This document shows positions 1-52,890 of a DNA stretch of 52,890 nucleotides, one piece after another. Both the position numbers and the translations under genes were made by a program. Under the pieces are notes generated by a model, which did not search any database, had not been told where the DNA came from, and saw nothing but the letters and a program-made list of their open reading frames with translations. The stretch's first letter is position 1, and every line of letters begins with the position of its first letter. The stretch spans positions 1 to 52,890 of the forward strand of contig JANXYO010000110.1 in NCBI GenBank assembly GCA_025356015.1. Reading direction: 5' to 3'. Source of the DNA: Spirochaetaceae bacterium (GTDB lineage: Bacteria > Spirochaetota > Spirochaetia > Treponematales > Rectinemataceae).

Positions 1-498
1 GGCCTCGGCCGAGGCCTTCCGGATCGCCTCCTCGAGGGACGCGCGCGCCCCGGCGCCAAGGAGGCGGCTTGCCGCCACACGGTCCACCTGGGCCAGTGCA
101 GCCTCGAGGCTGATATCGGGGTCGAGGCCCGAGGCCGAGGAATGGAGCATGTCCTCGGGGGGATTCGGCCCGACATGGGCCTCCCAGTCGCCACGCCTGT
201 CGGCGACGGAAGTGGCGAGACCGGCGCTCACGGGGCCGAGGTTTGAGGCTCCGGCTCCGATGTAGGCGTAGTCGCTCGCCGAGGGCCGGGCCAAGAAGAA
301 GCGCGGGGATTCGAACTTCTGCGCGAGAAGCTTCGAGCCCCTCACCTCGCCCTTCACGACGAGGAGGCTGCCATTGGCCTCTGCGGGGAAGGCGAGCTGG
401 GCCACGAATGTTATGGCCGCGGGATAGATGATCCCGGTGAGGATGGTCATGCCCAGAAGGAATGTCACCGACTTCGGGACCCTCGCAAGAATACCCAT
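1..498 (-). CDS. kdpC: KdpC, K+-transporting ATPase subunit C (3' end cut by window edge)
   Basis: KdpC is the single-span accessory subunit of the high-affinity Kdp potassium pump and helps couple ATP binding on KdpB to the channel subunit KdpA. The frame is open for 166 codons from ATG 498 to the left edge, so only the last residues are missing (the family is about 190 aa). One N-terminal membrane helix (about residues 10-32) is followed by GSKLLAQ (E. coli has GSxLIGQ) and the conserved NPPEDMLHSSASGLDPDIS block ending in QVDRVA. The start lies 14 bp after the kdpB stop and has GGAGG at 504-508. It is the distal gene of kdpFABC. Confidence 0.95.
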   Translation of the reverse strand, partial: MGILARVPKSVTFLLGMTILTGIIYPAAITFVAQLAFPAEANGSLLVVKGEVRGSKLLAQKFESPRFFLARPSASDYAYIGAGASNLGPVSAGLATSVADRRGDWEAHVGPNPPEDMLHSSASGLDPDISLEAALAQVDRVAASRLLGAGARASLEEAIRKASAEA

Positions 499-512
499 GT
501 ATGCCTCCAGAT

Positions 513-2627
513 TCAGGCGAGGCCCAGGGCCCGCAGCAGCATGTCGATGAGCTTGATGCCCACAAAAGGCACTATCAGTCCCCCGAGGCCATAGACCAGC
601 AGGTTCCGGCGCAGGATCCGCGAGGCCCCGGCCTTGGGGTTCAGCTTCACCCCGCGCAGCGCGAGGGGGATGAGGGCGATGATGATAAGGGCGTTGAAGA
701 CCACGGCGGAGAGGATCGCGCTCTCGCTCGTCGCAAGACCCATGATGTTGAGGGCGGCCAGGGGGCTCTTGCCGCCTGCCGCGTAGAAACCCGAGAAGAC
801 GGCAGGGAGGATGGCGAAGTACTTCGCGACATCGTTGGCGATGGAGAAGGTCGTGAGCGAGCCTCGCGTGATCAGCAGCTGCTTGCCGACCTCGACGACA
901 TCAATCACCTTGGCCGGGTCGTTGTCGAAGTCGATCATGTTCCCGGCCTCGCGGGCCGTCTGGGTGCCCGAGGCCATCGCGACACCGACGTCGGCCTGGG
1001 CCAGGGCAGGAGCGTCGTTTGTCCCGTCACCTATCATGCCCACGAGATGGCCGGCCGCCTGCTCCTTCCTGATCGCCTCGAGCTTGCATTCGGGCCTCGC
1101 CTCGGCGATGAAGTCGGAGACGCCCGACTCGGCCGCGATCGCGGCGGCGGTGAGCCGGTTGTCCCCGGTGATCATCACCGTCCTGATCCCCATCGCGTGG
1201 AGGCCGACGAAGCGCTCGCGGATTCCCTGCTTCACCACGTCCTTGAGGTGGATTATCCCGAGGACCCGGTTTCCTACCGACACGGTGAGGGGGGTCCCCC
1301 CGGTGCGGGCGATACGCTCGCTCGCGGCCATGGCCTCGGCCGGGACCTTGCCACCCCTTCCCTCCACGACCTCGCGCACCGCTGCCATGGCGCCCTTGCG
1401 GATCGCCCGGTTCGGGTCAGCCCTGCCGTCGGCCCCGGGGAAATCGATTCCGCTCATCCTCGTGGACGCGCTGAAAGGCACGAAGCTGCCCCCATCCTCT
1501 AGACCGGCCACCGCGGCCCCCGAGCTCCTCACCAGGGCCACGATGGACTTCCCCTCCGGGGTCTGGTCGGCAAGGGAGGCAGCGAGGGCGGCCGTGGCCA
1601 GCTCCTCCCTCGCCACCCCAGCTATCGCGACGAGCTCGGTAGCCATGCGGTTTCCATGGGTGATGGTGCCTGTCTTGTCGAGAAGCAGGACATCGATGTC
1701 TCCGGCCGCCTCGATGGCGCGGCCGGAGAGGGCCATGACGTTCTTGCGCATGAGCCGGGATACGCCCGAGATGCCGATCGCCGATAGCAGTCCGCCTATG
1801 GTCGTGGGGATGAGGCAGACCAGGAGGGTCACCAGCTTCAATATGGTGAGGACATTCGGCGTCTTCGATTCATTGGCGATGTACTGCGAGAATGGGTAGA
1901 GGGTCACGACCGCGATCAGGAAGATCATGGTGAGGCTCGCGAGGAGGATGGTGAGGGCGATCTCGCCCGGGGTCTTCTGGCGGGTGGCGTTCTCGACCAT
2001 GAGGATCATCTTGTCGACGAAGCCCTCTCCCGGGTCGGCGGTTATGCGTATGACGATCCGGTCCGAGATCACCCTCGTCCCCCCCGTGACCCCCGAACGG
2101 TCGCCTCCGGCCTCCCTGATCACGGGGGCCGACTCGCCCGTGATGGCAGACTCGTCGACGCTCGCGACACCCTCGACGACCTCGCCGTCCCCCGGGATCA
2201 GGTCGCCGGCCTCGCAGGCCACAAGGTCTCCCCTGCGGAGCTCGGAGCTGCGCACTTCCTTGATCCTTCCATCGGCGGCGAGGAGATGGGCGGTGATCGC
2301 GTTGCGCATCGAGCGCAGGGAATCGGCCCTGGCCTTGCCCTGGGCCTCTGCGATGCCCTCGGCGAAGTTGGCGAACACGAGGGTGAACCAGAGCCAGGCT
2401 ATGACCTGGGAAACGAAGGAGTCGGGCGGGCTTCCGCCTATCCATTGGGCCGCGGCGACGACGGTGCAGAGCACCGAAGCCACCCAGACGACGAACATGA
2501 CGGGGTTCCTGATCTCGACCCTCGGGTCGAGCTTGGCGAAGGCAGACGCGGCCGCGGAGAAAAGGGTCTTCCTGGAGATGCCGTATCCCGGCTTCCTGCC
2601 CCTCTTCTCGTCCTTGATGGTCTTCAC
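513..2627 (-). CDS. kdpB: KdpB, K+-transporting P-type ATPase catalytic subunit
   Basis: KdpB is the P-type ATPase that powers Kdp potassium uptake in the inner membrane. The 704 residues are the family's normal length. Visible motifs are the actuator TGES at 163-166 (its Ser is the inhibitory phosphorylation site in E. coli), the membrane motif CLIPTTIGG near 281, the phosphorylation loop DKTGT with Asp317, and [10 protein letters not shown] in the hinge. The C-terminal stretch [19 protein letters not shown] is typical of KdpB. The start is GTG at 2627, and it overlaps the kdpA stop by four bases (GTGA), so the two subunits are translationally coupled. Confidence 0.97.
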
Positions 2628-4333
2628 AGCGCTACCCCCATGGTCATAAGGAAGTGGTCCAGGATCGGCCCCAGGGTGAGGGCGGGGAAGTGGGTGAGCC
2701 CCGCGATGATCACCACCACCGAGAACAAAAGGACGCCGAAGCTGCCCGTGTCGGTCTTGAAGCTGCCGGCGCCGCTGGCGACGAGCCTTTTGGCGGCGAG
2801 GCTCCCGGCGACGGCGAGCATGGGGACCATGACCCCGAAGCGGCCGATGAGCATGTCGGCGCCGATGGTGAGATTGTAGAAGCTCGTGTTCACGGAGAGG
2901 CCGGCAAAGGCCGAGCCGTTGTTGCCGGCGCCCGAGCTGTAAGCGTAGAGGATCTCGGACAGGCCGTGGGGACCCCTGTTCGCGAGTCCAGCGAGGCCGA
3001 TAGGCAGGGCGATGGCGAGGGCGGAGAAGCCCAGGATGATGAAGTTCGGGGCGATGATCGCCAGCATGGCGAGCTGGACCTCCCTCGCCTCGATTTTCTT
3101 CCCCAGATACTCGGGGCTGCGCCCCACCATGAGCCCTGCGATGAAGACCGTGATGAGGACAAGGGCGAGCATGCCGTACATCCCAGAGCCCACCCCGCCA
3201 AAGACGACCTCGCCCAGCATGATGTCGATCATGGGGATCATTCCTCCAAGGGGCGAGAAGGAGTCGTGCATCGAGTTCACCGCCCCGCAGGAGGTGATGG
3301 TCGTGAGGACGGCGAAGAGGGCTGAGTCGCTCTTGCCGAAGCGCAGCTCCTTGCCCTCGAGGCTTCCCCAGCTAATCTCCGACGCGACCGAGGACCAGAC
3401 GAGGATGGCCAGGAGGATGAACATGACGGAGAAGATCACGCGGCCCTCGCGCCTCCTACCGACCATCCGGCCGAAGAGGAGGGGGAAGGCGAAGGGGATG
3501 AGTATCTGGGAGATCAGCTCGACGAGGTTGCTCAGGGGCGTGGGGTTCTCGAAGGGGAAGGCCGAGTTAGGTCCGAAGAAGCCGCCCCCGTTCGTGCCGA
3601 GATGCTTAATCGCCACCTGGCTCGCGGCGGGGCCGAGGGGGATGAGGTCAGCCCTGCCCTCGAGGGAGAGAGCAGGAACATAGGACGAGACGCTCTGGAC
3701 GACTCCCTGGCTCACGAGGATGAGGGCCACGATGACCGACAGTGGAAGGAGGATGTACAGAACGCTCCTCGTCATGTCGACCCAGAAGTTGCCGAAGGGG
3801 GGCGTGTGCCGGCTCTGGTCGCCGCCCTCCTCGTCTGCGCGGTCCTTCGCGCGCGCGCCGAGGGCGCGGATCACCGCGACCGCGACCGACATGCCCGCCG
3901 CCGCGGAGAGGAAGTTCTGCACCGCCAGGCCGACCGATTGCGAGAAATAGCTCAAGGAGGCCTCCCCCGAATAGGCCTGCCAGTTTGTGTTGGTCACGAA
4001 GCTCACTGCGGTGTTGAGCGCGAGCTGCCAGCTCATGCCGCTGAATTTCTGCGGGTTCAGGGGAAGGTAGGCCTGTCCGACCAGGATGGCGAAGAGCAGG
4101 CCTATCGAAACGAGGCTGAAGGAGAGCAGGGACAGGGCATACCGCTTCCAGCCCATCTCCTGACCGGCATCGATGCCGATCACCCTATAGAACGCGCGCT
4201 CCGCGGGCGCAAGAAAGCCCAAGGGATGCCTCTCGCCGGCGTACACCCGGGCCATGTAGGCGGCGAGGAAGGGAGCCGCGGCGAGGCTGACTGCGGCGAC
4301 GATGGCGATCTCGAAAAAGTCCTGGGGTTTCAT
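2624..4333 (-). CDS. kdpA: KdpA, K+-binding channel-like subunit
   Basis: KdpA is the membrane subunit that selects and binds K+ for the Kdp pump. It belongs to the superfamily of K+ transporters with four pore-loop repeats. All four filter loops can be read in order: [44 protein letters not shown] and NNGSAFAGL. The length of 569 aa is close to the family norm, with about ten hydrophobic helices. ATG 4333 follows kdpF by ten bases. Its ribosome site AGGAG overlaps the kdpF stop codon. Confidence 0.97.
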
Positions 4334-4343
4334 GCTGGGGCTC

Positions 4344-4433
4344 CTAGAATTTTTCCGGCCTGGCCATCACATACGCCAGGTAGGAAAGGAGGATGAGCGA
4401 CACAACAAGGCCCGCGACAATGCTCAGGTCCAT
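4344..4433 (-). CDS. kdpF: KdpF, small stabilising subunit of the Kdp complex
   Basis: This 29-residue single-helix peptide starts MDLSIVAGLVVSLIL and ends MARPEKF. It has the hydrophobic core and the YxxxxRPEKF-like tail of KdpF. In E. coli KdpF stabilises the KdpABC complex in the membrane and is dispensable at high K+. The position immediately before kdpA, with the kdpA ribosome site on its stop codon, supports the call. It is too short for usual gene finders and is easily missed. Confidence 0.9.
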   Translation of the reverse strand: MDLSIVAGLVVSLILLSYLAYVMARPEKF

Positions 4434-4477
4434 GCGACACCTCTGCATGGAAGCCTACTAAAGCCTGGGGGGAGATG

Positions 4478-4528
4478 ATAATAAAGGCCGCGTTCATTGG
4501 CGCTGACATCCCGTTAAGGCGGCGTTAA
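4478..4528 (-). promoter_or_regulatory. kdpF promoter with phased KdpE-type repeats
   Basis: Within the divergent kdpF/kdpD gap, the minus strand carries a TATTAT -10 hexamer (4478-4483) without a good -35. Upstream of it lie hexamers CGTTCA (4491), CGCTGA (4501), CGTTAA (4512) and CGTTAA (4523) as read on the plus strand, spaced 10, 11 and 11 bp. Tandem sites about one helical turn apart are typical of OmpR-family regulators, and a missing -35 fits activator dependence. KdpE is the obvious candidate. This is inference from spacing only. Confidence 0.45.
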
Positions 4529-4614
4529 AATGCGGCTTCCCGGCCTTCCCGAGCTGGACGGGGCGCAGTGGCCAGACGTAAGATTCTTATCATGATGGCC
4601 AGGATGACCGCGGC

Positions 4615-7287
4615 ATGAGCGAGAAAGGCAGGCCCGACCCCGACGCGATTCTCCAGCGAATCCGTGATTCAGAGGCCGAGCTCATGCGGCCCGAGCTCAA
4701 GATATTCCTTGGCATGTCGGCAGGAGTCGGGAAGACCTACACGATGCTCCAGGAGAGCCGGACCGCGAGGGCCCAGGGCATCGACATAGTCATCGGTCTC
4801 GTGGAGACCCACGGCCGCCGCGAAACCGAGGCCCTGGTGGCCGGCCTCGAGCTCCTGCCTCGACGCAGCCTGGAATACAAGGGCATAGCCCTGGAGGAAC
4901 TCGACCTCGACGCCCTCGTGGCTCGGCGCCCCGCCGTCGCCGTGATCGACGAGCTGGCCCATGAGAACGCCCCGGGCTCGCGCCACGTCAAGCGCTGGCA
5001 GGACATCCTCGAGCTTTTGGACCGTGGCATATCGGTCTGGACAGCCGTCAACATACAGCACATGGAGAGCTACTCCGACGTGGTCGAGGACCTGACCGGG
5101 GCACGCATACGCGAGCGGGTCCCCGACACCGTGTTCGACCGCGCCGACGAGGTCCGCCTCATCGACATCGCGCCCGAGGACCTGATCAGTCGGCTCGAGG
5201 GTGGATACGTCTACACCGGTGAGTCTTCTCGCGCGGCCATCGAGAATTTCTTCAAGCCCAAGAACCTCGGGGCCTTGCGCGAGATCGCGCTCAGGTACGC
5301 GACACGCGCGGCGGGCAGGAGGCTCTCGGCCTATGCGCGCAAGGAAGGAGGCATCCCCCCACGCTCGAGCCTCGGGGAGAGGATCCTCGTGGCCATCGGG
5401 AGCGCGCCGAGCTCGGCCTACCTCCTGCGCTGGGCCCGCAGGACTGCCTACGCGTGGAGGGCAGACTGGACGGCCATCCACGTCGACACGGGCCGGGCCC
5501 TCGGCGACGAGGATAAGGCCCGCCTCGAGGCCAACCTGGCCCTCGCCCGAAAGCTCGGCGCCGAGACCCTCGTCATCCCCGGGGCCGACGTCGCCCTGGC
5601 CGTCGTGGGCACGGCCCGTGCCAAGGGCGCCTCGATGATCGTCGTCGGCCGCTCGGGGCTCTCCCCCCTGGGCGTCCTGCCACGCCGCGCCTCCATCTCG
5701 GACCGCATCATGCGCGAGGCCGCGCCGATCGACATCGCCGTGGTCCAGGACTCGGGCGCGGCCGCTGTTGGCCGTCCCTTCGCCGGCCTGATGCAGGTCT
5801 TCGCCTCCCCTGCCAGGCAGTACCTGGTCCTCGCCGCGGTCTTCGCCGGCCTCGTCCTCCTCGGGGAGCTCCTCGTTCCCTCCCTCGGCTACGAGGCCGT
5901 CGCCCTCCTCTTTCTGGTCGCGGTGCTCGGCCTTTCCTTCCTGGCCAGCCCCGGGCCGGTCGCCCTCCTCGCCCTCATGAGCGCCCTGGCCCTTAATTTC
6001 CTCTTCATCCCCCCCCTCTACACCCTCTCCATCGGCCGCCCCCAGGACTGGGTCCTCTTCGGCGTGTACTTCCTCGTCGCCTTCGTGACAGGCTCCCTCG
6101 TCTCGCGCGTCCGATCCCGCGAAAGGCTCCTTAAGGAGCGCGAGGGAGCCGCCTCCTTCCTCTTCGGCGCCGCCCAGCTGCTCTCGGAATGCCCCTCGGT
6201 CGAGACGGCGGCGAAGGCGGCTGCCCGCCTGGCCGAGGAGCACTTCGGCACCGAGGCAGCCGTCTTCGTCGACGATGGAGAGGGAGCCCTCGAGCCGGCG
6301 GCGCGGGGCCGGGCCATGCATCTCATCGACGAGCGCGAGCTCGATGTCGCCGCCTATTCCTTCGCCGAGAGTTCCCCCTGCGGCTCTGGCACCGACACCC
6401 TCCCCAGCGCCCGCCTCCGCTACATGCCCGCGGCGGCCGGCGAGAAGGCCTCGGGTGTCATCGGCATCGCCATCCCCGAGGGAAGACAGTGGACCAGGGC
6501 CGACGACAACCTCCTGCAGTCCCTGGGCAGAACCCTGGCCCTGGCAATAGAGCGCCACCGCTCCGAGGAGAGGAGCCGCGATGCCCTCCTCGCCCTCGAG
6601 TCCGAGCGCCTCGGGGGCATCCTCATCGACTCGGTGTCCCACGAGCTGAGGACCCCGCTGACGACGATCACCGGTTCCCTGAGCGCCCTCACAGACGACA
6701 GCCTGGCCGCCAATGCCTTGGCGAGACGCGAGATACTCTCCAACGCCCTCGCCGCCTCCGACCGCCTTGACGAGATAGTCGAGGACCTCCTCTCCCTGAG
6801 CCGCTTCGAGTCGGGCATCCTGGTCCTCGCCCGCAGCCAGGGCGAGCTGCCGGAGCTGGCGAGGGCGGCCATCCGCAGGGCGGGGCCCGAGCTCTCCTCG
6901 CGCCGCCTCGAGCTTTCCGTCCCCGAGGAGGGCCTGGCCTTCGTGGACTCAGCCCTCGCCGCCCGCCTCGCCGCCAACCTCCTGCGCAATTCCGCCCGCT
7001 ACTCCCCCCAAGGCTCTCCGATAGCCTTCGCTCTCGAGGCCGACACCGACCGCCTCCGCATCCTGGTGAGGGACCATGGCCCGGGCCTCGCCGAGGACGA
7101 GCTCGTGTCTGTCTTCTCGAAGTTCTCGAGGGGCAGGAACCCGAAGGGCGGTGGACTTGGGCTGGGTCTTGCGATCTGCCGCGGCATCGCCGAGGCGCAC
7201 GGAGGATCGATCGTGGCGCGCAACGTGCCGGGAGGCGGACTTGAGGTCGAGGCCACACTCCGCTTCGGTGGGGGCGGAAACCGATGA
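4615..7287 (+). CDS. kdpD: KdpD, osmosensitive K+ channel histidine kinase
   Basis: KdpD is the membrane sensor kinase that turns on kdpFABC when K+ is scarce. Domains in order: N-terminal KdpD domain with Walker A GMSAGVGKT (33-41) and the VIDELAHENAPGSRH block; a universal-stress-protein-like domain (about 255-380); four transmembrane helices (about 395-495, DUF4118 type); a GAF-like domain (about 510-650); a HisKA box SVSHELRTPLTTITGS with His676; and a HATPase domain with the GLGLGLAICRGIAEAHGG glycine box. Length 890 aa is normal. ATG 4615 has only a weak AGGA-type ribosome site. It overlaps kdpE by four bases (ATGA). Confidence 0.96.
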   Translation: MSEKGRPDPDAILQRIRDSEAELMRPELKIFLGMSAGVGKTYTMLQESRTARAQGIDIVIGLVETHGRRETEALVAGLELLPRRSLEYKGIALEELDLDALVARRPAVAVIDELAHENAPGSRHVKRWQDILELLDRGISVWTAVNIQHMESYSDVVEDLTGARIRERVPDTVFDRADEVRLIDIAPEDLISRLEGGYVYTGESSRAAIENFFKPKNLGALREIALRYATRAAGRRLSAYARKEGGIPPRSSLGERILVAIGSAPSSAYLLRWARRTAYAWRADWTAIHVDTGRALGDEDKARLEANLALARKLGAETLVIPGADVALAVVGTARAKGASMIVVGRSGLSPLGVLPRRASISDRIMREAAPIDIAVVQDSGAAAVGRPFAGLMQVFASPARQYLVLAAVFAGLVLLGELLVPSLGYEAVALLFLVAVLGLSFLASPGPVALLALMSALALNFLFIPPLYTLSIGRPQDWVLFGVYFLVAFVTGSLVSRVRSRERLLKEREGAASFLFGAAQLLSECPSVETAAKAAARLAEEHFGTEAAVFVDDGEGALEPAARGRAMHLIDERELDVAAYSFAESSPCGSGTDTLPSARLRYMPAAAGEKASGVIGIAIPEGRQWTRADDNLLQSLGRTLALAIERHRSEERSRDALLALESERLGGILIDSVSHELRTPLTTITGSLSALTDDSLAANALARREILSNALAASDRLDEIVEDLLSLSRFESGILVLARSQGELPELARAAIRRAGPELSSRRLELSVPEEGLAFVDSALAARLAANLLRNSARYSPQGSPIAFALEADTDRLRILVRDHGPGLAEDELVSVFSKFSRGRNPKGGGLGLGLAICRGIAEAHGGSIVARNVPGGGLEVEATLRFGGGGNR

Positions 7288-7997
7288 GGCGGCTCCTCGT
7301 GATCGACGACGAGGCGCAGATCAGGCGCCTCCTCGAACTGGCCCTCTCGAACCTCGGCTGGGAGGTATTCTCGGCGGCCACGGGGACGGAGGGCCTCGAC
7401 GCGGCCCGGGCCGACAAGCCAGACGTCGTCCTCCTCGACCTCAACCTGCCTGACATGTCGGGAGCCGAGCTGCTCGCCCGGCTGCGCGAGTGGAGCAGCG
7501 TGCCCGTCATCGTGATATCGGTCCGCGACGCCGAGGCAGACATCATCGCCCTTCTCAAGGCCGGGGCCGACGACTACGTGGCCAAGCCATTCTACACAAA
7601 CGAGCTTGTGGCGCGCATCGAGGCAGTGCATCGGCGCCGCCTCCCAGACCGGGAGCCGGTGTTCAGATCGGGAAGGCTTGAGGTCGACGCCGAGCGGAGG
7701 GAGGTCAGGGTCGCGGGCGAGGCCGTGCGCATCACCCCCACGGAGTACGCAGTCCTCGAGATCCTCACCCGCTACGCCGGGCGCATCGTCACTCGAGATC
7801 GCCTGCTCAAGGAGGTCTGGGGGCCGGCGGGCGATGCCGAGGAGGGGAGCCTGCGAGTCTACATCAACGCCTTGCGCAAGAAGCTTGAGGCCGAGCCCTC
7901 AGCCCCCTCCCTCATCGTGACCGAGGCTGGGGTGGGCTACCGGCTCGAGATCCTTCCCCTGGAAGGCGACGAGCCGGGCGCAGGTCCGAAGCCATGA
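7284..7997 (+). CDS. kdpE: KdpE, OmpR-family response regulator
   Basis: KdpE is the cytoplasmic DNA-binding partner of KdpD. The receiver domain (1-120) shows acidic residues DDE at 8-10, phospho-acceptor Asp52 in LLDLNLPDMSG, and Lys101 in VAKPF. The C-terminal winged-helix domain (about 130-230) has the OmpR-type ITPTEYAVLEIL and GRIVTRDRLLKEVWG motifs. The ATGA overlap with kdpD means co-translation. The likely target is the phased repeat array upstream of kdpF. The gene is convergent with the hypothetical gene ending at 8022. Confidence 0.96.
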   Translation: MRRLLVIDDEAQIRRLLELALSNLGWEVFSAATGTEGLDAARADKPDVVLLDLNLPDMSGAELLARLREWSSVPVIVISVRDAEADIIALLKAGADDYVAKPFYTNELVARIEAVHRRRLPDREPVFRSGRLEVDAERREVRVAGEAVRITPTEYAVLEILTRYAGRIVTRDRLLKEVWGPAGDAEEGSLRVYINALRKKLEAEPSAPSLIVTEAGVGYRLEILPLEGDEPGAGPKP

Positions 7998-8021
7998 GGG
8001 GCGGGCGGGCTCCCGGCGCCT

Positions 8022-8405
8022 TCAGACGCAGCTGCCCGCCTTGACCACGCCCTCGGCGTGGGCTATGGCGTCCTCGAGGCTGTCCCCTACATATACCAGA
8101 CAATGCCTGTTGAAGAGCTCGAGCATCTTGCTGTTGCCGGGATTGGGCCTCGCGACGATGAGGAAGCTGTAGCCCTGCTCCTTCATGATCGACTCGGCCC
8201 TTGTGAAAATGCCGTTGTCTATTGGGGAGTTCCAGGGATTGTAGAGGACGAGGCCGACGTTCTCCTCGCCATAGAAGGCCTTCCGGGCGGCTGACACGCG
8301 CAGGGTCTCGGTGTCGCCGATCGGGGACTCAGGCTGGATCGTCGCGACCATGAAGCCTAGGCGGAATTCGAGCCGGCAGAAACCGAGATCAAGGTCTTGA
8401 GTCAT
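8022..8405 (-). CDS. Hypothetical protein, 127 aa
   Basis: I do not recognise this protein. It is soluble, without a signal peptide or membrane helix, and reads as alternating beta strands and helices. A hydrophobic strand FMVATIQ is followed by RKAFYGEENVGLVLYNP, a helix with GIFTRAESIMKEQGYSFLIVARP, and a C-terminal strand-helix VYVGDSLEDAIAHAEGVV. The last part faintly recalls STAS or anti-sigma-antagonist folds, but that is only an impression. The start at 8405 has GGAGG seven bases upstream. It stands alone, convergent with kdpE and 90 bp from the SDR gene's stop, so it is probably its own transcription unit. Confidence 0.65.
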   Translation of the reverse strand: MTQDLDLGFCRLEFRLGFMVATIQPESPIGDTETLRVSAARKAFYGEENVGLVLYNPWNSPIDNGIFTRAESIMKEQGYSFLIVARPNPGNSKMLELFNRHCLVYVGDSLEDAIAHAEGVVKAGSCV

Positions 8406-8495
8406 GAATCCTCCGTAGGAGTCATAGCTAAGGATAGTTCTGCTTGAGTCGATTTATCAAGAATATCCGCCGAATCCCCCGGGGAAACCCTCAGC

Positions 8496-9368
8496 CTAGA
8501 CCCGGGGTGCAGGGGGGCCGGCGGGTCCGTGGGCCTCGAGCTCCCGCAGGAGGCTCATGAGGCTGTAGCGAGGCTCGTAGCCCAGCCTGGCCCTGGTCTC
8601 CGATATGTCCAGGACCTCGGGCTTGAGCGCCGGATCCAGGCCGTGCTTGAGGGCGAGGTCGTGGTATGCCGCGTAATGCTTCTCGAAGCTACTGCCAGGC
8701 CCGGCCGCATCCCAGGACGCGAGGTCGGAGGCGGAATACTCGTAGGCCCCGTCAAGGTTCAGGACGGGGACCTCGCCCAGCTTCCCCGCGGCCAGGAGCT
8801 CGATCGAGCTCAGGCAGGCCCGGTTCACGTCCTCGATGTGGACGGCGCCCTTCCAGAACCACCTGGCCCAGTCAAGCCAGGAATCGTAGACCTCGTGGTT
8901 CCACCAGGGGATGAAGGCCCGGGGACGCAGGATGATGACATCCATCCCATGGCGGTGGTGGTAGGTCCTCGCGATCTCCTCGCCGAGGACCTTGGTGTGC
9001 CCGTAGATCTCGTCGCGATCAGCGGCGCTCTCGCTCGAGATGTACAGGACCTTGGCGACGCCGGCCTCGGCCGCCGCCTGGAACACGTTGAAGCTGCCGG
9101 TGACGTTGAGGTCCCAGAAATCGTAGACGTCCTTCTGCTGTCTGACGAGGTGGATGCCGTGCCAGGCGGCGATGTGGACCACGCAGTCCACGCCCTTCAT
9201 GGCCAGGGCGAGGGCCTGACGGTCTAGGATCGAGGCCTTGATGCAGAGCCCGTGAGGGATGGGAGGGCTTCGCACGTCGAGACAGACCGGCTCCTGGCCG
9301 CCCTCCTCGAGCGAGGCTGAGAGCAGCCTCCCCAGGTCGCCTGCCCCGCCCGTCAGCAGTATCCTCAT
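8496..9368 (-). CDS. NAD(P)-dependent epimerase/dehydratase (extended SDR) in sugar operon
   Basis: This is an extended short-chain dehydrogenase/reductase of 290 aa. The Rossmann motif TGGAGDLG lies at 6-13, a catalytic-type Ser is in ISSESAA (111-113), and the YxxxK pair is Tyr122/Lys126 in IYGHTK. I chose ATG 9368 because the glycine motif must lie at the N-terminus. A longer open frame to 9578 runs into the permease gene. Only five bases separate it from the gguB-type permease stop, so it is the last gene of the chvE operon and probably acts on the imported sugar, as an epimerase or sugar dehydrogenase. The substrate cannot be read from the sequence. Confidence 0.85.
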   Translation of the reverse strand: MRILLTGGAGDLGRLLSASLEEGGQEPVCLDVRSPPIPHGLCIKASILDRQALALAMKGVDCVVHIAAWHGIHLVRQQKDVYDFWDLNVTGSFNVFQAAAEAGVAKVLYISSESAADRDEIYGHTKVLGEEIARTYHHRHGMDVIILRPRAFIPWWNHEVYDSWLDWARWFWKGAVHIEDVNRACLSSIELLAAGKLGEVPVLNLDGAYEYSASDLASWDAAGPGSSFEKHYAAYHDLALKHGLDPALKPEVLDISETRARLGYEPRYSLMSLLRELEAHGPAGPPAPRV

Positions 9369-9373
9369 GGAGC

Positions 9374-10546
9374 CTACTTCGACTGCGACCTGGTCTTTGT
9401 GTAGACGTCGAACCAGACCGCTCCGAGGAGGACGAAGCCCTTGATCGACTGCTGCCAGTCGACGCTCACTCCCATGATGGACATGCCGTTGTTGAGGACG
9501 GCCATCACGAAGCCTCCGACGATGGTGCCGATCACGGTCCCGATGCCACCCGAGGCCGAGGCGCCGCCGATGAAGCATGCGCCGATGGCGTCGAGCTCGA
9601 AGCCGGTGCCGGCCTTGGGCGTCGCCGCGTTGAGCCTGCCAGCGACGATGAGCCCGGCCAGGGCCGAGAGGACGCCCATGTTCACGTAGACCCAGAACAT
9701 GATCCGGTTGGTCTTCACGCCGGAGAGCCTGGCCGCCTTCTCGTTGCCGCCAAGGGCGTAGATGTGGCGGCCAGCGATGGTTCTCTGGGTGACGAAGGTG
9801 TAGATCAGGATGAGGGCGACCAAGATGATCAGGATGATGGGGAGGCCGTTGTAGCCTGCGAACTCATAGGTAAGGAAGTTGATGGCCGCCACGATGAGGA
9901 GGATGGAGACGATGTCCATCCACAGGGGGATGACCTCGAAGTGGTATTTCTGCTTGGTCCTGCGCGAGTGGAGCATCACGGCCGCGAGGATCACCGAGAC
10001 CAGGGCTCCGGCGCACAGGGCGATGACGTTGAGCTTGCCCCAGCGCGTGTCCATGAGGGGCAGGTAGCCCGCGGCCATCGCCTGGAAGGACTTGGCGAAG
10101 GGGGACTTGGTCTGGCCCTGGAGCATCGCCATCGTGAAGCCGCGGAAGATGAGCATGCCCGCCAGGGTGACGATGAAGGCGGGGATTCGCAGGAAGGCGA
10201 TGAAGTAGCCGTGGAAGGCGCCCGCGGCGGCCCCGATGAGGAAGCCGACGAGCATCGCGGGCAGGACGCCCATGTTGTAGTCGACCATCAGGACGGCCGA
10301 GACGGCGCCGACGAAGGCCGCTACCGATCCCACCGAGAGGTCGATGTTGCCTGTCACGATGCACAGCAGCATGCCGATCGCCAGGATGAGGATGTAGCTG
10401 TTCTGGAGCACCAGGTTGGTCACGTTCATGGGCTTGAACATGATGCCGCCCGTGGTGATCTGGAAGAGCCCCATTATGAAGGCAAGGGCGATCACCATGC
10501 CGTACTGGCGCAAGTTGTTCTTGAAAAGCCGGCCGATCGTGGTCAT
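9374..10546 (-). CDS. gguB: Multiple-monosaccharide ABC transporter permease (GguB/MmsB type)
   Basis: This inner-membrane permease of the ribose/xylose ABC family is 390 aa with many hydrophobic helices. It contains the family stretch [22 protein letters not shown] and the coupling region [23 protein letters not shown] long insert (about residues 185-240, [13 protein letters not shown]) is characteristic of the XylH/GguB branch. ATG 10546 overlaps the ATPase stop by four bases (ATGA); the longer open frame upstream is only read-through in the ATPase gene. It would work with ChvE (12296-13363) and GguA. GguAB-ChvE systems take up several hexoses and pentoses. Confidence 0.9.
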
Positions 10547-12084
10547 ACCTTCGTCCCTCGCTTGTGGTTCATTATGCAGCCCATGATGCTCTCCTGGGAG
10601 GCGTGTTCGCGGTCGAGCTCGCCGGATATCTCGCCCTCGGTCACGACGTATATCCTGTCGCACATGCCCAGGAGCTCGGGCATCTCCGAGGAGATCATTA
10701 TGATCGACTTCCCCTCGGAAGCAAGACGGTTGATGATCGTGTAGATCTCGTATTTTGCGCCGACGTCGATACCCCTGGTCGGCTCGTCCAGGATGAGGAT
10801 GTCGGGCTCGGCCATGATCCATTTCGAGAGGACGACCTTCTGCTGGTTTCCTCCCGAGAGGCTCTCGACGACCTGATCTAGGCCCGTGCAGCGGATCCTC
10901 ATCTGCTGCTGCTGCTCCGAGGCCGCGCGGTTCTCGAGGCCCTGGTTTATCACCTGGCCATTGCTGACCTTCCCGAGGCTCGCGAGGGAGATGTTCGATT
11001 TTATGTCCTCGATGAGGACGAGGCCGAAGTTCTTGCGGTCCTCGGTCACATAGGCGATTCCCTGCTCTATCGATTCGCTCACCGAGTGCAGGTGCAGCTC
11101 GACACCGTCCTTGAAGATCCTCCCCGAGTGGCGCTTGCCATAGGAGCGGCCGAACAGGCTCATCGCGAGCTCGGTGCGGCCCGCGCCCATGAGGCCTGCG
11201 AGGCCGACGACCTCGCCGCGGCGCAGGTCGAGGGAGATGTTGCTGATGACCTTCCGGTCCTCATACTGGGGGTGGTAGACGTTCCAGTCCTCGACCCTGA
11301 ACACGACCTCTCCGACCTTGGAGACGCGCTTTGGGAAGCGGTCCACGATCTCCCGGCCGACCATGCTCTTGATGATGCGCTCCTGGTCGATCTGGCGAGA
11401 GGCGTTGTCGAGGGTCTCGATGACCTTGCCGTCGCGCAAGATCGTGATCGAGTCGGAGACGCGGGCGATCTCCTCGAGCTTGTGCGAGATGAGGATCGAG
11501 GTCACCCCCTGCACCTTTAGCTCGAGCAGGAGACCCAGGAGCTTGCTCGACTCCTCGTCGTTCAGGGCGGCGGTGGGCTCGTCGAGGATGAGGAGCTTCA
11601 CCTTCTTTGCGAGGGCCTTGGCGATCTCGACGAGCTGCTGCTTGCCGACCCCTATGTCCGCGATGAGGGTATTCGGGTTCTCATTGAGGCCGACCTTGGC
11701 AAGGAGTTCGCCGGCGGCTGCCGTCGTCCTGTGCCAGTCGATCACTCCGGCCTTCGCGCGCTCGTTCCCGAGGAAGATGTTCTCGCCGATCGAGAGGTAG
11801 GGGATGAGGGCGAGCTCCTGGTGGATGATGACGATTCCCCGGCGTTCGCTGTCGGCTATGCTCTTGAAGCGGCACTCCGAGCCTTCGTAGTTGATCGAAC
11901 CCGAGTAGTCACCGTGCGGGTACACCCCGCTCAGGATCTTCATGAGGGTGGACTTGCCCGCCCCGTTCTCGCCAACCAGGGCGTGGATCTCGTCCCGGGC
12001 CACCTTCATGCTCACATCATCGAGGGCCTTCACTCCCGTGAAGGTCTTCGTGATGCTCTTCATCTCAAGGATAGTGTCCGACAT
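10543..12084 (-). CDS. gguA: Multiple-monosaccharide ABC transporter ATPase (GguA type)
   Basis: This double-domain sugar ABC ATPase has 513 aa. The first domain has Walker [10 protein letters not shown] at 38-46, signature [14 protein letters not shown] and Walker [12 protein letters not shown]. The second has the degenerate Walker [11 protein letters not shown] usual in this family, signature [14 protein letters not shown] and Walker [16 protein letters not shown] 12084 has GAAGGTGAT directly upstream; the open frame continues to 12201 but without homology. It lies 211 bp downstream of chvE, the gap being filled by a long palindrome, and overlaps gguB by four bases. Confidence 0.92.
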
Positions 12085-12105
12085 ATCACCTTCTAAGGCG
12101 CCCTT

Positions 12106-12282
12106 AATAGTCTCACCGCGGGAGCGCGGAGTCCGCGGAGCGGATAGAGATGGAAGGAGAGTCCGAGTATCGCAGGAACGCGCATCGACACGCCCTAGCA
12201 TGTCCTCGCGATCCTGCGCCCCCCTCTCTCTTCACATTCTCTATCTCTGCGAGCTCCGCGCGCTCCGCGGTGAAATCCTATT
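12106..12282 (-). repeat. 177-bp imperfect palindrome between chvE and gguA
   Basis: The left arm starts AATAG then caccgcgggagcgcggag. The right arm read on the other strand gives AATAG then caccgcggagcgcgcgga. Pairing continues inward through ATAGAGAT-type words and CGCAGGA/TCCTGCG near the centre, so almost the whole gap can fold into one long hairpin. The periodic CTCCGCG words resemble dispersed intergenic repeats seen in many bacteria. It could be a MITE-like element, an mRNA-stabilising or attenuating structure, or both. I cannot count copies elsewhere in the genome. Confidence 0.6.
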
Positions 12283-12295
12283 GCGCTACGCTAGC

Positions 12296-13363
12296 TTACT
12301 TGAGGCCGATCTGGGCGGCGGTGTAGTAGCCGATGTCGACGAGGGCGGACTTGATGTTCGTCTTGTCGACGCTGATGGGCTCACAGAGGTACGAGGGAAT
12401 GATGTGGTTGCCGTTGTTGTAGGTCTTGGTGTCGTTGATCTCGGCGGGCTTGCCGGAGAGGACGGAGTCGACCATGTCGGCGGCGCGCTTGGCGAGGGTG
12501 CGGGTGTCCTTGAAGACGGTCGAGGTCTGCTCGCCGGCGAGGATGGACTTCACCGAGGGGATCTCGGCGTCCTGGCCAGTCACGACGGGGAGGGGCTTGT
12601 TCGCCGCGCCGTAGCCGACCGACTTGAGGGCCGAGAGGATGCCGATGGAGAGGCCGTCATAGGGGGAGAGGACGGCGTCGACGCGGGCGTCGGTGTACTT
12701 GGAGGTCAGGATGTCGTCCATGCGCTTCTGGGCCACGGCGCCGTCCCAGCGGAGGGTGGCGACCTTGGCGAAATCGGTCTGGCCGGACTTGACGACGAGG
12801 ACTCCGGACTTGATGTAGGGACCGAGCTGGGACATGGCGCCGTTGAAGAAGTAGCCGGCGTTGGTGTCGTCGGGGGAACCGGCGAAGAGCTCGACGTTGA
12901 AGGGGCCCTTCTTGCCCTTGTCGAGGCCCAGGGCCTTGACGATGTAGCCGCCCTGGAGGACGCCGACCTTGAAGTTGTCGAAGGTGGCATAGTAGTCGAC
13001 CCAGGGGCTGTTGACGATGAGGCGGTCGTAGGAGATGACCCACACACCGGCCGCATGGGCCTTCTCGAGGACGTTGAAGAGGGCGGCGCCGTCGATGGCG
13101 GCGATCACGAGGACCTTGTTGCCCTTGGTGATCATGTTCTCGACCTGGGCGACCTGGGCGTCGATGTTGTCCTCGGCGTACTGGAGGTCGACCTTGTAGC
13201 CGCGGGCCTCAAGCACTTTCTTCATGTTGCCGCCGTCGGCGATCCAGCGGGCGGAGGACTGGGTGGGCATGGCGATGCCGACAGTCTTCTGGGCGAAGAG
13301 GCTGCCGCCGGCGAAGACGCAGATCGCGAGGACGAGGAGGATGGACTTTCCGAAGCGATTCAT
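12296..13363 (-). CDS. chvE: ChvE-type periplasmic multiple-sugar-binding protein
   Basis: This is the substrate-binding protein for the GguAB transporter, 355 aa. The N-terminus [20 protein letters not shown] is a signal peptide with likely cleavage after SLFA (residue 24). The mature protein opens [19 protein letters not shown], and [33 protein letters not shown] and GQDAEI match the ChvE family of D-xylose/glucose/arabinose binders. ATG 13363 has AAGGAGC upstream; a longer open frame to 13510 has no homology and enters the promoter region. It is the first gene of the operon, divergent from a DeoR regulator. Confidence 0.93.
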
Positions 13364-13456
13364 TCGTGGACGCTCCTTGGGGAAGGTGGTGCTGCGGGGA
13401 ATACTCCCGCATGAAACCATTCGATCGCATAGGGACGGATAATTTGTGCCTATTTG

Positions 13457-13473
13457 TTCGTTTGGTTTCGTTT
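13457..13473. promoter_or_regulatory. Candidate DeoR-family operator (TTCGTTT direct repeat)
   Basis: Between divergent chvE and the deoR-type gene sits TTCGTTT at 13457-13463 and again at 13467-13473, exactly 10 bp apart, in an A/T-richer patch. Tandem TTCGTTT-like words are common operators of DeoR-family repressors. The position would let the adjacent DeoR protein control both chvE-gguAB and itself. The assignment rests on motif resemblance and location. Confidence 0.4.
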
Positions 13474-13575
13474 CAGATCGCAGGCTAGCACGGCTTTCCC
13501 AAGCCGTCAATGAAAAAACTTGCGGCTTTGCCCCACTTGCCCCTACAATGGACGGCTACTAGGAGCCTCCAGCCC

Positions 13576-14367
13576 ATGTTCGCAGTTGAACGGATCAACA
13601 TCATTCGAAGCTACCTCCGCGAGCACGGCAAGCTCGACGTCCATTCGATCAGCAAGCTGCTCAACGTCTCAGAGGTGACGGTGCGGCGTGACCTCGAGAA
13701 GCTCGAGGCCGAGGGCTCCCTCACCCGCCTCCACGGAGGGGCCATCCTCGCCGAGCCGGAAACCCTGCCGGAATCCAGGGAGGCGACCGAGGAGGAGCGC
13801 CGGGAGGAGGAGGACCTCGAGGAGATAGCCCGGGTCGCCTTCCTCATGGTGAGGGACAACGACGTCATCATGCTCACGAACGGCTCCATCGCCCTCCGCC
13901 TCGCCCGCAAGCTCGCCGGGCGCTCCGGGGTGACGGTCCTCACCAATGACATCATGGCGGCCCTCGAGGTCTCGTCCCAGAACGCCAACAAGGCAGTCCT
14001 TCTCGGAGGAAGCCCCGACGCCGAGAGCAAGGCTGTCTTCGGCAGCCTCTCCGAGGCCAATGTCCAGAAATTCTTCGTGAACAGGATCTTTGTCCAGGTG
14101 GACGGGATCAGCGAGCAGCTCCAGCTCACCGTCTCGAGCCAGGAGAAGGCCGCCCTGATCCGGGAGGCCCTGGCCTGCTCCGAGGAGAAGATCATCCTCT
14201 GCGAGGCCGCCCGTTTCTCGCGCAACGCCTTCTACCGCCTCGGCCCCCTCTCCCTCGCCAGCAAGGTGATCACCAACACCTCGGTGCAGGAGAGCTACAA
14301 GACCCGCATCTTCGCCATGGATCTCCAGCTATTCACCTCGATCAACGCCTTCGAGGGGGGGGCCTAG
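13576..14367 (+). CDS. DeoR-family transcriptional regulator
   Basis: This cytoplasmic sugar-phosphate-responsive repressor has 263 aa. The N-terminal helix-turn-helix reads ERINIIRSYLREHGKLDV, then SKLLNVSEVTVRRDLEKLE and the family hallmark LHGGAIL. The C-terminal DeoR sensor domain (about 80-240) shows VIMLTNGSIALRLARKL and VLTNDI. I start at ATG 13576, with AGGAG at 13561-13565, because the frame upstream to 13510 lies in the divergent promoter. Four bases separate its stop from the next ATPase gene. It is divergent from chvE, and candidate operator repeats lie between them. Confidence 0.9.
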   Translation: MFAVERINIIRSYLREHGKLDVHSISKLLNVSEVTVRRDLEKLEAEGSLTRLHGGAILAEPETLPESREATEEERREEEDLEEIARVAFLMVRDNDVIMLTNGSIALRLARKLAGRSGVTVLTNDIMAALEVSSQNANKAVLLGGSPDAESKAVFGSLSEANVQKFFVNRIFVQVDGISEQLQLTVSSQEKAALIREALACSEEKIILCEAARFSRNAFYRLGPLSLASKVITNTSVQESYKTRIFAMDLQLFTSINAFEGGA

Positions 14368-14371
14368 GCCC

Positions 14372-15865
14372 ATGGGCGCCCCCCTCCTCGAGCTGCGCTC
14401 CCTTGGCAAGGTCTTCTCGGTGGATTTCGCCCTCGAGGACATATCCCTCTGCCTCGAGTCCGGCGAGGTGAACGTCCTCGTCGGCCAGAACGGCTCGGGC
14501 AAGTCGGCCCTCATGAAACTCATCTGCGGACAGTACGTCAGCGACTCGGGTTCCCTCCTTCTCGGCGGGGAGGAGGTCGGCTTCCCCTCGATCCACGATT
14601 CCCGGAAGGCCGGCATCGCCTACCAGCAACAGGATCCCCAGCTCTACGACAACCTCAGCGTCGCCGAGAACGTCTTCTTCCATCACTTCACGCGGCGGCG
14701 CTTCCTGCCAAGCACGATAAACCCCTGGAGGCTCAAGAAGGAGTGCGCAGAGCTCTTCGAGAGGCTCGGCATCGCGATCGATCCGGCCGCCCTCATAGCG
14801 AAGCTCGGCTACACCCAGCGCCTCCTGGTCATGGCTGCCCAGACCTTCGTCGCCCCGGGTGCCCGTGTCGTCATCTTCGACGAGCCCACGGCCGGCATGA
14901 CCGACCCCGAGCGCGAGATCCTCTTCAACATGGTCGGCGAGATCAGGGGCCGCGGCATCGGCGTCTTCTACATCTCCCACAAGCTCGACGAGATACCCAT
15001 GGTCGGCGACAGGGTCACGGTGATCCACAAGGGAAGGATCGCCGGGAGCCTTGGCGTGGCCGAGGCCGACAGGGATACCCTGATCCGCCTTATGACGGGC
15101 CGGACCTGCTCGGAGCGCTACCCCCGGCTCAAGGTCGAGCGCGGCCCCTCCATCCTCAGTGTGGACCACCTGCAGAGCGGCTCGGTGCTCAAGGACGTGA
15201 GCTTCAACCTGAGGCGCGGGGAGATCCTCGGCATCACCGGCCTCATGGGCTCGGGCCGCACCCGGCTCGCCAACTGCCTCTTCGGCCAGATCAGGCCCGG
15301 CGGCGGCTCGATCAGGATCGAGGGCGCCCACGCCACCTTCTCCCACCCCTCCGAGGCCCTGGCCAGGGGAGTGGCCCTGATCCCCGAGGACCGCGAGCAG
15401 AACGCCGTCTTCAATTTCCAGGACATCGTCCAGAACATGTCCCTCGCCTCCCTCCTGCGTTTCAAGGGCGATGCCGGCCTCGACACCTTCTACATGCACG
15501 AGCTCACCGACGAGTACATCAGGATCCTCGGCATCATCCCCGGCCACCCGAACGACCTCATGCGGAGCTACTCCGGCGGCAACCAGCAGAAGGTCGTGGT
15601 GGCGCGCTGGCTCATGAGCCTGTGCAGGATCTTCATCATGGACGAGCCCACGAGGGGAGTCGACGCGGCGGCGAGGATAGACATCTACAACGCGATGAAC
15701 GACCTCATCACCAAGGGCGCCTCTATCATCCTCATCTCCTCCGATGTTGACGAGATCCTGGGCATGTGCGACCGGGTCCTGGTCCTCGCAGGAGGCAGGA
15801 TCGCCTGCGACCTGCCCCGGGGCGAGGCCACCAAGGCCCAGATCATCGACTTCGCCTCGGCCTAG
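14372..15865 (+). CDS. Lone double-domain sugar ABC ATPase
   Basis: This 497-residue ATPase is of the RbsA/MglA family. The first domain has Walker A GQNGSGKSA (38-46) and Walker B VVIFDEPTAGM. The place of its LSGGQ-like signature reads LGYTQRLLVM, unlike the usual LSVGQQQMVEIA. The second domain has the family's degenerate Walker A GLMGSGRTRL, a good signature [14 protein letters not shown] and Walker B FIMDEPTRGVD. The gene is cotranscribed with the DeoR regulator (4-bp gap), but no permease or binding protein follows. It may serve permeases encoded elsewhere or have a regulatory role. ATG 14372 follows a purine-rich GAGGGGG. Confidence 0.88.
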   Translation: MGAPLLELRSLGKVFSVDFALEDISLCLESGEVNVLVGQNGSGKSALMKLICGQYVSDSGSLLLGGEEVGFPSIHDSRKAGIAYQQQDPQLYDNLSVAENVFFHHFTRRRFLPSTINPWRLKKECAELFERLGIAIDPAALIAKLGYTQRLLVMAAQTFVAPGARVVIFDEPTAGMTDPEREILFNMVGEIRGRGIGVFYISHKLDEIPMVGDRVTVIHKGRIAGSLGVAEADRDTLIRLMTGRTCSERYPRLKVERGPSILSVDHLQSGSVLKDVSFNLRRGEILGITGLMGSGRTRLANCLFGQIRPGGGSIRIEGAHATFSHPSEALARGVALIPEDREQNAVFNFQDIVQNMSLASLLRFKGDAGLDTFYMHELTDEYIRILGIIPGHPNDLMRSYSGGNQQKVVVARWLMSLCRIFIMDEPTRGVDAAARIDIYNAMNDLITKGASIILISSDVDEILGMCDRVLVLAGGRIACDLPRGEATKAQIIDFASA

Positions 15866-15959
15866 CTCTGGCCCCGTCGCGGGACCGGCCTGGCATTTCG
15901 GTGGCTCCCCCGCCCCTTGATTGGCGATATTGATCATGTGGACATCAAGGAGACCAAGA

Positions 15960-16445
15960 ATGGCCGATACTCTCTACGAGCTCAGCGCCCGGGCGAACAA
16001 TGGCTCGGAGTTCGCCTTCGACAAGCTGCGGGGCAAGGTGGTGCTCGTCGTCAACACCGCGAGCAAGTGCGGCTTCACCCCCCAGTACAGGGGCCTCGAG
16101 GCCCTGAACCGCAAGTACCGCGACCGCGGCCTTGTCGTGGTCGGCTTCCCCTGCGACCAGTTCGGCCACCAGGAGCCCGCGGGGGACGAGGAGATCAAGG
16201 GCTTCTGCGAGCTCAATTTCGGCGTGACCTTCCCCCTCATGGCCAAGATCGAGGTAAACGGGAATGGGACCCACCCGGTATTCTCCTTCCTCAAGTCCAG
16301 GGCGGCAGGATTCGGCGGCCGCAGGATCAAGTGGAACTTCACGAAGTTCCTGGTGATGCCAGACGGCACGACGGTGCGCCGCTTCCCGCCCCAGACCGAG
16401 CCCGAGGCCATCGAGGCTGACATCGAGGCCGCCCTAGGGAACTAG
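15960..16445 (+). CDS. Glutathione peroxidase family thiol peroxidase (Cys type)
   Basis: This GPx-family peroxidase of 161 aa reduces hydroperoxides in the cytoplasm, in bacteria usually with thioredoxin. The catalytic tetrad is visible: Cys37 in NTASKCGFTPQY (cysteine, not selenocysteine), Gln71 in FGHQEP, and Trp125-Asn126 in KWNFTKF. I start at ATG 15960, with AAGGAG at 15947-15952; the open frame from 15921 adds unrelated residues. The stop codon lies within a 21-bp tandem duplication. It is 94 bp downstream of the ABC ATPase and may have its own promoter. Confidence 0.93.
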   Translation: MADTLYELSARANNGSEFAFDKLRGKVVLVVNTASKCGFTPQYRGLEALNRKYRDRGLVVVGFPCDQFGHQEPAGDEEIKGFCELNFGVTFPLMAKIEVNGNGTHPVFSFLKSRAAGFGGRRIKWNFTKFLVMPDGTTVRRFPPQTEPEAIEADIEAALGN

Positions 16446-16477
16446 AGGCGGGCCCTAGGGAACTAGAGGCGGGCCCT
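16432..16477. repeat. 21-bp tandem duplication over the gpx stop codon
   Basis: The unit ccctagggaactagaggcggg occurs at 16432-16452 and 16453-16473 with four further matching bases. The first copy contains the peroxidase stop codon TAG. Twenty-one bases is a whole number of codons, so either copy would end the protein at the same residue. It looks like a recent replication-slippage event. Confidence 0.85.
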
Positions 16478-16522
16478 CATGGGACCAATGAAGGGGAGCT
16501 AGTCCTCGTCCGAGGCCCCGCC

Positions 16523-17944
16523 CTAGCCCCTTCCCAGGCTGATTCCGTAGTCGGCGATCTTCTCGGCTAGGGTCTTCCTCGTGACGCCAAGGGCCTCGGC
16601 TGTCCGCGTCTTGTTCCAGCCCAGACGCTCGAGGGTGGCGAGGATGAGCCTTCGCTCGTGGCGCGCCACCACGGTGTCGCGCAACTCCTTAAGGGTGGCG
16701 ATCGAGGCCAGGCCCGCGTCGTCACCTGTTCCGCAGGGCAGGTCAGGGACCTGGGCGCCCAGGTGGGCCTGGCCGGCGACCACCGTCGAAAGCTCCACCG
16801 TGCCCCCCCGGCAGAGCAGGACGGCCTGATTCACGGCGTTCTGCAGTTCGCGCACGTTCCCCGGCCAGTCGTGGGCAGCCCAGAGCTCCATGACCTCGGC
16901 CGAGACCCCCGTCACGGGGCGGTTGTACTTCGAGGCGTACTTCGCGATGAAGAAGTCGACGAGGAGCGGTATGTCGCCCCGCCTTTCCCGAAGGGGCGGG
17001 AGGCGGAGGTTCACGATGTTGATGCGCCAGTAGAGGTCGCTGCGGAAATCGCCCCGGCGCATGAGCTCGGCCAGGTCCTTGTTGGTCGCGGCGATCACCC
17101 TTATGTCGACGCTCACCCTTTTGCTTCCCCCCACCCGCTCGAAGCTCGATTCCTCGAGCACGCGCAGGAGCTTCGCCTGGACCGATAGGGACATGTCTCC
17201 TATCTCGTCCAGGAAGAGGGTTCCGCGGTGGGCGAGCTCGAACTTCCCAAGGCGCTTCTCGACCGCCCCCGTGAAGGAACCCTTCTCGTGGCCGAAGAGC
17301 TCGGAAAGCAGGAGGCTCTCGGAAAGGGCAGCGCAGTTGAGGCTCACGAAGGGCCTCTCCCGCCGCGAACCGGTGAAGTGGATATAGCGGGCCATCACCT
17401 CCTTCCCGGTGCCGCTCTCCCCGGTCAGGAGAACGGTCGCCTCGCTGTCCTTGACCCGGTCGGCCAGGTCGAGGAGGGAGCGGTAGCGCGGGTCCGAGGT
17501 GACGATGTCGTGGCCGTAGAGGTTGGTCATCAGCTCGCGCCGGAGGTAGGCGTTGTCGCGGCGCAGCCTGACAAGCTCGATGCTCCGCCTCACTGTCTCG
17601 AGCAGGTGGGCGTTGTCTATGGGCTTGAGGATGTAGTCGGCTGCCCCGTCCTTCATCGCGCGCACCGCCGACTCGACCGAGCCGTAGCCGGTGACCATGA
17701 CGACGGGAAGGTCGGGATCGAGCGCGTGGAGCTCGGCGAGGAGCTCGCCACCGCGGTCATGGCCGTCGAGCCTCACGTCGAGCACGGCGGCGGCGAAATC
17801 CCCGCCCTCCATGAGGGCGAGGGCCTCGTCGGCGCTCCCCGTCGTGGCCGGATCAAAGCCCTCCCGCCTAAAGAAGCGCTCGAGCCCGATCCTGATCCCT
17901 TCCTCATCGTCGACGATGAGGATTCGTCGCCCGCTCCCGGTCAT
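16523..17944 (-). CDS. NtrC-family sigma-54 response regulator
   Basis: This sigma-54 activator has 473 aa. The receiver domain has Asp56 (VLDVRLDG) and Lys107 (ILKPID). The AAA+ domain has Walker A GESGTGKE at 175-182, the sigma-54 loop GSFTGA at 222-227 (a Ser variant of GAFTGA) and Walker B GTLFLDEIGD near 241-250. The C-terminal FIS-type helix-turn-helix reads GWNKTRTAEALGVTRKTLAEKI. ATG 17944 overlaps the kinase stop by four bases (ATGA); the longer frame to 18340 is read-through in the kinase gene. The kinase at 17941-20166 is the clear partner. No strong -24/-12 promoter was found nearby. Confidence 0.93.
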   Translation of the reverse strand: MTGSGRRILIVDDEEGIRIGLERFFRREGFDPATTGSADEALALMEGGDFAAAVLDVRLDGHDRGGELLAELHALDPDLPVVMVTGYGSVESAVRAMKDGAADYILKPIDNAHLLETVRRSIELVRLRRDNAYLRRELMTNLYGHDIVTSDPRYRSLLDLADRVKDSEATVLLTGESGTGKEVMARYIHFTGSRRERPFVSLNCAALSESLLLSELFGHEKGSFTGAVEKRLGKFELAHRGTLFLDEIGDMSLSVQAKLLRVLEESSFERVGGSKRVSVDIRVIAATNKDLAELMRRGDFRSDLYWRINIVNLRLPPLRERRGDIPLLVDFFIAKYASKYNRPVTGVSAEVMELWAAHDWPGNVRELQNAVNQAVLLCRGGTVELSTVVAGQAHLGAQVPDLPCGTGDDAGLASIATLKELRDTVVARHERRLILATLERLGWNKTRTAEALGVTRKTLAEKIADYGISLGRG

Positions 17945-20166
17945 GGTGCTTCCTTTGCGGCCTCGGGGATGAGGACCCTCATGGTGGCACCCCTGCGCCC
18001 CTCGCCGCGCTCGTTCCCATTCTCGGCCCTGATCGAGCCGCCCCTGGTCGCGACGATTCCCCAGGCCACGGAGAGGCCGAGGCCGATGCCCGCCTCGCGG
18101 TCGGCTTCCCCCTCGGTCGGCCTTGAGGACTTCGTCGTGAAGAATGGGTCGAAGATCCTGCCCATGATCTCCTCGGGGATCCCGGGGCCGGAATCGGAGA
18201 CAGAGATTTCGATCCCCTCGGCCCCAGCCGCCGTGCGCACCAGTATCCTGCCTTCGCTGCCAATGGCCTGAAGCGCGTTCTTGATGAGATTGAGGAGGAC
18301 CTGCTTGAGCTCGTCCTCGCTGATCGCCGCCCGCTCGCAAGAGGGATCGAGCTCGGCATCAAGGTGGATCCTCGAGTCGCGGTGGAAGGGATAGCCCACG
18401 AGGCGGACGAGCTCGCAGACGACCGCGTTCGGCTCGCAGCTCACCCGCTCGCCTTGGTTCGATCCAGCCGGCCTCATGGCCGAGAAGTCAAGGAGCTGCC
18501 TGACGATGCGGGCGATCCGCAGGGTCTCGCGCTCCACCAGCCGGAGCGGCTCGGCCGCCGCGGGGTCGCCGGCCTCCTCGATGAGGTTCTGCACGTTTGA
18601 GAGTATCGACGATAGAGGGTTGTTTATCTCGTGCGCGACCCCGGCCGAGAGCATCCCGATGCTCGCGAGCTTCTCTGCCCTGATCACCCTCTCCTCGTAG
18701 GCGAGCCTATCGCCGACGTCCTCGACGACGAGGATGCAGCGCGGCCTGTCGGCCCCCGAGAGGGGGTAGAGCTTGAGCTCGAAGGCCCGGCCGTCCTCGG
18801 TCCGCCTGAGGATGCCTGCCAGCGCCTCCCTGTCGCGCAGGACCCGAGAGCACATGTCGAGGACCTCGCTGTCGAAGGGCGAGAGCGGGATTTCGGCGAG
18901 GGAGGACCCGAGGGTCCCCGCCTCGCTCAGGGCGAAGAGCTCGAGGAAGGCCCGGTTTGCGCTCTCGATCCGCCCCTCGACCGAGACGACGGCGAGACCC
19001 TCGCGTATGGCGTTGATAATGCCGTCTCCGTACTCCTTGAGACCGACGATCTGGGCGATGTAGGCCTCGGCCTCGCGCTTGTCGGCCTCGAGCTTCCTCG
19101 CCATGCCGTTGAAGCCCGAGAGGAGCTCTCCGATTTCCCCTCCCCCCTTGTGGCCGAGCTTTGTTGCGAAATCGCCCTCGCCCACCAGACGCATCGCCTC
19201 GGCCAGACGCCTGATTGGGGAGGCTATGCTCCGCGAAAGCCCGAGGGCAAGGACAATGGTGAGCCCGGCGGCGAAGAGGGAGACCGCGAAGACGACCTCG
19301 TTGATCCGGGCCGCGCGGTCCTGGTACTCGGCCATCGAGAGGGTGACCGCGAGGCGTATCGTGTCCTCCCCTCCTTCCGCCCGGACGGGTCCCGAGGTCA
19401 TCATGACGGCCGCGTAGGCGCCCCTTCGTCCCTCGAGCCTTGGGTAGAGGGTGTAGGTGTTCTCCGGTGGCTGGGCCCGGGAAAAGCGCAGGAAATCCTC
19501 GGCGGCCACGCTCGCCGCCGGGCCGTTCTTCGCCCCGGCCGCAGGCCCCTCGTAGCGGCCCGCGACACTCCGGCTCGAGTCGCAGACGGTTACCGCTATC
19601 ATCGGATCGTAGGACAGGTGGCTGACCAGGAAGCCGTCTATGCGCTTCAGGATGAAGAGCTCGAGGGGGCGCCGCGAGGCCGGCGAGACGCGCACGACCC
19701 CGACGAACCAGAAGCCTCCCTTTGCCGACACTATCTCGACATAGGGGTGGACCTTCTTGTCCCGCAGGCGATCAGGCTCGGGCACGATCGGGTCCCTGAT
19801 TTCGAAAAGCAGGAGCCGGGAGAGTCCCTTGATATCGTCCTTGAGGAGGGCAGCCTCGACCCCCGAGCCGGCGAGGCGGGAACGCAGCTTTCCCACAACT
19901 GCCTCCTCGTCGGTCGGGGAGCCCGAGGACAGGGCCACGGCGGAGGAGAGCTCGGCATCCTCCGCGATCTCGTTGATCTCCTTCCAGAAGGCGAGCTTCC
20001 AGCTGTGGAAGGACTCGAAGGCGTTGCGCGCCTCGTCGCCGATCTCCCGCGCGACGTCCTTGGCCTGCATCGAGCCGAAGAGGGCCGCGATGGCCGCTCC
20101 CCCCAGGAGGGCCTGGAGGCCGATCACCGCGATGAAATACAGGAGGGTCCTCTGGAAGAGCCTCAT
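17941..20166 (-). CDS. Membrane sensor histidine kinase (NtrY/PAS type)
   Basis: This sensor kinase has 741 aa. The first membrane helix (about 8-30) is followed by a roughly 260-residue extracytoplasmic sensor, a second helix (about 292-315) and a HAMP domain with SIASPIRRLAEAMRLVGEGDFA. Next come a PAS domain, a HisKA box AGVAHEINNPLSSILSN with His512, and a HATPase with NLIKNALQAI and GIGLGLSVAWGIVATRGGSI. I start at ATG 20166, where the membrane helix begins; a start at 20205 is possible but adds a polar stretch. It lies 113 bp downstream of a sugar ABC ATPase on the same strand, suggesting it may sense the transported sugar, which is inference. Confidence 0.92.
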   Translation of the reverse strand: MRLFQRTLLYFIAVIGLQALLGGAAIAALFGSMQAKDVAREIGDEARNAFESFHSWKLAFWKEINEIAEDAELSSAVALSSGSPTDEEAVVGKLRSRLAGSGVEAALLKDDIKGLSRLLLFEIRDPIVPEPDRLRDKKVHPYVEIVSAKGGFWFVGVVRVSPASRRPLELFILKRIDGFLVSHLSYDPMIAVTVCDSSRSVAGRYEGPAAGAKNGPAASVAAEDFLRFSRAQPPENTYTLYPRLEGRRGAYAAVMMTSGPVRAEGGEDTIRLAVTLSMAEYQDRAARINEVVFAVSLFAAGLTIVLALGLSRSIASPIRRLAEAMRLVGEGDFATKLGHKGGGEIGELLSGFNGMARKLEADKREAEAYIAQIVGLKEYGDGIINAIREGLAVVSVEGRIESANRAFLELFALSEAGTLGSSLAEIPLSPFDSEVLDMCSRVLRDREALAGILRRTEDGRAFELKLYPLSGADRPRCILVVEDVGDRLAYEERVIRAEKLASIGMLSAGVAHEINNPLSSILSNVQNLIEEAGDPAAAEPLRLVERETLRIARIVRQLLDFSAMRPAGSNQGERVSCEPNAVVCELVRLVGYPFHRDSRIHLDAELDPSCERAAISEDELKQVLLNLIKNALQAIGSEGRILVRTAAGAEGIEISVSDSGPGIPEEIMGRIFDPFFTTKSSRPTEGEADREAGIGLGLSVAWGIVATRGGSIRAENGNERGEGRRGATMRVLIPEAAKEAP

Positions 20167-20279
20167 GCCGCGCGCCCCGGGACTAACATCGCCACATAGT
20201 AGCACACGGCTCGGCCATGCGCCTGCGGAGGAGCCGGGCCCGCGTCCGCTGTCACGCGAAGCCCCCGGCCTGGCCCCTG

Positions 20280-21053
20280 CTAGTGCTTGCCCACCGTCTC
20301 CGATCCCACGATGAGGCCGACCACCTCGTCGGGGCTCGTGTCCTTCACGACCCGCTCGCCCACCTTGACGCCACGGCGCATGACGGCGAGGCGATCTGCC
20401 ACCTCGAACACGTCGTACATCTGGTGGCTTATGATGATGATCGCGATGCCCTGGTCCTTGAGGGTCCGCACGAGGTTGAGGACCTTGCGCTGCTCGGCGA
20501 TGCCCAGGGCCGCCGTAGGCTCGTCCATGATGAGGACCTTGGCGTCCCAGTAGATGGACCTCGATATGGCGACCGCCTGGCGCTGGCCTCCGGACAGGGT
20601 CTTGATGGTGCTCTTGAGCGAGGGGATGTGGATGTCCAGCCGGTCGAGGACCTTCTGCGCCTCCAAGGCCATGCTCGGATCGTCAAGGACCTTGAGGACC
20701 CCAAGGCTCCGCTTCATCCTCTCCCGGCCGAGGAAGATGTTCGCCCCCACGTCGAGGTTCTCGGCGAGGGCGAGGTCCTGGTAGATGGTCTCGATGCCTG
20801 CGGCGAGCGCGTCAATGGGCGACTCGATGCGAACCGTCTTGCCCCCCATGAGGATCTCGCCCTCGTCAGGGCGGTAGACGCCCGAGATCAGCTTGATGAG
20901 GGTGGACTTGCCGGCCCCGTTGTCGCCCAGGAGGGCCAGGACCTCCCCGGCCTCCACCCCTATGCTCACCCTGTCGACCGCGGTGAGTCCGCCAAAGCGC
21001 TTCACTATGTCCCTGGTCTCGAGCACGTATTCCATGTTCCTGTCCTCCGTCAT
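20280..21053 (-). CDS. Single-domain sugar ABC transporter ATPase (FrcA-like)
   Basis: This ATPase of 257 aa is about half the size of RbsA and resembles the FrcA branch that works as a dimer. Walker A is [12 protein letters not shown], the signature TLSGGQRQAVAISRS and Walker B VLIMDEPTAALG. The switch histidine follows in IIISHQM. ATG 21053 overlaps the upstream permease stop by four bases (ATGA). It completes a binding-protein, two-permease, one-ATPase operon (20280-24283). The substrate is probably a monosaccharide and unknown in detail. Confidence 0.92.
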   Translation of the reverse strand: MTEDRNMEYVLETRDIVKRFGGLTAVDRVSIGVEAGEVLALLGDNGAGKSTLIKLISGVYRPDEGEILMGGKTVRIESPIDALAAGIETIYQDLALAENLDVGANIFLGRERMKRSLGVLKVLDDPSMALEAQKVLDRLDIHIPSLKSTIKTLSGGQRQAVAISRSIYWDAKVLIMDEPTAALGIAEQRKVLNLVRTLKDQGIAIIIISHQMYDVFEVADRLAVMRRGVKVGERVVKDTSPDEVVGLIVGSETVGKH

Positions 21054-22132
21054 TTCCTGGATTCGGGCATGTAGCGTTCCATGACCACCGCGAAGATCAG
21101 GATCGCTCCGACAAGGATGTACTTGTTGAAGGTCGGAGTACCCGACATTCGCAGGCCGAGCTCGAGCACCGCGATTATCAGCGCTCCCACCATCGTGCGG
21201 CCCACGGTTCCCGTTCCGCCGAACATCGAGGCTCCGCCGATCATGACGGCCGCGATGGCGTCGAGGAGGATGCTGGCCCCGGCGTCGGCCTTGCCCGACA
21301 CGTACATGAAGGCGTACACGACACCGGCCAGGGAGGCGAGGAAGGAGGAGAGGGCGTACACGCCGAGGAGCCTGCGCTTCACGGGGATGCCGGCCCTCAC
21401 CGCCGCGTCACTGTTCCCGCCTATCGCGTAGATGTGGCGGCCGAAGCGCGAGCGGCGCAGGACAAAGGCGAAGACGCCCACCACGATGGCGGTCACCACG
21501 ACGATGATCGGGATGACCTCGAGGACCTGGACTCCGCGCTCAACCTCGGGCCTGGTGAAGAAGGAGACGATGCCCCCCGGTGCCAGGTAGAAGAAGTGGC
21601 CGTTCCCTATATCGGCGGCGAGCTGGGGCAGGCCCATGGCGTAGATGCCGTTGATCAGGAGCTCCGACACCCCGTGGCAGACGCCGAGCATCGAGAAGGT
21701 GGCTATGAAGGGAGGCACGCCCAGGTAGGCGACGAGCCAGCCGTTGATGAGTCCTGGAACGAGGCCGATCACGAGGGTGATCGCTCCCCCAAGTAGGAGG
21801 GCCAGGGGGGCGGGCAGGCCGGCATTTCCAAGGAAGACGATGAGCTTGATCGACACGATCGAGGCGAAGCCCAGGACATAGCCGACCGAGAGGTCGATCC
21901 CGCCTGTGACGATGACGAAAAGCTCGGCGACGGCTAGGAGGAAGACCTGGACCCCGTAGAACAGGAGGATCTGGGCCGAGTTGAGGTTGGCGAAGCCCTC
22001 GGTCCTGAAACAGAAGTAGGCCGTCTCGAGGAGGAGGAATGCGATGACCCAGCGTCCGCCGATGAAGGCGCGCAAGGCGCCGCTGCCGAGCAAGGCCTTC
22101 CGCGGAAGTGTTCCGGTGTCCTGTGTGTTCAT
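21050..22132 (-). CDS. Sugar ABC transporter permease (RbsC/FrcC type) 1
   Basis: This inner-membrane permease of 360 aa carries the RbsC hallmark FVIVTGGIDLSVGYVLGFAS and the coupling segment GRHIYAIGGNSDAAVRAGIPVKR, which contacts the ATPase. About nine hydrophobic helices are visible. I choose ATG 22132, with AGGAGG at 22144-22149 overlapping the previous gene's stop; the open frame to 22795 is read-through in permease 2. It is similar to its neighbour at 22147-23217, so the importer probably uses a heterodimer. Confidence 0.93.
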   Translation of the reverse strand: MNTQDTGTLPRKALLGSGALRAFIGGRWVIAFLLLETAYFCFRTEGFANLNSAQILLFYGVQVFLLAVAELFVIVTGGIDLSVGYVLGFASIVSIKLIVFLGNAGLPAPLALLLGGAITLVIGLVPGLINGWLVAYLGVPPFIATFSMLGVCHGVSELLINGIYAMGLPQLAADIGNGHFFYLAPGGIVSFFTRPEVERGVQVLEVIPIIVVVTAIVVGVFAFVLRRSRFGRHIYAIGGNSDAAVRAGIPVKRRLLGVYALSSFLASLAGVVYAFMYVSGKADAGASILLDAIAAVMIGGASMFGGTGTVGRTMVGALIIAVLELGLRMSGTPTFNKYILVGAILIFAVVMERYMPESRK

Positions 22133-22146
22133 GGGCTTCGAGCCTC

Positions 22147-23217
22147 CTATCGCAGGTTCGGGAAGAGCTTGTCGATGACCACCGCTATGACGAGCAGGAC
22201 GCCGACTGCGATGTACCGGTAGAAGGGCTGGACTCCCGAGATGGCGAGGCCGTTCTCGAGGAAGGCGAGCACCAAGACGCCCACGGCCGAGCTCCAGACC
22301 CTCCCCTTCCCGCCCGAGAGGCTCGCCCCGCCGATGATGACGGCGGCCACAGCGAAGAGCTCGTACATCGCGCTGAAGGTCGTGTAGTTGCCGATGCCCG
22401 TCTGGAAGATGTTGAACACCCCGGCTATCCCCGCCAGGAAGGAGGAGAGGGTGTAGATCTTTATGACGTGGCGGTCGACGTCGATCCCGGAGCGGACCGC
22501 CGCGTCCATGCTTCCGCCTATCGCGTAGGTATGGCGGCCGAAGCGCTTGCGCTTGAGGGCGAAGGCAAGGACAGCGAGGATCGCGAGGATGAAGGGCAGG
22601 GAGAAGGGGATGAGGCGCCAGAGCTCGCGCACCCTGGCGTCGGGGAACCAGGAGGGCTTGCCGAACAGGCTCATGAACTGCCCGGGCAGGGCGTAAAGGA
22701 AGTAGCCGTTGCCCATCTCGGGCAGGGCGTCGGGGAGGCCGGCCACGGGGAAGCCCTGGCAGAGCTTGAGCGCGAGACCGTTGGCGATGCCCCACATGCC
22801 CATCGTCGCGATGAAGGGCGGGACCTTGAAGCGCGTGATGATGATGCCGTTTATGAGGCCGGGGATGAGGGAGCCGACCAGGACTATGCCTGAGGCGAGG
22901 ACTATGACCCAGCCCACCGGAAGGCCGGAGGCGAGAAAGGCCTGCATGAGTCTTGCGGCGCTCACCGAGACGAGCCCCATGACAAAGCCGATGGAGAGGT
23001 CGATGCCGCCGGAGATTATGACGAAGGTCTCGGCCGCGGCGAGGAGGAGGGGGACGGTCTGGAGGTGGACGACGTTCTGGAAATTGACGATCGAGAGGAA
23101 ATTCTGCCCCGTCATGCTGAACACGACGAGCATGAGGAGGAGGAAGAAAGCCGCCCAGTTGTTCGCGAGGCTCCGTCCGAGGCCCGTGGCGAGGAAGCCG
23201 CCGCTATCGTCACTCAT
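22147..23217 (-). CDS. Sugar ABC transporter permease (RbsC/FrcC type) 2
   Basis: This permease has 356 aa, with FVIISGGIDLSIGFVMGLVS and the coupling segment GRHTYAIGGSMDAAVRSGIDVDR. It is the first permease after the binding-protein gene. ATG 23217 has GGAAGG upstream. It is a paralogue of the permease at 21050-22132, presumably from an old duplication, since the two differ throughout. An 88-bp gap with a strong stem-loop separates it from the binding-protein gene. Confidence 0.93.
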   Translation of the reverse strand: MSDDSGGFLATGLGRSLANNWAAFFLLLMLVVFSMTGQNFLSIVNFQNVVHLQTVPLLLAAAETFVIISGGIDLSIGFVMGLVSVSAARLMQAFLASGLPVGWVIVLASGIVLVGSLIPGLINGIIITRFKVPPFIATMGMWGIANGLALKLCQGFPVAGLPDALPEMGNGYFLYALPGQFMSLFGKPSWFPDARVRELWRLIPFSLPFILAILAVLAFALKRKRFGRHTYAIGGSMDAAVRSGIDVDRHVIKIYTLSSFLAGIAGVFNIFQTGIGNYTTFSAMYELFAVAAVIIGGASLSGGKGRVWSSAVGVLVLAFLENGLAISGVQPFYRYIAVGVLLVIAVVIDKLFPNLR

Positions 23218-23250
23218 GGTGTGCCTTCCACTGTGGTGTTGGATTATGGC

Positions 23251-23289
23251 GAGCCCGGGAGGCCGCGCGTGGCGATGCCCCCCGGGCTC
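23251..23289 (-). promoter_or_regulatory. Stem-loop between binding-protein and permease genes
   Basis: GAGCCCGGGAGG (23251-23262) pairs with CCCCCCGGGCTC (23278-23289): eleven of twelve positions match around a 15-base loop. There is no U-tract after it on the minus strand, so it is more likely an mRNA-stabilising or partial-termination structure that raises the binding-protein level over the permeases than a full terminator. Confidence 0.6.
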
Positions 23290-23305
23290 CTTTAGGAGTC
23301 GCTGC

Positions 23306-24283
23306 TTACTGGTAGATGAAGGGCTGCATAGCCGGGCTGCTGGCGTTCTCGCGGGTGAAGAACTCGAAACCGGGGATCACCTTCTTGGGGACCTTTACGT
23401 TCTTCTTGTCCTTGAGGTACTTGACGCCCCACTCGATGCCCAGGGCGCCCATCTCGCCGGGCTTCTGGGCCAGGACGAGGTCGGCGTTGCCCTTCTTGAG
23501 GTTGGCGATGTTGTCGAGGGTCGCGTCCCAGAGGCACATCTTCACGGCGCCGGAGAGGCCGGCGTTGATCACTGCCTGGGTCGCGCCCTGGGCGGAGAAG
23601 ACGTTGAGGCCGAAGATGCCGACGATGTCCTTGTCCTTCTGGAGGGCGGCGAGGGTCTGCTCCTGGGCCTTCTGCTGGATGTCCTGGCACCACTCAACGC
23701 CGACCAGCTGCATCTTCGGGAACTCGGCCACGCCGGCCTTGAAGCCCTTGACGCGTCCCTGGACCGACGAGGCGTCGGGGTTCGTCGCCTCGACGAAGAC
23801 CTTGCCCTTCTCGCCGACGAGCTTCGCGAGCTGCTCGGCCATCTGCTTGCCGCCGAGCTCGTTGTCCGAGCCGATGTAGGAGAGGGGGAAATTGTAGTCC
23901 GACTTCTTCGAGTAGTCGCCGTCGCCGAGGAAGGTGTCGACCGTGATGATCTCGGTGCCCTTGTCGTAGATGGCCTTGAGCGGTGCCTTGAGGGCCTCGT
24001 TCGAGGTCGGGGCGATCAGCAGCAGGTCGAATTTGCCGCGGGCGATGGTCGCCTGGAGGATGGGGATCTGGTTCTCGGGGCCCCAGGCCTTCGGGTACTC
24101 GGCCACCGTGAGGTCGACGCCGGCCTTGTCGGCCGCCGCCTTGATGCCCTTTTCCATGGTGAAGTAGAAGGGATCAGCAACGCCAGGCATGAAGAGGACC
24201 TTGAGCTTGGCCTGGGAGAAGCCAGGCATCGCCACGAGGACGATCATGAGGATCGCGAGTACCGCGATGATCGACTTTTTCAT
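23306..24283 (-). CDS. Periplasmic sugar-binding protein (RbsB-like, Peripl_BP_4 type)
   Basis: This binding protein has 325 aa. The signal peptide MKKSIIAVLAILMIVLVAM ends near FSQA. The mature part opens KLKVLFMPGVADPFYFTMEKGIKAAADKAGV, and ARGKFDLLLIAPTS, YIGSDNELGGKQMAEQL and FVEATNPDASSVQGRVKGF follow the type-I binding-protein pattern. I use ATG 24283, seven bases after GGGAG; a GTG at 24289 sits on top of that ribosome site. It heads the operon running to the FrcA-like ATPase. It is not close enough to RbsB or FrcB by eye to name the ligand. Confidence 0.92.
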   Translation of the reverse strand: MKKSIIAVLAILMIVLVAMPGFSQAKLKVLFMPGVADPFYFTMEKGIKAAADKAGVDLTVAEYPKAWGPENQIPILQATIARGKFDLLLIAPTSNEALKAPLKAIYDKGTEIITVDTFLGDGDYSKKSDYNFPLSYIGSDNELGGKQMAEQLAKLVGEKGKVFVEATNPDASSVQGRVKGFKAGVAEFPKMQLVGVEWCQDIQQKAQEQTLAALQKDKDIVGIFGLNVFSAQGATQAVINAGLSGAVKMCLWDATLDNIANLKKGNADLVLAQKPGEMGALGIEWGVKYLKDKKNVKVPKKVIPGFEFFTRENASSPAMQPFIYQ

Positions 24284-24642
24284 AAGCACGCTCCCTGCTC
24301 GCTAGGAATTGTCCGGCGCCAGGGCCGGCTCAAGCCCTATAATGCTGGAACCATGCCAGCATCGGGGGCGGATGGAAGATTCCGCAATATTCGCGCCCCC
24401 GGGGACGAGCACAGCCATCCGCGCCTCGGGATCCTGCGCGGTTGTTGCCGGCTTGCCCCGGGTCTCGCATCCTTTGACAAAAACTCCAAACTAAGGGCTC
24501 CAGCAATGCCTTGCCCTGCAATCGATTACAAAGTGGACACCGCACATCTATCCGGTTGAGGGGGAGCCCAGGCTGGGCGTGACTGCATAGCCAGGTATCC
24601 ATAGACTGGTTACCGGAGTAACCATGACCGGGGTCGACGCCC
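24284..24642. other. 359-bp non-coding gap with two palindromes
   Basis: No convincing gene lies between nagA and the sugar-binding-protein gene. ATGCTGG (24342-24348) pairs with CCAGCAT (24356-24362), about 60 bp upstream of the binding-protein start, next to an A/T-rich TATAAT/ATTATA word at 24338-24343. That is a plausible promoter-operator for the sugar operon. Just past the nagA stop lies the perfect palindrome TGGTTACCGGAGTAACCA (24607-24624), an operator or the stem at the end of the nagA message; there is no T-run. A -24/-12-like word near 24502-24517 is too weak to call. Confidence 0.45.
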
Positions 24643-25791
24643 CTATTCGAAGATGGTTCTGACCGCCTCGAACTCACCCTCCCAGACGACGAGGGTCGCG
24701 TCCAGGCCAGGGGATATCGCCCCCCTGCGCTTTTCGATGCCAAGGGCCTGGGCTGGGGTCAGGCTCAGCATGCGAACAGCGTTCTCCGCAGAGGATCCCG
24801 TCGTCCGCAACCAGTTGCGCAGCACGTCGGGCACGAGGCGGTTCGAGCCCATCAGGATGCCCGTTTCGGCGTAGCGCACCCCATCCGGGCCGGACACTAT
24901 CCGCGTCCCATAATAGGAATACTCCCCGTAGGGCATGCCCGCGGCGATGACGGCATCAGAGATGAGCATGAGGCGATCGGGGTCGATGGCTGCCGCGCAG
25001 ACTCGGAGGGCCGCCTCGTTCACATGGACCCCGTCCCCGTTCAGCTCGACATAGGGCCTGCGGTCCAGGAAGGGCAGCATCGCCAGGCCCGGCTCCCTGT
25101 GGGAGAAGGGAGACATGGCGTTGAAGAGGTGGGTGATGGAGAACCTGCCGTCGGGCAGGCTGACCTTGTCGAGGACGCAGTCGGAGTGGCCAAGGCTGGG
25201 AAGGACGCCCACCGCGAGGAGCCGGGCGATGATCTCCCGGGCGCCGGGGAGCTCCGGTGCGACCGTCATGAGCTTGAGCCGGCTCCGCGTCAGGTTGATG
25301 AGCCTGCCCAGGTAGGCCGAGTCAGGATCGCGTATCGTATCGGCCGGGATGCCTCCGCGCCTTGAGGGGTTCACGAAGGGCCCTTCGACATACATGCCCG
25401 GCAGGTCGCCCTCGCTGATGCCCGAGGCCTCGATGGCGGCGGCGAGGGCTCCGAGCTCGGCCTCGCGGCACAGGAGGGTCGGCACAAAGGTGGTGACCCC
25501 CCGCCCCCTGAGGAAGGCCCTGGCCGCCTTCAGGGCCTCGACGCCCGAGGCGAGGTCTGGCCCGAGCCCATCGAAACCGATGCCCCCGCAGCCATGGATG
25601 TGCAGCTCGATCAGGCCGGGGCTTACCCAGGCCCCGCCGACATCGATCCGCCTCGGGCCCGGGGGGAGCCTGTCCTCCTTCTCGAGCACGGCCTTGATCC
25701 TGCCGTCGCGGACGAGGATCGAGGCATCGTCCAGGACGGCGCGGGGAAGCACGAGGCGACCGTGCGTGATTAGGTATTCTTCGACTGCCAC
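24643..25791 (-). CDS. nagA: N-acetylglucosamine-6-phosphate deacetylase
   Basis: NagA removes acetate from GlcNAc-6-phosphate in amino-sugar and cell-wall recycling. The 382-residue amidohydrolase shows PGLIELHIHG with His64 and His66 (Glu replaces the usual Asp in IDxHxHG), the metal ligand Glu136 in MYVEGPF, His202 in GHSDC, His221 in THLFNAM, DGVHV, and catalytic Asp279 in ISDA. The usual KKGAH loop after EGPF reads RRGGIP, so the substrate may differ. GTG 25791 is preferred, since a stop lies in frame just upstream. No nagB or kinase is adjacent. Confidence 0.88.
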   Translation of the reverse strand: MAVEEYLITHGRLVLPRAVLDDASILVRDGRIKAVLEKEDRLPPGPRRIDVGGAWVSPGLIELHIHGCGGIGFDGLGPDLASGVEALKAARAFLRGRGVTTFVPTLLCREAELGALAAAIEASGISEGDLPGMYVEGPFVNPSRRGGIPADTIRDPDSAYLGRLINLTRSRLKLMTVAPELPGAREIIARLLAVGVLPSLGHSDCVLDKVSLPDGRFSITHLFNAMSPFSHREPGLAMLPFLDRRPYVELNGDGVHVNEAALRVCAAAIDPDRLMLISDAVIAAGMPYGEYSYYGTRIVSGPDGVRYAETGILMGSNRLVPDVLRNWLRTTGSSAENAVRMLSLTPAQALGIEKRRGAISPGLDATLVVWEGEFEAVRTIFE

Positions 25792-25883
25792 CGAGGCATG
25801 ATGCCATCATCCTGCCTCGCGCGTCGAGGGTGCGTGATTGCGGGACGGCGCGCCTTCGGCTACACTTCGACGAAGAACACCCG

Positions 25884-27311
25884 ATGAATCAAGCACCCTA
25901 CCCCGAGCGCCCGATACTCATCCTCGACGACGACGAGGGCCTGCGCGTCCGCGTCTCCCTCATCCTGGCCGAGGCCGGCATCGGCAACAGCCTGATGACC
26001 GACGACCCCGCCCTTGCGCTCAGGCTCGTCGCCTCGGGCCAGGTCGCCCTCGTCCTCCTCGACCTCTTCCTCCCCCAGGCCGACGGCGAGGCCCTCCTCG
26101 GGAGCTTCACCGCCAGCTCGCCCGAGGTCCCAGTGATCGTCGTGACGGGCGACACCGAGCCGGAACGCATCGTCCGCTGCATGCGGGCGGGGGCGATCGA
26201 CTACATCGTGAAGCCGGTGGACAAGGGCCGCCTCCTCGTCTCGGTGTGGAATGGCCTCGCCACGGTCGAGCTCCGGCGCGAGCTCGAGGGATTCCGCGAG
26301 CGGGTCCTCGAGGGCAGGCTCGAGCACCCCGAGACCTTCGCCGAGATCGTGACGGCCGACCAGCGGATGCTCGACCTCTTCAGGTACATCGAGTCGATCG
26401 CGCCGTCGCGCAACAGCGTCCTGGTCCTGGGTGAGACCGGCACCGGCAAGGAGCTCTTCGCCCGGGCAGTCCACGCGGCGAGCGGGAGGAGCGGCTCCTT
26501 CGTGGCGGTGAACGCGGCGGGCCTGGACGACGGCTTGTTCAGCGACGCCCTCTTCGGGCACCGCAAGGGCGCCTACACCGGAGCGGACGCGGCCCGTGCG
26601 GGTCTTGTCCGCGAGGCCGCGGGCGGCACCCTCTTCCTTGACGAGATAGGCGACCTCGATCAGCGCTCACAGGTCAAGCTGCTCAGGCTCCTCCAGGACG
26701 GGGAATACTACCCATCAGGCTCCGATGCGCCCATGCGCTCCGAGGCGAGGGTGGTGGCCGCCACGTCCAGGGACTTGCGGGAGGCGGTGAAGACGGGCGG
26801 TTTCCGGAGCGACCTCTATTTCCGCCTCCAGACCCACCCCATAAGGATCCCCCCCTTGCGTGACAGGAGAAGGGACATTCCCCTCCTCGTCCGCCATTTC
26901 GTCGTCCAATCCGCGGAGAGCCTCGGATCGACGCCGCCTGCGGTCACGGAGGAGCTTCTCTCTGCCCTCTCAGGCCATGACTTCCCGGGCAATGTCCGCG
27001 AGCTCGAGGCCCTCATGAACGACGCCGTCGCCAAGGCGAGGAACGGGGAGCTCGATGTCTCGGCGATCCGCGAACGTCTCTCGAGCGAGGGTGAGGGTGC
27101 AGCGATGCCCGGCCTCGCCCCGGCTGAAGCCTGCGGTGGGCTGCCGATATCGCTCTGCGGTGAGAACTTTCCGACCCTTAGGGAGGCCGAGAACGCCCTC
27201 GTCGCCCTGGCCCTCGAGAGGGCCACCGGAAACATGAGCCTCGCCGCCGGCATGCTCGGCATCAGCCGCCAGACCCTCTACAAGAAGGTCGCCGACATGG
27301 AGAAGACGTAA
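25884..27311 (+). CDS. Orphan sigma-54-dependent response regulator
   Basis: This NtrC-family activator of 475 aa has no kinase gene beside it. The receiver has Asp60 (VLLDLFLP) and Lys110 (IVKPVD). The AAA+ domain has Walker A GETGTGKE at 183-190, sigma-54 loop GAYTGA at 229-234 (Phe to Tyr, a change known to be tolerated in PspF) and Walker B GTLFLDEIGD. The C-terminal helix-turn-helix reads GNMSLAAGMLGISRQTLYKKV. I start at ATG 25884; the frame opens at 25830 but those residues look non-coding. A sigma-54 promoter lies downstream at 27969, before cheW, so this protein may activate that chemotaxis unit. Confidence 0.92.
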   Translation: MNQAPYPERPILILDDDEGLRVRVSLILAEAGIGNSLMTDDPALALRLVASGQVALVLLDLFLPQADGEALLGSFTASSPEVPVIVVTGDTEPERIVRCMRAGAIDYIVKPVDKGRLLVSVWNGLATVELRRELEGFRERVLEGRLEHPETFAEIVTADQRMLDLFRYIESIAPSRNSVLVLGETGTGKELFARAVHAASGRSGSFVAVNAAGLDDGLFSDALFGHRKGAYTGADAARAGLVREAAGGTLFLDEIGDLDQRSQVKLLRLLQDGEYYPSGSDAPMRSEARVVAATSRDLREAVKTGGFRSDLYFRLQTHPIRIPPLRDRRRDIPLLVRHFVVQSAESLGSTPPAVTEELLSALSGHDFPGNVRELEALMNDAVAKARNGELDVSAIRERLSSEGEGAAMPGLAPAEACGGLPISLCGENFPTLREAENALVALALERATGNMSLAAGMLGISRQTLYKKVADMEKT

Positions 27312-27340
27312 GAATACCTGACACACCAGGCCCTCGCGCC

Positions 27341-27355
27341 GTCCAGTAACTGGAC
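27341..27355. repeat. Palindrome GTCCAGTAACTGGAC at left edge of the chemotaxis remnant
   Basis: A perfect 7-bp inverted repeat around one base, preceded by CCTGACACACC (27318-27328) and followed by CTTCCTGAACC. The same words (GTCCAGT, CTGACACC, TTCCTG) recur in the large hairpin at 27791-27843, so the two sites bracket the gene remnants. They resemble insertion-sequence ends, but no transposase is present. Confidence 0.45.
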
Positions 27356-27372
27356 TCGCAACTTCCTGAACC

Positions 27373-27551
27373 AGGATCGAGGATCGGGACCGCCTCGCCA
27401 TGATCCTCGCTACGATACAGCAGGCCTCGCAGAACGTGACCTCGGGAAGCGAGCAGCTCAGCTCGACAGCCCAGGCCCTCTCCCAGCCACGGTCCAGGCG
27501 ATGAGGAACATCGCGTCGAGCATCAACATCATCGAGGAGATAGCTCGCCCG
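27373..27551 (+). pseudogene. Chemoreceptor (MCP) remnant
   Basis: One frame gives LAMILATIQQASQNV followed by TSGSEQLSSTAQALSQ, the HAMP-proximal start of an MCP signalling domain. The frame then shifts by two bases near 27488 and continues TVQAMRNIASSINIIEEIAR, which in intact receptors directly precedes the QTNLLALNAAIEAARAGE hairpin tip. The roughly 50 residues between these blocks and everything after IAR are missing. No start or membrane domain remains. It is a clear degenerate copy, adjacent to a CheW remnant and an intact cheW. Confidence 0.8.
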
Positions 27552-27619
27552 GGGAAGCATGCGAAGCCAGCAATCGCCAGGAGAGGCTCGCTGGCCCCCG
27601 CCCGCATCACCCACTCCAG

Positions 27620-27772
27620 GCCATCATCGACCTCGATCCGGGCTCGATCCAGAAGGGTGGACTCCTCTCGCAGTACCGCGGCACGGGAGCCCTGGCCGGC
27701 GTGGCCCAGCACGAAGGGGAATTCGTGGCTGTCCTCGATCCGGCCTTCATTCTCGCAAGCATGGCGGCCTAA
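27620..27772 (+). pseudogene. CheW C-terminal remnant
   Basis: The frame reads AIIDLDPGSIQKGGLLSQYR, then GEFVAVLDPAFILASMAA and a stop at 27770-27772. This aligns with the intact CheW's AVIEIEPSSIQRGDTLTRYG, KFVAVLDPAFIFSSVSA. About the first 100 residues of CheW are absent and the region upstream is unrelated. With the MCP remnant it shows that a second mcp-cheW pair once stood here and was fused or deleted. Confidence 0.82.
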
Positions 27773-27790
27773 GGGAACTTGCGGAAACAG

Positions 27791-27843
27791 GGTGTCAAGG
27801 AACTGGACAGGCTTGAGAAGCCAATGTCCAGTTTCCTGACACC
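27791..27843. repeat. Large nested hairpin, IS-end-like
   Basis: GGTGTCAAGGAACTGGACA (27791-27809) faces TGTCCAGTTTCCTGACACC (27825-27843): 17 of 19 positions pair. The loop holds a second stem GGCTT-gag-AAGCC. No T-run follows, so a simple terminator is unlikely. The TGTC...GACA ends resemble insertion-sequence or MITE termini. It directly follows the CheW remnant. Confidence 0.6.
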
Positions 27844-27915
27844 CGATGCGGCTGCTTTAGGATAGGCCCAGAAGCAGGGGATCTGGCCTCCCATCGGCAT
27901 CGGTGATAATTGGTT

Positions 27916-27928
27916 TTCATAAAATGAA
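27916..27928. promoter_or_regulatory. Possible enhancer site TTCATAAAATGAA
   Basis: TTCAT-aaa-ATGAA is an inverted repeat in the only strongly A/T-rich patch of this gap, about 40 bp upstream of the sigma-54 promoter. Sigma-54 activators bind such dyads, usually somewhat further upstream. It is a weak candidate site for the orphan activator encoded at 25884-27311. Confidence 0.25.
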
Positions 27929-27968
27929 TTAACAAATCAGAATCTTCTACTCCGACATTCCGGATCCT

Positions 27969-27984
27969 TGGCACGCAGCCTGCT
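27969..27984 (+). promoter_or_regulatory. Sigma-54 promoter upstream of cheW
   Basis: The sequence TGGCACGCAGCCTGCT has a perfect -24 element TGGCAC (27969-27974) and a -12 element CTGCT, with the invariant GG and GC exactly ten bases apart. Transcription would start near 27995, about 60 bases before the cheW ATG. It lies downstream of an orphan sigma-54 activator gene, which strengthens the call. Confidence 0.7.
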
Positions 27985-28055
27985 TAAGACTGTATACGGG
28001 CAAGAGCGGTCTTCGAAGGAAGCCTCCCTGCCCGCGAGTCATTCGGAGGGAAGCC

Positions 28056-28508
28056 ATGATGGAAACCAGCGACAACCAATACCTGAAATTCACCCTTGCC
28101 GAGGCCTGCTATGCCATACCCGTCAGCTCAGTGCACGAGGTGCTCGAGACGGCCTCCATCACGAGACTGCCACGTTCCCAGAAATATGTCATGGGCGTGG
28201 TGAACCTGAGGGGCGCGGTCCTGCCCGTCATCGACCTCCGCATCTGGCTCGAGCTGCCCTTCTGTTGGGCAGACACCAAACCGAGCCTCATCATCCTGAC
28301 GAGCAGCCTGCGAAACGAGACTGTCCTCATCGGCGCCCTCGTGGATTCTGTCGAGGCCGTCATAGAGATCGAGCCATCCTCGATCCAGAGGGGCGATACG
28401 CTCACGCGCTACGGGGAACTCCGCTCCCTGCAGGGCATGGGCCGATGCGACGAGAAGTTTGTGGCGGTGCTTGATCCCGCCTTTATCTTCTCGAGCGTCA
28501 GCGCATGA
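28056..28508 (+). CDS. cheW: CheW chemotaxis scaffold protein
   Basis: CheW links chemoreceptors to the kinase CheA at the cell pole. The 150-residue protein has the CheW fold sequence throughout: QYLKFTLAEACYAIPVSSVHEVLE, LPRSQKYVMGVVNLRGAVLPVIDLR (with the conserved NLRG), ALVDSVEAVIEIEPSSIQ and KFVAVLDPAFIFSS. ATG 28056 has GGAGGGAAG upstream, and a second Met follows at once. It overlaps the next small gene's open frame by four bases. A sigma-54 promoter at 27969 should drive it. No cheA or receptor gene is intact nearby. Confidence 0.93.
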   Translation: MMETSDNQYLKFTLAEACYAIPVSSVHEVLETASITRLPRSQKYVMGVVNLRGAVLPVIDLRIWLELPFCWADTKPSLIILTSSLRNETVLIGALVDSVEAVIEIEPSSIQRGDTLTRYGELRSLQGMGRCDEKFVAVLDPAFIFSSVSA

Positions 28509-28519
28509 AGGAGGAAAGC

Positions 28520-28792
28520 ATGGAAAACGAAATGCCAGTGTTCACCGAATTCCTTCGCCTTGGCCGGGAGAAGGGTCTCGACGAGGCCCTCCTCAGGCAG
28601 GTGCTGAAGGACTTCCTCGAGGCGACCGCCGAGACCAGCAGGGAATACGTGCTGCGGCGCCACAGGGAGCTCCAGGCCGGGTGCCTCAAGAACCAGGACA
28701 TCTTTCCCATCATCAAGGCTGAGCTCGAGCGCAGGAGGTTCGCGGCCCCGCCGCATTCCGAGCGGCAGATCCGAAGGATGATCTACGGCTAG
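28520..28792 (+). CDS. Small hypothetical protein cotranscribed with cheW
   Basis: I do not recognise this 90-residue protein. It is mostly helical and charged, opening MENEMPVFTEFLRLGREKGL, then EALLRQVLKDFLEATAETSREYVLRRHREL, and ending in a basic HSERQIRRMIYG. There is no signal peptide or membrane helix. I start at ATG 28520 because AAGGAGG (28508-28514) sits five bases upstream; an earlier ATG at 28505 overlaps the cheW stop but has no such site. Tight linkage to cheW suggests a chemotaxis accessory role, which is inference only. Confidence 0.7.
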   Translation: MENEMPVFTEFLRLGREKGLDEALLRQVLKDFLEATAETSREYVLRRHRELQAGCLKNQDIFPIIKAELERRRFAAPPHSERQIRRMIYG

Positions 28793-28840
28793 CTGCCGCG
28801 GGGCCGCCGCGGAGCCTGCAGCGTGGGGCCGCCCCGAGCT

Positions 28841-30904
28841 TTAGGCCCTGGCCTCCTCCACTGCCTTGGCGAAAAGCGCCGACCAGGCCGAGCCCTCCTT
28901 CCAGAAACAGGGCGGCTCGCCGAGGGGCGCCTCGATCAAGACCTCGGCCGGCCCCGCACTGCCGTAGCGCCGACCCGACCAGGCATGGACCCAGGCAGCC
29001 CCGGGCAGATGGACTGTCCGCGACAAAGCGCCTTCTCGCACCACGGGCGCGACAAGCATCTCCCCGCCCAGAAGGTACTCGTCCTTGACCGTCCAAGATG
29101 CCTCGTCCTCCTCGTGGCCGAGAAAGAGGGGCCGCATCACCGGCAGGCCTGTCCTCGAGTTTTCGGCGATCGCCGCCTTCAGGTAGGGCGCGAGGGCGAC
29201 ATGGAAGCGGACCATGCGGGCGAGGTGCCCAAGGGTCTCGGCATCGCTGTCAAACTGCCAGTTGTCCCTCGGCCTGTTTCCCTCGTGGCTCCTCATGAGG
29301 GGGCTCAAGGCGGCCTGCTCGGCCCAGCGCATGAAGAGCTCCTTCGTGCGCTTCATCCCGTACAGGGTCGTGTAACCGCCGATGTCACTGTGGCTCAGGC
29401 CGTGGCCGCTCAGGCCCAGGGAGAGGGCAGCGGTGATCACCGAGGGCAGGCCGTCGTCCTCCGACCAGTCCACGTTCTGGTCACCCGCCCACATCATGGG
29501 GCACCAGGCCTGGCTGCCCGCCCCTCCCGCGCGCATGAAATACAGGGCCTCTGAGGCCCTCCCCGACTCGTCGACCGCCTCGCGGTTGCACCGGGCCCAG
29601 GTGGCCGGCCAGGCATTGTGCGCGATCTCGGCGCTCGTCCCGTCGAAGAGGACTGCGTCCGTTGGCAGGTACTCTCCGAAGTCGGCCATCCAGCCCGAGA
29701 GCCCGAAGTCGAGGAGCTCCCTTCGGATAACGCCCTTGTACCACTCGAAGGCCTCGGGATTCGTGAAGTCCACGATCCCCGCCTCGAACTCGCCGAAATC
29801 TACCAGGTAGTTCCCGCCTGCCTTGTTCCTGGCCAGGAAGCCCTGCCCTGCCGCCTCATTGAAGAGGCTCATGCCAGCTCCTACATAGGGATTGATATAG
29901 CCGAGGAACCTCACGCCCTCGAGCGCGAGGGCGCGGATCGCCTTGTCGAGGCCGGGATACCTTTCCCTGTCCCAGACCCAGTTCCAGCGAAGACGCTGGC
30001 CGAAGCTCGTGTGGTTGACCCCCTCCCAGTCCTGGGCCCAGATCCCGGCGACCGCCACCCCCGCGGCCCGAGCCGTCTCAAGCTTCTCGAGGCAGGTCTC
30101 GGTCCCGCCCTGGATTCCCAGGATGATCCCCTCGTGGCACCACTCCGGCAGCTCTCCCTGATGGCCGAAATAAGCCGCCAGGTTGCCGACGAGACCGGCC
30201 ATCGTGTCAGCCCAGCCAATGACCAGCTCACGCGGCAGGGCCCAGGCGGAGAGCTCGTGGCGCTCAGGGGAGCGGAAGTCGAAGCAGGCATAGGCGCTCG
30301 TGTCGAGGTGGTACCAGAGCCTCCTCGAGGAGACAAAACTCGGCTGGGGGAAGAAGGTCCACCAGTAGTCGCCCCCGGCCTTGCCCTCGACGTCGGCCTG
30401 CCAGGTCACCAGGCTCGACTTGTTCCTGCCCACGCCCTGCTCGCTCGTCCAGAGCGGGAACTGCCGCCCCCTGAGCTCGAGGTGGGAGAACTGCTCCCCG
30501 CAGCCATAGACCCTTTCACCCTCCTCGGCGGCGATGGCGATTCGCCAGCGGTTGGCCTTGGCCGCCTCCTCGCCCAGGGCGGCGAGGCGTATGACGAGCC
30601 TGCCGTCCTCGATCCCGAACCGGGCCGAGACCGAGTAGGCCCCCGATCGGGAGAACCTGAGCTCGGCGAGCACGAGGCCCTCTCCGTCCAGGGACTTCCG
30701 CAGCTCGCCCAGCTCGTAGTCCCTCAGGGCCACCAGCTCGCCAAGCCGTTCCGAGATTTCGAAGTTGCCGCGGTACATCTCGAAGCGGCCCTCGCCCAGG
30801 CCGGCGCTCAGGAAGGCTTCTCCCCTGCTGTGGCGAATCACCACCTTGCCGGCGACCTCGATCTCGAAACCGCCTGAGAGCTCGCGCAGGATAAACTTGT
30901 CCAC
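28841..30904 (-). CDS. yihQ: GH31 sulfoquinovosidase (YihQ-like)
   Basis: This 687-residue family-31 glycosidase closely matches E. coli YihQ, which cleaves sulfoquinovosides (such as sulfoquinovosyl glycerol from plant sulfolipid) to sulfoquinovose. Catalytic nucleophile Asp408 (GWMADFGEYLPTD) and acid/base Asp475 (MMWAGDQNVDW) are present. The residues that recognise the sulfonate in YihQ are also here: Gln291 (AQDW), Arg304 and Trp307 (GQRLRW), and Tyr511 (IGGYTTL). Each is offset by exactly three from YihQ numbering as I recall it (D405, D472, Q288, R301, W304, Y508). There is no signal peptide, so it is cytoplasmic. The start is GTG 30904, seven bases after the permease stop, last in a MalEFG-type operon. 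Confidence 0.88.
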   Translation of the reverse strand: MDKFILRELSGGFEIEVAGKVVIRHSRGEAFLSAGLGEGRFEMYRGNFEISERLGELVALRDYELGELRKSLDGEGLVLAELRFSRSGAYSVSARFGIEDGRLVIRLAALGEEAAKANRWRIAIAAEEGERVYGCGEQFSHLELRGRQFPLWTSEQGVGRNKSSLVTWQADVEGKAGGDYWWTFFPQPSFVSSRRLWYHLDTSAYACFDFRSPERHELSAWALPRELVIGWADTMAGLVGNLAAYFGHQGELPEWCHEGIILGIQGGTETCLEKLETARAAGVAVAGIWAQDWEGVNHTSFGQRLRWNWVWDRERYPGLDKAIRALALEGVRFLGYINPYVGAGMSLFNEAAGQGFLARNKAGGNYLVDFGEFEAGIVDFTNPEAFEWYKGVIRRELLDFGLSGWMADFGEYLPTDAVLFDGTSAEIAHNAWPATWARCNREAVDESGRASEALYFMRAGGAGSQAWCPMMWAGDQNVDWSEDDGLPSVITAALSLGLSGHGLSHSDIGGYTTLYGMKRTKELFMRWAEQAALSPLMRSHEGNRPRDNWQFDSDAETLGHLARMVRFHVALAPYLKAAIAENSRTGLPVMRPLFLGHEEDEASWTVKDEYLLGGEMLVAPVVREGALSRTVHLPGAAWVHAWSGRRYGSAGPAEVLIEAPLGEPPCFWKEGSAWSALFAKAVEEARA

Positions 30905-30911
30905 CGTGGTC

Positions 30912-31754
30912 CTAGCCTTTCACGCCGCCAGCCGAGATGCCCCGGACCAGGAAGCGCTGCATCGTGACCGTGAAGACAAAGACCGGCACGAGCATGAGGG
31001 TGCCGGCCGCGCAGGCCTGGCCCCAGGTGAGGGTCTCGCCCCCGATCAGGCCGTTGATCGCGATGGGGGCCGTCTTGGCGTTGACGCCCGTCAATATCAG
31101 GGCGTAGAGGAATTCGTTCCAGCAGTTGATGAAGGCGAAGACGGCGCTCACGACGAGGCCTGGCGCGGCGAGGGGGAGGAAGACGCGCCAGAAGACGCCG
31201 AAGGGCGAGCAGCCGTCGACTCGCGCCGCTTCCTCGTAGCTCTTGTCTATCGCCGCGAAGAAGGGCAGGAGCATCCAGATGACATAGGGTATGTTGAAGC
31301 TCGAGTACGCGAGGGTGAGGCCGAAGACGGTGTCGCGGATGTGCGCCATCTTGAACATCAGGTAGAGGGCGATGACCAGGGAGATCTGGGGCAGCATGCG
31401 GAACACGAGGAAGCCGTAGGCCAGCGCGTCCCTCCCCTTGAAATGGTAGCGGGACACCCCGTAGGAGGCCATGGCCCCGGCCAGGACCGAGACAAAGGTG
31501 GCCAGGAGGCCGATGAGGATCGAGTTCTTCATGCCGAGGAGGAAGCCCGGGTTCCTGAGGACGAGCTCGTAGCTCCGCAGGGAGAGCTGGGACAGCTCGA
31601 AGGGCCTGCCGCTCAGGATGACGATATCCTTGCGAAAACCGTTAAGGAGGGTTATGCCGATCGGGTATAGCTCTATCGCGAGGACCATGAAGGCCCCGAT
31701 CGCTATCAGGACCGTCGTGAAGGCCTTCCTGCGTTTCTTGCCAATCGCGTTCAT
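30912..31754 (-). CDS. Carbohydrate ABC transporter permease, MalG type
   Basis: This inner-membrane permease has 280 aa and about six helices. The cytoplasmic EAA coupling loop reads EEAARVDGCSPFGVFWRVFLPLAAPGL. ATG 31754 overlaps the MalF-type stop by four bases (ATGA); the open frame continuing to 32147 is read-through. It sits between the other permease and the YihQ-like enzyme, so the importer probably carries sulfoquinovose or its glycosides, as SmoEFG does in Agrobacterium. No ATPase gene is in the cassette, so a shared MsmK/UgpC-type ATPase encoded elsewhere is expected. Confidence 0.92.
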   Translation of the reverse strand: MNAIGKKRRKAFTTVLIAIGAFMVLAIELYPIGITLLNGFRKDIVILSGRPFELSQLSLRSYELVLRNPGFLLGMKNSILIGLLATFVSVLAGAMASYGVSRYHFKGRDALAYGFLVFRMLPQISLVIALYLMFKMAHIRDTVFGLTLAYSSFNIPYVIWMLLPFFAAIDKSYEEAARVDGCSPFGVFWRVFLPLAAPGLVVSAVFAFINCWNEFLYALILTGVNAKTAPIAINGLIGGETLTWGQACAAGTLMLVPVFVFTVTMQRFLVRGISAGGVKG

Positions 31755-32782
31755 CGTCCGCCCGCCTTGCGCTCGAGCTCGTCGAGGCTCATGTTCCTCC
31801 GCACCAGAGTGGTCGCGAAGAGTATGGACAGCACAAGCAGGAAGATCGCCATCGCGCTCGCCATGCCCACCCGCATGTAGGTGAAGCCCTGCCTGTAGGT
31901 GTATAGCGAGAAGAGCAGGGTGGCCGAGCCCGGCCCTCCCTCGGTCATGACGTACACCTCGCTGAACACGCGCAGGGCGTCGATGATGCGAAGGAGCACG
32001 GCCGTGAGGATGGTCGGCACGAGGAGGGGAACGATCACGCTGCGCAGACGCCTCCCGTAAGTGGCGCCATCGATCTCCGCCGCCTCGAGCAGTTCGCTCG
32101 GGACATTCGTGAGGCCGGCGTAGAGGAGCATGAACATGAAGGGCCACATCCTCCAGACATCCTGGGCCACGATCGCGACATAGGCGAAGGTGGGATCGTT
32201 GAGCCAGGTCATCTCGGGGATGCCAAGGGCGATGAGGAGGGCGTTCAAGGGGCCGTAGCGCGGCTGGAGCATGAAGCGCCAGGTCATTCCCGAGACGATC
32301 GGCAGAAAGAAGACCGGCAAGAGGAGGAGGGTCCTGACCACCCGGGCGCCGAAGAATTCGCGATTGAGCAGGAGGGCGGCGCAGAAGCCGAGGAAGAGCT
32401 CAAGGGGGATGGCGATGAAGATGAAGCCAAGCTGGAGCTTGAGGCTGTTCCAGAATTCGGGATCGATCGCCAGGGCAGAGTAGTTGCCCAGACCGACGAA
32501 CCTGGGCTCACCGGCTCCCGAGGAGAGCGGCCAGTTGAAGAAGGATACATAGAGCGAGAAGAGTATGGGGAAGATGAGGACCGCGAAGACGACCAGGAGG
32601 GCCGGGAGGAGGAAGAGCCATGGTGGTGCGTCGTTGAGCCTTTTCCCGAGGCCGGGCCTTGCTCCCCGCGGCCCCGCTATCGCATCGGCCGCGGGCGTCT
32701 GCCTCGCGGCCACCGGGGAACCAAGCCGATCTGTGACAGAAGGATCGCCTTCGATCCCTTTCAAGCCGATTCCCCGGTTCAT
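31751..32782 (-). CDS. Carbohydrate ABC transporter permease, MalF type
   Basis: This permease has 343 aa, with a polar N-terminal tail of about 50 residues before the first helix (PPWLFLLPALLVVFAVLIFP). The EAA loop reads LLEAAEIDGATYGRRLRSVIVPLLVPT, and the C-terminal part VYVMTEGGPGSATLLFSLYTYRQGF is standard for MalF/UgpA relatives. ATG 32782 lies 12 bases after the binding-protein stop. The N-terminal tail is unusually rich in Pro, Ala and Gly; a later in-frame start cannot be excluded. Confidence 0.92.
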   Translation of the reverse strand: MNRGIGLKGIEGDPSVTDRLGSPVAARQTPAADAIAGPRGARPGLGKRLNDAPPWLFLLPALLVVFAVLIFPILFSLYVSFFNWPLSSGAGEPRFVGLGNYSALAIDPEFWNSLKLQLGFIFIAIPLELFLGFCAALLLNREFFGARVVRTLLLLPVFFLPIVSGMTWRFMLQPRYGPLNALLIALGIPEMTWLNDPTFAYVAIVAQDVWRMWPFMFMLLYAGLTNVPSELLEAAEIDGATYGRRLRSVIVPLLVPTILTAVLLRIIDALRVFSEVYVMTEGGPGSATLLFSLYTYRQGFTYMRVGMASAMAIFLLVLSILFATTLVRRNMSLDELERKAGGR

Positions 32783-32794
32783 CGATGCCCGCTT

Positions 32795-34072
32795 CTAGTT
32801 GCCGGCCGCGGCGAGGACGGCGTTGGTTTCCTTGATGATGGCCTTCACAGCGTCTACGCAGGGAGTCTGGCCGGTGATGCCCTGGATCCAGTATTTCTTC
32901 ACGATGTCCTGGATCTGGGGGATCTCCTTGAGCCTGGGCCGGGCGGTGGCGTACTTCATCGACTCGGCGATCGCGGCGAGCCATGGCTTGTTGGCGAACC
33001 TAGGATCGGCGAGGGCGTCGCTTCGCGCGGGGATGGTGTTGGCCTCTACGAGCCTCGACGCGATGTCCTTGGAGGCCCACCAGTAGACGAACTCGGCCGC
33101 TGCGGCCTGCTGCTTGGAGGCGGCGGGGATGGACAGGGCCCAGGTTCCGCGGACGGCCACCGTCTTGGCTGGGCCGGCGGGTGGGGCCGAATAGAGGATC
33201 TTGCCTGCCACGAGTGACTTGTCGGGATCCTCGTAGGCCGAGATCTGGGCCGGCCAGATGAACATCGAGAAGACGCCCTTGGGATCGGCGGCGAAGGCGG
33301 CCTGGCGCTCGACATGGGCCATGGTCTCGGCGCCCTTGGGGGAGATCGCCATCAGCTTCTTGTAGAACTCCATGCCCTCGGTGGCCTTCTTCTCGTCAAG
33401 GACGACCTTGTACTTTCCGCCCTGGTAGTCGATGAAGTGGGTGCCATAGGATTCCCACATGAAGATCGCCTCGCCGTGCACGCCTGCCGGGCCGCCATTG
33501 AAGGGACCGAAGCCAGCCGAAATGCCGCGCTCGTTGAAGAAGGTTCCCATCTCGAGCATCTGCTTGAAGGTCTTGGGCACCCCAAGGTCGTAGTTGTACT
33601 TCGCCTTGAAGTCCTTCCTGTACTGGGGGTTCTCGACGAGGTCCTTGCGGGTCATCCACACATAGAGGTTGCCGTTGATCGGCAGGCCGACGAGCTTGCC
33701 GTCCCACATGCCGACGTCGAGCATGGCCGGGGTCACGGTCTCTTTGCCGACCTTGGGAAATTTCTTGCCCGCGGGCCAGGCTTCGTAGGGGACCATGAGG
33801 TTCGCGAACAGGGGCACGTTGCCCTCATCCATCGCCACGATGTCATAGTCGGTCGAGGTCTTGCTCACCGCGACAGAGGTCTTGGTGAGGACCTGGGGGG
33901 GCTGGAGCATCTCGATGTTGACCTTGATGCCGGTGGCTTTCTCGAATTCGGGCAGCATTGCCTGCAGGGCCTTCGGGTAGGGATCGTCCCAAAGCAGGAC
34001 ATTGATTGTCTGCGCCCCCAGACCCGAGATGGTGATGAACGCAACAAAGGCGATGGCCGCGATCTTCCTCAT
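32795..34072 (-). CDS. Extracellular solute-binding protein, MalE/SmoF type
   Basis: This family-1 solute-binding protein has 425 aa. The signal peptide MRKIAAIAFVAFITISGLGA is cut before QTINVLLWDD. Family features are PEFEKATGIKVNIEML, TDYDIVAMDEGNVPLFA, VGLPINGNLYVWMTRKDL and the C-terminal WALSIPAASKQQAAAAEFVYWWAS. ATG 34072 has AAAGGAGG upstream; the frame to 34123 lies in the promoter region. It is the first gene of the operon ending in the sulfoquinovosidase, so its ligand may be sulfoquinovosyl glycerol or a relative. That is inference from context. Confidence 0.92.
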   Translation of the reverse strand: MRKIAAIAFVAFITISGLGAQTINVLLWDDPYPKALQAMLPEFEKATGIKVNIEMLQPPQVLTKTSVAVSKTSTDYDIVAMDEGNVPLFANLMVPYEAWPAGKKFPKVGKETVTPAMLDVGMWDGKLVGLPINGNLYVWMTRKDLVENPQYRKDFKAKYNYDLGVPKTFKQMLEMGTFFNERGISAGFGPFNGGPAGVHGEAIFMWESYGTHFIDYQGGKYKVVLDEKKATEGMEFYKKLMAISPKGAETMAHVERQAAFAADPKGVFSMFIWPAQISAYEDPDKSLVAGKILYSAPPAGPAKTVAVRGTWALSIPAASKQQAAAAEFVYWWASKDIASRLVEANTIPARSDALADPRFANKPWLAAIAESMKYATARPRLKEIPQIQDIVKKYWIQGITGQTPCVDAVKAIIKETNAVLAAAGN

Positions 34073-34092
34073 AATAGCCTCCTTTGGCTTTT

Positions 34093-34134
34093 CTTTCTTC
34101 GTGAAAGTAAACCACGCCCTCATACCCCTGTCAA
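34093..34134 (-). promoter_or_regulatory. Sigma-70 promoter with overlapping palindrome, solute-binding operon
   Basis: On the minus strand, TTGACA (34129-34134) and TTTACT (34106-34111) are exactly 17 bp apart. The palindrome CTTTC-ttcgt-GAAAG (34093-34107) overlaps the -10 and the expected start near 34099. A repressor bound there would block transcription. The divergent DeoR-type gene at 34322 is the natural candidate. Confidence 0.6.
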
Positions 34135-34321
34135 CCTATTTTTGCCGCCCGAGACAGCATCGCAAGCCAGCAAAAACAGGCCCCTCTTGCTTGCGCCGCA
34201 GGGAATGGCGCGATAAGATACGATCATTAACTCGCTATTCTGATCGGTACTCGCCAGCTTCACCGGCACAAAGCCGCATTGGCATCAGCAGCATATACTC
34301 GCAAAGGCGGAGGGCGCAAAC

Positions 34322-35104
34322 TTGAGGGGCTCGGGAAGGATTATCGCTCAGAGAAGACAGAGGCTCATCCAGCTGCTCGAGCACGAAGGCGGAGCCAAGG
34401 TCCTCGATCTCCGCGAAAAGCTGGGCGTTTCGGAGATCACCATCCGCCGGGATCTCGAGGAGCTCGCGGACGAGGGCCTCGTCGAGCGCTATCACGGCGG
34501 AGCCCGGCTCAAGGACCGCCCCGTGATGGAGCTCGTCTACGAAGACAAGAGCCTCCTCCACGCGGCCACGAAGGGCGCGATCGGAGCCGCAGCGGCCGCC
34601 CTGGTCAGCGAGCGGTCGACCATCCTGCTCAACGCCGGCTCGACAGCCCTCGCCGTCCTCCACCACCTGCGCGACCGCTCCCTGCGGGTGGTCACCAACA
34701 ACGCAGCGGCGCCCGCCGAGATCGGCGGTTCCAATGTCGAGCTCATCCTCCTCGGCGGCGAGTACAGGGCGAAGTCCCGCTCCCTCTTTGGGGACTTCGC
34801 TGCCCTCACCCTGTCCCAGGTGCACGCGTCGATGTGCATCCTCGGCGTCAACGGGGTGAGCGCGAAGACCGGGCTCACCTTCTCCGTCTATACCGAGGCG
34901 GCGATCAACCGGCTCATGGCTGAACGCTGCAACGGAGAGGTCGTGGTCGTCGCCGACGGCACAAAGGTCGGCACCACCTCGAACTTCGCCTGCGTCCCCA
35001 TCTCCCGGGTCCACGTCCTGGTCACCGACGCCTCAGCCGACCCGCAGGAGCTCGCCGCCATCGAGGCCTCGGGGGTCAGGGTCATAGTCGTCCCGCGACC
35101 TTGA
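34322..35104 (+). CDS. DeoR-family regulator divergent from the sulfoquinovosidase operon
   Basis: This repressor has 260 aa. The helix-turn-helix region reads RRQRLIQLLEHEGGAKVLDL, LREKLGVSEITIRRDLEELA and then the hallmark RYHGGARL. The DeoR sensor domain (about 80-235) includes TILLNAGSTALAVLHHL, VVTNNAAAP and LGGEYRAKSRSLFGDFA. The start is TTG at 34322, supported by GGAGGG seven bases upstream; no in-frame ATG is better placed. E. coli CsqR (YihW), the repressor of the sulfoquinovose operon, is also DeoR-type and divergent, which supports a matching role here. The stop overlaps the tRNA-Leu promoter. Confidence 0.9.
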   Translation: MRGSGRIIAQRRQRLIQLLEHEGGAKVLDLREKLGVSEITIRRDLEELADEGLVERYHGGARLKDRPVMELVYEDKSLLHAATKGAIGAAAAALVSERSTILLNAGSTALAVLHHLRDRSLRVVTNNAAAPAEIGGSNVELILLGGEYRAKSRSLFGDFAALTLSQVHASMCILGVNGVSAKTGLTFSVYTEAAINRLMAERCNGEVVVVADGTKVGTTSNFACVPISRVHVLVTDASADPQELAAIEASGVRVIVVPRP

Positions 35105-35130
35105 CCCTGCGACGCGGTGGCCGATATCAT
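35101..35130 (+). promoter_or_regulatory. tRNA-Leu promoter
   Basis: TTGACC (35101-35106) and TATCAT (35125-35130) are 18 bp apart and lie 13 bp before the mature tRNA 5' end. The -35 box includes the stop codon of the DeoR gene. Confidence 0.55.
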
Positions 35131-35142
35131 TTCCCTTCGACC

Positions 35143-35228
35143 GCCGGGGTGGTGGAATTGGTAGACACCAGGGACTTAAAATCCCTTGCGCAGCAATGCG
35201 CGTGCGGGTTCAAGACCCGTCCCCGGCA
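35143..35228 (+). tRNA. tRNA-Leu (anticodon UAA)
   Basis: A class II tRNA with a long variable arm. Acceptor arm GCCGGGG pairs with CCCCGGC, discriminator A at 35228. The D-arm has AATTGGTAGAC, the anticodon stem AGGGA/TCCCT holds loop CTTAAAA with anticodon TAA at 35177-35179, and the T-arm is CGGGTTCAAGACCCG. The 3' CCA is not encoded. It reads UUA and UUG, rare codons in this GC-rich genome. The downstream sequence contains an exact inverted copy of the T-arm region. Confidence 0.95.
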
Positions 35229-35251
35229 ACATTGAGGGACGGGTCTTGAAC
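35208..35251. repeat. Inverted copy of the tRNA-Leu T-arm
   Basis: GTTCAAGACCCGTCCC (35208-35223, T-arm and 3' acceptor start) is repeated in perfect inverted form as GGGACGGGTCTTGAAC (35236-35251), with 12 bases between. The unprocessed transcript could fold this 16-bp stem instead of the tRNA T-arm. It may be a terminator-like trailer or a snap-back duplication. An attachment site would be a direct, not inverted, copy. Confidence 0.85.
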
Positions 35252-35315
35252 GGCGGATCGCGCTGCGCGGGAGCGCAGGGAGGCACGCACGATGCGTGCC
35301 TCCAGCGATCCGCCG
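35251..35315. other. Three-way-junction palindrome downstream of tRNA-Leu
   Basis: An outer stem CGGCGGATCGC (35251-35261) / GCGATCCGCCG (35305-35315) encloses two hairpins: CTGCGC-ggga-GCGCAG (35263-35278) and GGAGGCACGC-acgat-GCGTGCCTCC (35279-35303). All 27 base pairs are perfect. It lies between the tRNA and the converging receiver gene. It could be a bidirectional terminator, a small structured RNA or a mobile repeat unit. Confidence 0.7.
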
Positions 35316-35367
35316 CGGCCCGGAGCGAGCGAACACGATGTTAGCGAGCGGAAGGCGACACCAGGAC

Positions 35368-35748
35368 CTAGATCGCCCGGTCGGCGCAGGTCAGGCAGGT
35401 TATGCAATCGACGATCTCCTCGATCCTCGAAGGCTTCTTCAGGAAGGCGTCTCCCCCTGCCTTCATCGCCTCCTCCTGGACGCTCACATCGCCGCTGCTG
35501 AACACGATCTTTATTCCCGGGTCGGTCTTCCTGATCTCGTGCATCAACTCAATGCCGCTCATGAGGGGCATCCTGTAGTCGACAAGGATGAGGTTGGGCC
35601 GCGTGGAGGCGACCCTCAGCTTCTCAAGTGCCGAGGGACCGTTGCTCGCGACAAATGCCACGGGTATGGCCAGGTGCTCGAAGAGCATCTCGTAGGTCTT
35701 CAGCATCAGGGGATCATCGTCGACTACTCCGACTCTCGCGCTTCCCAT
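35368..35748 (-). CDS. Stand-alone receiver (CheY-like) response regulator
   Basis: This is a single receiver domain of 126 aa with no output domain. Acidic pocket VVDDDP (8-13), phospho-acceptor Asp in LILVDYRMPLMSG, Ser/Thr in VFSSGD and Lys in FLKKPS are present. ATG 35748 has GAGGAGGG upstream, two bases past the kinase stop, so it is cotranscribed with the PAS kinase at 35751-37409 and is its likely target. A phosphorelay intermediate or a switch-binding protein are both possible. Confidence 0.9.
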   Translation of the reverse strand: MGSARVGVVDDDPLMLKTYEMLFEHLAIPVAFVASNGPSALEKLRVASTRPNLILVDYRMPLMSGIELMHEIRKTDPGIKIVFSSGDVSVQEEAMKAGGDAFLKKPSRIEEIVDCITCLTCADRAI

Positions 35749-35750
35749 GC

Positions 35751-37409
35751 CTAGCCCTCCTCAAACGCAGGTAGATGGACCACGAATCTGGTTCCCTGCT
35801 CACAGCTGCCCAGGACCCTGTCCTGGCATTCCACCCTGCCTCCAAATCCTTCCACAAGAGACCTGACGAGGTAAAGCCCCAGCCCGGTGCCCTTTGCCAT
35901 CGTACCTCCCCTCTTCAGCCTCTGGAAGACCTCGGCCTTGAGCTGGTCCGGGATGCCCCTTCCGTTGTCCTCGATTTCCACCCTCCAGAAGGGACGGGAC
36001 TCGAGACTGACCCTGTGGATCTCGATGCCTATCTCGAGCTTGCCCTGGGAATGCTTCACCGCGTTGTCCAGAAGGTTCGCGAACGCATTCTTCAAGATTG
36101 GATTGGCACGGACCAGGCATGGGCTCTGTTGTGAATAGTCGATGGCAAGCTCCCTGCCGGGGATGTTGGAGTACAGCTTGAGCAGGTCCTCGATCATCCT
36201 GCCGAGGTCAACCGCCTCAAAGCGGTAGTCGCCGGTCTTGAGCCTCTGCAGCATCCGGACATTGTCGATCAGCCTTGCGGCCTTCTCGAGGGTCTCTATC
36301 GAAACCTCGATCAGCCTGCCATTTGACCCGTCGATCTGGCCATTCAGGACCAGGATCTCCCGGGCAAGGCCGAGCTGGAGGAGCATGATCTGGTGCATGT
36401 TGCTGATGTCGTGGCCCATCAGATCGAGGTAGAGCTCGGCCTGGGCTTTCGCCTCCTGCAGCTCGGACTCGGCCTGCTTGCGTGAGGTGATGTCCTGGCC
36501 CTGGGCGATGGTCGCCTGAAGGATGCCCGACTCATCGTAGATGTTCGCCGAGTTCCAGAGAGCGGTCCGCACTCCGCCGAATTTGTAGTGGATCGGAATC
36601 TCGACCGAGTCCCAGTGCTCGCCCTCGAGGGTCTTCCTTATCTTCTCGAGGGCCTCTTCCTTGCTTGCCGGCGGGAAGAGAAGGCCCAGCTGCCTGCCGA
36701 GCACCTCGCAGGCCCGGTATCCGGAAAGCCGTTCGAAGGCCTGGTTGAACCTCGTGATGACGAAGCCTGAGTCCCACACTATGATGGGGGCATTGGCTGA
36801 GCCTATCAGGCTCTCCAGGTAATAGCGGGCCTCGTCAAGAGAGCGAGTCACCGAGACGAGCTCGGAATTGTTGCGCCGCAGCTCCTCGTTCGTCGCCTGC
36901 AGCTCCTCGGACTGCGCCGCGATCTTCTCCTGCCTGAGCTCGAGCTCGTTGTTTATCTTCTGGATTTCTGATGATCTCTCGCGCAGCTGCTCAAGCATCC
37001 TTTCCCTTTCCAGCTCGGCGCTCTTGCGATCGGTGATGTCGTTGAAGAGGATGCCGAGCTTGCGGCTCTCCGGCCCTCCGATCCGGAATGCGCGTACATC
37101 GTAGAACCGCCCGGTGTCCCTTGCCTCGATTTCGAAACAGGCGGGAACCCCAGTCCTGGCGACCTGCCAGTACAGCTCAAGCCAGCGGCTCCGCCCGGTC
37201 TCGTGGAGCTCGCGCAGCGGGTCACCGTCATGGGTGCCAGCCATCTGTCTCAGGAAGGCTGGATTCATCTCCTTGAAAACGCAATCCCCGGGTAGGCCTT
37301 CCTCATCGAGAAGGATCTCGATGGCGCAGAACCCCTCGTTCAGGGATTCGAAGAGCTTGCGATATCCTTCCTCGGACCCGCTGGAAGCCTCCTCGGCCTT
37401 GCCAATCAT
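35751..37409 (-). CDS. Cytoplasmic PAS-PAS sensor histidine kinase
   Basis: This kinase has 552 aa and no membrane helix. The first PAS domain (about 15-140) includes LFESLNEGFCAIEILLDEEG. A long coiled coil (about 145-215, rich in Glu, Leu, Gln) leads to a second PAS (about 220-340, SANAPIIVWDSGFVITRFNQAFE). The phospho-acceptor region is DLMGHDISNMHQIMLLQL with His333, unlike the common HELRTP box. The HATPase domain has NLLDNAVKHS and GTGLGLYLVRSLVEGFGG. ATG 37409 overlaps the previous gene's stop (ATGA); the longer frame is read-through. It likely signals to the receiver encoded next. Confidence 0.9.
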   Translation of the reverse strand: MIGKAEEASSGSEEGYRKLFESLNEGFCAIEILLDEEGLPGDCVFKEMNPAFLRQMAGTHDGDPLRELHETGRSRWLELYWQVARTGVPACFEIEARDTGRFYDVRAFRIGGPESRKLGILFNDITDRKSAELERERMLEQLRERSSEIQKINNELELRQEKIAAQSEELQATNEELRRNNSELVSVTRSLDEARYYLESLIGSANAPIIVWDSGFVITRFNQAFERLSGYRACEVLGRQLGLLFPPASKEEALEKIRKTLEGEHWDSVEIPIHYKFGGVRTALWNSANIYDESGILQATIAQGQDITSRKQAESELQEAKAQAELYLDLMGHDISNMHQIMLLQLGLAREILVLNGQIDGSNGRLIEVSIETLEKAARLIDNVRMLQRLKTGDYRFEAVDLGRMIEDLLKLYSNIPGRELAIDYSQQSPCLVRANPILKNAFANLLDNAVKHSQGKLEIGIEIHRVSLESRPFWRVEIEDNGRGIPDQLKAEVFQRLKRGGTMAKGTGLGLYLVRSLVEGFGGRVECQDRVLGSCEQGTRFVVHLPAFEEG

Positions 37410-37999
37410 CCCTTTTCCCTCGGCCAGGCCAGGACTATCCTGATCAGCTCCTCGGCGCATGCGGGCCTCGGGCTTCCCGGCGCCTTTCCAGTGCCGACCA
37501 TTTCGCCATCTGGCACCACGACGATGCCCATGCGTGCGGAATCGAAAGCCGCGATGAAATCGCGGCATTCCCTTATGTAAGTCTCGAGTGCCCCTGCCTT
37601 GGCTTCGAGCATCATCCGCTCCGTCTCGGCGGGGAAACTGTACCTCGCCAAGGGCCGCGATGGCCTAGGCTCGCAGAAGAGTGACCAAGCCGCCTGTTTG
37701 ATCCCCCGCCCGGATCGAGAGATGTATTTCTCATTGTCGCGGTTGACGAGGAGATATTCGAAGCCTCGTTTCTTGGTGAGAAGGACGGAGCCCGGGGCGC
37801 TGACCAAGGGGCTATAGCCCTCCGCCTCCAGGATAGACGAGATGCCCTCACAGATCATCCTGCACTTCTCGGAGAAAGCGGTTTCGATGAGGAGGCTGAC
37901 CCTTTCGGAGAGTTCCTTGCCTATCGATAGGAGATCCTCGTCGCGCGTCCTCAAGGCGATGAGTTCGGCTGCGCCGCAGACCTGGTCCGGCATCAGCAT
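37406..37999 (-). CDS. Hypothetical protein, first gene of a signalling operon
   Basis: I do not recognise this 197-residue soluble protein. It begins helical (ELIALRTRDEDLLSIGKELSERVSLL), then CRMICEGISSILEAEGYSPLV, a strand-rich middle (SVLLTKKRGFEYLLVNRDNEKYISR), a long helix ERMMLEAKAGALETYIRE, and a strand MGIVVVPDGEMVG. ATG 37999 has GGAGG seven bases upstream. The four-base overlap with the PAS kinase means tight co-expression, so it may supply the input signal or tune the kinase. An A/T-rich TATATTAT patch at about 38040-38055 probably holds the operon promoter. Confidence 0.7.
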   Translation of the reverse strand: MLMPDQVCGAAELIALRTRDEDLLSIGKELSERVSLLIETAFSEKCRMICEGISSILEAEGYSPLVSAPGSVLLTKKRGFEYLLVNRDNEKYISRSGRGIKQAAWSLFCEPRPSRPLARYSFPAETERMMLEAKAGALETYIRECRDFIAAFDSARMGIVVVPDGEMVGTGKAPGSPRPACAEELIRIVLAWPREKG

Positions 38000-38147
38000 C
38001 CTGCTCCCTCCTCGCAGTCTCGGGTGGGCCGAAGTTTGTGATCATAATATAATAATGACTGAATGCATCGAGTGAGTAATAATGAACTTTCGGTCCATGC
38101 CAACGGGAGTGGCCAGGGCGGCGCAAGGCGGGCGGAGGCGGGGGAAC

Positions 38148-38963
38148 CTAGCCTGGCCCCTCCCCGCCTGGCTCCTCCTCCCCTTGGAGGAAGGGCAGGA
38201 AATAGCCAAGGAATTCCCCCATCCTCACAATGTGGAGGGCGTGTCCCCCGGGTATGTCGTGGACCAGGGCGCGGGGGAATTCCTCACCAAGTATGTGCAC
38301 GATCTGCTTGAGGAAGGCTGGCGAGTCCCTGCTCTTGAAAAGGAGTACCGGCTTCGCGAAGGCCCTGACCTTGGCGATGTCGTCCGAATGCTGGTAGGTC
38401 GCGTCGCCGTGGGCCAGTGACTGGCGATGCGCGAACCAGGCTGGCCAGCCGGCGAGATCCCTCGGGTCGAGGTTGGGCGGGACGAAGCCCGCGAAATGGC
38501 AGAACCAGGCGAGCTGTTCCTCGCTGATCTCGGTTCTCCACATGGCAGCCAGAAGCCGCTGCTGCTCAAGCAATTCTGGCGAAAGGGGGCCGCGCGATCG
38601 CTGGACCCATATCGCGGGAGGTTCGATAAGGGTGAGACTGCGCACCCGATCGGGATTGTCGATGGCGTAGCTAAGCGCGACCTCGGCCCCGAAGGACCAG
38701 GCCGCCAGATCGGCCTCGAGGACGCCCTCACGGTTTATGGCCTCGCCAAGGGCGCGCTGCTCCATGCCGACGCAATACCCTTCCGGGAGACGCTCGTTCC
38801 TCAGGCCCAGGTCGACGTTGAGGAGCTGCACCCTGATGACCCTGTGGTCCCTCGCGAGACGAGCGACATGGGGCTTCCACGAAAGCCACCCGGTGAGGCC
38901 TCCGGGCACGAGGACGATGGGCGGTCCATCCCCCACGATTTCGGTCTTCATAGCCTCTCGCAT
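38148..38963 (-). CDS. Alpha/beta-fold hydrolase
   Basis: This single-domain hydrolase has 271 aa. The oxyanion strand IVLVPGGLTGWLSW, nucleophile elbow AWSFGAE (Ser in place of the GxSxG centre, with Ala first), and the C-terminal IPGGHALH with a likely catalytic His can be read. I choose ATG 38963, six bases from the GGGGGAGG ribosome site; ATG 38969 touches that site. It follows the carboxylesterase gene by 13 bp on the same strand. The substrate is unknown; there is no signal peptide. Confidence 0.88.
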   Translation of the reverse strand: MREAMKTEIVGDGPPIVLVPGGLTGWLSWKPHVARLARDHRVIRVQLLNVDLGLRNERLPEGYCVGMEQRALGEAINREGVLEADLAAWSFGAEVALSYAIDNPDRVRSLTLIEPPAIWVQRSRGPLSPELLEQQRLLAAMWRTEISEEQLAWFCHFAGFVPPNLDPRDLAGWPAWFAHRQSLAHGDATYQHSDDIAKVRAFAKPVLLFKSRDSPAFLKQIVHILGEEFPRALVHDIPGGHALHIVRMGEFLGYFLPFLQGEEEPGGEGPG

Positions 38964-38976
38964 GGCCATCCTCCCC

Positions 38977-39639
38977 CTATCGGGCGATCTTCTGAGCTAG
39001 CCAGAAGGATATGTCGCGCAGGCTTTCGGAAGCGACCTCATGGCCCATGGGATACTCCCTGTAGTCAAGGTCGACACCCATGGAGGAAAGCCTGTCCCTG
39101 GCTGCCCTTCCATATCCGATCGGCAGGACCCCATCCTGGATGCCGTGCGCGATGAACACAGACAGCGAGGAAAGTGCCTCATGCCCGGCGACAAGGGGGA
39201 GAACCTCAGGCAGGAGGCGGCCGCTCATCGCGACAATCCCGGCGACCCTCTCGGGGCTGGTCAGTGCCACGCTGAGTCCGATCACCGCGCCCTGGCTGAA
39301 TCCCATGAGAAAAACCCTCTTCGCATCAAGACGGTATTCGGCCACGAGTTCGTCGATGAACCGGAGGAGGAGGAGCCGGCTGGCCTCGGCCTCGTCGGCT
39401 CGTATCACCGGTCCCTCGGGCCCGGCCTGGACGTGGAACCAAGCGTAGGCTTCCTCGCCCATGCGGTGGGGTGCCCTCGCGCTCACGCAGAAGAGGCGGC
39501 CGTCAAGTTCGGGGGCGAGGCTCAGCAGGTCGAACTCATTGCTGCCAATGCCGTGAAGCAGGAGCAGGAGCGGAGGGGGCCCCCCGGACTCCGAGCTGGG
39601 CTCGCTGATCTCGTGCACCAGGGACAGGTCCTTGATCAT
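38977..39639 (-). CDS. Phospholipase/carboxylesterase family esterase
   Basis: This serine esterase of 220 aa is of the YpfH/EstB type. LLLLHGIGSNEFDL forms the oxyanion region; the catalytic triad is Ser115 (GFSQGA), Asp169 (HGIQD) and His200 (YPMGHEV). ATG 39639 is the first start at the homologous N-terminus; the frame to 39747 extends into the divergent promoter. A TATACT -10 on the minus strand lies at 39674-39679. It is cotranscribed with the second hydrolase gene. Confidence 0.9.
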   Translation of the reverse strand: MIKDLSLVHEISEPSSESGGPPPLLLLLHGIGSNEFDLLSLAPELDGRLFCVSARAPHRMGEEAYAWFHVQAGPEGPVIRADEAEASRLLLLRFIDELVAEYRLDAKRVFLMGFSQGAVIGLSVALTSPERVAGIVAMSGRLLPEVLPLVAGHEALSSLSVFIAHGIQDGVLPIGYGRAARDRLSSMGVDLDYREYPMGHEVASESLRDISFWLAQKIAR

Positions 39640-39720
39640 CCTAGGCAACCCCTCTTGAACAGGCTCTCCTACAAGTATACCGGGAAAAGGCCAGGTATTG
39701 ACGGGAAGGAATCGCACGCC

Positions 39721-39748
39721 TTGACTCCTCGGGCCAGCACAGTACAAT
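39721..39748 (+). promoter_or_regulatory. Sigma-70 promoter with very short leader
   Basis: TTGACT (39721-39726) and TACAAT (39743-39748) are 16 bp apart, a near-consensus promoter. The start of transcription should fall near 39755, only about six bases before the ATG at 39761, so the message would be almost leaderless. Confidence 0.55.
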
Positions 39749-39760
39749 TCTGGTCAGGAT

Positions 39761-40183
39761 ATGGAAAAGCACCGGTTCTTCGCTGCCCTTGTGCTCTGCC
39801 TTGCACTTCTTCCTCTCGCCGCCGAGGGCCCGGCCGAGACCAAGACAGCTCTGCCTTTCATCGGTGCCTGGCGGGTGGTCATGGTCGGACTGACCGATCC
39901 GAAGACCGGTGTCTCGAAACTCAGCTCGCCCGAATCCCGGCACTACACCTTCTACATAGACAAGACAGGGCAGATGAAGAAGGGCGCGGTCAGCACCATG
40001 TTTTCCTGGAATTGGGACGGCAAGAACCTGGGCCTCCGCTTCAGCGACGGAGGGATCGAGAAATTCTCGAGCGTCATTTCCGCGAGTTCGAATGACAGCA
40101 CCAGCCTCGGCCTCACCGGCGATTTCGACTTCAATGTCGACGGCCACATCTGGACTGTCTCGATGAGCCTATGGAAAGAGTAA
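39761..40183 (+). CDS. Secreted hypothetical protein, 140 aa
   Basis: The signal peptide MEKHRFFAALVLCLALLPLAA is followed by EGPAETK, so cleavage is likely near residue 21. The mature part is strand-rich with alternating hydrophobic residues (GAWRVVMVGL, HYTFYIDKTGQM, MFSWNWDGKNLGLRF, DFDFNVDGHIWTVSMSLW). It has the look of a small lipocalin-like beta barrel, but I cannot assign a family. Its own promoter is at 39721. The kinase gene begins 24 bp downstream, so it could be an extracytoplasmic partner of that sensor. Confidence 0.7.
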   Translation: MEKHRFFAALVLCLALLPLAAEGPAETKTALPFIGAWRVVMVGLTDPKTGVSKLSSPESRHYTFYIDKTGQMKKGAVSTMFSWNWDGKNLGLRFSDGGIEKFSSVISASSNDSTSLGLTGDFDFNVDGHIWTVSMSLWKE

Positions 40184-40207
40184 AAAAAGCGCCAGGGGAG
40201 CCAGAGC

Positions 40208-42355
40208 ATGAGAGGACGGGTATTTCTTGTCACGGCGGCGGCTTTCCTCTCCGTCCACGCCCTTTGGGCCAAGACTCCGCCGCCGGGCCTTCCGCCCAGT
40301 ACTCACCTTGAGCAGAAAAGGGTATTGATCCTTCATTCGGACAACCCCTTCCTCCCGGCAAACATGCTCATGGACCAGGTCTTCCTCGAGGTCCTGAAGT
40401 CCTCGAACTCGATCAATGTCACGATCTACAGCGAATACCTCGAGCTCGTCCGCTTTTCCAAGCCCGAAATGCAGGTGGAAGGATTACGCCTCCTGAACGC
40501 AAGGTATGCCGCCCTCGACCTCGTGATCGTCACCGACGATTTTTCCTGGGATTTCTACGAGGACCATGCCGCGATCTTCCGTGCCGCACCCGTCGTCATG
40601 TGCGGAATCACCGAGGGCTACCTCGGCGGGAAGACCCTGCCGAAGGGCGTCACAGGCAATTTCAAGCGCGTCGACATTGGGAGGGGCCTCGAGAATATCC
40701 TGAGGCTTCATCCTGGCGTGAAGGAGGTCTTCACGGTAACAGGAACGAGCGCCCAGGACCTTGTGTACGCCGGAATCGCCGAAAAGGCCTTCGCCGATTT
40801 CTCGGACAGGCTGAGGATACAGGTCCTCCGCGACTACAGCCTTGAGGAAATCGGCCGCCTTGTCTCTGCCCTCCCGCCCGACAGCGTGATCCTCTACCTG
40901 ACTGTGTACCGGGACGGAGCCGGCAACAGCTACAACCCAAGGGATGCGCTCTCCTATCTCTCCCGTTTCGCGAACGCCCCCATCCACGGCATATCAGACA
41001 CCTACCTTGGTTTCGGCATCCTTGGAGGGAACCTCGTGAGTTTCCGGGACTTCACCAAGGACGCGGCGGAGCTCGCCCTGGCAGTCCTGAGCGGGACCGA
41101 TCCAGCCGTCATCCCTGCCCATCCTTTCATCAACAACAACTATTTCGACCAGAAGGAACTCACCCGCTGGAACATCAGGGAGGCCCTGCTTCCCGCTAAC
41201 AGCATCATCATCAATCGGCCGGCCGGACCCTGGCAGCTTTACAGGTGGCAGATCCTTGCCGCCCTCCTCTTCATCGCTCTTGAGACCTCCCTGGTGCTCG
41301 GCCTCGTGTATTCCCGGCTCCAGTTCAAGTTCTCCTTGATGAAGCTCGGCCTCAGCGAGGAACGCTTCCGCAGCGCGATATCGGAGGCCCCGATCCCCAT
41401 CATGATCAGCGCAGAGGATGGGACCGTCGAGGCCCTCAGCAGGACATGGACCGATATCACCGGCTATTCACTCGAGGAGATCCCGACCCTCGCCAAATGG
41501 ACCCAATTCGCCTACGGGGAGAGCGGCGGATCGGTCAAGGCCAACATCGACGCCCTGTTCCAGGCGAACTCGAGGGTGGAGGAGGGCGAGTTCGTCATCA
41601 GGACAAAGGCCGGGGAGGACCGCACCTGGGCTTTCAGCTCTGCACCCCTCGGGAAACTTGTGGATGGCAAGCGCATCCTCATTTCCATGGCCAAGGATGT
41701 CACCGAGAAGAACAAGGCCGAGAAAGGGCTCAAGGACTCGCTGAGGGAGAAGGAGGTCCTCCTGCGGGAGCTGCACCACAGGACCAAGAACAACATGAAT
41801 GTGATCATCTCCCTCCTCAACATGCAGTCCACCGAGGCGGAAGACCCCCGGCTCAGGCGTGCCTTCGGGGATGCCGAGGACCGCATCCGCGCGATGGCTC
41901 TGGTCCATCAGATGCTCTACGACAACGAGGATCTCTCGCGCCTTAACCTGAAGAGCTACCTCTTCGACCTCATCCACATCCTCATGGATGGCTACGACAT
42001 CTCGGGTGACAGGATCAGCGTCACCCTGGACCTTGAGGATGTCTTCGTCAGCCTGGACACCGCGATACCCTGTGGCCTGATCATAAACGAGCTGGTGTCG
42101 AACTCGCTGAAATACGCCTTCCCTGGCGAGGCGAAGGGCGGCATCAGGGTCGGACTGTCGCGCAGGCCTGGCGGGGCCATCCTCATCGAGGTATCCGACG
42201 ACGGAGTGGGACTGCCGGCGGGATTCGACCCCAGGAGGGACGGCAGCATGGGCATGAAGATCTTCTTTAGCCTGGCCGAGACCCAACTCAGGGCAGCGGT
42301 GAGCTGCGCGAGCGGGAAAGGCCTGGGCTACACCATCCTGTTCAGCGAGACATAG
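40208..42355 (+). CDS. Sensor kinase with ABC-binding-like sensor, PAS and HisKA_2 domains
   Basis: This membrane sensor has 715 aa. The signal-like N-terminus is followed by an extracytoplasmic domain (about 35-340: RVLILHSDNPFLPANMLMDQ, LDLVIVTDDFSWDF, GGNLVSFRDFTKDAAELALAVL) shaped like the ABC_sub_bind family. One helix follows (LAALLFIALETSLVLGLVY), then a PAS domain and a HisKA_2-type phospho-acceptor LRELHHRTKNNMNVIISLL with His523. The HATPase has IINELVSNSLKYAF. ATG 40208 has GGGGAG upstream. No response regulator is adjacent. The 3' end overlaps the converging transporter gene by 14 bp. Confidence 0.9.
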   Translation: MRGRVFLVTAAAFLSVHALWAKTPPPGLPPSTHLEQKRVLILHSDNPFLPANMLMDQVFLEVLKSSNSINVTIYSEYLELVRFSKPEMQVEGLRLLNARYAALDLVIVTDDFSWDFYEDHAAIFRAAPVVMCGITEGYLGGKTLPKGVTGNFKRVDIGRGLENILRLHPGVKEVFTVTGTSAQDLVYAGIAEKAFADFSDRLRIQVLRDYSLEEIGRLVSALPPDSVILYLTVYRDGAGNSYNPRDALSYLSRFANAPIHGISDTYLGFGILGGNLVSFRDFTKDAAELALAVLSGTDPAVIPAHPFINNNYFDQKELTRWNIREALLPANSIIINRPAGPWQLYRWQILAALLFIALETSLVLGLVYSRLQFKFSLMKLGLSEERFRSAISEAPIPIMISAEDGTVEALSRTWTDITGYSLEEIPTLAKWTQFAYGESGGSVKANIDALFQANSRVEEGEFVIRTKAGEDRTWAFSSAPLGKLVDGKRILISMAKDVTEKNKAEKGLKDSLREKEVLLRELHHRTKNNMNVIISLLNMQSTEAEDPRLRRAFGDAEDRIRAMALVHQMLYDNEDLSRLNLKSYLFDLIHILMDGYDISGDRISVTLDLEDVFVSLDTAIPCGLIINELVSNSLKYAFPGEAKGGIRVGLSRRPGGAILIEVSDDGVGLPAGFDPRRDGSMGMKIFFSLAETQLRAAVSCASGKGLGYTILFSET

Positions 42356-43229
42356 GCCCAAGGACGGGGCGCCTCGAGAGCAGGGCGTTGGCCGCTAGGC
42401 CGCATAGAAGGATCGCGGTGCCGCCGAGCTTCCTCGCGTCGAAGGCCCCTTCGGCGATCAGGTCGATGAGGACACCGGCGAGTGCCTGCCCGGAGAACAT
42501 GAGCAGGGTGGCAGTGAAGGCCGGGATGCGGGGAAAGATCAGGTTCGTCCCTGCGACCACGGCGACCCCCATGACGCCCCCGCCCAGGGCCAGGACCGGA
42601 CCCGCGGCAAGCACCGCCTTGGCTGCGCCGGCCAGTGGGGGCCCAAGGGCGAGGACTAGGATGAGGGTCGTCGCGAGGCCCATGATGTAGTTGATGCGGG
42701 TGCTCCTGAAGATGCCCTTCCTGCGCCCCAGTTCGGAGTTGAGCAGGACCGAGAGGACCGGGATGGCGCCTGAGGCGAGGGCTGCGATCATGGCGAGTGG
42801 CGCCATTCGCCAGCTTCCGGCGAGGACAGCGACGCCCAGCATGGCGAGGAGTATCCCGGGAAGGTGGCGCGCACCGATGGGATAGCGCCGGCGGCCAAGC
42901 AAACCCGTCGCGTCAAGGATCAGGGAAAAGCCGCTCTGTCCCAGGAGGGCGAGGGAAACGGCAAGGGATGCGCCGAGGGCACCGAAGGCGTAGTTGTTGG
43001 CGAAGACAGTACCAACGCCGACAAATCCTCCCAGGTAGAAGTAGAAGGGCACCCGCTGCCCCTGGCGGTCCTCATGCCTCGCGGCGAGCACGACCTGGAC
43101 TGCCCCGAGGCCAGCCATGTGGATGACCAAGGTGGCGACAAGGTTGCCAACCAGGCCCGAGAGACGGCTGTTGATCCCGTACATCGCGGTGATCAGTGCG
43201 CCGATGAGGGGCGCGAGGAAGCTATACAT
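42342..43229 (-). CDS. YdcZ/DUF606-type DMT-superfamily exporter
   Basis: This inner-membrane protein of 295 aa has about ten helices in two related halves, each starting with a glycine-rich helix (PLIGALITAMYGINSRL and MIAALASGAIPVLSVLLN). That is the fused form of the DUF606 (YdcZ) transporters. The NNYAFGALGASLAVSLALLGQSGFSLI stretch is typical. Substrates of this family are mostly unknown. ATG 43229 has GGGAG about ten bases upstream. It is divergent from a CRP-family regulator, with a palindrome between, and probably under its control. Confidence 0.88.
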   Translation of the reverse strand: MYSFLAPLIGALITAMYGINSRLSGLVGNLVATLVIHMAGLGAVQVVLAARHEDRQGQRVPFYFYLGGFVGVGTVFANNYAFGALGASLAVSLALLGQSGFSLILDATGLLGRRRYPIGARHLPGILLAMLGVAVLAGSWRMAPLAMIAALASGAIPVLSVLLNSELGRRKGIFRSTRINYIMGLATTLILVLALGPPLAGAAKAVLAAGPVLALGGGVMGVAVVAGTNLIFPRIPAFTATLLMFSGQALAGVLIDLIAEGAFDARKLGGTAILLCGLAANALLSRRPVLGPMSR

Positions 43230-43284
43230 TGGTCATGGTCTCCCTTTCCATGTGTTTGAGTATCCCGCTATACTTGCCCATACA

Positions 43285-43302
43285 ATAGGCCATATGTCCT
43301 AT
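43285..43302. promoter_or_regulatory. Candidate operator for the YeiL-like regulator
   Basis: ATAGGcCATATGtCCTAT is an 18-bp palindrome with only one mismatched pair, in the 94-bp gap between the exporter and the CRP-family gene. A plus-strand -10 TACAAT (43281-43286) touches its left end, so binding could control both directions. Confidence 0.5.
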
Positions 43303-43323
43303 CTTGCGAAAAAGGGGAGATTC

Positions 43324-44037
43324 ATGGATTCGGTTGAGGGCTATGTTCGCCGCTACGCCCTGGATCGGCTTCTCTCCCCCGAGCTCCTCGATGCCCTCGG
43401 GTCCTGGGGGAGGGGGCCGGGGGAGCTCATCATCAGGGCCGGCGATCCGGTCCGTGACATCCACTTCTTCGTGGAGGGCCTCGCCAAGGTCTATTCCACG
43501 ATGGAGAACGGCCAGCGCCTGCTGGCGGCATTCTATAGGCCCTTTGACGTATTTGGCGAGGCCGAGCTCTTCTCGCCGCAGGGCTATACCCTGAGCGTCG
43601 AGGCCATGTCGGAGAGCTTCTGCCTCAGCCTTCCGGTCGCCGCGATCAGGAAAACGGCGGAGCGCAACGGCAGGCTCTTCATGTATCTCTGCTACCGGAT
43701 GGGCGCGAAGCTTGCCGAGCGCGTCGTCGCCGAATCGATAAACCTCCGCTACCCGGTGGAGAGCCGCCTGGCGAGCTATCTCTTCGCGGCCACCGACGCG
43801 GCTGGCTGGATCCTCGGCCGCGACGACCTGGGCGAGATCGCCGACTTCCTCGGGTCGAGCTATCGCCAGCTTGCCCGGGTGGTGCGCGGCTTGCGCGACG
43901 AGGGAATCCTTGAGAGGACCCGGGGCAGGATCCGCGTTCTCGACAGGCCCAGGCTCGAGCGCCTCGCCGGCGACCTCTACCTCCGCCCGGGCATGCAGCT
44001 GAGCCCGCAGCGGTTTCTCGAGATGAATATTCCATAA
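43324..44037 (+). CDS. CRP/FNR-family regulator, YeiL-like
   Basis: This regulator has 237 aa. The cyclic-nucleotide-binding-like fold (about 25-130) includes IIRAGDPVRDIHFFVEGLAKVYST and PFDVFGEAELF. A long helix is followed by a winged helix with DDLGEIADFLGSSYRQLARVVRGLRDEGIL, close to the YeiL pattern (GVSYRHL). I start at ATG 43324 with GGGGAG five bases upstream; ATG 43292 is possible but lies in the palindrome. No FNR-type N-terminal cysteine cluster is present. It is divergent from the YdcZ-type exporter, its likely target. Confidence 0.88.
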   Translation: MDSVEGYVRRYALDRLLSPELLDALGSWGRGPGELIIRAGDPVRDIHFFVEGLAKVYSTMENGQRLLAAFYRPFDVFGEAELFSPQGYTLSVEAMSESFCLSLPVAAIRKTAERNGRLFMYLCYRMGAKLAERVVAESINLRYPVESRLASYLFAATDAAGWILGRDDLGEIADFLGSSYRQLARVVRGLRDEGILERTRGRIRVLDRPRLERLAGDLYLRPGMQLSPQRFLEMNIP

Positions 44038-44117
44038 CTTCTTCTTGACCCAGCCCGAGGTGCCGCTCTATCCTGCAAGGATGGGGCCGCCCGGCCCGAC
44101 GAGGGAGGGACCAAAAG

Positions 44118-44927
44118 ATGGCCGAGACGATCTTCATGATCCATGGAATGTGGGGCGGGCCCTGGTACTGGGAGAACTACCGCCGCCTGTTCGAGTCCAA
44201 GGGCTACCGCTGCGTCGTCCCTACCCTCGCCTACCACGACATGGATCCCCATGGCGTCCCCGATCCCCGGCTCGGGACCACGAGCCTCCTCGACTACGCC
44301 GATGCCCTCGAGCGGGAGATCCGTCGGCTCGGAGACAAGCCGATCATAATGGGCCATTCCATGGGGGGCCTCCTGGCCCAGATCCTTGGCGCGCGCGGAC
44401 TGGCGAGCTCACTCGTCCTCCTCACCCCCGCCTCGCCCGCCGGCATCCTGGCCTTCACGCCGTCTGTGGTCAGGAGCTTCTGGAGCGTCATGACCAGCTG
44501 GGGATTCTGGAGGAAGCCGATCCGCCAGACGCGCGAAGAGGCGGTGTACGCGGTGCTGCACCTGATGCCCCAAGAGGCCCGCCAGCGCGAGCTCGACAGC
44601 TTCGTCTACGAATCGGGCAGGGCCGCCTTCGAGATCGGCTACTGGTTCCTCGACCACAGGGGCGCGTCACGGGTCGACGAGGCCAGGATCACCTGCCCCA
44701 TGCTCGTGGTGGGAGGGGCCCAGGACCATATCACCCCAGCTTCGGTGGTCCGCAAGATCGCGAGGAAGTACGGGGCCGTGGCGACCCACAAGGAATTCGA
44801 GGACCATGCGCACTGGGTCGTGGCGGAACCGGGGTGGGAGGAGGTCGCGGAATTCGCCACGGCCTGGCTGTGCTCCCTGCAAGAGAAGGACCGGGACTCG
44901 GACCAGGCGGCGGGTGCCGCCTCGTAG
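44118..44927 (+). CDS. Alpha/beta hydrolase
   Basis: This hydrolase has 269 aa. The oxyanion region IFMIHGMWGGPWYW, Ser81 in GHSMGG, Asp203 in GAQDHITP and His232 in FEDHAHWV make a complete catalytic triad. A helical lid lies at about 112-180 (PSVVRSFWSVMTSWGFWRKPIRQ). ATG 44118 follows GAGGGA. TTGACC (44045-44050) and TATCCT (44069-44074), 18 bp apart, form a possible promoter. It has no signal peptide and an unknown substrate. Confidence 0.9.
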   Translation: MAETIFMIHGMWGGPWYWENYRRLFESKGYRCVVPTLAYHDMDPHGVPDPRLGTTSLLDYADALEREIRRLGDKPIIMGHSMGGLLAQILGARGLASSLVLLTPASPAGILAFTPSVVRSFWSVMTSWGFWRKPIRQTREEAVYAVLHLMPQEARQRELDSFVYESGRAAFEIGYWFLDHRGASRVDEARITCPMLVVGGAQDHITPASVVRKIARKYGAVATHKEFEDHAHWVVAEPGWEEVAEFATAWLCSLQEKDRDSDQAAGAAS

Positions 44928-44977
44928 TCCCTCGATCTCCGTTGCCGGGCCCATTCATCACAGCCCGTGCCGCAATC

Positions 44978-45307
44978 CTAGTCCACGATGAGGAGTCTCA
45001 CCCCGCTCTTGGTGCGGGACCGGTGGGCCTCTGCCTGATCGGCGACCAGATAGCACATGCCCTGGGTGAGGACGAACTTCCGGCCGTCCTTGAGCTCGGA
45101 CTCGAACTCGCCTTCCAGGACGTACACCGCGTGGCCCTTCTCGCACCAGTGGTCGGCCAGGTAACCGGGAGAGTACTCGACTATCCTGATCCTCACGTTG
45201 CCTCTGGCGAGGGTCCGCCAGAGGGCGGTGCCGGTGACTCCGGCATGCTCCTCTGAGGCTGCGTGGGCCAGATCAAAGGCCTGGAAGGGAATGTCCCTGA
45301 TTTCCAT
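44978..45307 (-). CDS. Small cupin protein (DHWC motif)
   Basis: This single-domain cupin has 109 aa. SPGYLADHWCEKGHAVYVLEGEFESEL carries the metal-site-like histidines in a DHWCxKGH motif, and LTQGMCYLVADQAEAHRSRT forms the second cupin motif. It looks like the DHCW-motif cupin family. I start at ATG 45307 with AGGAGG upstream; the longer open frame is read-through from the permease gene. It is the last gene of the nucleoside transporter operon, 14 bp after nupQ. Its function is unknown. Confidence 0.85.
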   Translation of the reverse strand: MEIRDIPFQAFDLAHAASEEHAGVTGTALWRTLARGNVRIRIVEYSPGYLADHWCEKGHAVYVLEGEFESELKDGRKFVLTQGMCYLVADQAEAHRSRTKSGVRLLIVD

Positions 45308-45321
45308 GGTAGGCCCGCCTC

Positions 45322-46197
45322 CTAGTCCTCGCCCTTCTCGTAGGGTTTGCCACCGGCCGCCGGTCCCTTCGCCTTGCCGACCACACCCGCGAGGACGACG
45401 ATGGCCAGGACGTAGGGGAACATCTGCACGAACTGGCTTGGTATGGGGATCTTGGACTCGAAGTTGATGCGCGCGGTATCGGCGAAACCAAAGAGCATCG
45501 AGGCCGCCACGGCCCCGATGGGATCCCAGCGTCCGAAGATCATCGCGGCCAGAGCGATGAAACCGCGGCCCCCCGTCATGCCAGAGACCCAGCGGCTCGG
45601 GTAGAGCACGGCGGCCGCAAGGCCGCACATGAGGCCGGAGATGAGGACTCCCGAGTAGCGCATGAGCACCACGTTGATGCCGAGGGTGTCGGCCGACTCA
45701 GGGTTCTCTCCGACCGAGCGCAGGCGCAGGCCGAAGACCGTCTTGTAGAGCACGAACCAGGCGAGGGCGGTGATCGGGATAAGCAGGAGGCTGAAAACGC
45801 TGATCCCGTGCCAGGAGGGGAAGGCGTAGGGGTTCATCGCCGACTGGGTCTCCTGGCCGAAGACGTTCTGCGAGAGGAAGCGGGCGACGCCAAAGGCGAG
45901 GATGTTGAGGGCAGTGCCGGATACGATCTGGTCGACCTTGTAGGTCACGGTGACCAGGGCGTGGATCGCGGCCATCGCGACACCAAGGATTATCGCGAAG
46001 GCGAGGCCGAGCCAGATGCTGCCAAACATGATCGAGCCCCAGATGATCGCGAAGGCTGTCACGATCATGATGCCTTCGAGGGCTATGTTGAAGACGCCTG
46101 ATTTCTCCGAGAACACGCCGCCGAGGGCGGCGAAGGCGATGGGGGCAGAAGTGTCCAGGCCCTTGAGGAGGAACTCGAGCACGGTGTTCAGGTCCAT
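45322..46197 (-). CDS. nupQ: Nucleoside ABC transporter permease NupQ type
   Basis: This permease has 291 aa and about eight helices. The hallmark GGVFSEKSGVFNIALEGIMIV is shared by NupQ/YufQ and the BmpDEFG-type systems. The coupling segment reads GLRLRSVGENPESADTLGINVVLMRY. ATG 46197 overlaps the NupP stop by one base (TGATG), with AGGAGG upstream. Together with NupP, NupO and the Bmp lipoprotein it forms a purine or pyrimidine nucleoside importer. Confidence 0.93.
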   Translation of the reverse strand: MDLNTVLEFLLKGLDTSAPIAFAALGGVFSEKSGVFNIALEGIMIVTAFAIIWGSIMFGSIWLGLAFAIILGVAMAAIHALVTVTYKVDQIVSGTALNILAFGVARFLSQNVFGQETQSAMNPYAFPSWHGISVFSLLLIPITALAWFVLYKTVFGLRLRSVGENPESADTLGINVVLMRYSGVLISGLMCGLAAAVLYPSRWVSGMTGGRGFIALAAMIFGRWDPIGAVAASMLFGFADTARINFESKIPIPSQFVQMFPYVLAIVVLAGVVGKAKGPAAGGKPYEKGED

Positions 46198-47291
46198 CAC
46201 ACTGCCTCCTTCTTGCGCAGTGCGCGGATGTAGCGGCTCACCAGCTCGTTCGTGACGACAATGATGAGGATCATGAGGCCGGTGATCACGTAGATGACGG
46301 AATTGGGGACCTTCGTGTAGACCTGCAGGCCGTAGCCCGCCTGCTTGAGGAAGGCGAAGAGCAGCGAGGAGAAGACGACGCCCACCGGAGAGTTGCGGCC
46401 TATGAGGGCGATGGCGATACCATCCAGGCCCAGGCCCGAGGCGATCTCGTAGGTGTAGAAGCCCCTGATTGCGAAGACCTCCTGGAGACCCACGAGGCCC
46501 GCGAGTGCGCCCGAGGCCAGGAAGGCGCCAAGTTGGATGCGCTTGACCCTGATGCCCGCGTAGAGCGAGACATCGGGGCTCGTGCCGACGGCGCGCACAT
46601 CGAAGCCCACCCGGAGGCGGAAGAGGACGAACCACACGACGAAGCCGGCTATCATCGCGACGATGAGGCTGTAGTCAAGGTAGACCGAGTCGGGCACGTC
46701 CCAGCCCAGGGCCCTGAAGCCCGCGTTGAGCTTGAGGAAGGCAGCGGTGGGCCTGATGTGGGCGGTCTGGGCCTCGAGGCTCCCCTTGCCCGCGAGCCCC
46801 GAGAAGGGCCCGTTCACGAGCCAGTTCACGAGGGCGAGGGCGATGCTGTTGAACATGATCGTCGTGATGACCTCGTGGATGCCCCTCGCGACCTTGAGGA
46901 TCGCGGGGATGAGGGCCCATAGGGCGCCGCCTATCATCGCGAAGAAGACAACCGAGGGCACATGGAGCCAGGCGGGGAGGGGCAGGTAGATGCCGGCCAT
47001 GGCCCCGACAAAGCCGCCGAAGAAGTACTGGCCCTCGACACCGATGTTGAAGACTCCGGCCCTGAAGCCGAAGGCGACCGCGATGCCCGCGAGGAAGAGC
47101 GGTATCGCCGTCGAGAGGATGGTCGCCACCCTCGCCGTCTTGGAGAAGGTCATCTTCCAGACCGCGTCGGCCGCCTTGGCCGGACTCTCGCCCACGATGA
47201 TGACGATCACCACGAGGATTATCATCGAGGCCAGGAAGCCGATGAGGGGCGCGACTGTCTCGTAGAGCGTGTACTTGTTGACCCGGGTCAT
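46197..47291 (-). CDS. nupP: Nucleoside ABC transporter permease NupP type
   Basis: This permease has 364 aa. Signature segments are IPLFLAGIAVAFGFRAGVFNIGVEGQYFFGG and GIHEVITTIMFNSIALALVNWLV, with the coupling stretch FDVRAVGTSPDVSLYAGIRVKRIQ. ATG 47291 overlaps the ATPase stop by four bases (ATGA). It pairs with NupQ. The family imports nucleosides in Bacillus and Lactococcus and in spirochaetes with Bmp/PnrA lipoproteins. Confidence 0.93.
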   Translation of the reverse strand: MTRVNKYTLYETVAPLIGFLASMIILVVIVIIVGESPAKAADAVWKMTFSKTARVATILSTAIPLFLAGIAVAFGFRAGVFNIGVEGQYFFGGFVGAMAGIYLPLPAWLHVPSVVFFAMIGGALWALIPAILKVARGIHEVITTIMFNSIALALVNWLVNGPFSGLAGKGSLEAQTAHIRPTAAFLKLNAGFRALGWDVPDSVYLDYSLIVAMIAGFVVWFVLFRLRVGFDVRAVGTSPDVSLYAGIRVKRIQLGAFLASGALAGLVGLQEVFAIRGFYTYEIASGLGLDGIAIALIGRNSPVGVVFSSLLFAFLKQAGYGLQVYTKVPNSVIYVITGLMILIIVVTNELVSRYIRALRKKEAV

Positions 47292-48808
47292 TTGCCCTCT
47301 CCCATCATATAGAAGCCGACTTCTTCCTTCGTCGTGGCCTCGCGTTCGAATTCCTTGATGATCTTGCCCTTGAAGATCACGCCAATCCTGTCGGAGAGGG
47401 ACATGATCTCGTCGAGGTCGGCCGACACCAGGAGGACGGCCGCCCCGCCCTTCTTGGCCTCGACGAGCTGCTTGTAGATGAACTCGGTCGCCCCGACGTC
47501 GACACCACGCGTGGGCTGGTTCGCCAGGAGGAGCTTCGGCTTCGTGGCCATCTCGCGCGCGATGATCACCTTCTGCTGGTTGCCGCCCGAAAGGGCGTGG
47601 GCCGGGGTGAGCTCGCTGGGGGTGCGCACGTCGAAGGCCGCTATCAGGGCGCGCGCCGCCTGGGCGATTCGCTTGCGGTTCTGCACGCCGAAGCCGTTGA
47701 CGTAGGGTGCCTTGTGGTGGCTGCCGAGGGTGAAGTTGTCGGCGAGGGAATAGGGCAGGAGGAGGCCGTACTTGTGGCGGTCCTCGGGAATGTGGGCGAT
47801 GCCGAGCTCCCGGCGCTCGCGCACGTCGAGAAGGGAGATCTCCCTGCCCATGAGGCGCACGGTCCCGCCCGAGGTCTTCATCCGGTAGGCGATGGCCTTC
47901 ACGAGCTCGCTCTGGCCATTGCCCTCGACGCCCGCGATGCCGTAGATCTCGGCCGCGCGGACCTCGAAGCCGAGCTCGCGCAGGGCCGGGGCCCCCGAGG
48001 GACCGAGCTCGGAGAGGCCCTCGACCTTGAGCACGGTTTCGCCGGCCTCGAGCCTGGGGTTATCAACATGGAGGAGGACGGGTTTGCCTACCATGAGTTC
48101 GGCTATGAGGGGCTTCGTCGCCTCGGCCCGAAGGAGGGTCCTGATGACCTTGCCTCGGCGGATGACCGTGATGCGGTCCGCGATGTCGAGGACCTCGTCG
48201 AGCTTGTGGCTTATGAAGATGATGCCCTTGCCCTGGTCGCGCATCCTGCGGAAGGTCTTGAATAGCTCGTCCGACTCCTGGGGGGTAAGCACGGCAGTGG
48301 GCTCGTCGAAGATGAGGATCTCGGCGCCGCGGTAGAGGATCTTGAGGATCTCGACCCTCTGCTGGAGGCCCACGGGAAGCTCCTCCACCTTGGCCTGGAG
48401 CTCGACGCGCAGGTTGTTGTTCTCCATGAGCATGGCGATCTCGGCCGAGGGCTTCGCGCTCGATAGGACCCCAAGGGTCGAGGTCTCTGAGCCGAGCACG
48501 ATGTTCTCGAGGACCGAGAAGGGGGGCACGAGCATGAAGTGCTGGTGGACCATGCCGATGCCTCGGGCGATCGCGTCCTTTGGGCCCACGATCCGCACCT
48601 TCTCTCCCCGAACCAGGATCTCGCCGGAGTCCGGTCTGTAGAGCCCATAGAGGATCTTCATGAGGGTGCTCTTGCCGGCGCCGTTCTCGCCGACGAGGGC
48701 GAGGATCTCGCCGGCCATCAGTTCCAGGCTAATGTGGTCGTTGGCGACGACTCCGGGGAATATCTTGGTTATTCCCTCCATCCGGAGCAGGGGAAGGGCT
48801 GTCGGCAT
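47288..48808 (-). CDS. nupO: Nucleoside ABC transporter ATPase NupO type
   Basis: This double-domain ATPase has 506 aa. The first domain has Walker [10 protein letters not shown], the Q-loop HQHFMLVPPFSVLENIVLG typical of this family, signature LPVGLQQRVEILK and Walker B ILIFDEPTAVL. The second has GVEGNGQSEL in the Walker A place, [15 protein letters not shown] and the family variant Walker B LLLANQPTRGVD. ATG 48808 has GGAGGAA upstream. It follows the lipoprotein gene after an intrinsic terminator, so it is probably expressed at a lower level. Confidence 0.94.
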   Translation of the reverse strand: MPTALPLLRMEGITKIFPGVVANDHISLELMAGEILALVGENGAGKSTLMKILYGLYRPDSGEILVRGEKVRIVGPKDAIARGIGMVHQHFMLVPPFSVLENIVLGSETSTLGVLSSAKPSAEIAMLMENNNLRVELQAKVEELPVGLQQRVEILKILYRGAEILIFDEPTAVLTPQESDELFKTFRRMRDQGKGIIFISHKLDEVLDIADRITVIRRGKVIRTLLRAEATKPLIAELMVGKPVLLHVDNPRLEAGETVLKVEGLSELGPSGAPALRELGFEVRAAEIYGIAGVEGNGQSELVKAIAYRMKTSGGTVRLMGREISLLDVRERRELGIAHIPEDRHKYGLLLPYSLADNFTLGSHHKAPYVNGFGVQNRKRIAQAARALIAAFDVRTPSELTPAHALSGGNQQKVIIAREMATKPKLLLANQPTRGVDVGATEFIYKQLVEAKKGGAAVLLVSADLDEIMSLSDRIGVIFKGKIIKEFEREATTKEEVGFYMMGEGK

Positions 48809-48842
48809 GCGATTCCTCCAGTCACTGCATTGTATACAGCAA

Positions 48843-48877
48843 GAAAAAGGCCGCAAGCCCTAATCGGGCTCGCGGCC
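48843..48877 (-). terminator. Intrinsic terminator between bmp lipoprotein gene and nupO
   Basis: On the minus strand GGCCGCGAGCCC-gatta-GGGCTTGCGGCC is followed directly by TTTTTC (48843-48848): a 12-bp stem with one G-U pair and a U-tract. A second hairpin, GGCGGGA/TCCCGCC (48908-48931), precedes it. Some transcripts would end here, giving more binding protein than transporter. Confidence 0.8.
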
Positions 48878-48942
48878 ATTGGGCCGGCCGCTCAAGGGGC
48901 CGCCCATGGCGGGACCATCGCTGATCCCGCCTGGAGTGAGTC

Positions 48943-50091
48943 TTACTTGAGGCCCTTCACAAAGTCGGCGGCGCCGGCGTCGTCTGCCGGGACCTTGATC
49001 TCGCCGGAGACGATCTTCGCCTTGAGCTCGTCGAGCTTGGCGGTGTAGGCGCCGAGCTTGTCCTTGTTGAAGTCGTTGAGCGCGTAGCCAACGCCGTTGT
49101 CGGCGAGGGAGAAGGTGCGGTAGCCGCCCTTGAGGGTCGCTCCGCCGATCAGGTCCTTGGAGGTGAGGTAGACGGCCTGGTCGACGCGCTTGAGCATGGA
49201 GGTAAGGATGAACTTACCGATCTCCTTGGCGGCCGGGTCCTTGTCGTTGGTCATGTAGCCAAGGCCCTGGTCGGAGTCGACGCCGATGGCGAGCTTGCCC
49301 GCCGCCTTGGCGGTCTCGAAGAGGCCGGTGCCCGATCCGCCCGCCGCATGGTAGACGATCTCGGAGCCGTTCTTGTACATGGTGGTCGCGATGGAGGCGG
49401 CGGTCTTGGGATCGTTGAAGGCCGAGCCGTCCTTGCCGATGTACTGGCCAAGGATCATGCCCTTCGCGCGGAGGTTCTTGTCGGTGTAGGCGGCTCCGGC
49501 GATGAAGCCGGCCTGGAACTTGTGGATGAGGGGCAGGTCCATGCCGCCGATGAAGCCGACCTTGGCCTTGGGCTTGTCGGCGACCATGAGGCCGGAGAGG
49601 GCTCCGACGAGGAAGGAACCTTCCTGCTCGGCGAAGGCCAGGCAGGTGAGGTTGGAGTCGTCCTTGAGGTCGGGCACATAGCCGTCAATGAGGGCGTAGT
49701 GGGTCTTGGGGAAGTCCTTGGCCACCTTCGCGATGCTGTCGGTGAACATGAAGCCGACGCCGAAGATGAGGTTGTAGCCTTCCTCGGAGAGGACGCGAAG
49801 GAGCTGCTCGCGATCCTGGCCGCCCTGCTTGGGCTCGAGGTACTTGAGCTCGACATCGGTGCCGAAGTTCACGTTGGCCGGGTCATCCTTGATGTAGCCC
49901 TTGAAATCCTTGGCGAGGGAAACGAGGCCGTTATACGCGCTGTCGTTGAAGGACTTGTCGCCCTTGCCGCCGACGTCGAACACAATGCCGATCTTGAACT
50001 TGGCGGCCGGCGCCTTGGCCGCTTCCTTCTTCTGGCAGCCCATGAAGGCGATGACCGGAATCAGGAGGGCGAGGATCAGAAGCTTCTTCAT
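48943..50091 (-). CDS. Bmp/PnrA-family nucleoside-binding lipoprotein
   Basis: This substrate-binding lipoprotein has 382 aa. The signal peptide MKKLLILALLIPVIAFMGC ends in the loose lipobox FMGC with Cys19 as the lipidation site. FKIGIVFDVGGKGDKSFNDSAYNGL, NLIFGVGFMFTDSIAKVAKDFP, FIGGMDLPLIHKFQAGF and VYHAAGGSGTGLFETA are diagnostic of the Bmp/TmpC/PnrA family that binds purine nucleosides. ATG 50091 has AAGGAG upstream. It is the first gene of the nucleoside operon, with a promoter at 50130-50158. Confidence 0.95.
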   Translation of the reverse strand: MKKLLILALLIPVIAFMGCQKKEAAKAPAAKFKIGIVFDVGGKGDKSFNDSAYNGLVSLAKDFKGYIKDDPANVNFGTDVELKYLEPKQGGQDREQLLRVLSEEGYNLIFGVGFMFTDSIAKVAKDFPKTHYALIDGYVPDLKDDSNLTCLAFAEQEGSFLVGALSGLMVADKPKAKVGFIGGMDLPLIHKFQAGFIAGAAYTDKNLRAKGMILGQYIGKDGSAFNDPKTAASIATTMYKNGSEIVYHAAGGSGTGLFETAKAAGKLAIGVDSDQGLGYMTNDKDPAAKEIGKFILTSMLKRVDQAVYLTSKDLIGGATLKGGYRTFSLADNGVGYALNDFNKDKLGAYTAKLDELKAKIVSGEIKVPADDAGAADFVKGLK

Positions 50092-50129
50092 TTGATCTCC
50101 TTTTCCTTCCACATTGAAGGTTGGCACTG

Positions 50130-50158
50130 ATCTTAGCCCCAGCTCGCCGCTTGATCAA
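50130..50158 (-). promoter_or_regulatory. bmp operon promoter
   Basis: On the minus strand TTGATC (50153-50158) and TAAGAT (50130-50135) are 17 bp apart, about 40 bases before the lipoprotein start. The palindrome AACGCC-ccg-GGCGTT at 50176-50190 lies just upstream and could be an operator or the end of the deoC message. Confidence 0.45.
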
Positions 50159-50296
50159 GTAGCTCCAATATTCGAAACGCCCCGGGCGTTAGCCGACAGA
50201 GCGCAAATCGCCAGGGCGAATTGCGGCGACAAAGCCTCAACGTGACAAGAAGCCCAGGCTTCGTCGGCTCAAACCAGCCTCATGCTCGAAGCCGGA

Positions 50297-50968
50297 CTAC
50301 TCTGGCAACTCGCTTACTATCGCGACGCCGGAACTAGCTCCGATCCGGTCTGCGCCCGCCTCAAGCATGAGGATGGCGTCGTGGTAGGTGCGGACTCCGC
50401 CCGAGGCCTTGATGGACATCTTGTCCCCGACGGTCTTGCGCATGAGGCGGATGTCCTCCACGGTCGCGCCGCCGGTGCCAAAGCCCGTGCTCGTCTTGAC
50501 GAAGCTTGCTCCAGCCTTGAGCGCGCACTCGCAGGCCTTCACCTTCTCGGTCTCGTTGAGGTAGCAGGTCTCGATGATGACCTTCACCTTCGCGGTTCCC
50601 GAGGCCTTGACGACGGCCTTCATGTCCTCCTCGACCGCGCGCCAGTCTCCCGATTTCACAGCGCCGAGGTTGATCACCATGTCGATCTCGCCCGCTCCCT
50701 GGGACACGGCGAGCTTGGCCTCGGCGGCCTTGATCTCGGGCGCATTGGCGCCGAGGGGAAAGCCGATCACGGTGCAGACCATGACGCGTGTGCCCGAAAG
50801 CTCCTTCGCGCAGTATGGAACCCAATAGGGGTTCACGCAGACCGATGCGAATCCGTAGTTCTTTGCCTCGGCGCAGAGATCCTTCAGGGCCTGCTCTGTG
50901 CCAATGGCCTTGAGGAGGGTGTGGTCGATGGTCTTGGCGAGCGTCGCCTTGGTCCATTCCTTGGGCAT
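50297..50968 (-). CDS. deoC: Deoxyribose-phosphate aldolase
   Basis: DeoC splits 2-deoxyribose-5-phosphate to glyceraldehyde-3-phosphate and acetaldehyde in deoxynucleoside breakdown. The 223-residue TIM barrel shows IDHTLLK, Asp96 in [10 protein letters not shown], the Schiff-base Lys158 in FVKTSTGFG and Lys187 in [13 protein letters not shown] 50968 has AAAGGAG upstream. It lies upstream of the nucleoside import operon on the same strand, so imported deoxynucleosides would feed it. Confidence 0.97.
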
Positions 50969-50980
50969 AGTCGCTCCTTT

Positions 50981-51535
50981 CTATATCTCGAATCTGCGCG
51001 CGAGAGATTCGCGGCGTGTGGCTACGAGGGATTTCAGCTCGACGAGCATCCGTGGGTCGGCGAGCTCGGCGATGGGGAACACCTGGTCCTCGGTCTCCTG
51101 GACATATCGGCGCACGAAGTCTATGTCGGTCACATAGCCGAGGCTTATCATGTTGGAGATGCGGTCGGCCGACTTGAGCACCCGTGACTTGTCGGAGCCG
51201 AAGTCGCGGATGCGCTCGAGGAACTCCTGCTTGGTCTCGATGGGCCGGCGCGTCACCTCGAGGACGAGCCTGTAGACATCGGCGGCCTCGCTGTCGATCT
51301 CGAGGATCAGGTCGCGGTTGAATTCCGGGATGTCCTCGAGGAGGTCGTGGATGAGTGAGGCCTTGAGGAGGACCGAGTCTATGTAGCCGTAGTCCATGAG
51401 GGTGCCGAGGGTGTCGATCTGGTGGCGGAACATGTTCCCGCCCGACCTGCGGGGCTTGCCGATCAGGGCCGTGGCCAGCTGGATGTAGGGCGCGAGGTAC
51501 ATGTCCTTGAGGCGGAGCATGTCATCGATTTCCAC
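50981..51535 (-). CDS. Small HD-domain hydrolase (MESH1/SpoT-hydrolase-like)
   Basis: This 184-residue HD protein is the size of MESH1-type small alarmone hydrolases. Metal and catalytic residues match: His38 (FRHQ), His63-Asp64 and Glu67-Asp68 (LIHDLLEDIPE), and Asp124 with Asn128 (KSADRISNM, the SpoT-like DxxxN). No synthetase domain is present. It may hydrolyse (p)ppGpp or another nucleotide. The start is GTG 51535, after GGAGG. It is 12 bp upstream of deoC and follows valS by 26 bp, so valS, this gene and deoC are probably one transcript. Confidence 0.8.
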   Translation of the reverse strand: MEIDDMLRLKDMYLAPYIQLATALIGKPRRSGGNMFRHQIDTLGTLMDYGYIDSVLLKASLIHDLLEDIPEFNRDLILEIDSEAADVYRLVLEVTRRPIETKQEFLERIRDFGSDKSRVLKSADRISNMISLGYVTDIDFVRRYVQETEDQVFPIAELADPRMLVELKSLVATRRESLARRFEI

Positions 51536-51561
51536 CCCCTACCTCCGGCCCCGGCCAATCT

Positions 51562-52890
51562 TCATCTGAGCTCCTCGATGTAGTGCTCGTACTTCGCCGA
51601 CCTGCGTTCGGCCTCTTCGAGCTTATCTCGCTCCCTGGCAATGACCTCGGCCGGTGCCGAGGAGGTGAAGCCTGGATTGGAGAGCTTGGCGCGGGTGCGC
51701 TCGCAGTAGGAGCGGTCCCGGTCGATCTCCTTGCGGAGCTTCTCAAGGAGCTTGGCCGCATCCACGGCGTCCTTCACGAAAGCGTAGGCCTCGAAGCCCT
51801 TGCCGACAAGGGCGACCGTGCCGGCCGGCCGCGAATCGACGAGTTCGGGGACGGGCCCGTTCACGAGCTGGGCGACGAGGGCTCCGTTGCCCCTTATGAA
51901 GGACGAAGCGCCGAAGTCCTTCTCGAACCTGATCGCCAGGCGCATCGAGGCCTCGGGGGGGATCTGGAACTCGGAGCGAAGGGTCCGCGCCAGCCTGACG
52001 AGCTCCTGGAGGGATGCCACGGCCTCCTCGACCGCGGGAGCCTCCCGGGCCGCGGCTGGCTCAGGGTAGGTCTCGCTGATGAGCCAGCGCCCCGCGCCAT
52101 CCGCTCCTGCCTTCTCCTCGCGGGATCGGCCAGGCAGCTTCTGGAAGATCTCCTCCGTCACGAAGGGCAGGAGGGGGTGGAGGAGGCGCAGGGACTCCTC
52201 GAGGACGTCGATGAGGACGGTGGCGGCCCTGTCGCGCTCGGCCGCATCCCCACTCTTCAAGGGGAGCTTGGAGGCCTCTATGTACCAGTCGCAGAAGTCG
52301 TTCCAGAAGAATTCGTAGGCCGCGACCGCGGCGTCATTGAAGCGCATCCCGGCGAAGGCCTCGCGCATCGCGGTGGCCGCCGAGTTGAGGCGGGCGTAGA
52401 CCCAGCGGTCAATGTCGCCCAACGCGGGCTTCTCCACGAGGCTCCGGCCCTCGAGGTTCATGAGGATGTAGCGGCTCGCGTTCCAGATCTTGTTCGCGAA
52501 CTTCGAGCCAAGCTTGAAGTCGTCCTTGTTGATGAGGATGTCCTGGGAGGGCGTGAAAAGGAAGGCCAGGGTGAACTTGAGCGCGTCGGCCCCGTGCTCC
52601 TCGACCACCTCGAGGGGATCGATGCCGTTGCCGAGGCTCTTGGACATCTTGCGCCCCTGCTTGTCCCTAACCAGGGTGGTCATGCAGATGTCGCGGAAGG
52701 GCGCCTTCCCCATGAACTCCATGCCGGCCATGATCATGCGGGCGACCCAGAAGAAGATGATGTCGTAGCCGGTGACGAGGGCCGTCGTCGGGTAGTACTT
52801 GCGGAGGTCGGCCGTGTCCTTGGGCCAGCCAAGGGTGCTGAAGGGCCACAGCCAGGAGGAGAACCAGGTATCGAGGACGTCCTCGTCCTG
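51562..52890 (-). CDS. valS: Valyl-tRNA synthetase (5' part cut by window edge)
   Basis: This class I synthetase charges tRNA-Val. The open frame continues to the right edge (443 codons), so the N-terminal half with HIGH is missing. Present are QDEDVLDTWFSSWLWPFSTLGWP, GYDIIFFWVARMIM and the class I KMSKSLGN motif, then the anticodon-binding helices (NKIWNASRYI, FFWNDFCDWYIEASK). The C-terminal coiled coil LLEKLRKEIDRDRSYCERT ending KYEHYIEEL is specific for ValRS. A Met at 52737 is internal, not the start. Confidence 0.97.
   Translation of the reverse strand, partial: QDEDVLDTWFSSWLWPFSTLGWPKDTADLRKYYPTTALVTGYDIIFFWVARMIMAGMEFMGKAPFRDICMTTLVRDKQGRKMSKSLGNGIDPLEVVEEHGADALKFTLAFLFTPSQDILINKDDFKLGSKFANKIWNASRYILMNLEGRSLVEKPALGDIDRWVYARLNSAATAMREAFAGMRFNDAAVAAYEFFWNDFCDWYIEASKLPLKSGDAAERDRAATVLIDVLEESLRLLHPLLPFVTEEIFQKLPGRSREEKAGADGAGRWLISETYPEPAAAREAPAVEEAVASLQELVRLARTLRSEFQIPPEASMRLAIRFEKDFGASSFIRGNGALVAQLVNGPVPELVDSRPAGTVALVGKGFEAYAFVKDAVDAAKLLEKLRKEIDRDRSYCERTRAKLSNPGFTSSAPAEVIARERDKLEEAERRSAKYEHYIEELR

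Follow-up and report, generated by a model that had tools for sequence, protein, structure and literature searches.

A YihQ-type sulfoquinovosidase at the end of an ABC import operon in a spirochaete, probable front end of a dispersed sulfo-TK pathway

Sulfoquinovose (SQ) glycosides are the head groups of plant sulfolipid. Photosynthetic organisms make SQ in very large amounts, and sulfide producers draw on its anaerobic breakdown to isethionate. Sulfo-transketolase (sulfo-TK) sulfoglycolysis with a YihQ-type sulfoquinovosidase (SQase) and a Smo-like importer was already reported in Sphaerochaetaceae, together with transcription data (PMC13219744), and the pathway is listed for Spirochaetes in a review (PMC12890257). 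The spirochaetal locus studied here, of which a preliminary description stated that no spirochaetal version was known, therefore has published counterparts.

We analyzed a window of 52,890 nucleotides (i.e., the whole stretch of contig JANXYO010000110.1 from position 1 to position 52,890; assembly GCA_025356015.1, Spirochaetaceae bacterium). The source genome is 99% complete but fragmented, and its nearest relatives are Spirochaetota MAGs. The features of the cassette are as follows.

28841-30904, minus strand: GH31 sulfoquinovosidase, YihQ type (687 aa; GTG start; final operon gene; assigned from NF007746, YihQ structure 5aed, pocket residues, and tree)
30912-31754, minus strand: ABC sugar permease 2, MalG-like, BPD_transp_1 (280 aa; PF00528, E 3e-20)
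31751-32782, minus strand: ABC sugar permease 1, MalF/UgpA-like (343 aa; PF00528, E 1e-11)
32795-34123, minus strand: extracellular solute-binding protein (SBP), family 1, SBP_bac_1 (442 aa; PF01547, E 9e-21)
34124-34321, no strand: divergent intergenic region between the SBP and DeoR genes (198 bp; imperfect inverted repeats)
34322-35104, plus strand: DeoR-family transcriptional regulator (260 aa; TTG start; PF00455/PF08220)

The four minus-strand genes are read in the order SBP, permease 1, permease 2, and GH31, with intergenic spacings of 12, -4, and 7 nt; a sequence check set the start of permease 2 at the ATG at 31754, which yields an ATGA overlap with permease 1. Gene calls and coordinates agree with the initial view of GH31 as the last gene of an import operon with a divergent DeoR gene. 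As the preliminary description had stated for sulfoglycolysis enzymes, no open reading frame in the window was matched by any of the sulfoglycolysis protein probes used. No MsmX/UgpC-type ATPase occurs among the genes of the operon. Seven candidate ATPases of the UgpC/MsmX type are encoded elsewhere in the genome, and a dedicated SmoE-type ATPase is absent from the operon.

The position of the DeoR gene suggests that its product may control the operon. The parallel with CsqR that had been drawn for this regulator goes no further than shared membership of a very large family, since the protein is no CsqR orthologue: it is 28% identical to CsqR, scores best against the GlpR/AgaR models of NCBIfam, and is not kept beside the operon in relatives. 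Imperfect inverted repeats in the 198-bp gap (e.g., 34135-34145/34170-34180) are short and may be due to chance, and a promoter and terminator scan of this region found no sigma-70 consensus promoter and nothing else reliable.

The GH31 protein scored 917 bits against the NCBIfam YihQ-type equivalog NF007746 (cutoff, 553 bits). Its best solved structure is YihQ (5aed; 815 bits, versus at most 153 bits for GH31 enzymes that are not SQases), and it is nested within the YihQ clade of the tree. A MAFFT alignment with YihQ of Escherichia coli K-12 paired the catalytic aspartates (YihQ/window protein: D405/D408 and D472/D475) and the sulfonate pocket (Q262/Q265, Q288/Q291, R301/R304, W304/W307, and Y508/Y511); all seven residues are identical and each is offset by +3, which confirms the shift noticed beforehand. 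This match is not a chance one, because 104 of the 117 rows in an alignment of GH31 relatives keep the full Q-Q-R-W-D-D-Y set, whereas Q-G-G-S-D-D-A stands at those positions in a GH31 paralogue encoded on contig C91 of this genome. We also looked for kinship with plain alpha-glucosidases and for loss of the Arg/Trp/Tyr set among close relatives: the sulfonate pocket is kept in all close GH31 homologues examined, and the plain alpha-glucosidases are distant. On bit scores and residues together, we rejected a plain alpha-glucosidase identity for this protein, and the name YihQ-type sulfoquinovosidase is well supported by its sequence. It has no evident signal peptide and is therefore probably cytoplasmic.

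The operon is kept as a block beside the SQase gene in other spirochaetes, in some of which it lies next to sulfo-TK genes. Permease 1 is 70 to 78% and permease 2 is 66 to 75% identical to SQase-linked permeases (of other spirochaetes, in the case of permease 2), and SBP orthologues adjoin the SQase in six relatives (L006, L008, L011, L012, L014, and L017; 65 to 76%) and in Halanaerobium L049 (35%). A structure model of the SBP built from 30 sequences (pLDDT 86.5; an earlier model from 5 sequences was poor, with a pLDDT of 48.6) matched MalE3 best (Z 45.6) and SmoF closely (Z 42.9; rmsd 2.3), SmoF being one of several near-tied folds alongside maltose and trehalose binders. At the sequence level, the match to SmoF is weak (E 1e-4; ~20% identity), and by both sequence and fold the closest solved relatives are binders of maltose and alpha-glycosides (i.e., MalE3 and the trehalose/maltose-binding protein). 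Since SmoF itself has this fold, the fold does not discriminate between SQ-glycerol and maltose binders; the predicted ligand is sulfoquinovosyl glycerol or SQ. The likeness to an SmoEFG-H system that had been proposed stands for the combination of a sulfoquinovosidase with an import operon, whereas the SBP is not a close relative of SmoF.

The lack of sulfoglycolysis genes in the window does not extend to the rest of the genome, where a likely sulfo-TK complement was found on other contigs, spread over at least four of them and not gathered in one cluster. A homologue of SQ isomerase (C91:22576-23895) is 66% identical to the isomerase of the sulfo-TK cluster in L007 and 61 to 66% identical to those of SQase-linked sulfo-TK clusters. 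Its sole NCBIfam match is SftI (SQ isomerase; 177 bits, well under the 700-bit cutoff), a search of solved structures with this protein found none, and its gene adjoins that of the GH31 paralogue without the sulfonate pocket. Contig C109 carries SqwI (an RpiB-family isomerase; C109:24085-24552; 78 to 79% identity), SqwF (39 to 41%), and a TauE/SafE protein (47%), contiguous and in the same order as in L020. Candidate split transketolases occur on C125 (SqwG beside SqwH, cut by the contig end) and on C138 (an intact SqwGH pair that adjoins a ribose-type ABC transporter and may serve another sugar); both SqwH proteins group with SQase-linked SqwH in the tree (local supports, 0.93 to 0.95). An SqwD-like aldehyde dehydrogenase (42% identity) is encoded on C60. 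Two other candidates were set aside: an isomerase match on C57, whose neighbors are a sugar kinase and dehydrogenases with no sulfoglycolysis genes, and a split transketolase on C90, which falls outside the SQase-linked clade. The genome search, which had no positive control in this genome, gave no match for SqwL or YihT, a weak negative in each case.

Among 393 Spirochaetota genomes, 15 encode the SQase, 18 encode SqwI, and 14 encode both (Fisher p ~2e-21, not corrected for kinship); the two genes lie less than 13 kb apart in eight of the nine genomes that have both on one contig. An SQase of the same kind stands beside isomerase-SqwG-SqwH-SqwI-SqwF-TauE genes in L007, L020, L054, L064, and L065, and partly in L015, while the window-type importer stands beside SqwH/SqwI/SqwD/SqwKL in L006 and L012.

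On the basis of these data, the operon is very probably the uptake-and-hydrolysis front end of spirochaetal sulfo-TK sulfoglycolysis. We infer the substrates, direction of flux, and ATPase partner as follows. On the outer side of the cytoplasmic membrane, the SBP would capture sulfoquinovosyl glycerol or a different short glycoside of SQ, and the two permeases would import it with energy from a shared ATPase of the MsmX/UgpC type whose gene lies elsewhere. In the cytoplasm, GH31 would hydrolyze SQ glycerol to free SQ and glycerol with retention of configuration, with D408 as the nucleophile, D475 as the acid/base, and Q265, Q291, R304, W307, and Y511 holding the sulfonate. The C91 isomerase would convert SQ to 6-deoxy-6-sulfofructose, the split SqwGH-like transketolase (C125 and/or C138) would take off two C2 units, and SqwI would isomerize the C4 intermediate. 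Finally, SqwF would reduce sulfoacetaldehyde to isethionate, which the adjacent TauE/SafE protein would export.

The same importer and SQase could instead operate without fermentation of SQ by sulfo-TK; other sugars would then be the substrates of the C91 isomerase and of the C125 and C138 transketolases, and SQ would be exported or broken down along an unrecognized route. The dispersal of the genes, the pocketless GH31 next to the isomerase, and the ribose-type transporter next to the C138 pair would fit such an arrangement, which we nevertheless consider unlikely given that SqwI, SqwF, and TauE form one uninterrupted block with the gene order of SQase-linked clusters, that SqwI occurs in 14 of the 15 SQase genomes, and that the isomerase orthologues sit in SQase-linked sulfo-TK clusters. 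An end in sulfoacetate through SqwD/SqwKL, rather than in isethionate, is less probable still: the close relatives L006 and L012 do carry SqwD/SqwKL with the same importer, and the C60 dehydrogenase is SqwD-like, but SqwF and the exporter come directly after SqwI, and the missing match for SqwL in this nearly complete, fragmented genome points to isethionate.

Least credible of all is an ordinary operon for the uptake of maltose- or trehalose-like alpha-glucosides with a plain alpha-glucosidase. Although NCBIfam still names the GH31 model "alpha-glucosidase" and the closest solved relatives of the SBP bind such sugars, the latter fold is common to SmoF, and the bit-score gap, the complete QQRWY pocket, and the consistent linkage to sulfo-TK genes all speak for an SQase. 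Within the preferred reading of a sulfo-TK front end, we tentatively suggest, as a possibility with somewhat less than even chances, that the SBP and permeases belong to a second family of importers for SQ glycosides, which is not orthologous to the Sphaerochaeta type and has so far been seen only beside the SQase in other spirochaetes and Halanaerobium. Here it would head a scattered sulfo-TK pathway in which the isomerase gene has as its partner a GH31 SQase paralogue, no longer equipped with the sulfonate pocket and turned to a different glycoside.

The pathway proposed here would extend a known fermentation to a spirochaete lineage outside Sphaerochaetaceae. Our results also suggest that, within a single phylum, this enzyme is supplied by two distinct ABC importers. 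Genome scans that demand a single cluster will overlook the pathway where its genes are scattered.

In comparison with E. coli, the catalytic and sulfonate-binding residues of YihQ are identical to those of the window GH31, whereas the yih system imports through YihO, which is not an ABC transporter, and uses sulfo-EMP (YihS/T/V/U); here, the importer is of the ABC type and YihT was unmatched in the search. The Agrobacterium sulfo-SMO system shares the MalEFG-type importer, the cytoplasmic GH31 SQase, and the SmoF fold of the SBP, but the SBP is only ~20% identical to SmoF, the operon is without a dedicated ATPase, and the downstream route appears to be sulfo-TK. The parts of the sulfo-TK clusters of Neosphaerochaeta fermentans (PMC13219744) and Clostridium sp. 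MSTE9 (Liu et al. 2021, via PMC9594981) all have counterparts or candidate counterparts in this genome (i.e., a YihQ-type SQase, sugar ABC importer, SQ isomerase, SqwGH, SqwI, SqwF, and TauE/SafE-type exporter). Unlike in the Sphaerochaetaceae and MSTE9 clusters, the genes here are spread across several contigs; the SBP is only ~14 to 17% identical to the Sphaerochaeta-type binding protein, and the adjacent regulator is of the DeoR family, while that of L007- and L020-type clusters looks ROK-like by eye. The operon is a standard one and the system is already described in spirochaetes, the remaining variation being an SBP unlike that of Sphaerochaeta and a dispersed pathway.

A compact operon on the minus strand of the window encodes a solute-binding protein, two sugar permeases, and a glycoside hydrolase family 31 (GH31) enzyme, and a DeoR gene lies divergent from it:

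32795-34123, minus strand, solute-binding protein
31751-32782, minus strand, sugar permease 1 (ATGA overlap with permease 2)
30912-31754, minus strand, sugar permease 2 (ATGA overlap with permease 1)
28841-30904, minus strand, GH31 enzyme
34322-35104, plus strand, DeoR gene (divergent from the operon)

These coordinates bear out the layout given in the preliminary description (i.e., an importer operon ending in the GH31 gene, with a divergent DeoR gene), and the position of the DeoR gene suggests that its product regulates the operon. Elsewhere in the window, the minus strand at 21050-25791 encodes an ABC transporter of the ribose/simple-sugar type, made up of two BPD_transp_2 permeases and a Peripla_BP_4 binding protein, together with a NagA-like deacetylase that scored just below its NCBIfam cutoff (224.6 versus 225.65 bits).

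We regard the identity of the GH31 enzyme as a predicted sulfoquinovosidase (SQase) as settled at the sequence level. In the alignment, its residues Q265, Q291, R304, W307, D408, D475, and Y511 correspond to Q262, Q288, R301, W304, D405, D472, and Y508 of YihQ, so that the catalytic and sulfonate-binding residues are present exactly as had been claimed. The protein scored 917 bits (cutoff, 553) against NF007746, a YihQ-type equivalog model that NCBIfam still names "alpha-glucosidase." YihQ was also the top match among solved structures (815 bits), with further YihQ-type chains at approximately 690 to 790 bits whereas no GH31 enzyme of another type exceeded 153 bits. A maximum-likelihood tree nested the enzyme among the spirochaetal members of the YihQ clade.

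Variants of this enzyme type were observed as well. A second YihQ-like GH31 gene of the same genome, located on contig C91 (C91:20552-22576, i.e., L004:10553-12577, minus strand) directly after the putative sulfoquinovose (SQ) isomerase gene, encodes both catalytic aspartates, and its sulfonate pocket is gone (Q-G-G-S-A versus Q-Q-R-W-Y). Its closest relative seen (L140, from genome G323; 45% identity) has the residues E-R-R-W-D. The C91 protein is likely to be a paralogue that has taken on a new substrate. In another YihQ-like group of Spirochaetota, represented by nine alignment rows (loci L127, L128, L130, L132, L138, L139, L141, L142, and L007:19662-21851), Gln replaces the sulfonate-binding Arg301 (Q-Q-Q-W-D-D-Y).

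The genes for the binding protein, two permeases, and SQase occur in the same order at five loci from other Spirochaetota or metagenome-assembled genomes (L006, L011, L012, L014, and L017), with a divergent binding-protein gene at L008 and as a partial set at L053; Halanaerobium kushneri has a more distant version of the operon in its SQase cluster (L049; 35 to 46%). A different importer stands next to the same kind of SQase in other spirochaetes (L007, L009, L015, L020, L054, L064, and L065), and the identity between the two binding-protein types is approximately 14 to 17%. The folds nearest to the predicted structure of the binding protein (pLDDT, 86.5) were MalE3 (Z = 45.6), a trehalose/maltose-binding protein (43.8), and SmoF (42.9). 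Since these model-based scores are too near each other to discriminate among the three, it is from consistent linkage that we infer an importer specific for SQ-glycosides. MsmX/UgpC-type ATPases are present in the genome.

The published sulfo-transketolase set comprises an isomerase, SqwG, SqwH, SqwI, SqwF, and a TauE/SafE protein (PMC9594981, PMC11659671), and the SQase clusters of two relatives (L007 and L020) hold the isomerase, a split transketolase (SqwG and SqwH), SqwI, SqwF, and the TauE/SafE protein. The proteins of these two clusters served as queries against the genome to which the window belongs (4.17 Mb in 150 contigs; completeness, 99%). As stated in the preliminary description, no pathway gene lies in the window. 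The search for sulfoglycolysis enzymes elsewhere in the genome, which it had proposed, recovered candidate sulfo-transketolase genes: an isomerase homologue on C91 (66% to that of L007), contiguous SqwI, SqwF, and TauE genes on C109, and, on each of C125 and C138, an SqwH homologue that groups with SQase-linked SqwH. YihT and SqwL gave no match in this fragmented genome (searches run without a positive control), and a SqwD-like dehydrogenase matched at 42%. On the basis of these results, the gene content points to the isethionate branch. Both ends of the contig are almost 22 kb or more away from the SQase gene and the window is devoid of pathway genes, so the pathway is dispersed in this genome.

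Other transketolase loci were noted. The SqwGH-like pair on C138 (L098:4584-15096; 58 to 69% to SQase-linked pairs) is accompanied by genes for an IclR-like regulator, an Fe-ADH, an SMP-30-like protein, and a ribose-type ABC transporter, and may represent a second sulfosugar or sugar pathway. On C90 (L100:5955-13290; names assigned by eye), sugar ABC transporter genes precede those for a split transketolase that falls outside the SqwGH clade, a dehydrogenase of the zinc type, and a GFO/IDH-like protein; this locus looks like another transketolase-based sugar pathway.

The preliminary statement that no spirochaetal version had been described is out of date. A 2026 review lists the sulfo-transketolase pathway in Spirochaetes, citing Liu 2021 and Chu 2023 (PMC12890257). 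Sphaerochaetaceae, including Neosphaerochaeta fermentans, are reported to encode YihQ and to transcribe sulfo-transketolase genes in SQ-fed rumen fluid; the pathway was found in 11.8% of 246 Sphaerochaetaceae genomes, and a Smo-type transporter is named in the cluster figure (PMC13219744, ISME J 2026). Sulfo-SMO clusters have also been reported in Spirochaetota (PMC13372026).

Among 393 Spirochaetota genomes, SQase (≥50% identity) was present in 15, one as a fragment at a contig edge, and SqwI (≥70%) in 18; 14 carried both (Fisher p ~2e-21, a value inflated by shared ancestry). The physical linkage of the two genes is independent of that inflation. A DUF4867 protein (SftX), encoded at L012:13341-14138 (minus strand) and at most SQ loci, is found alongside SQ clusters of both spirochaetes and Bacillota. 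Nine relatives carry SQase and SqwI on a single contig, and in eight of these the two genes are clustered within 13 kb, whereas in the genome described here the pathway is dispersed.
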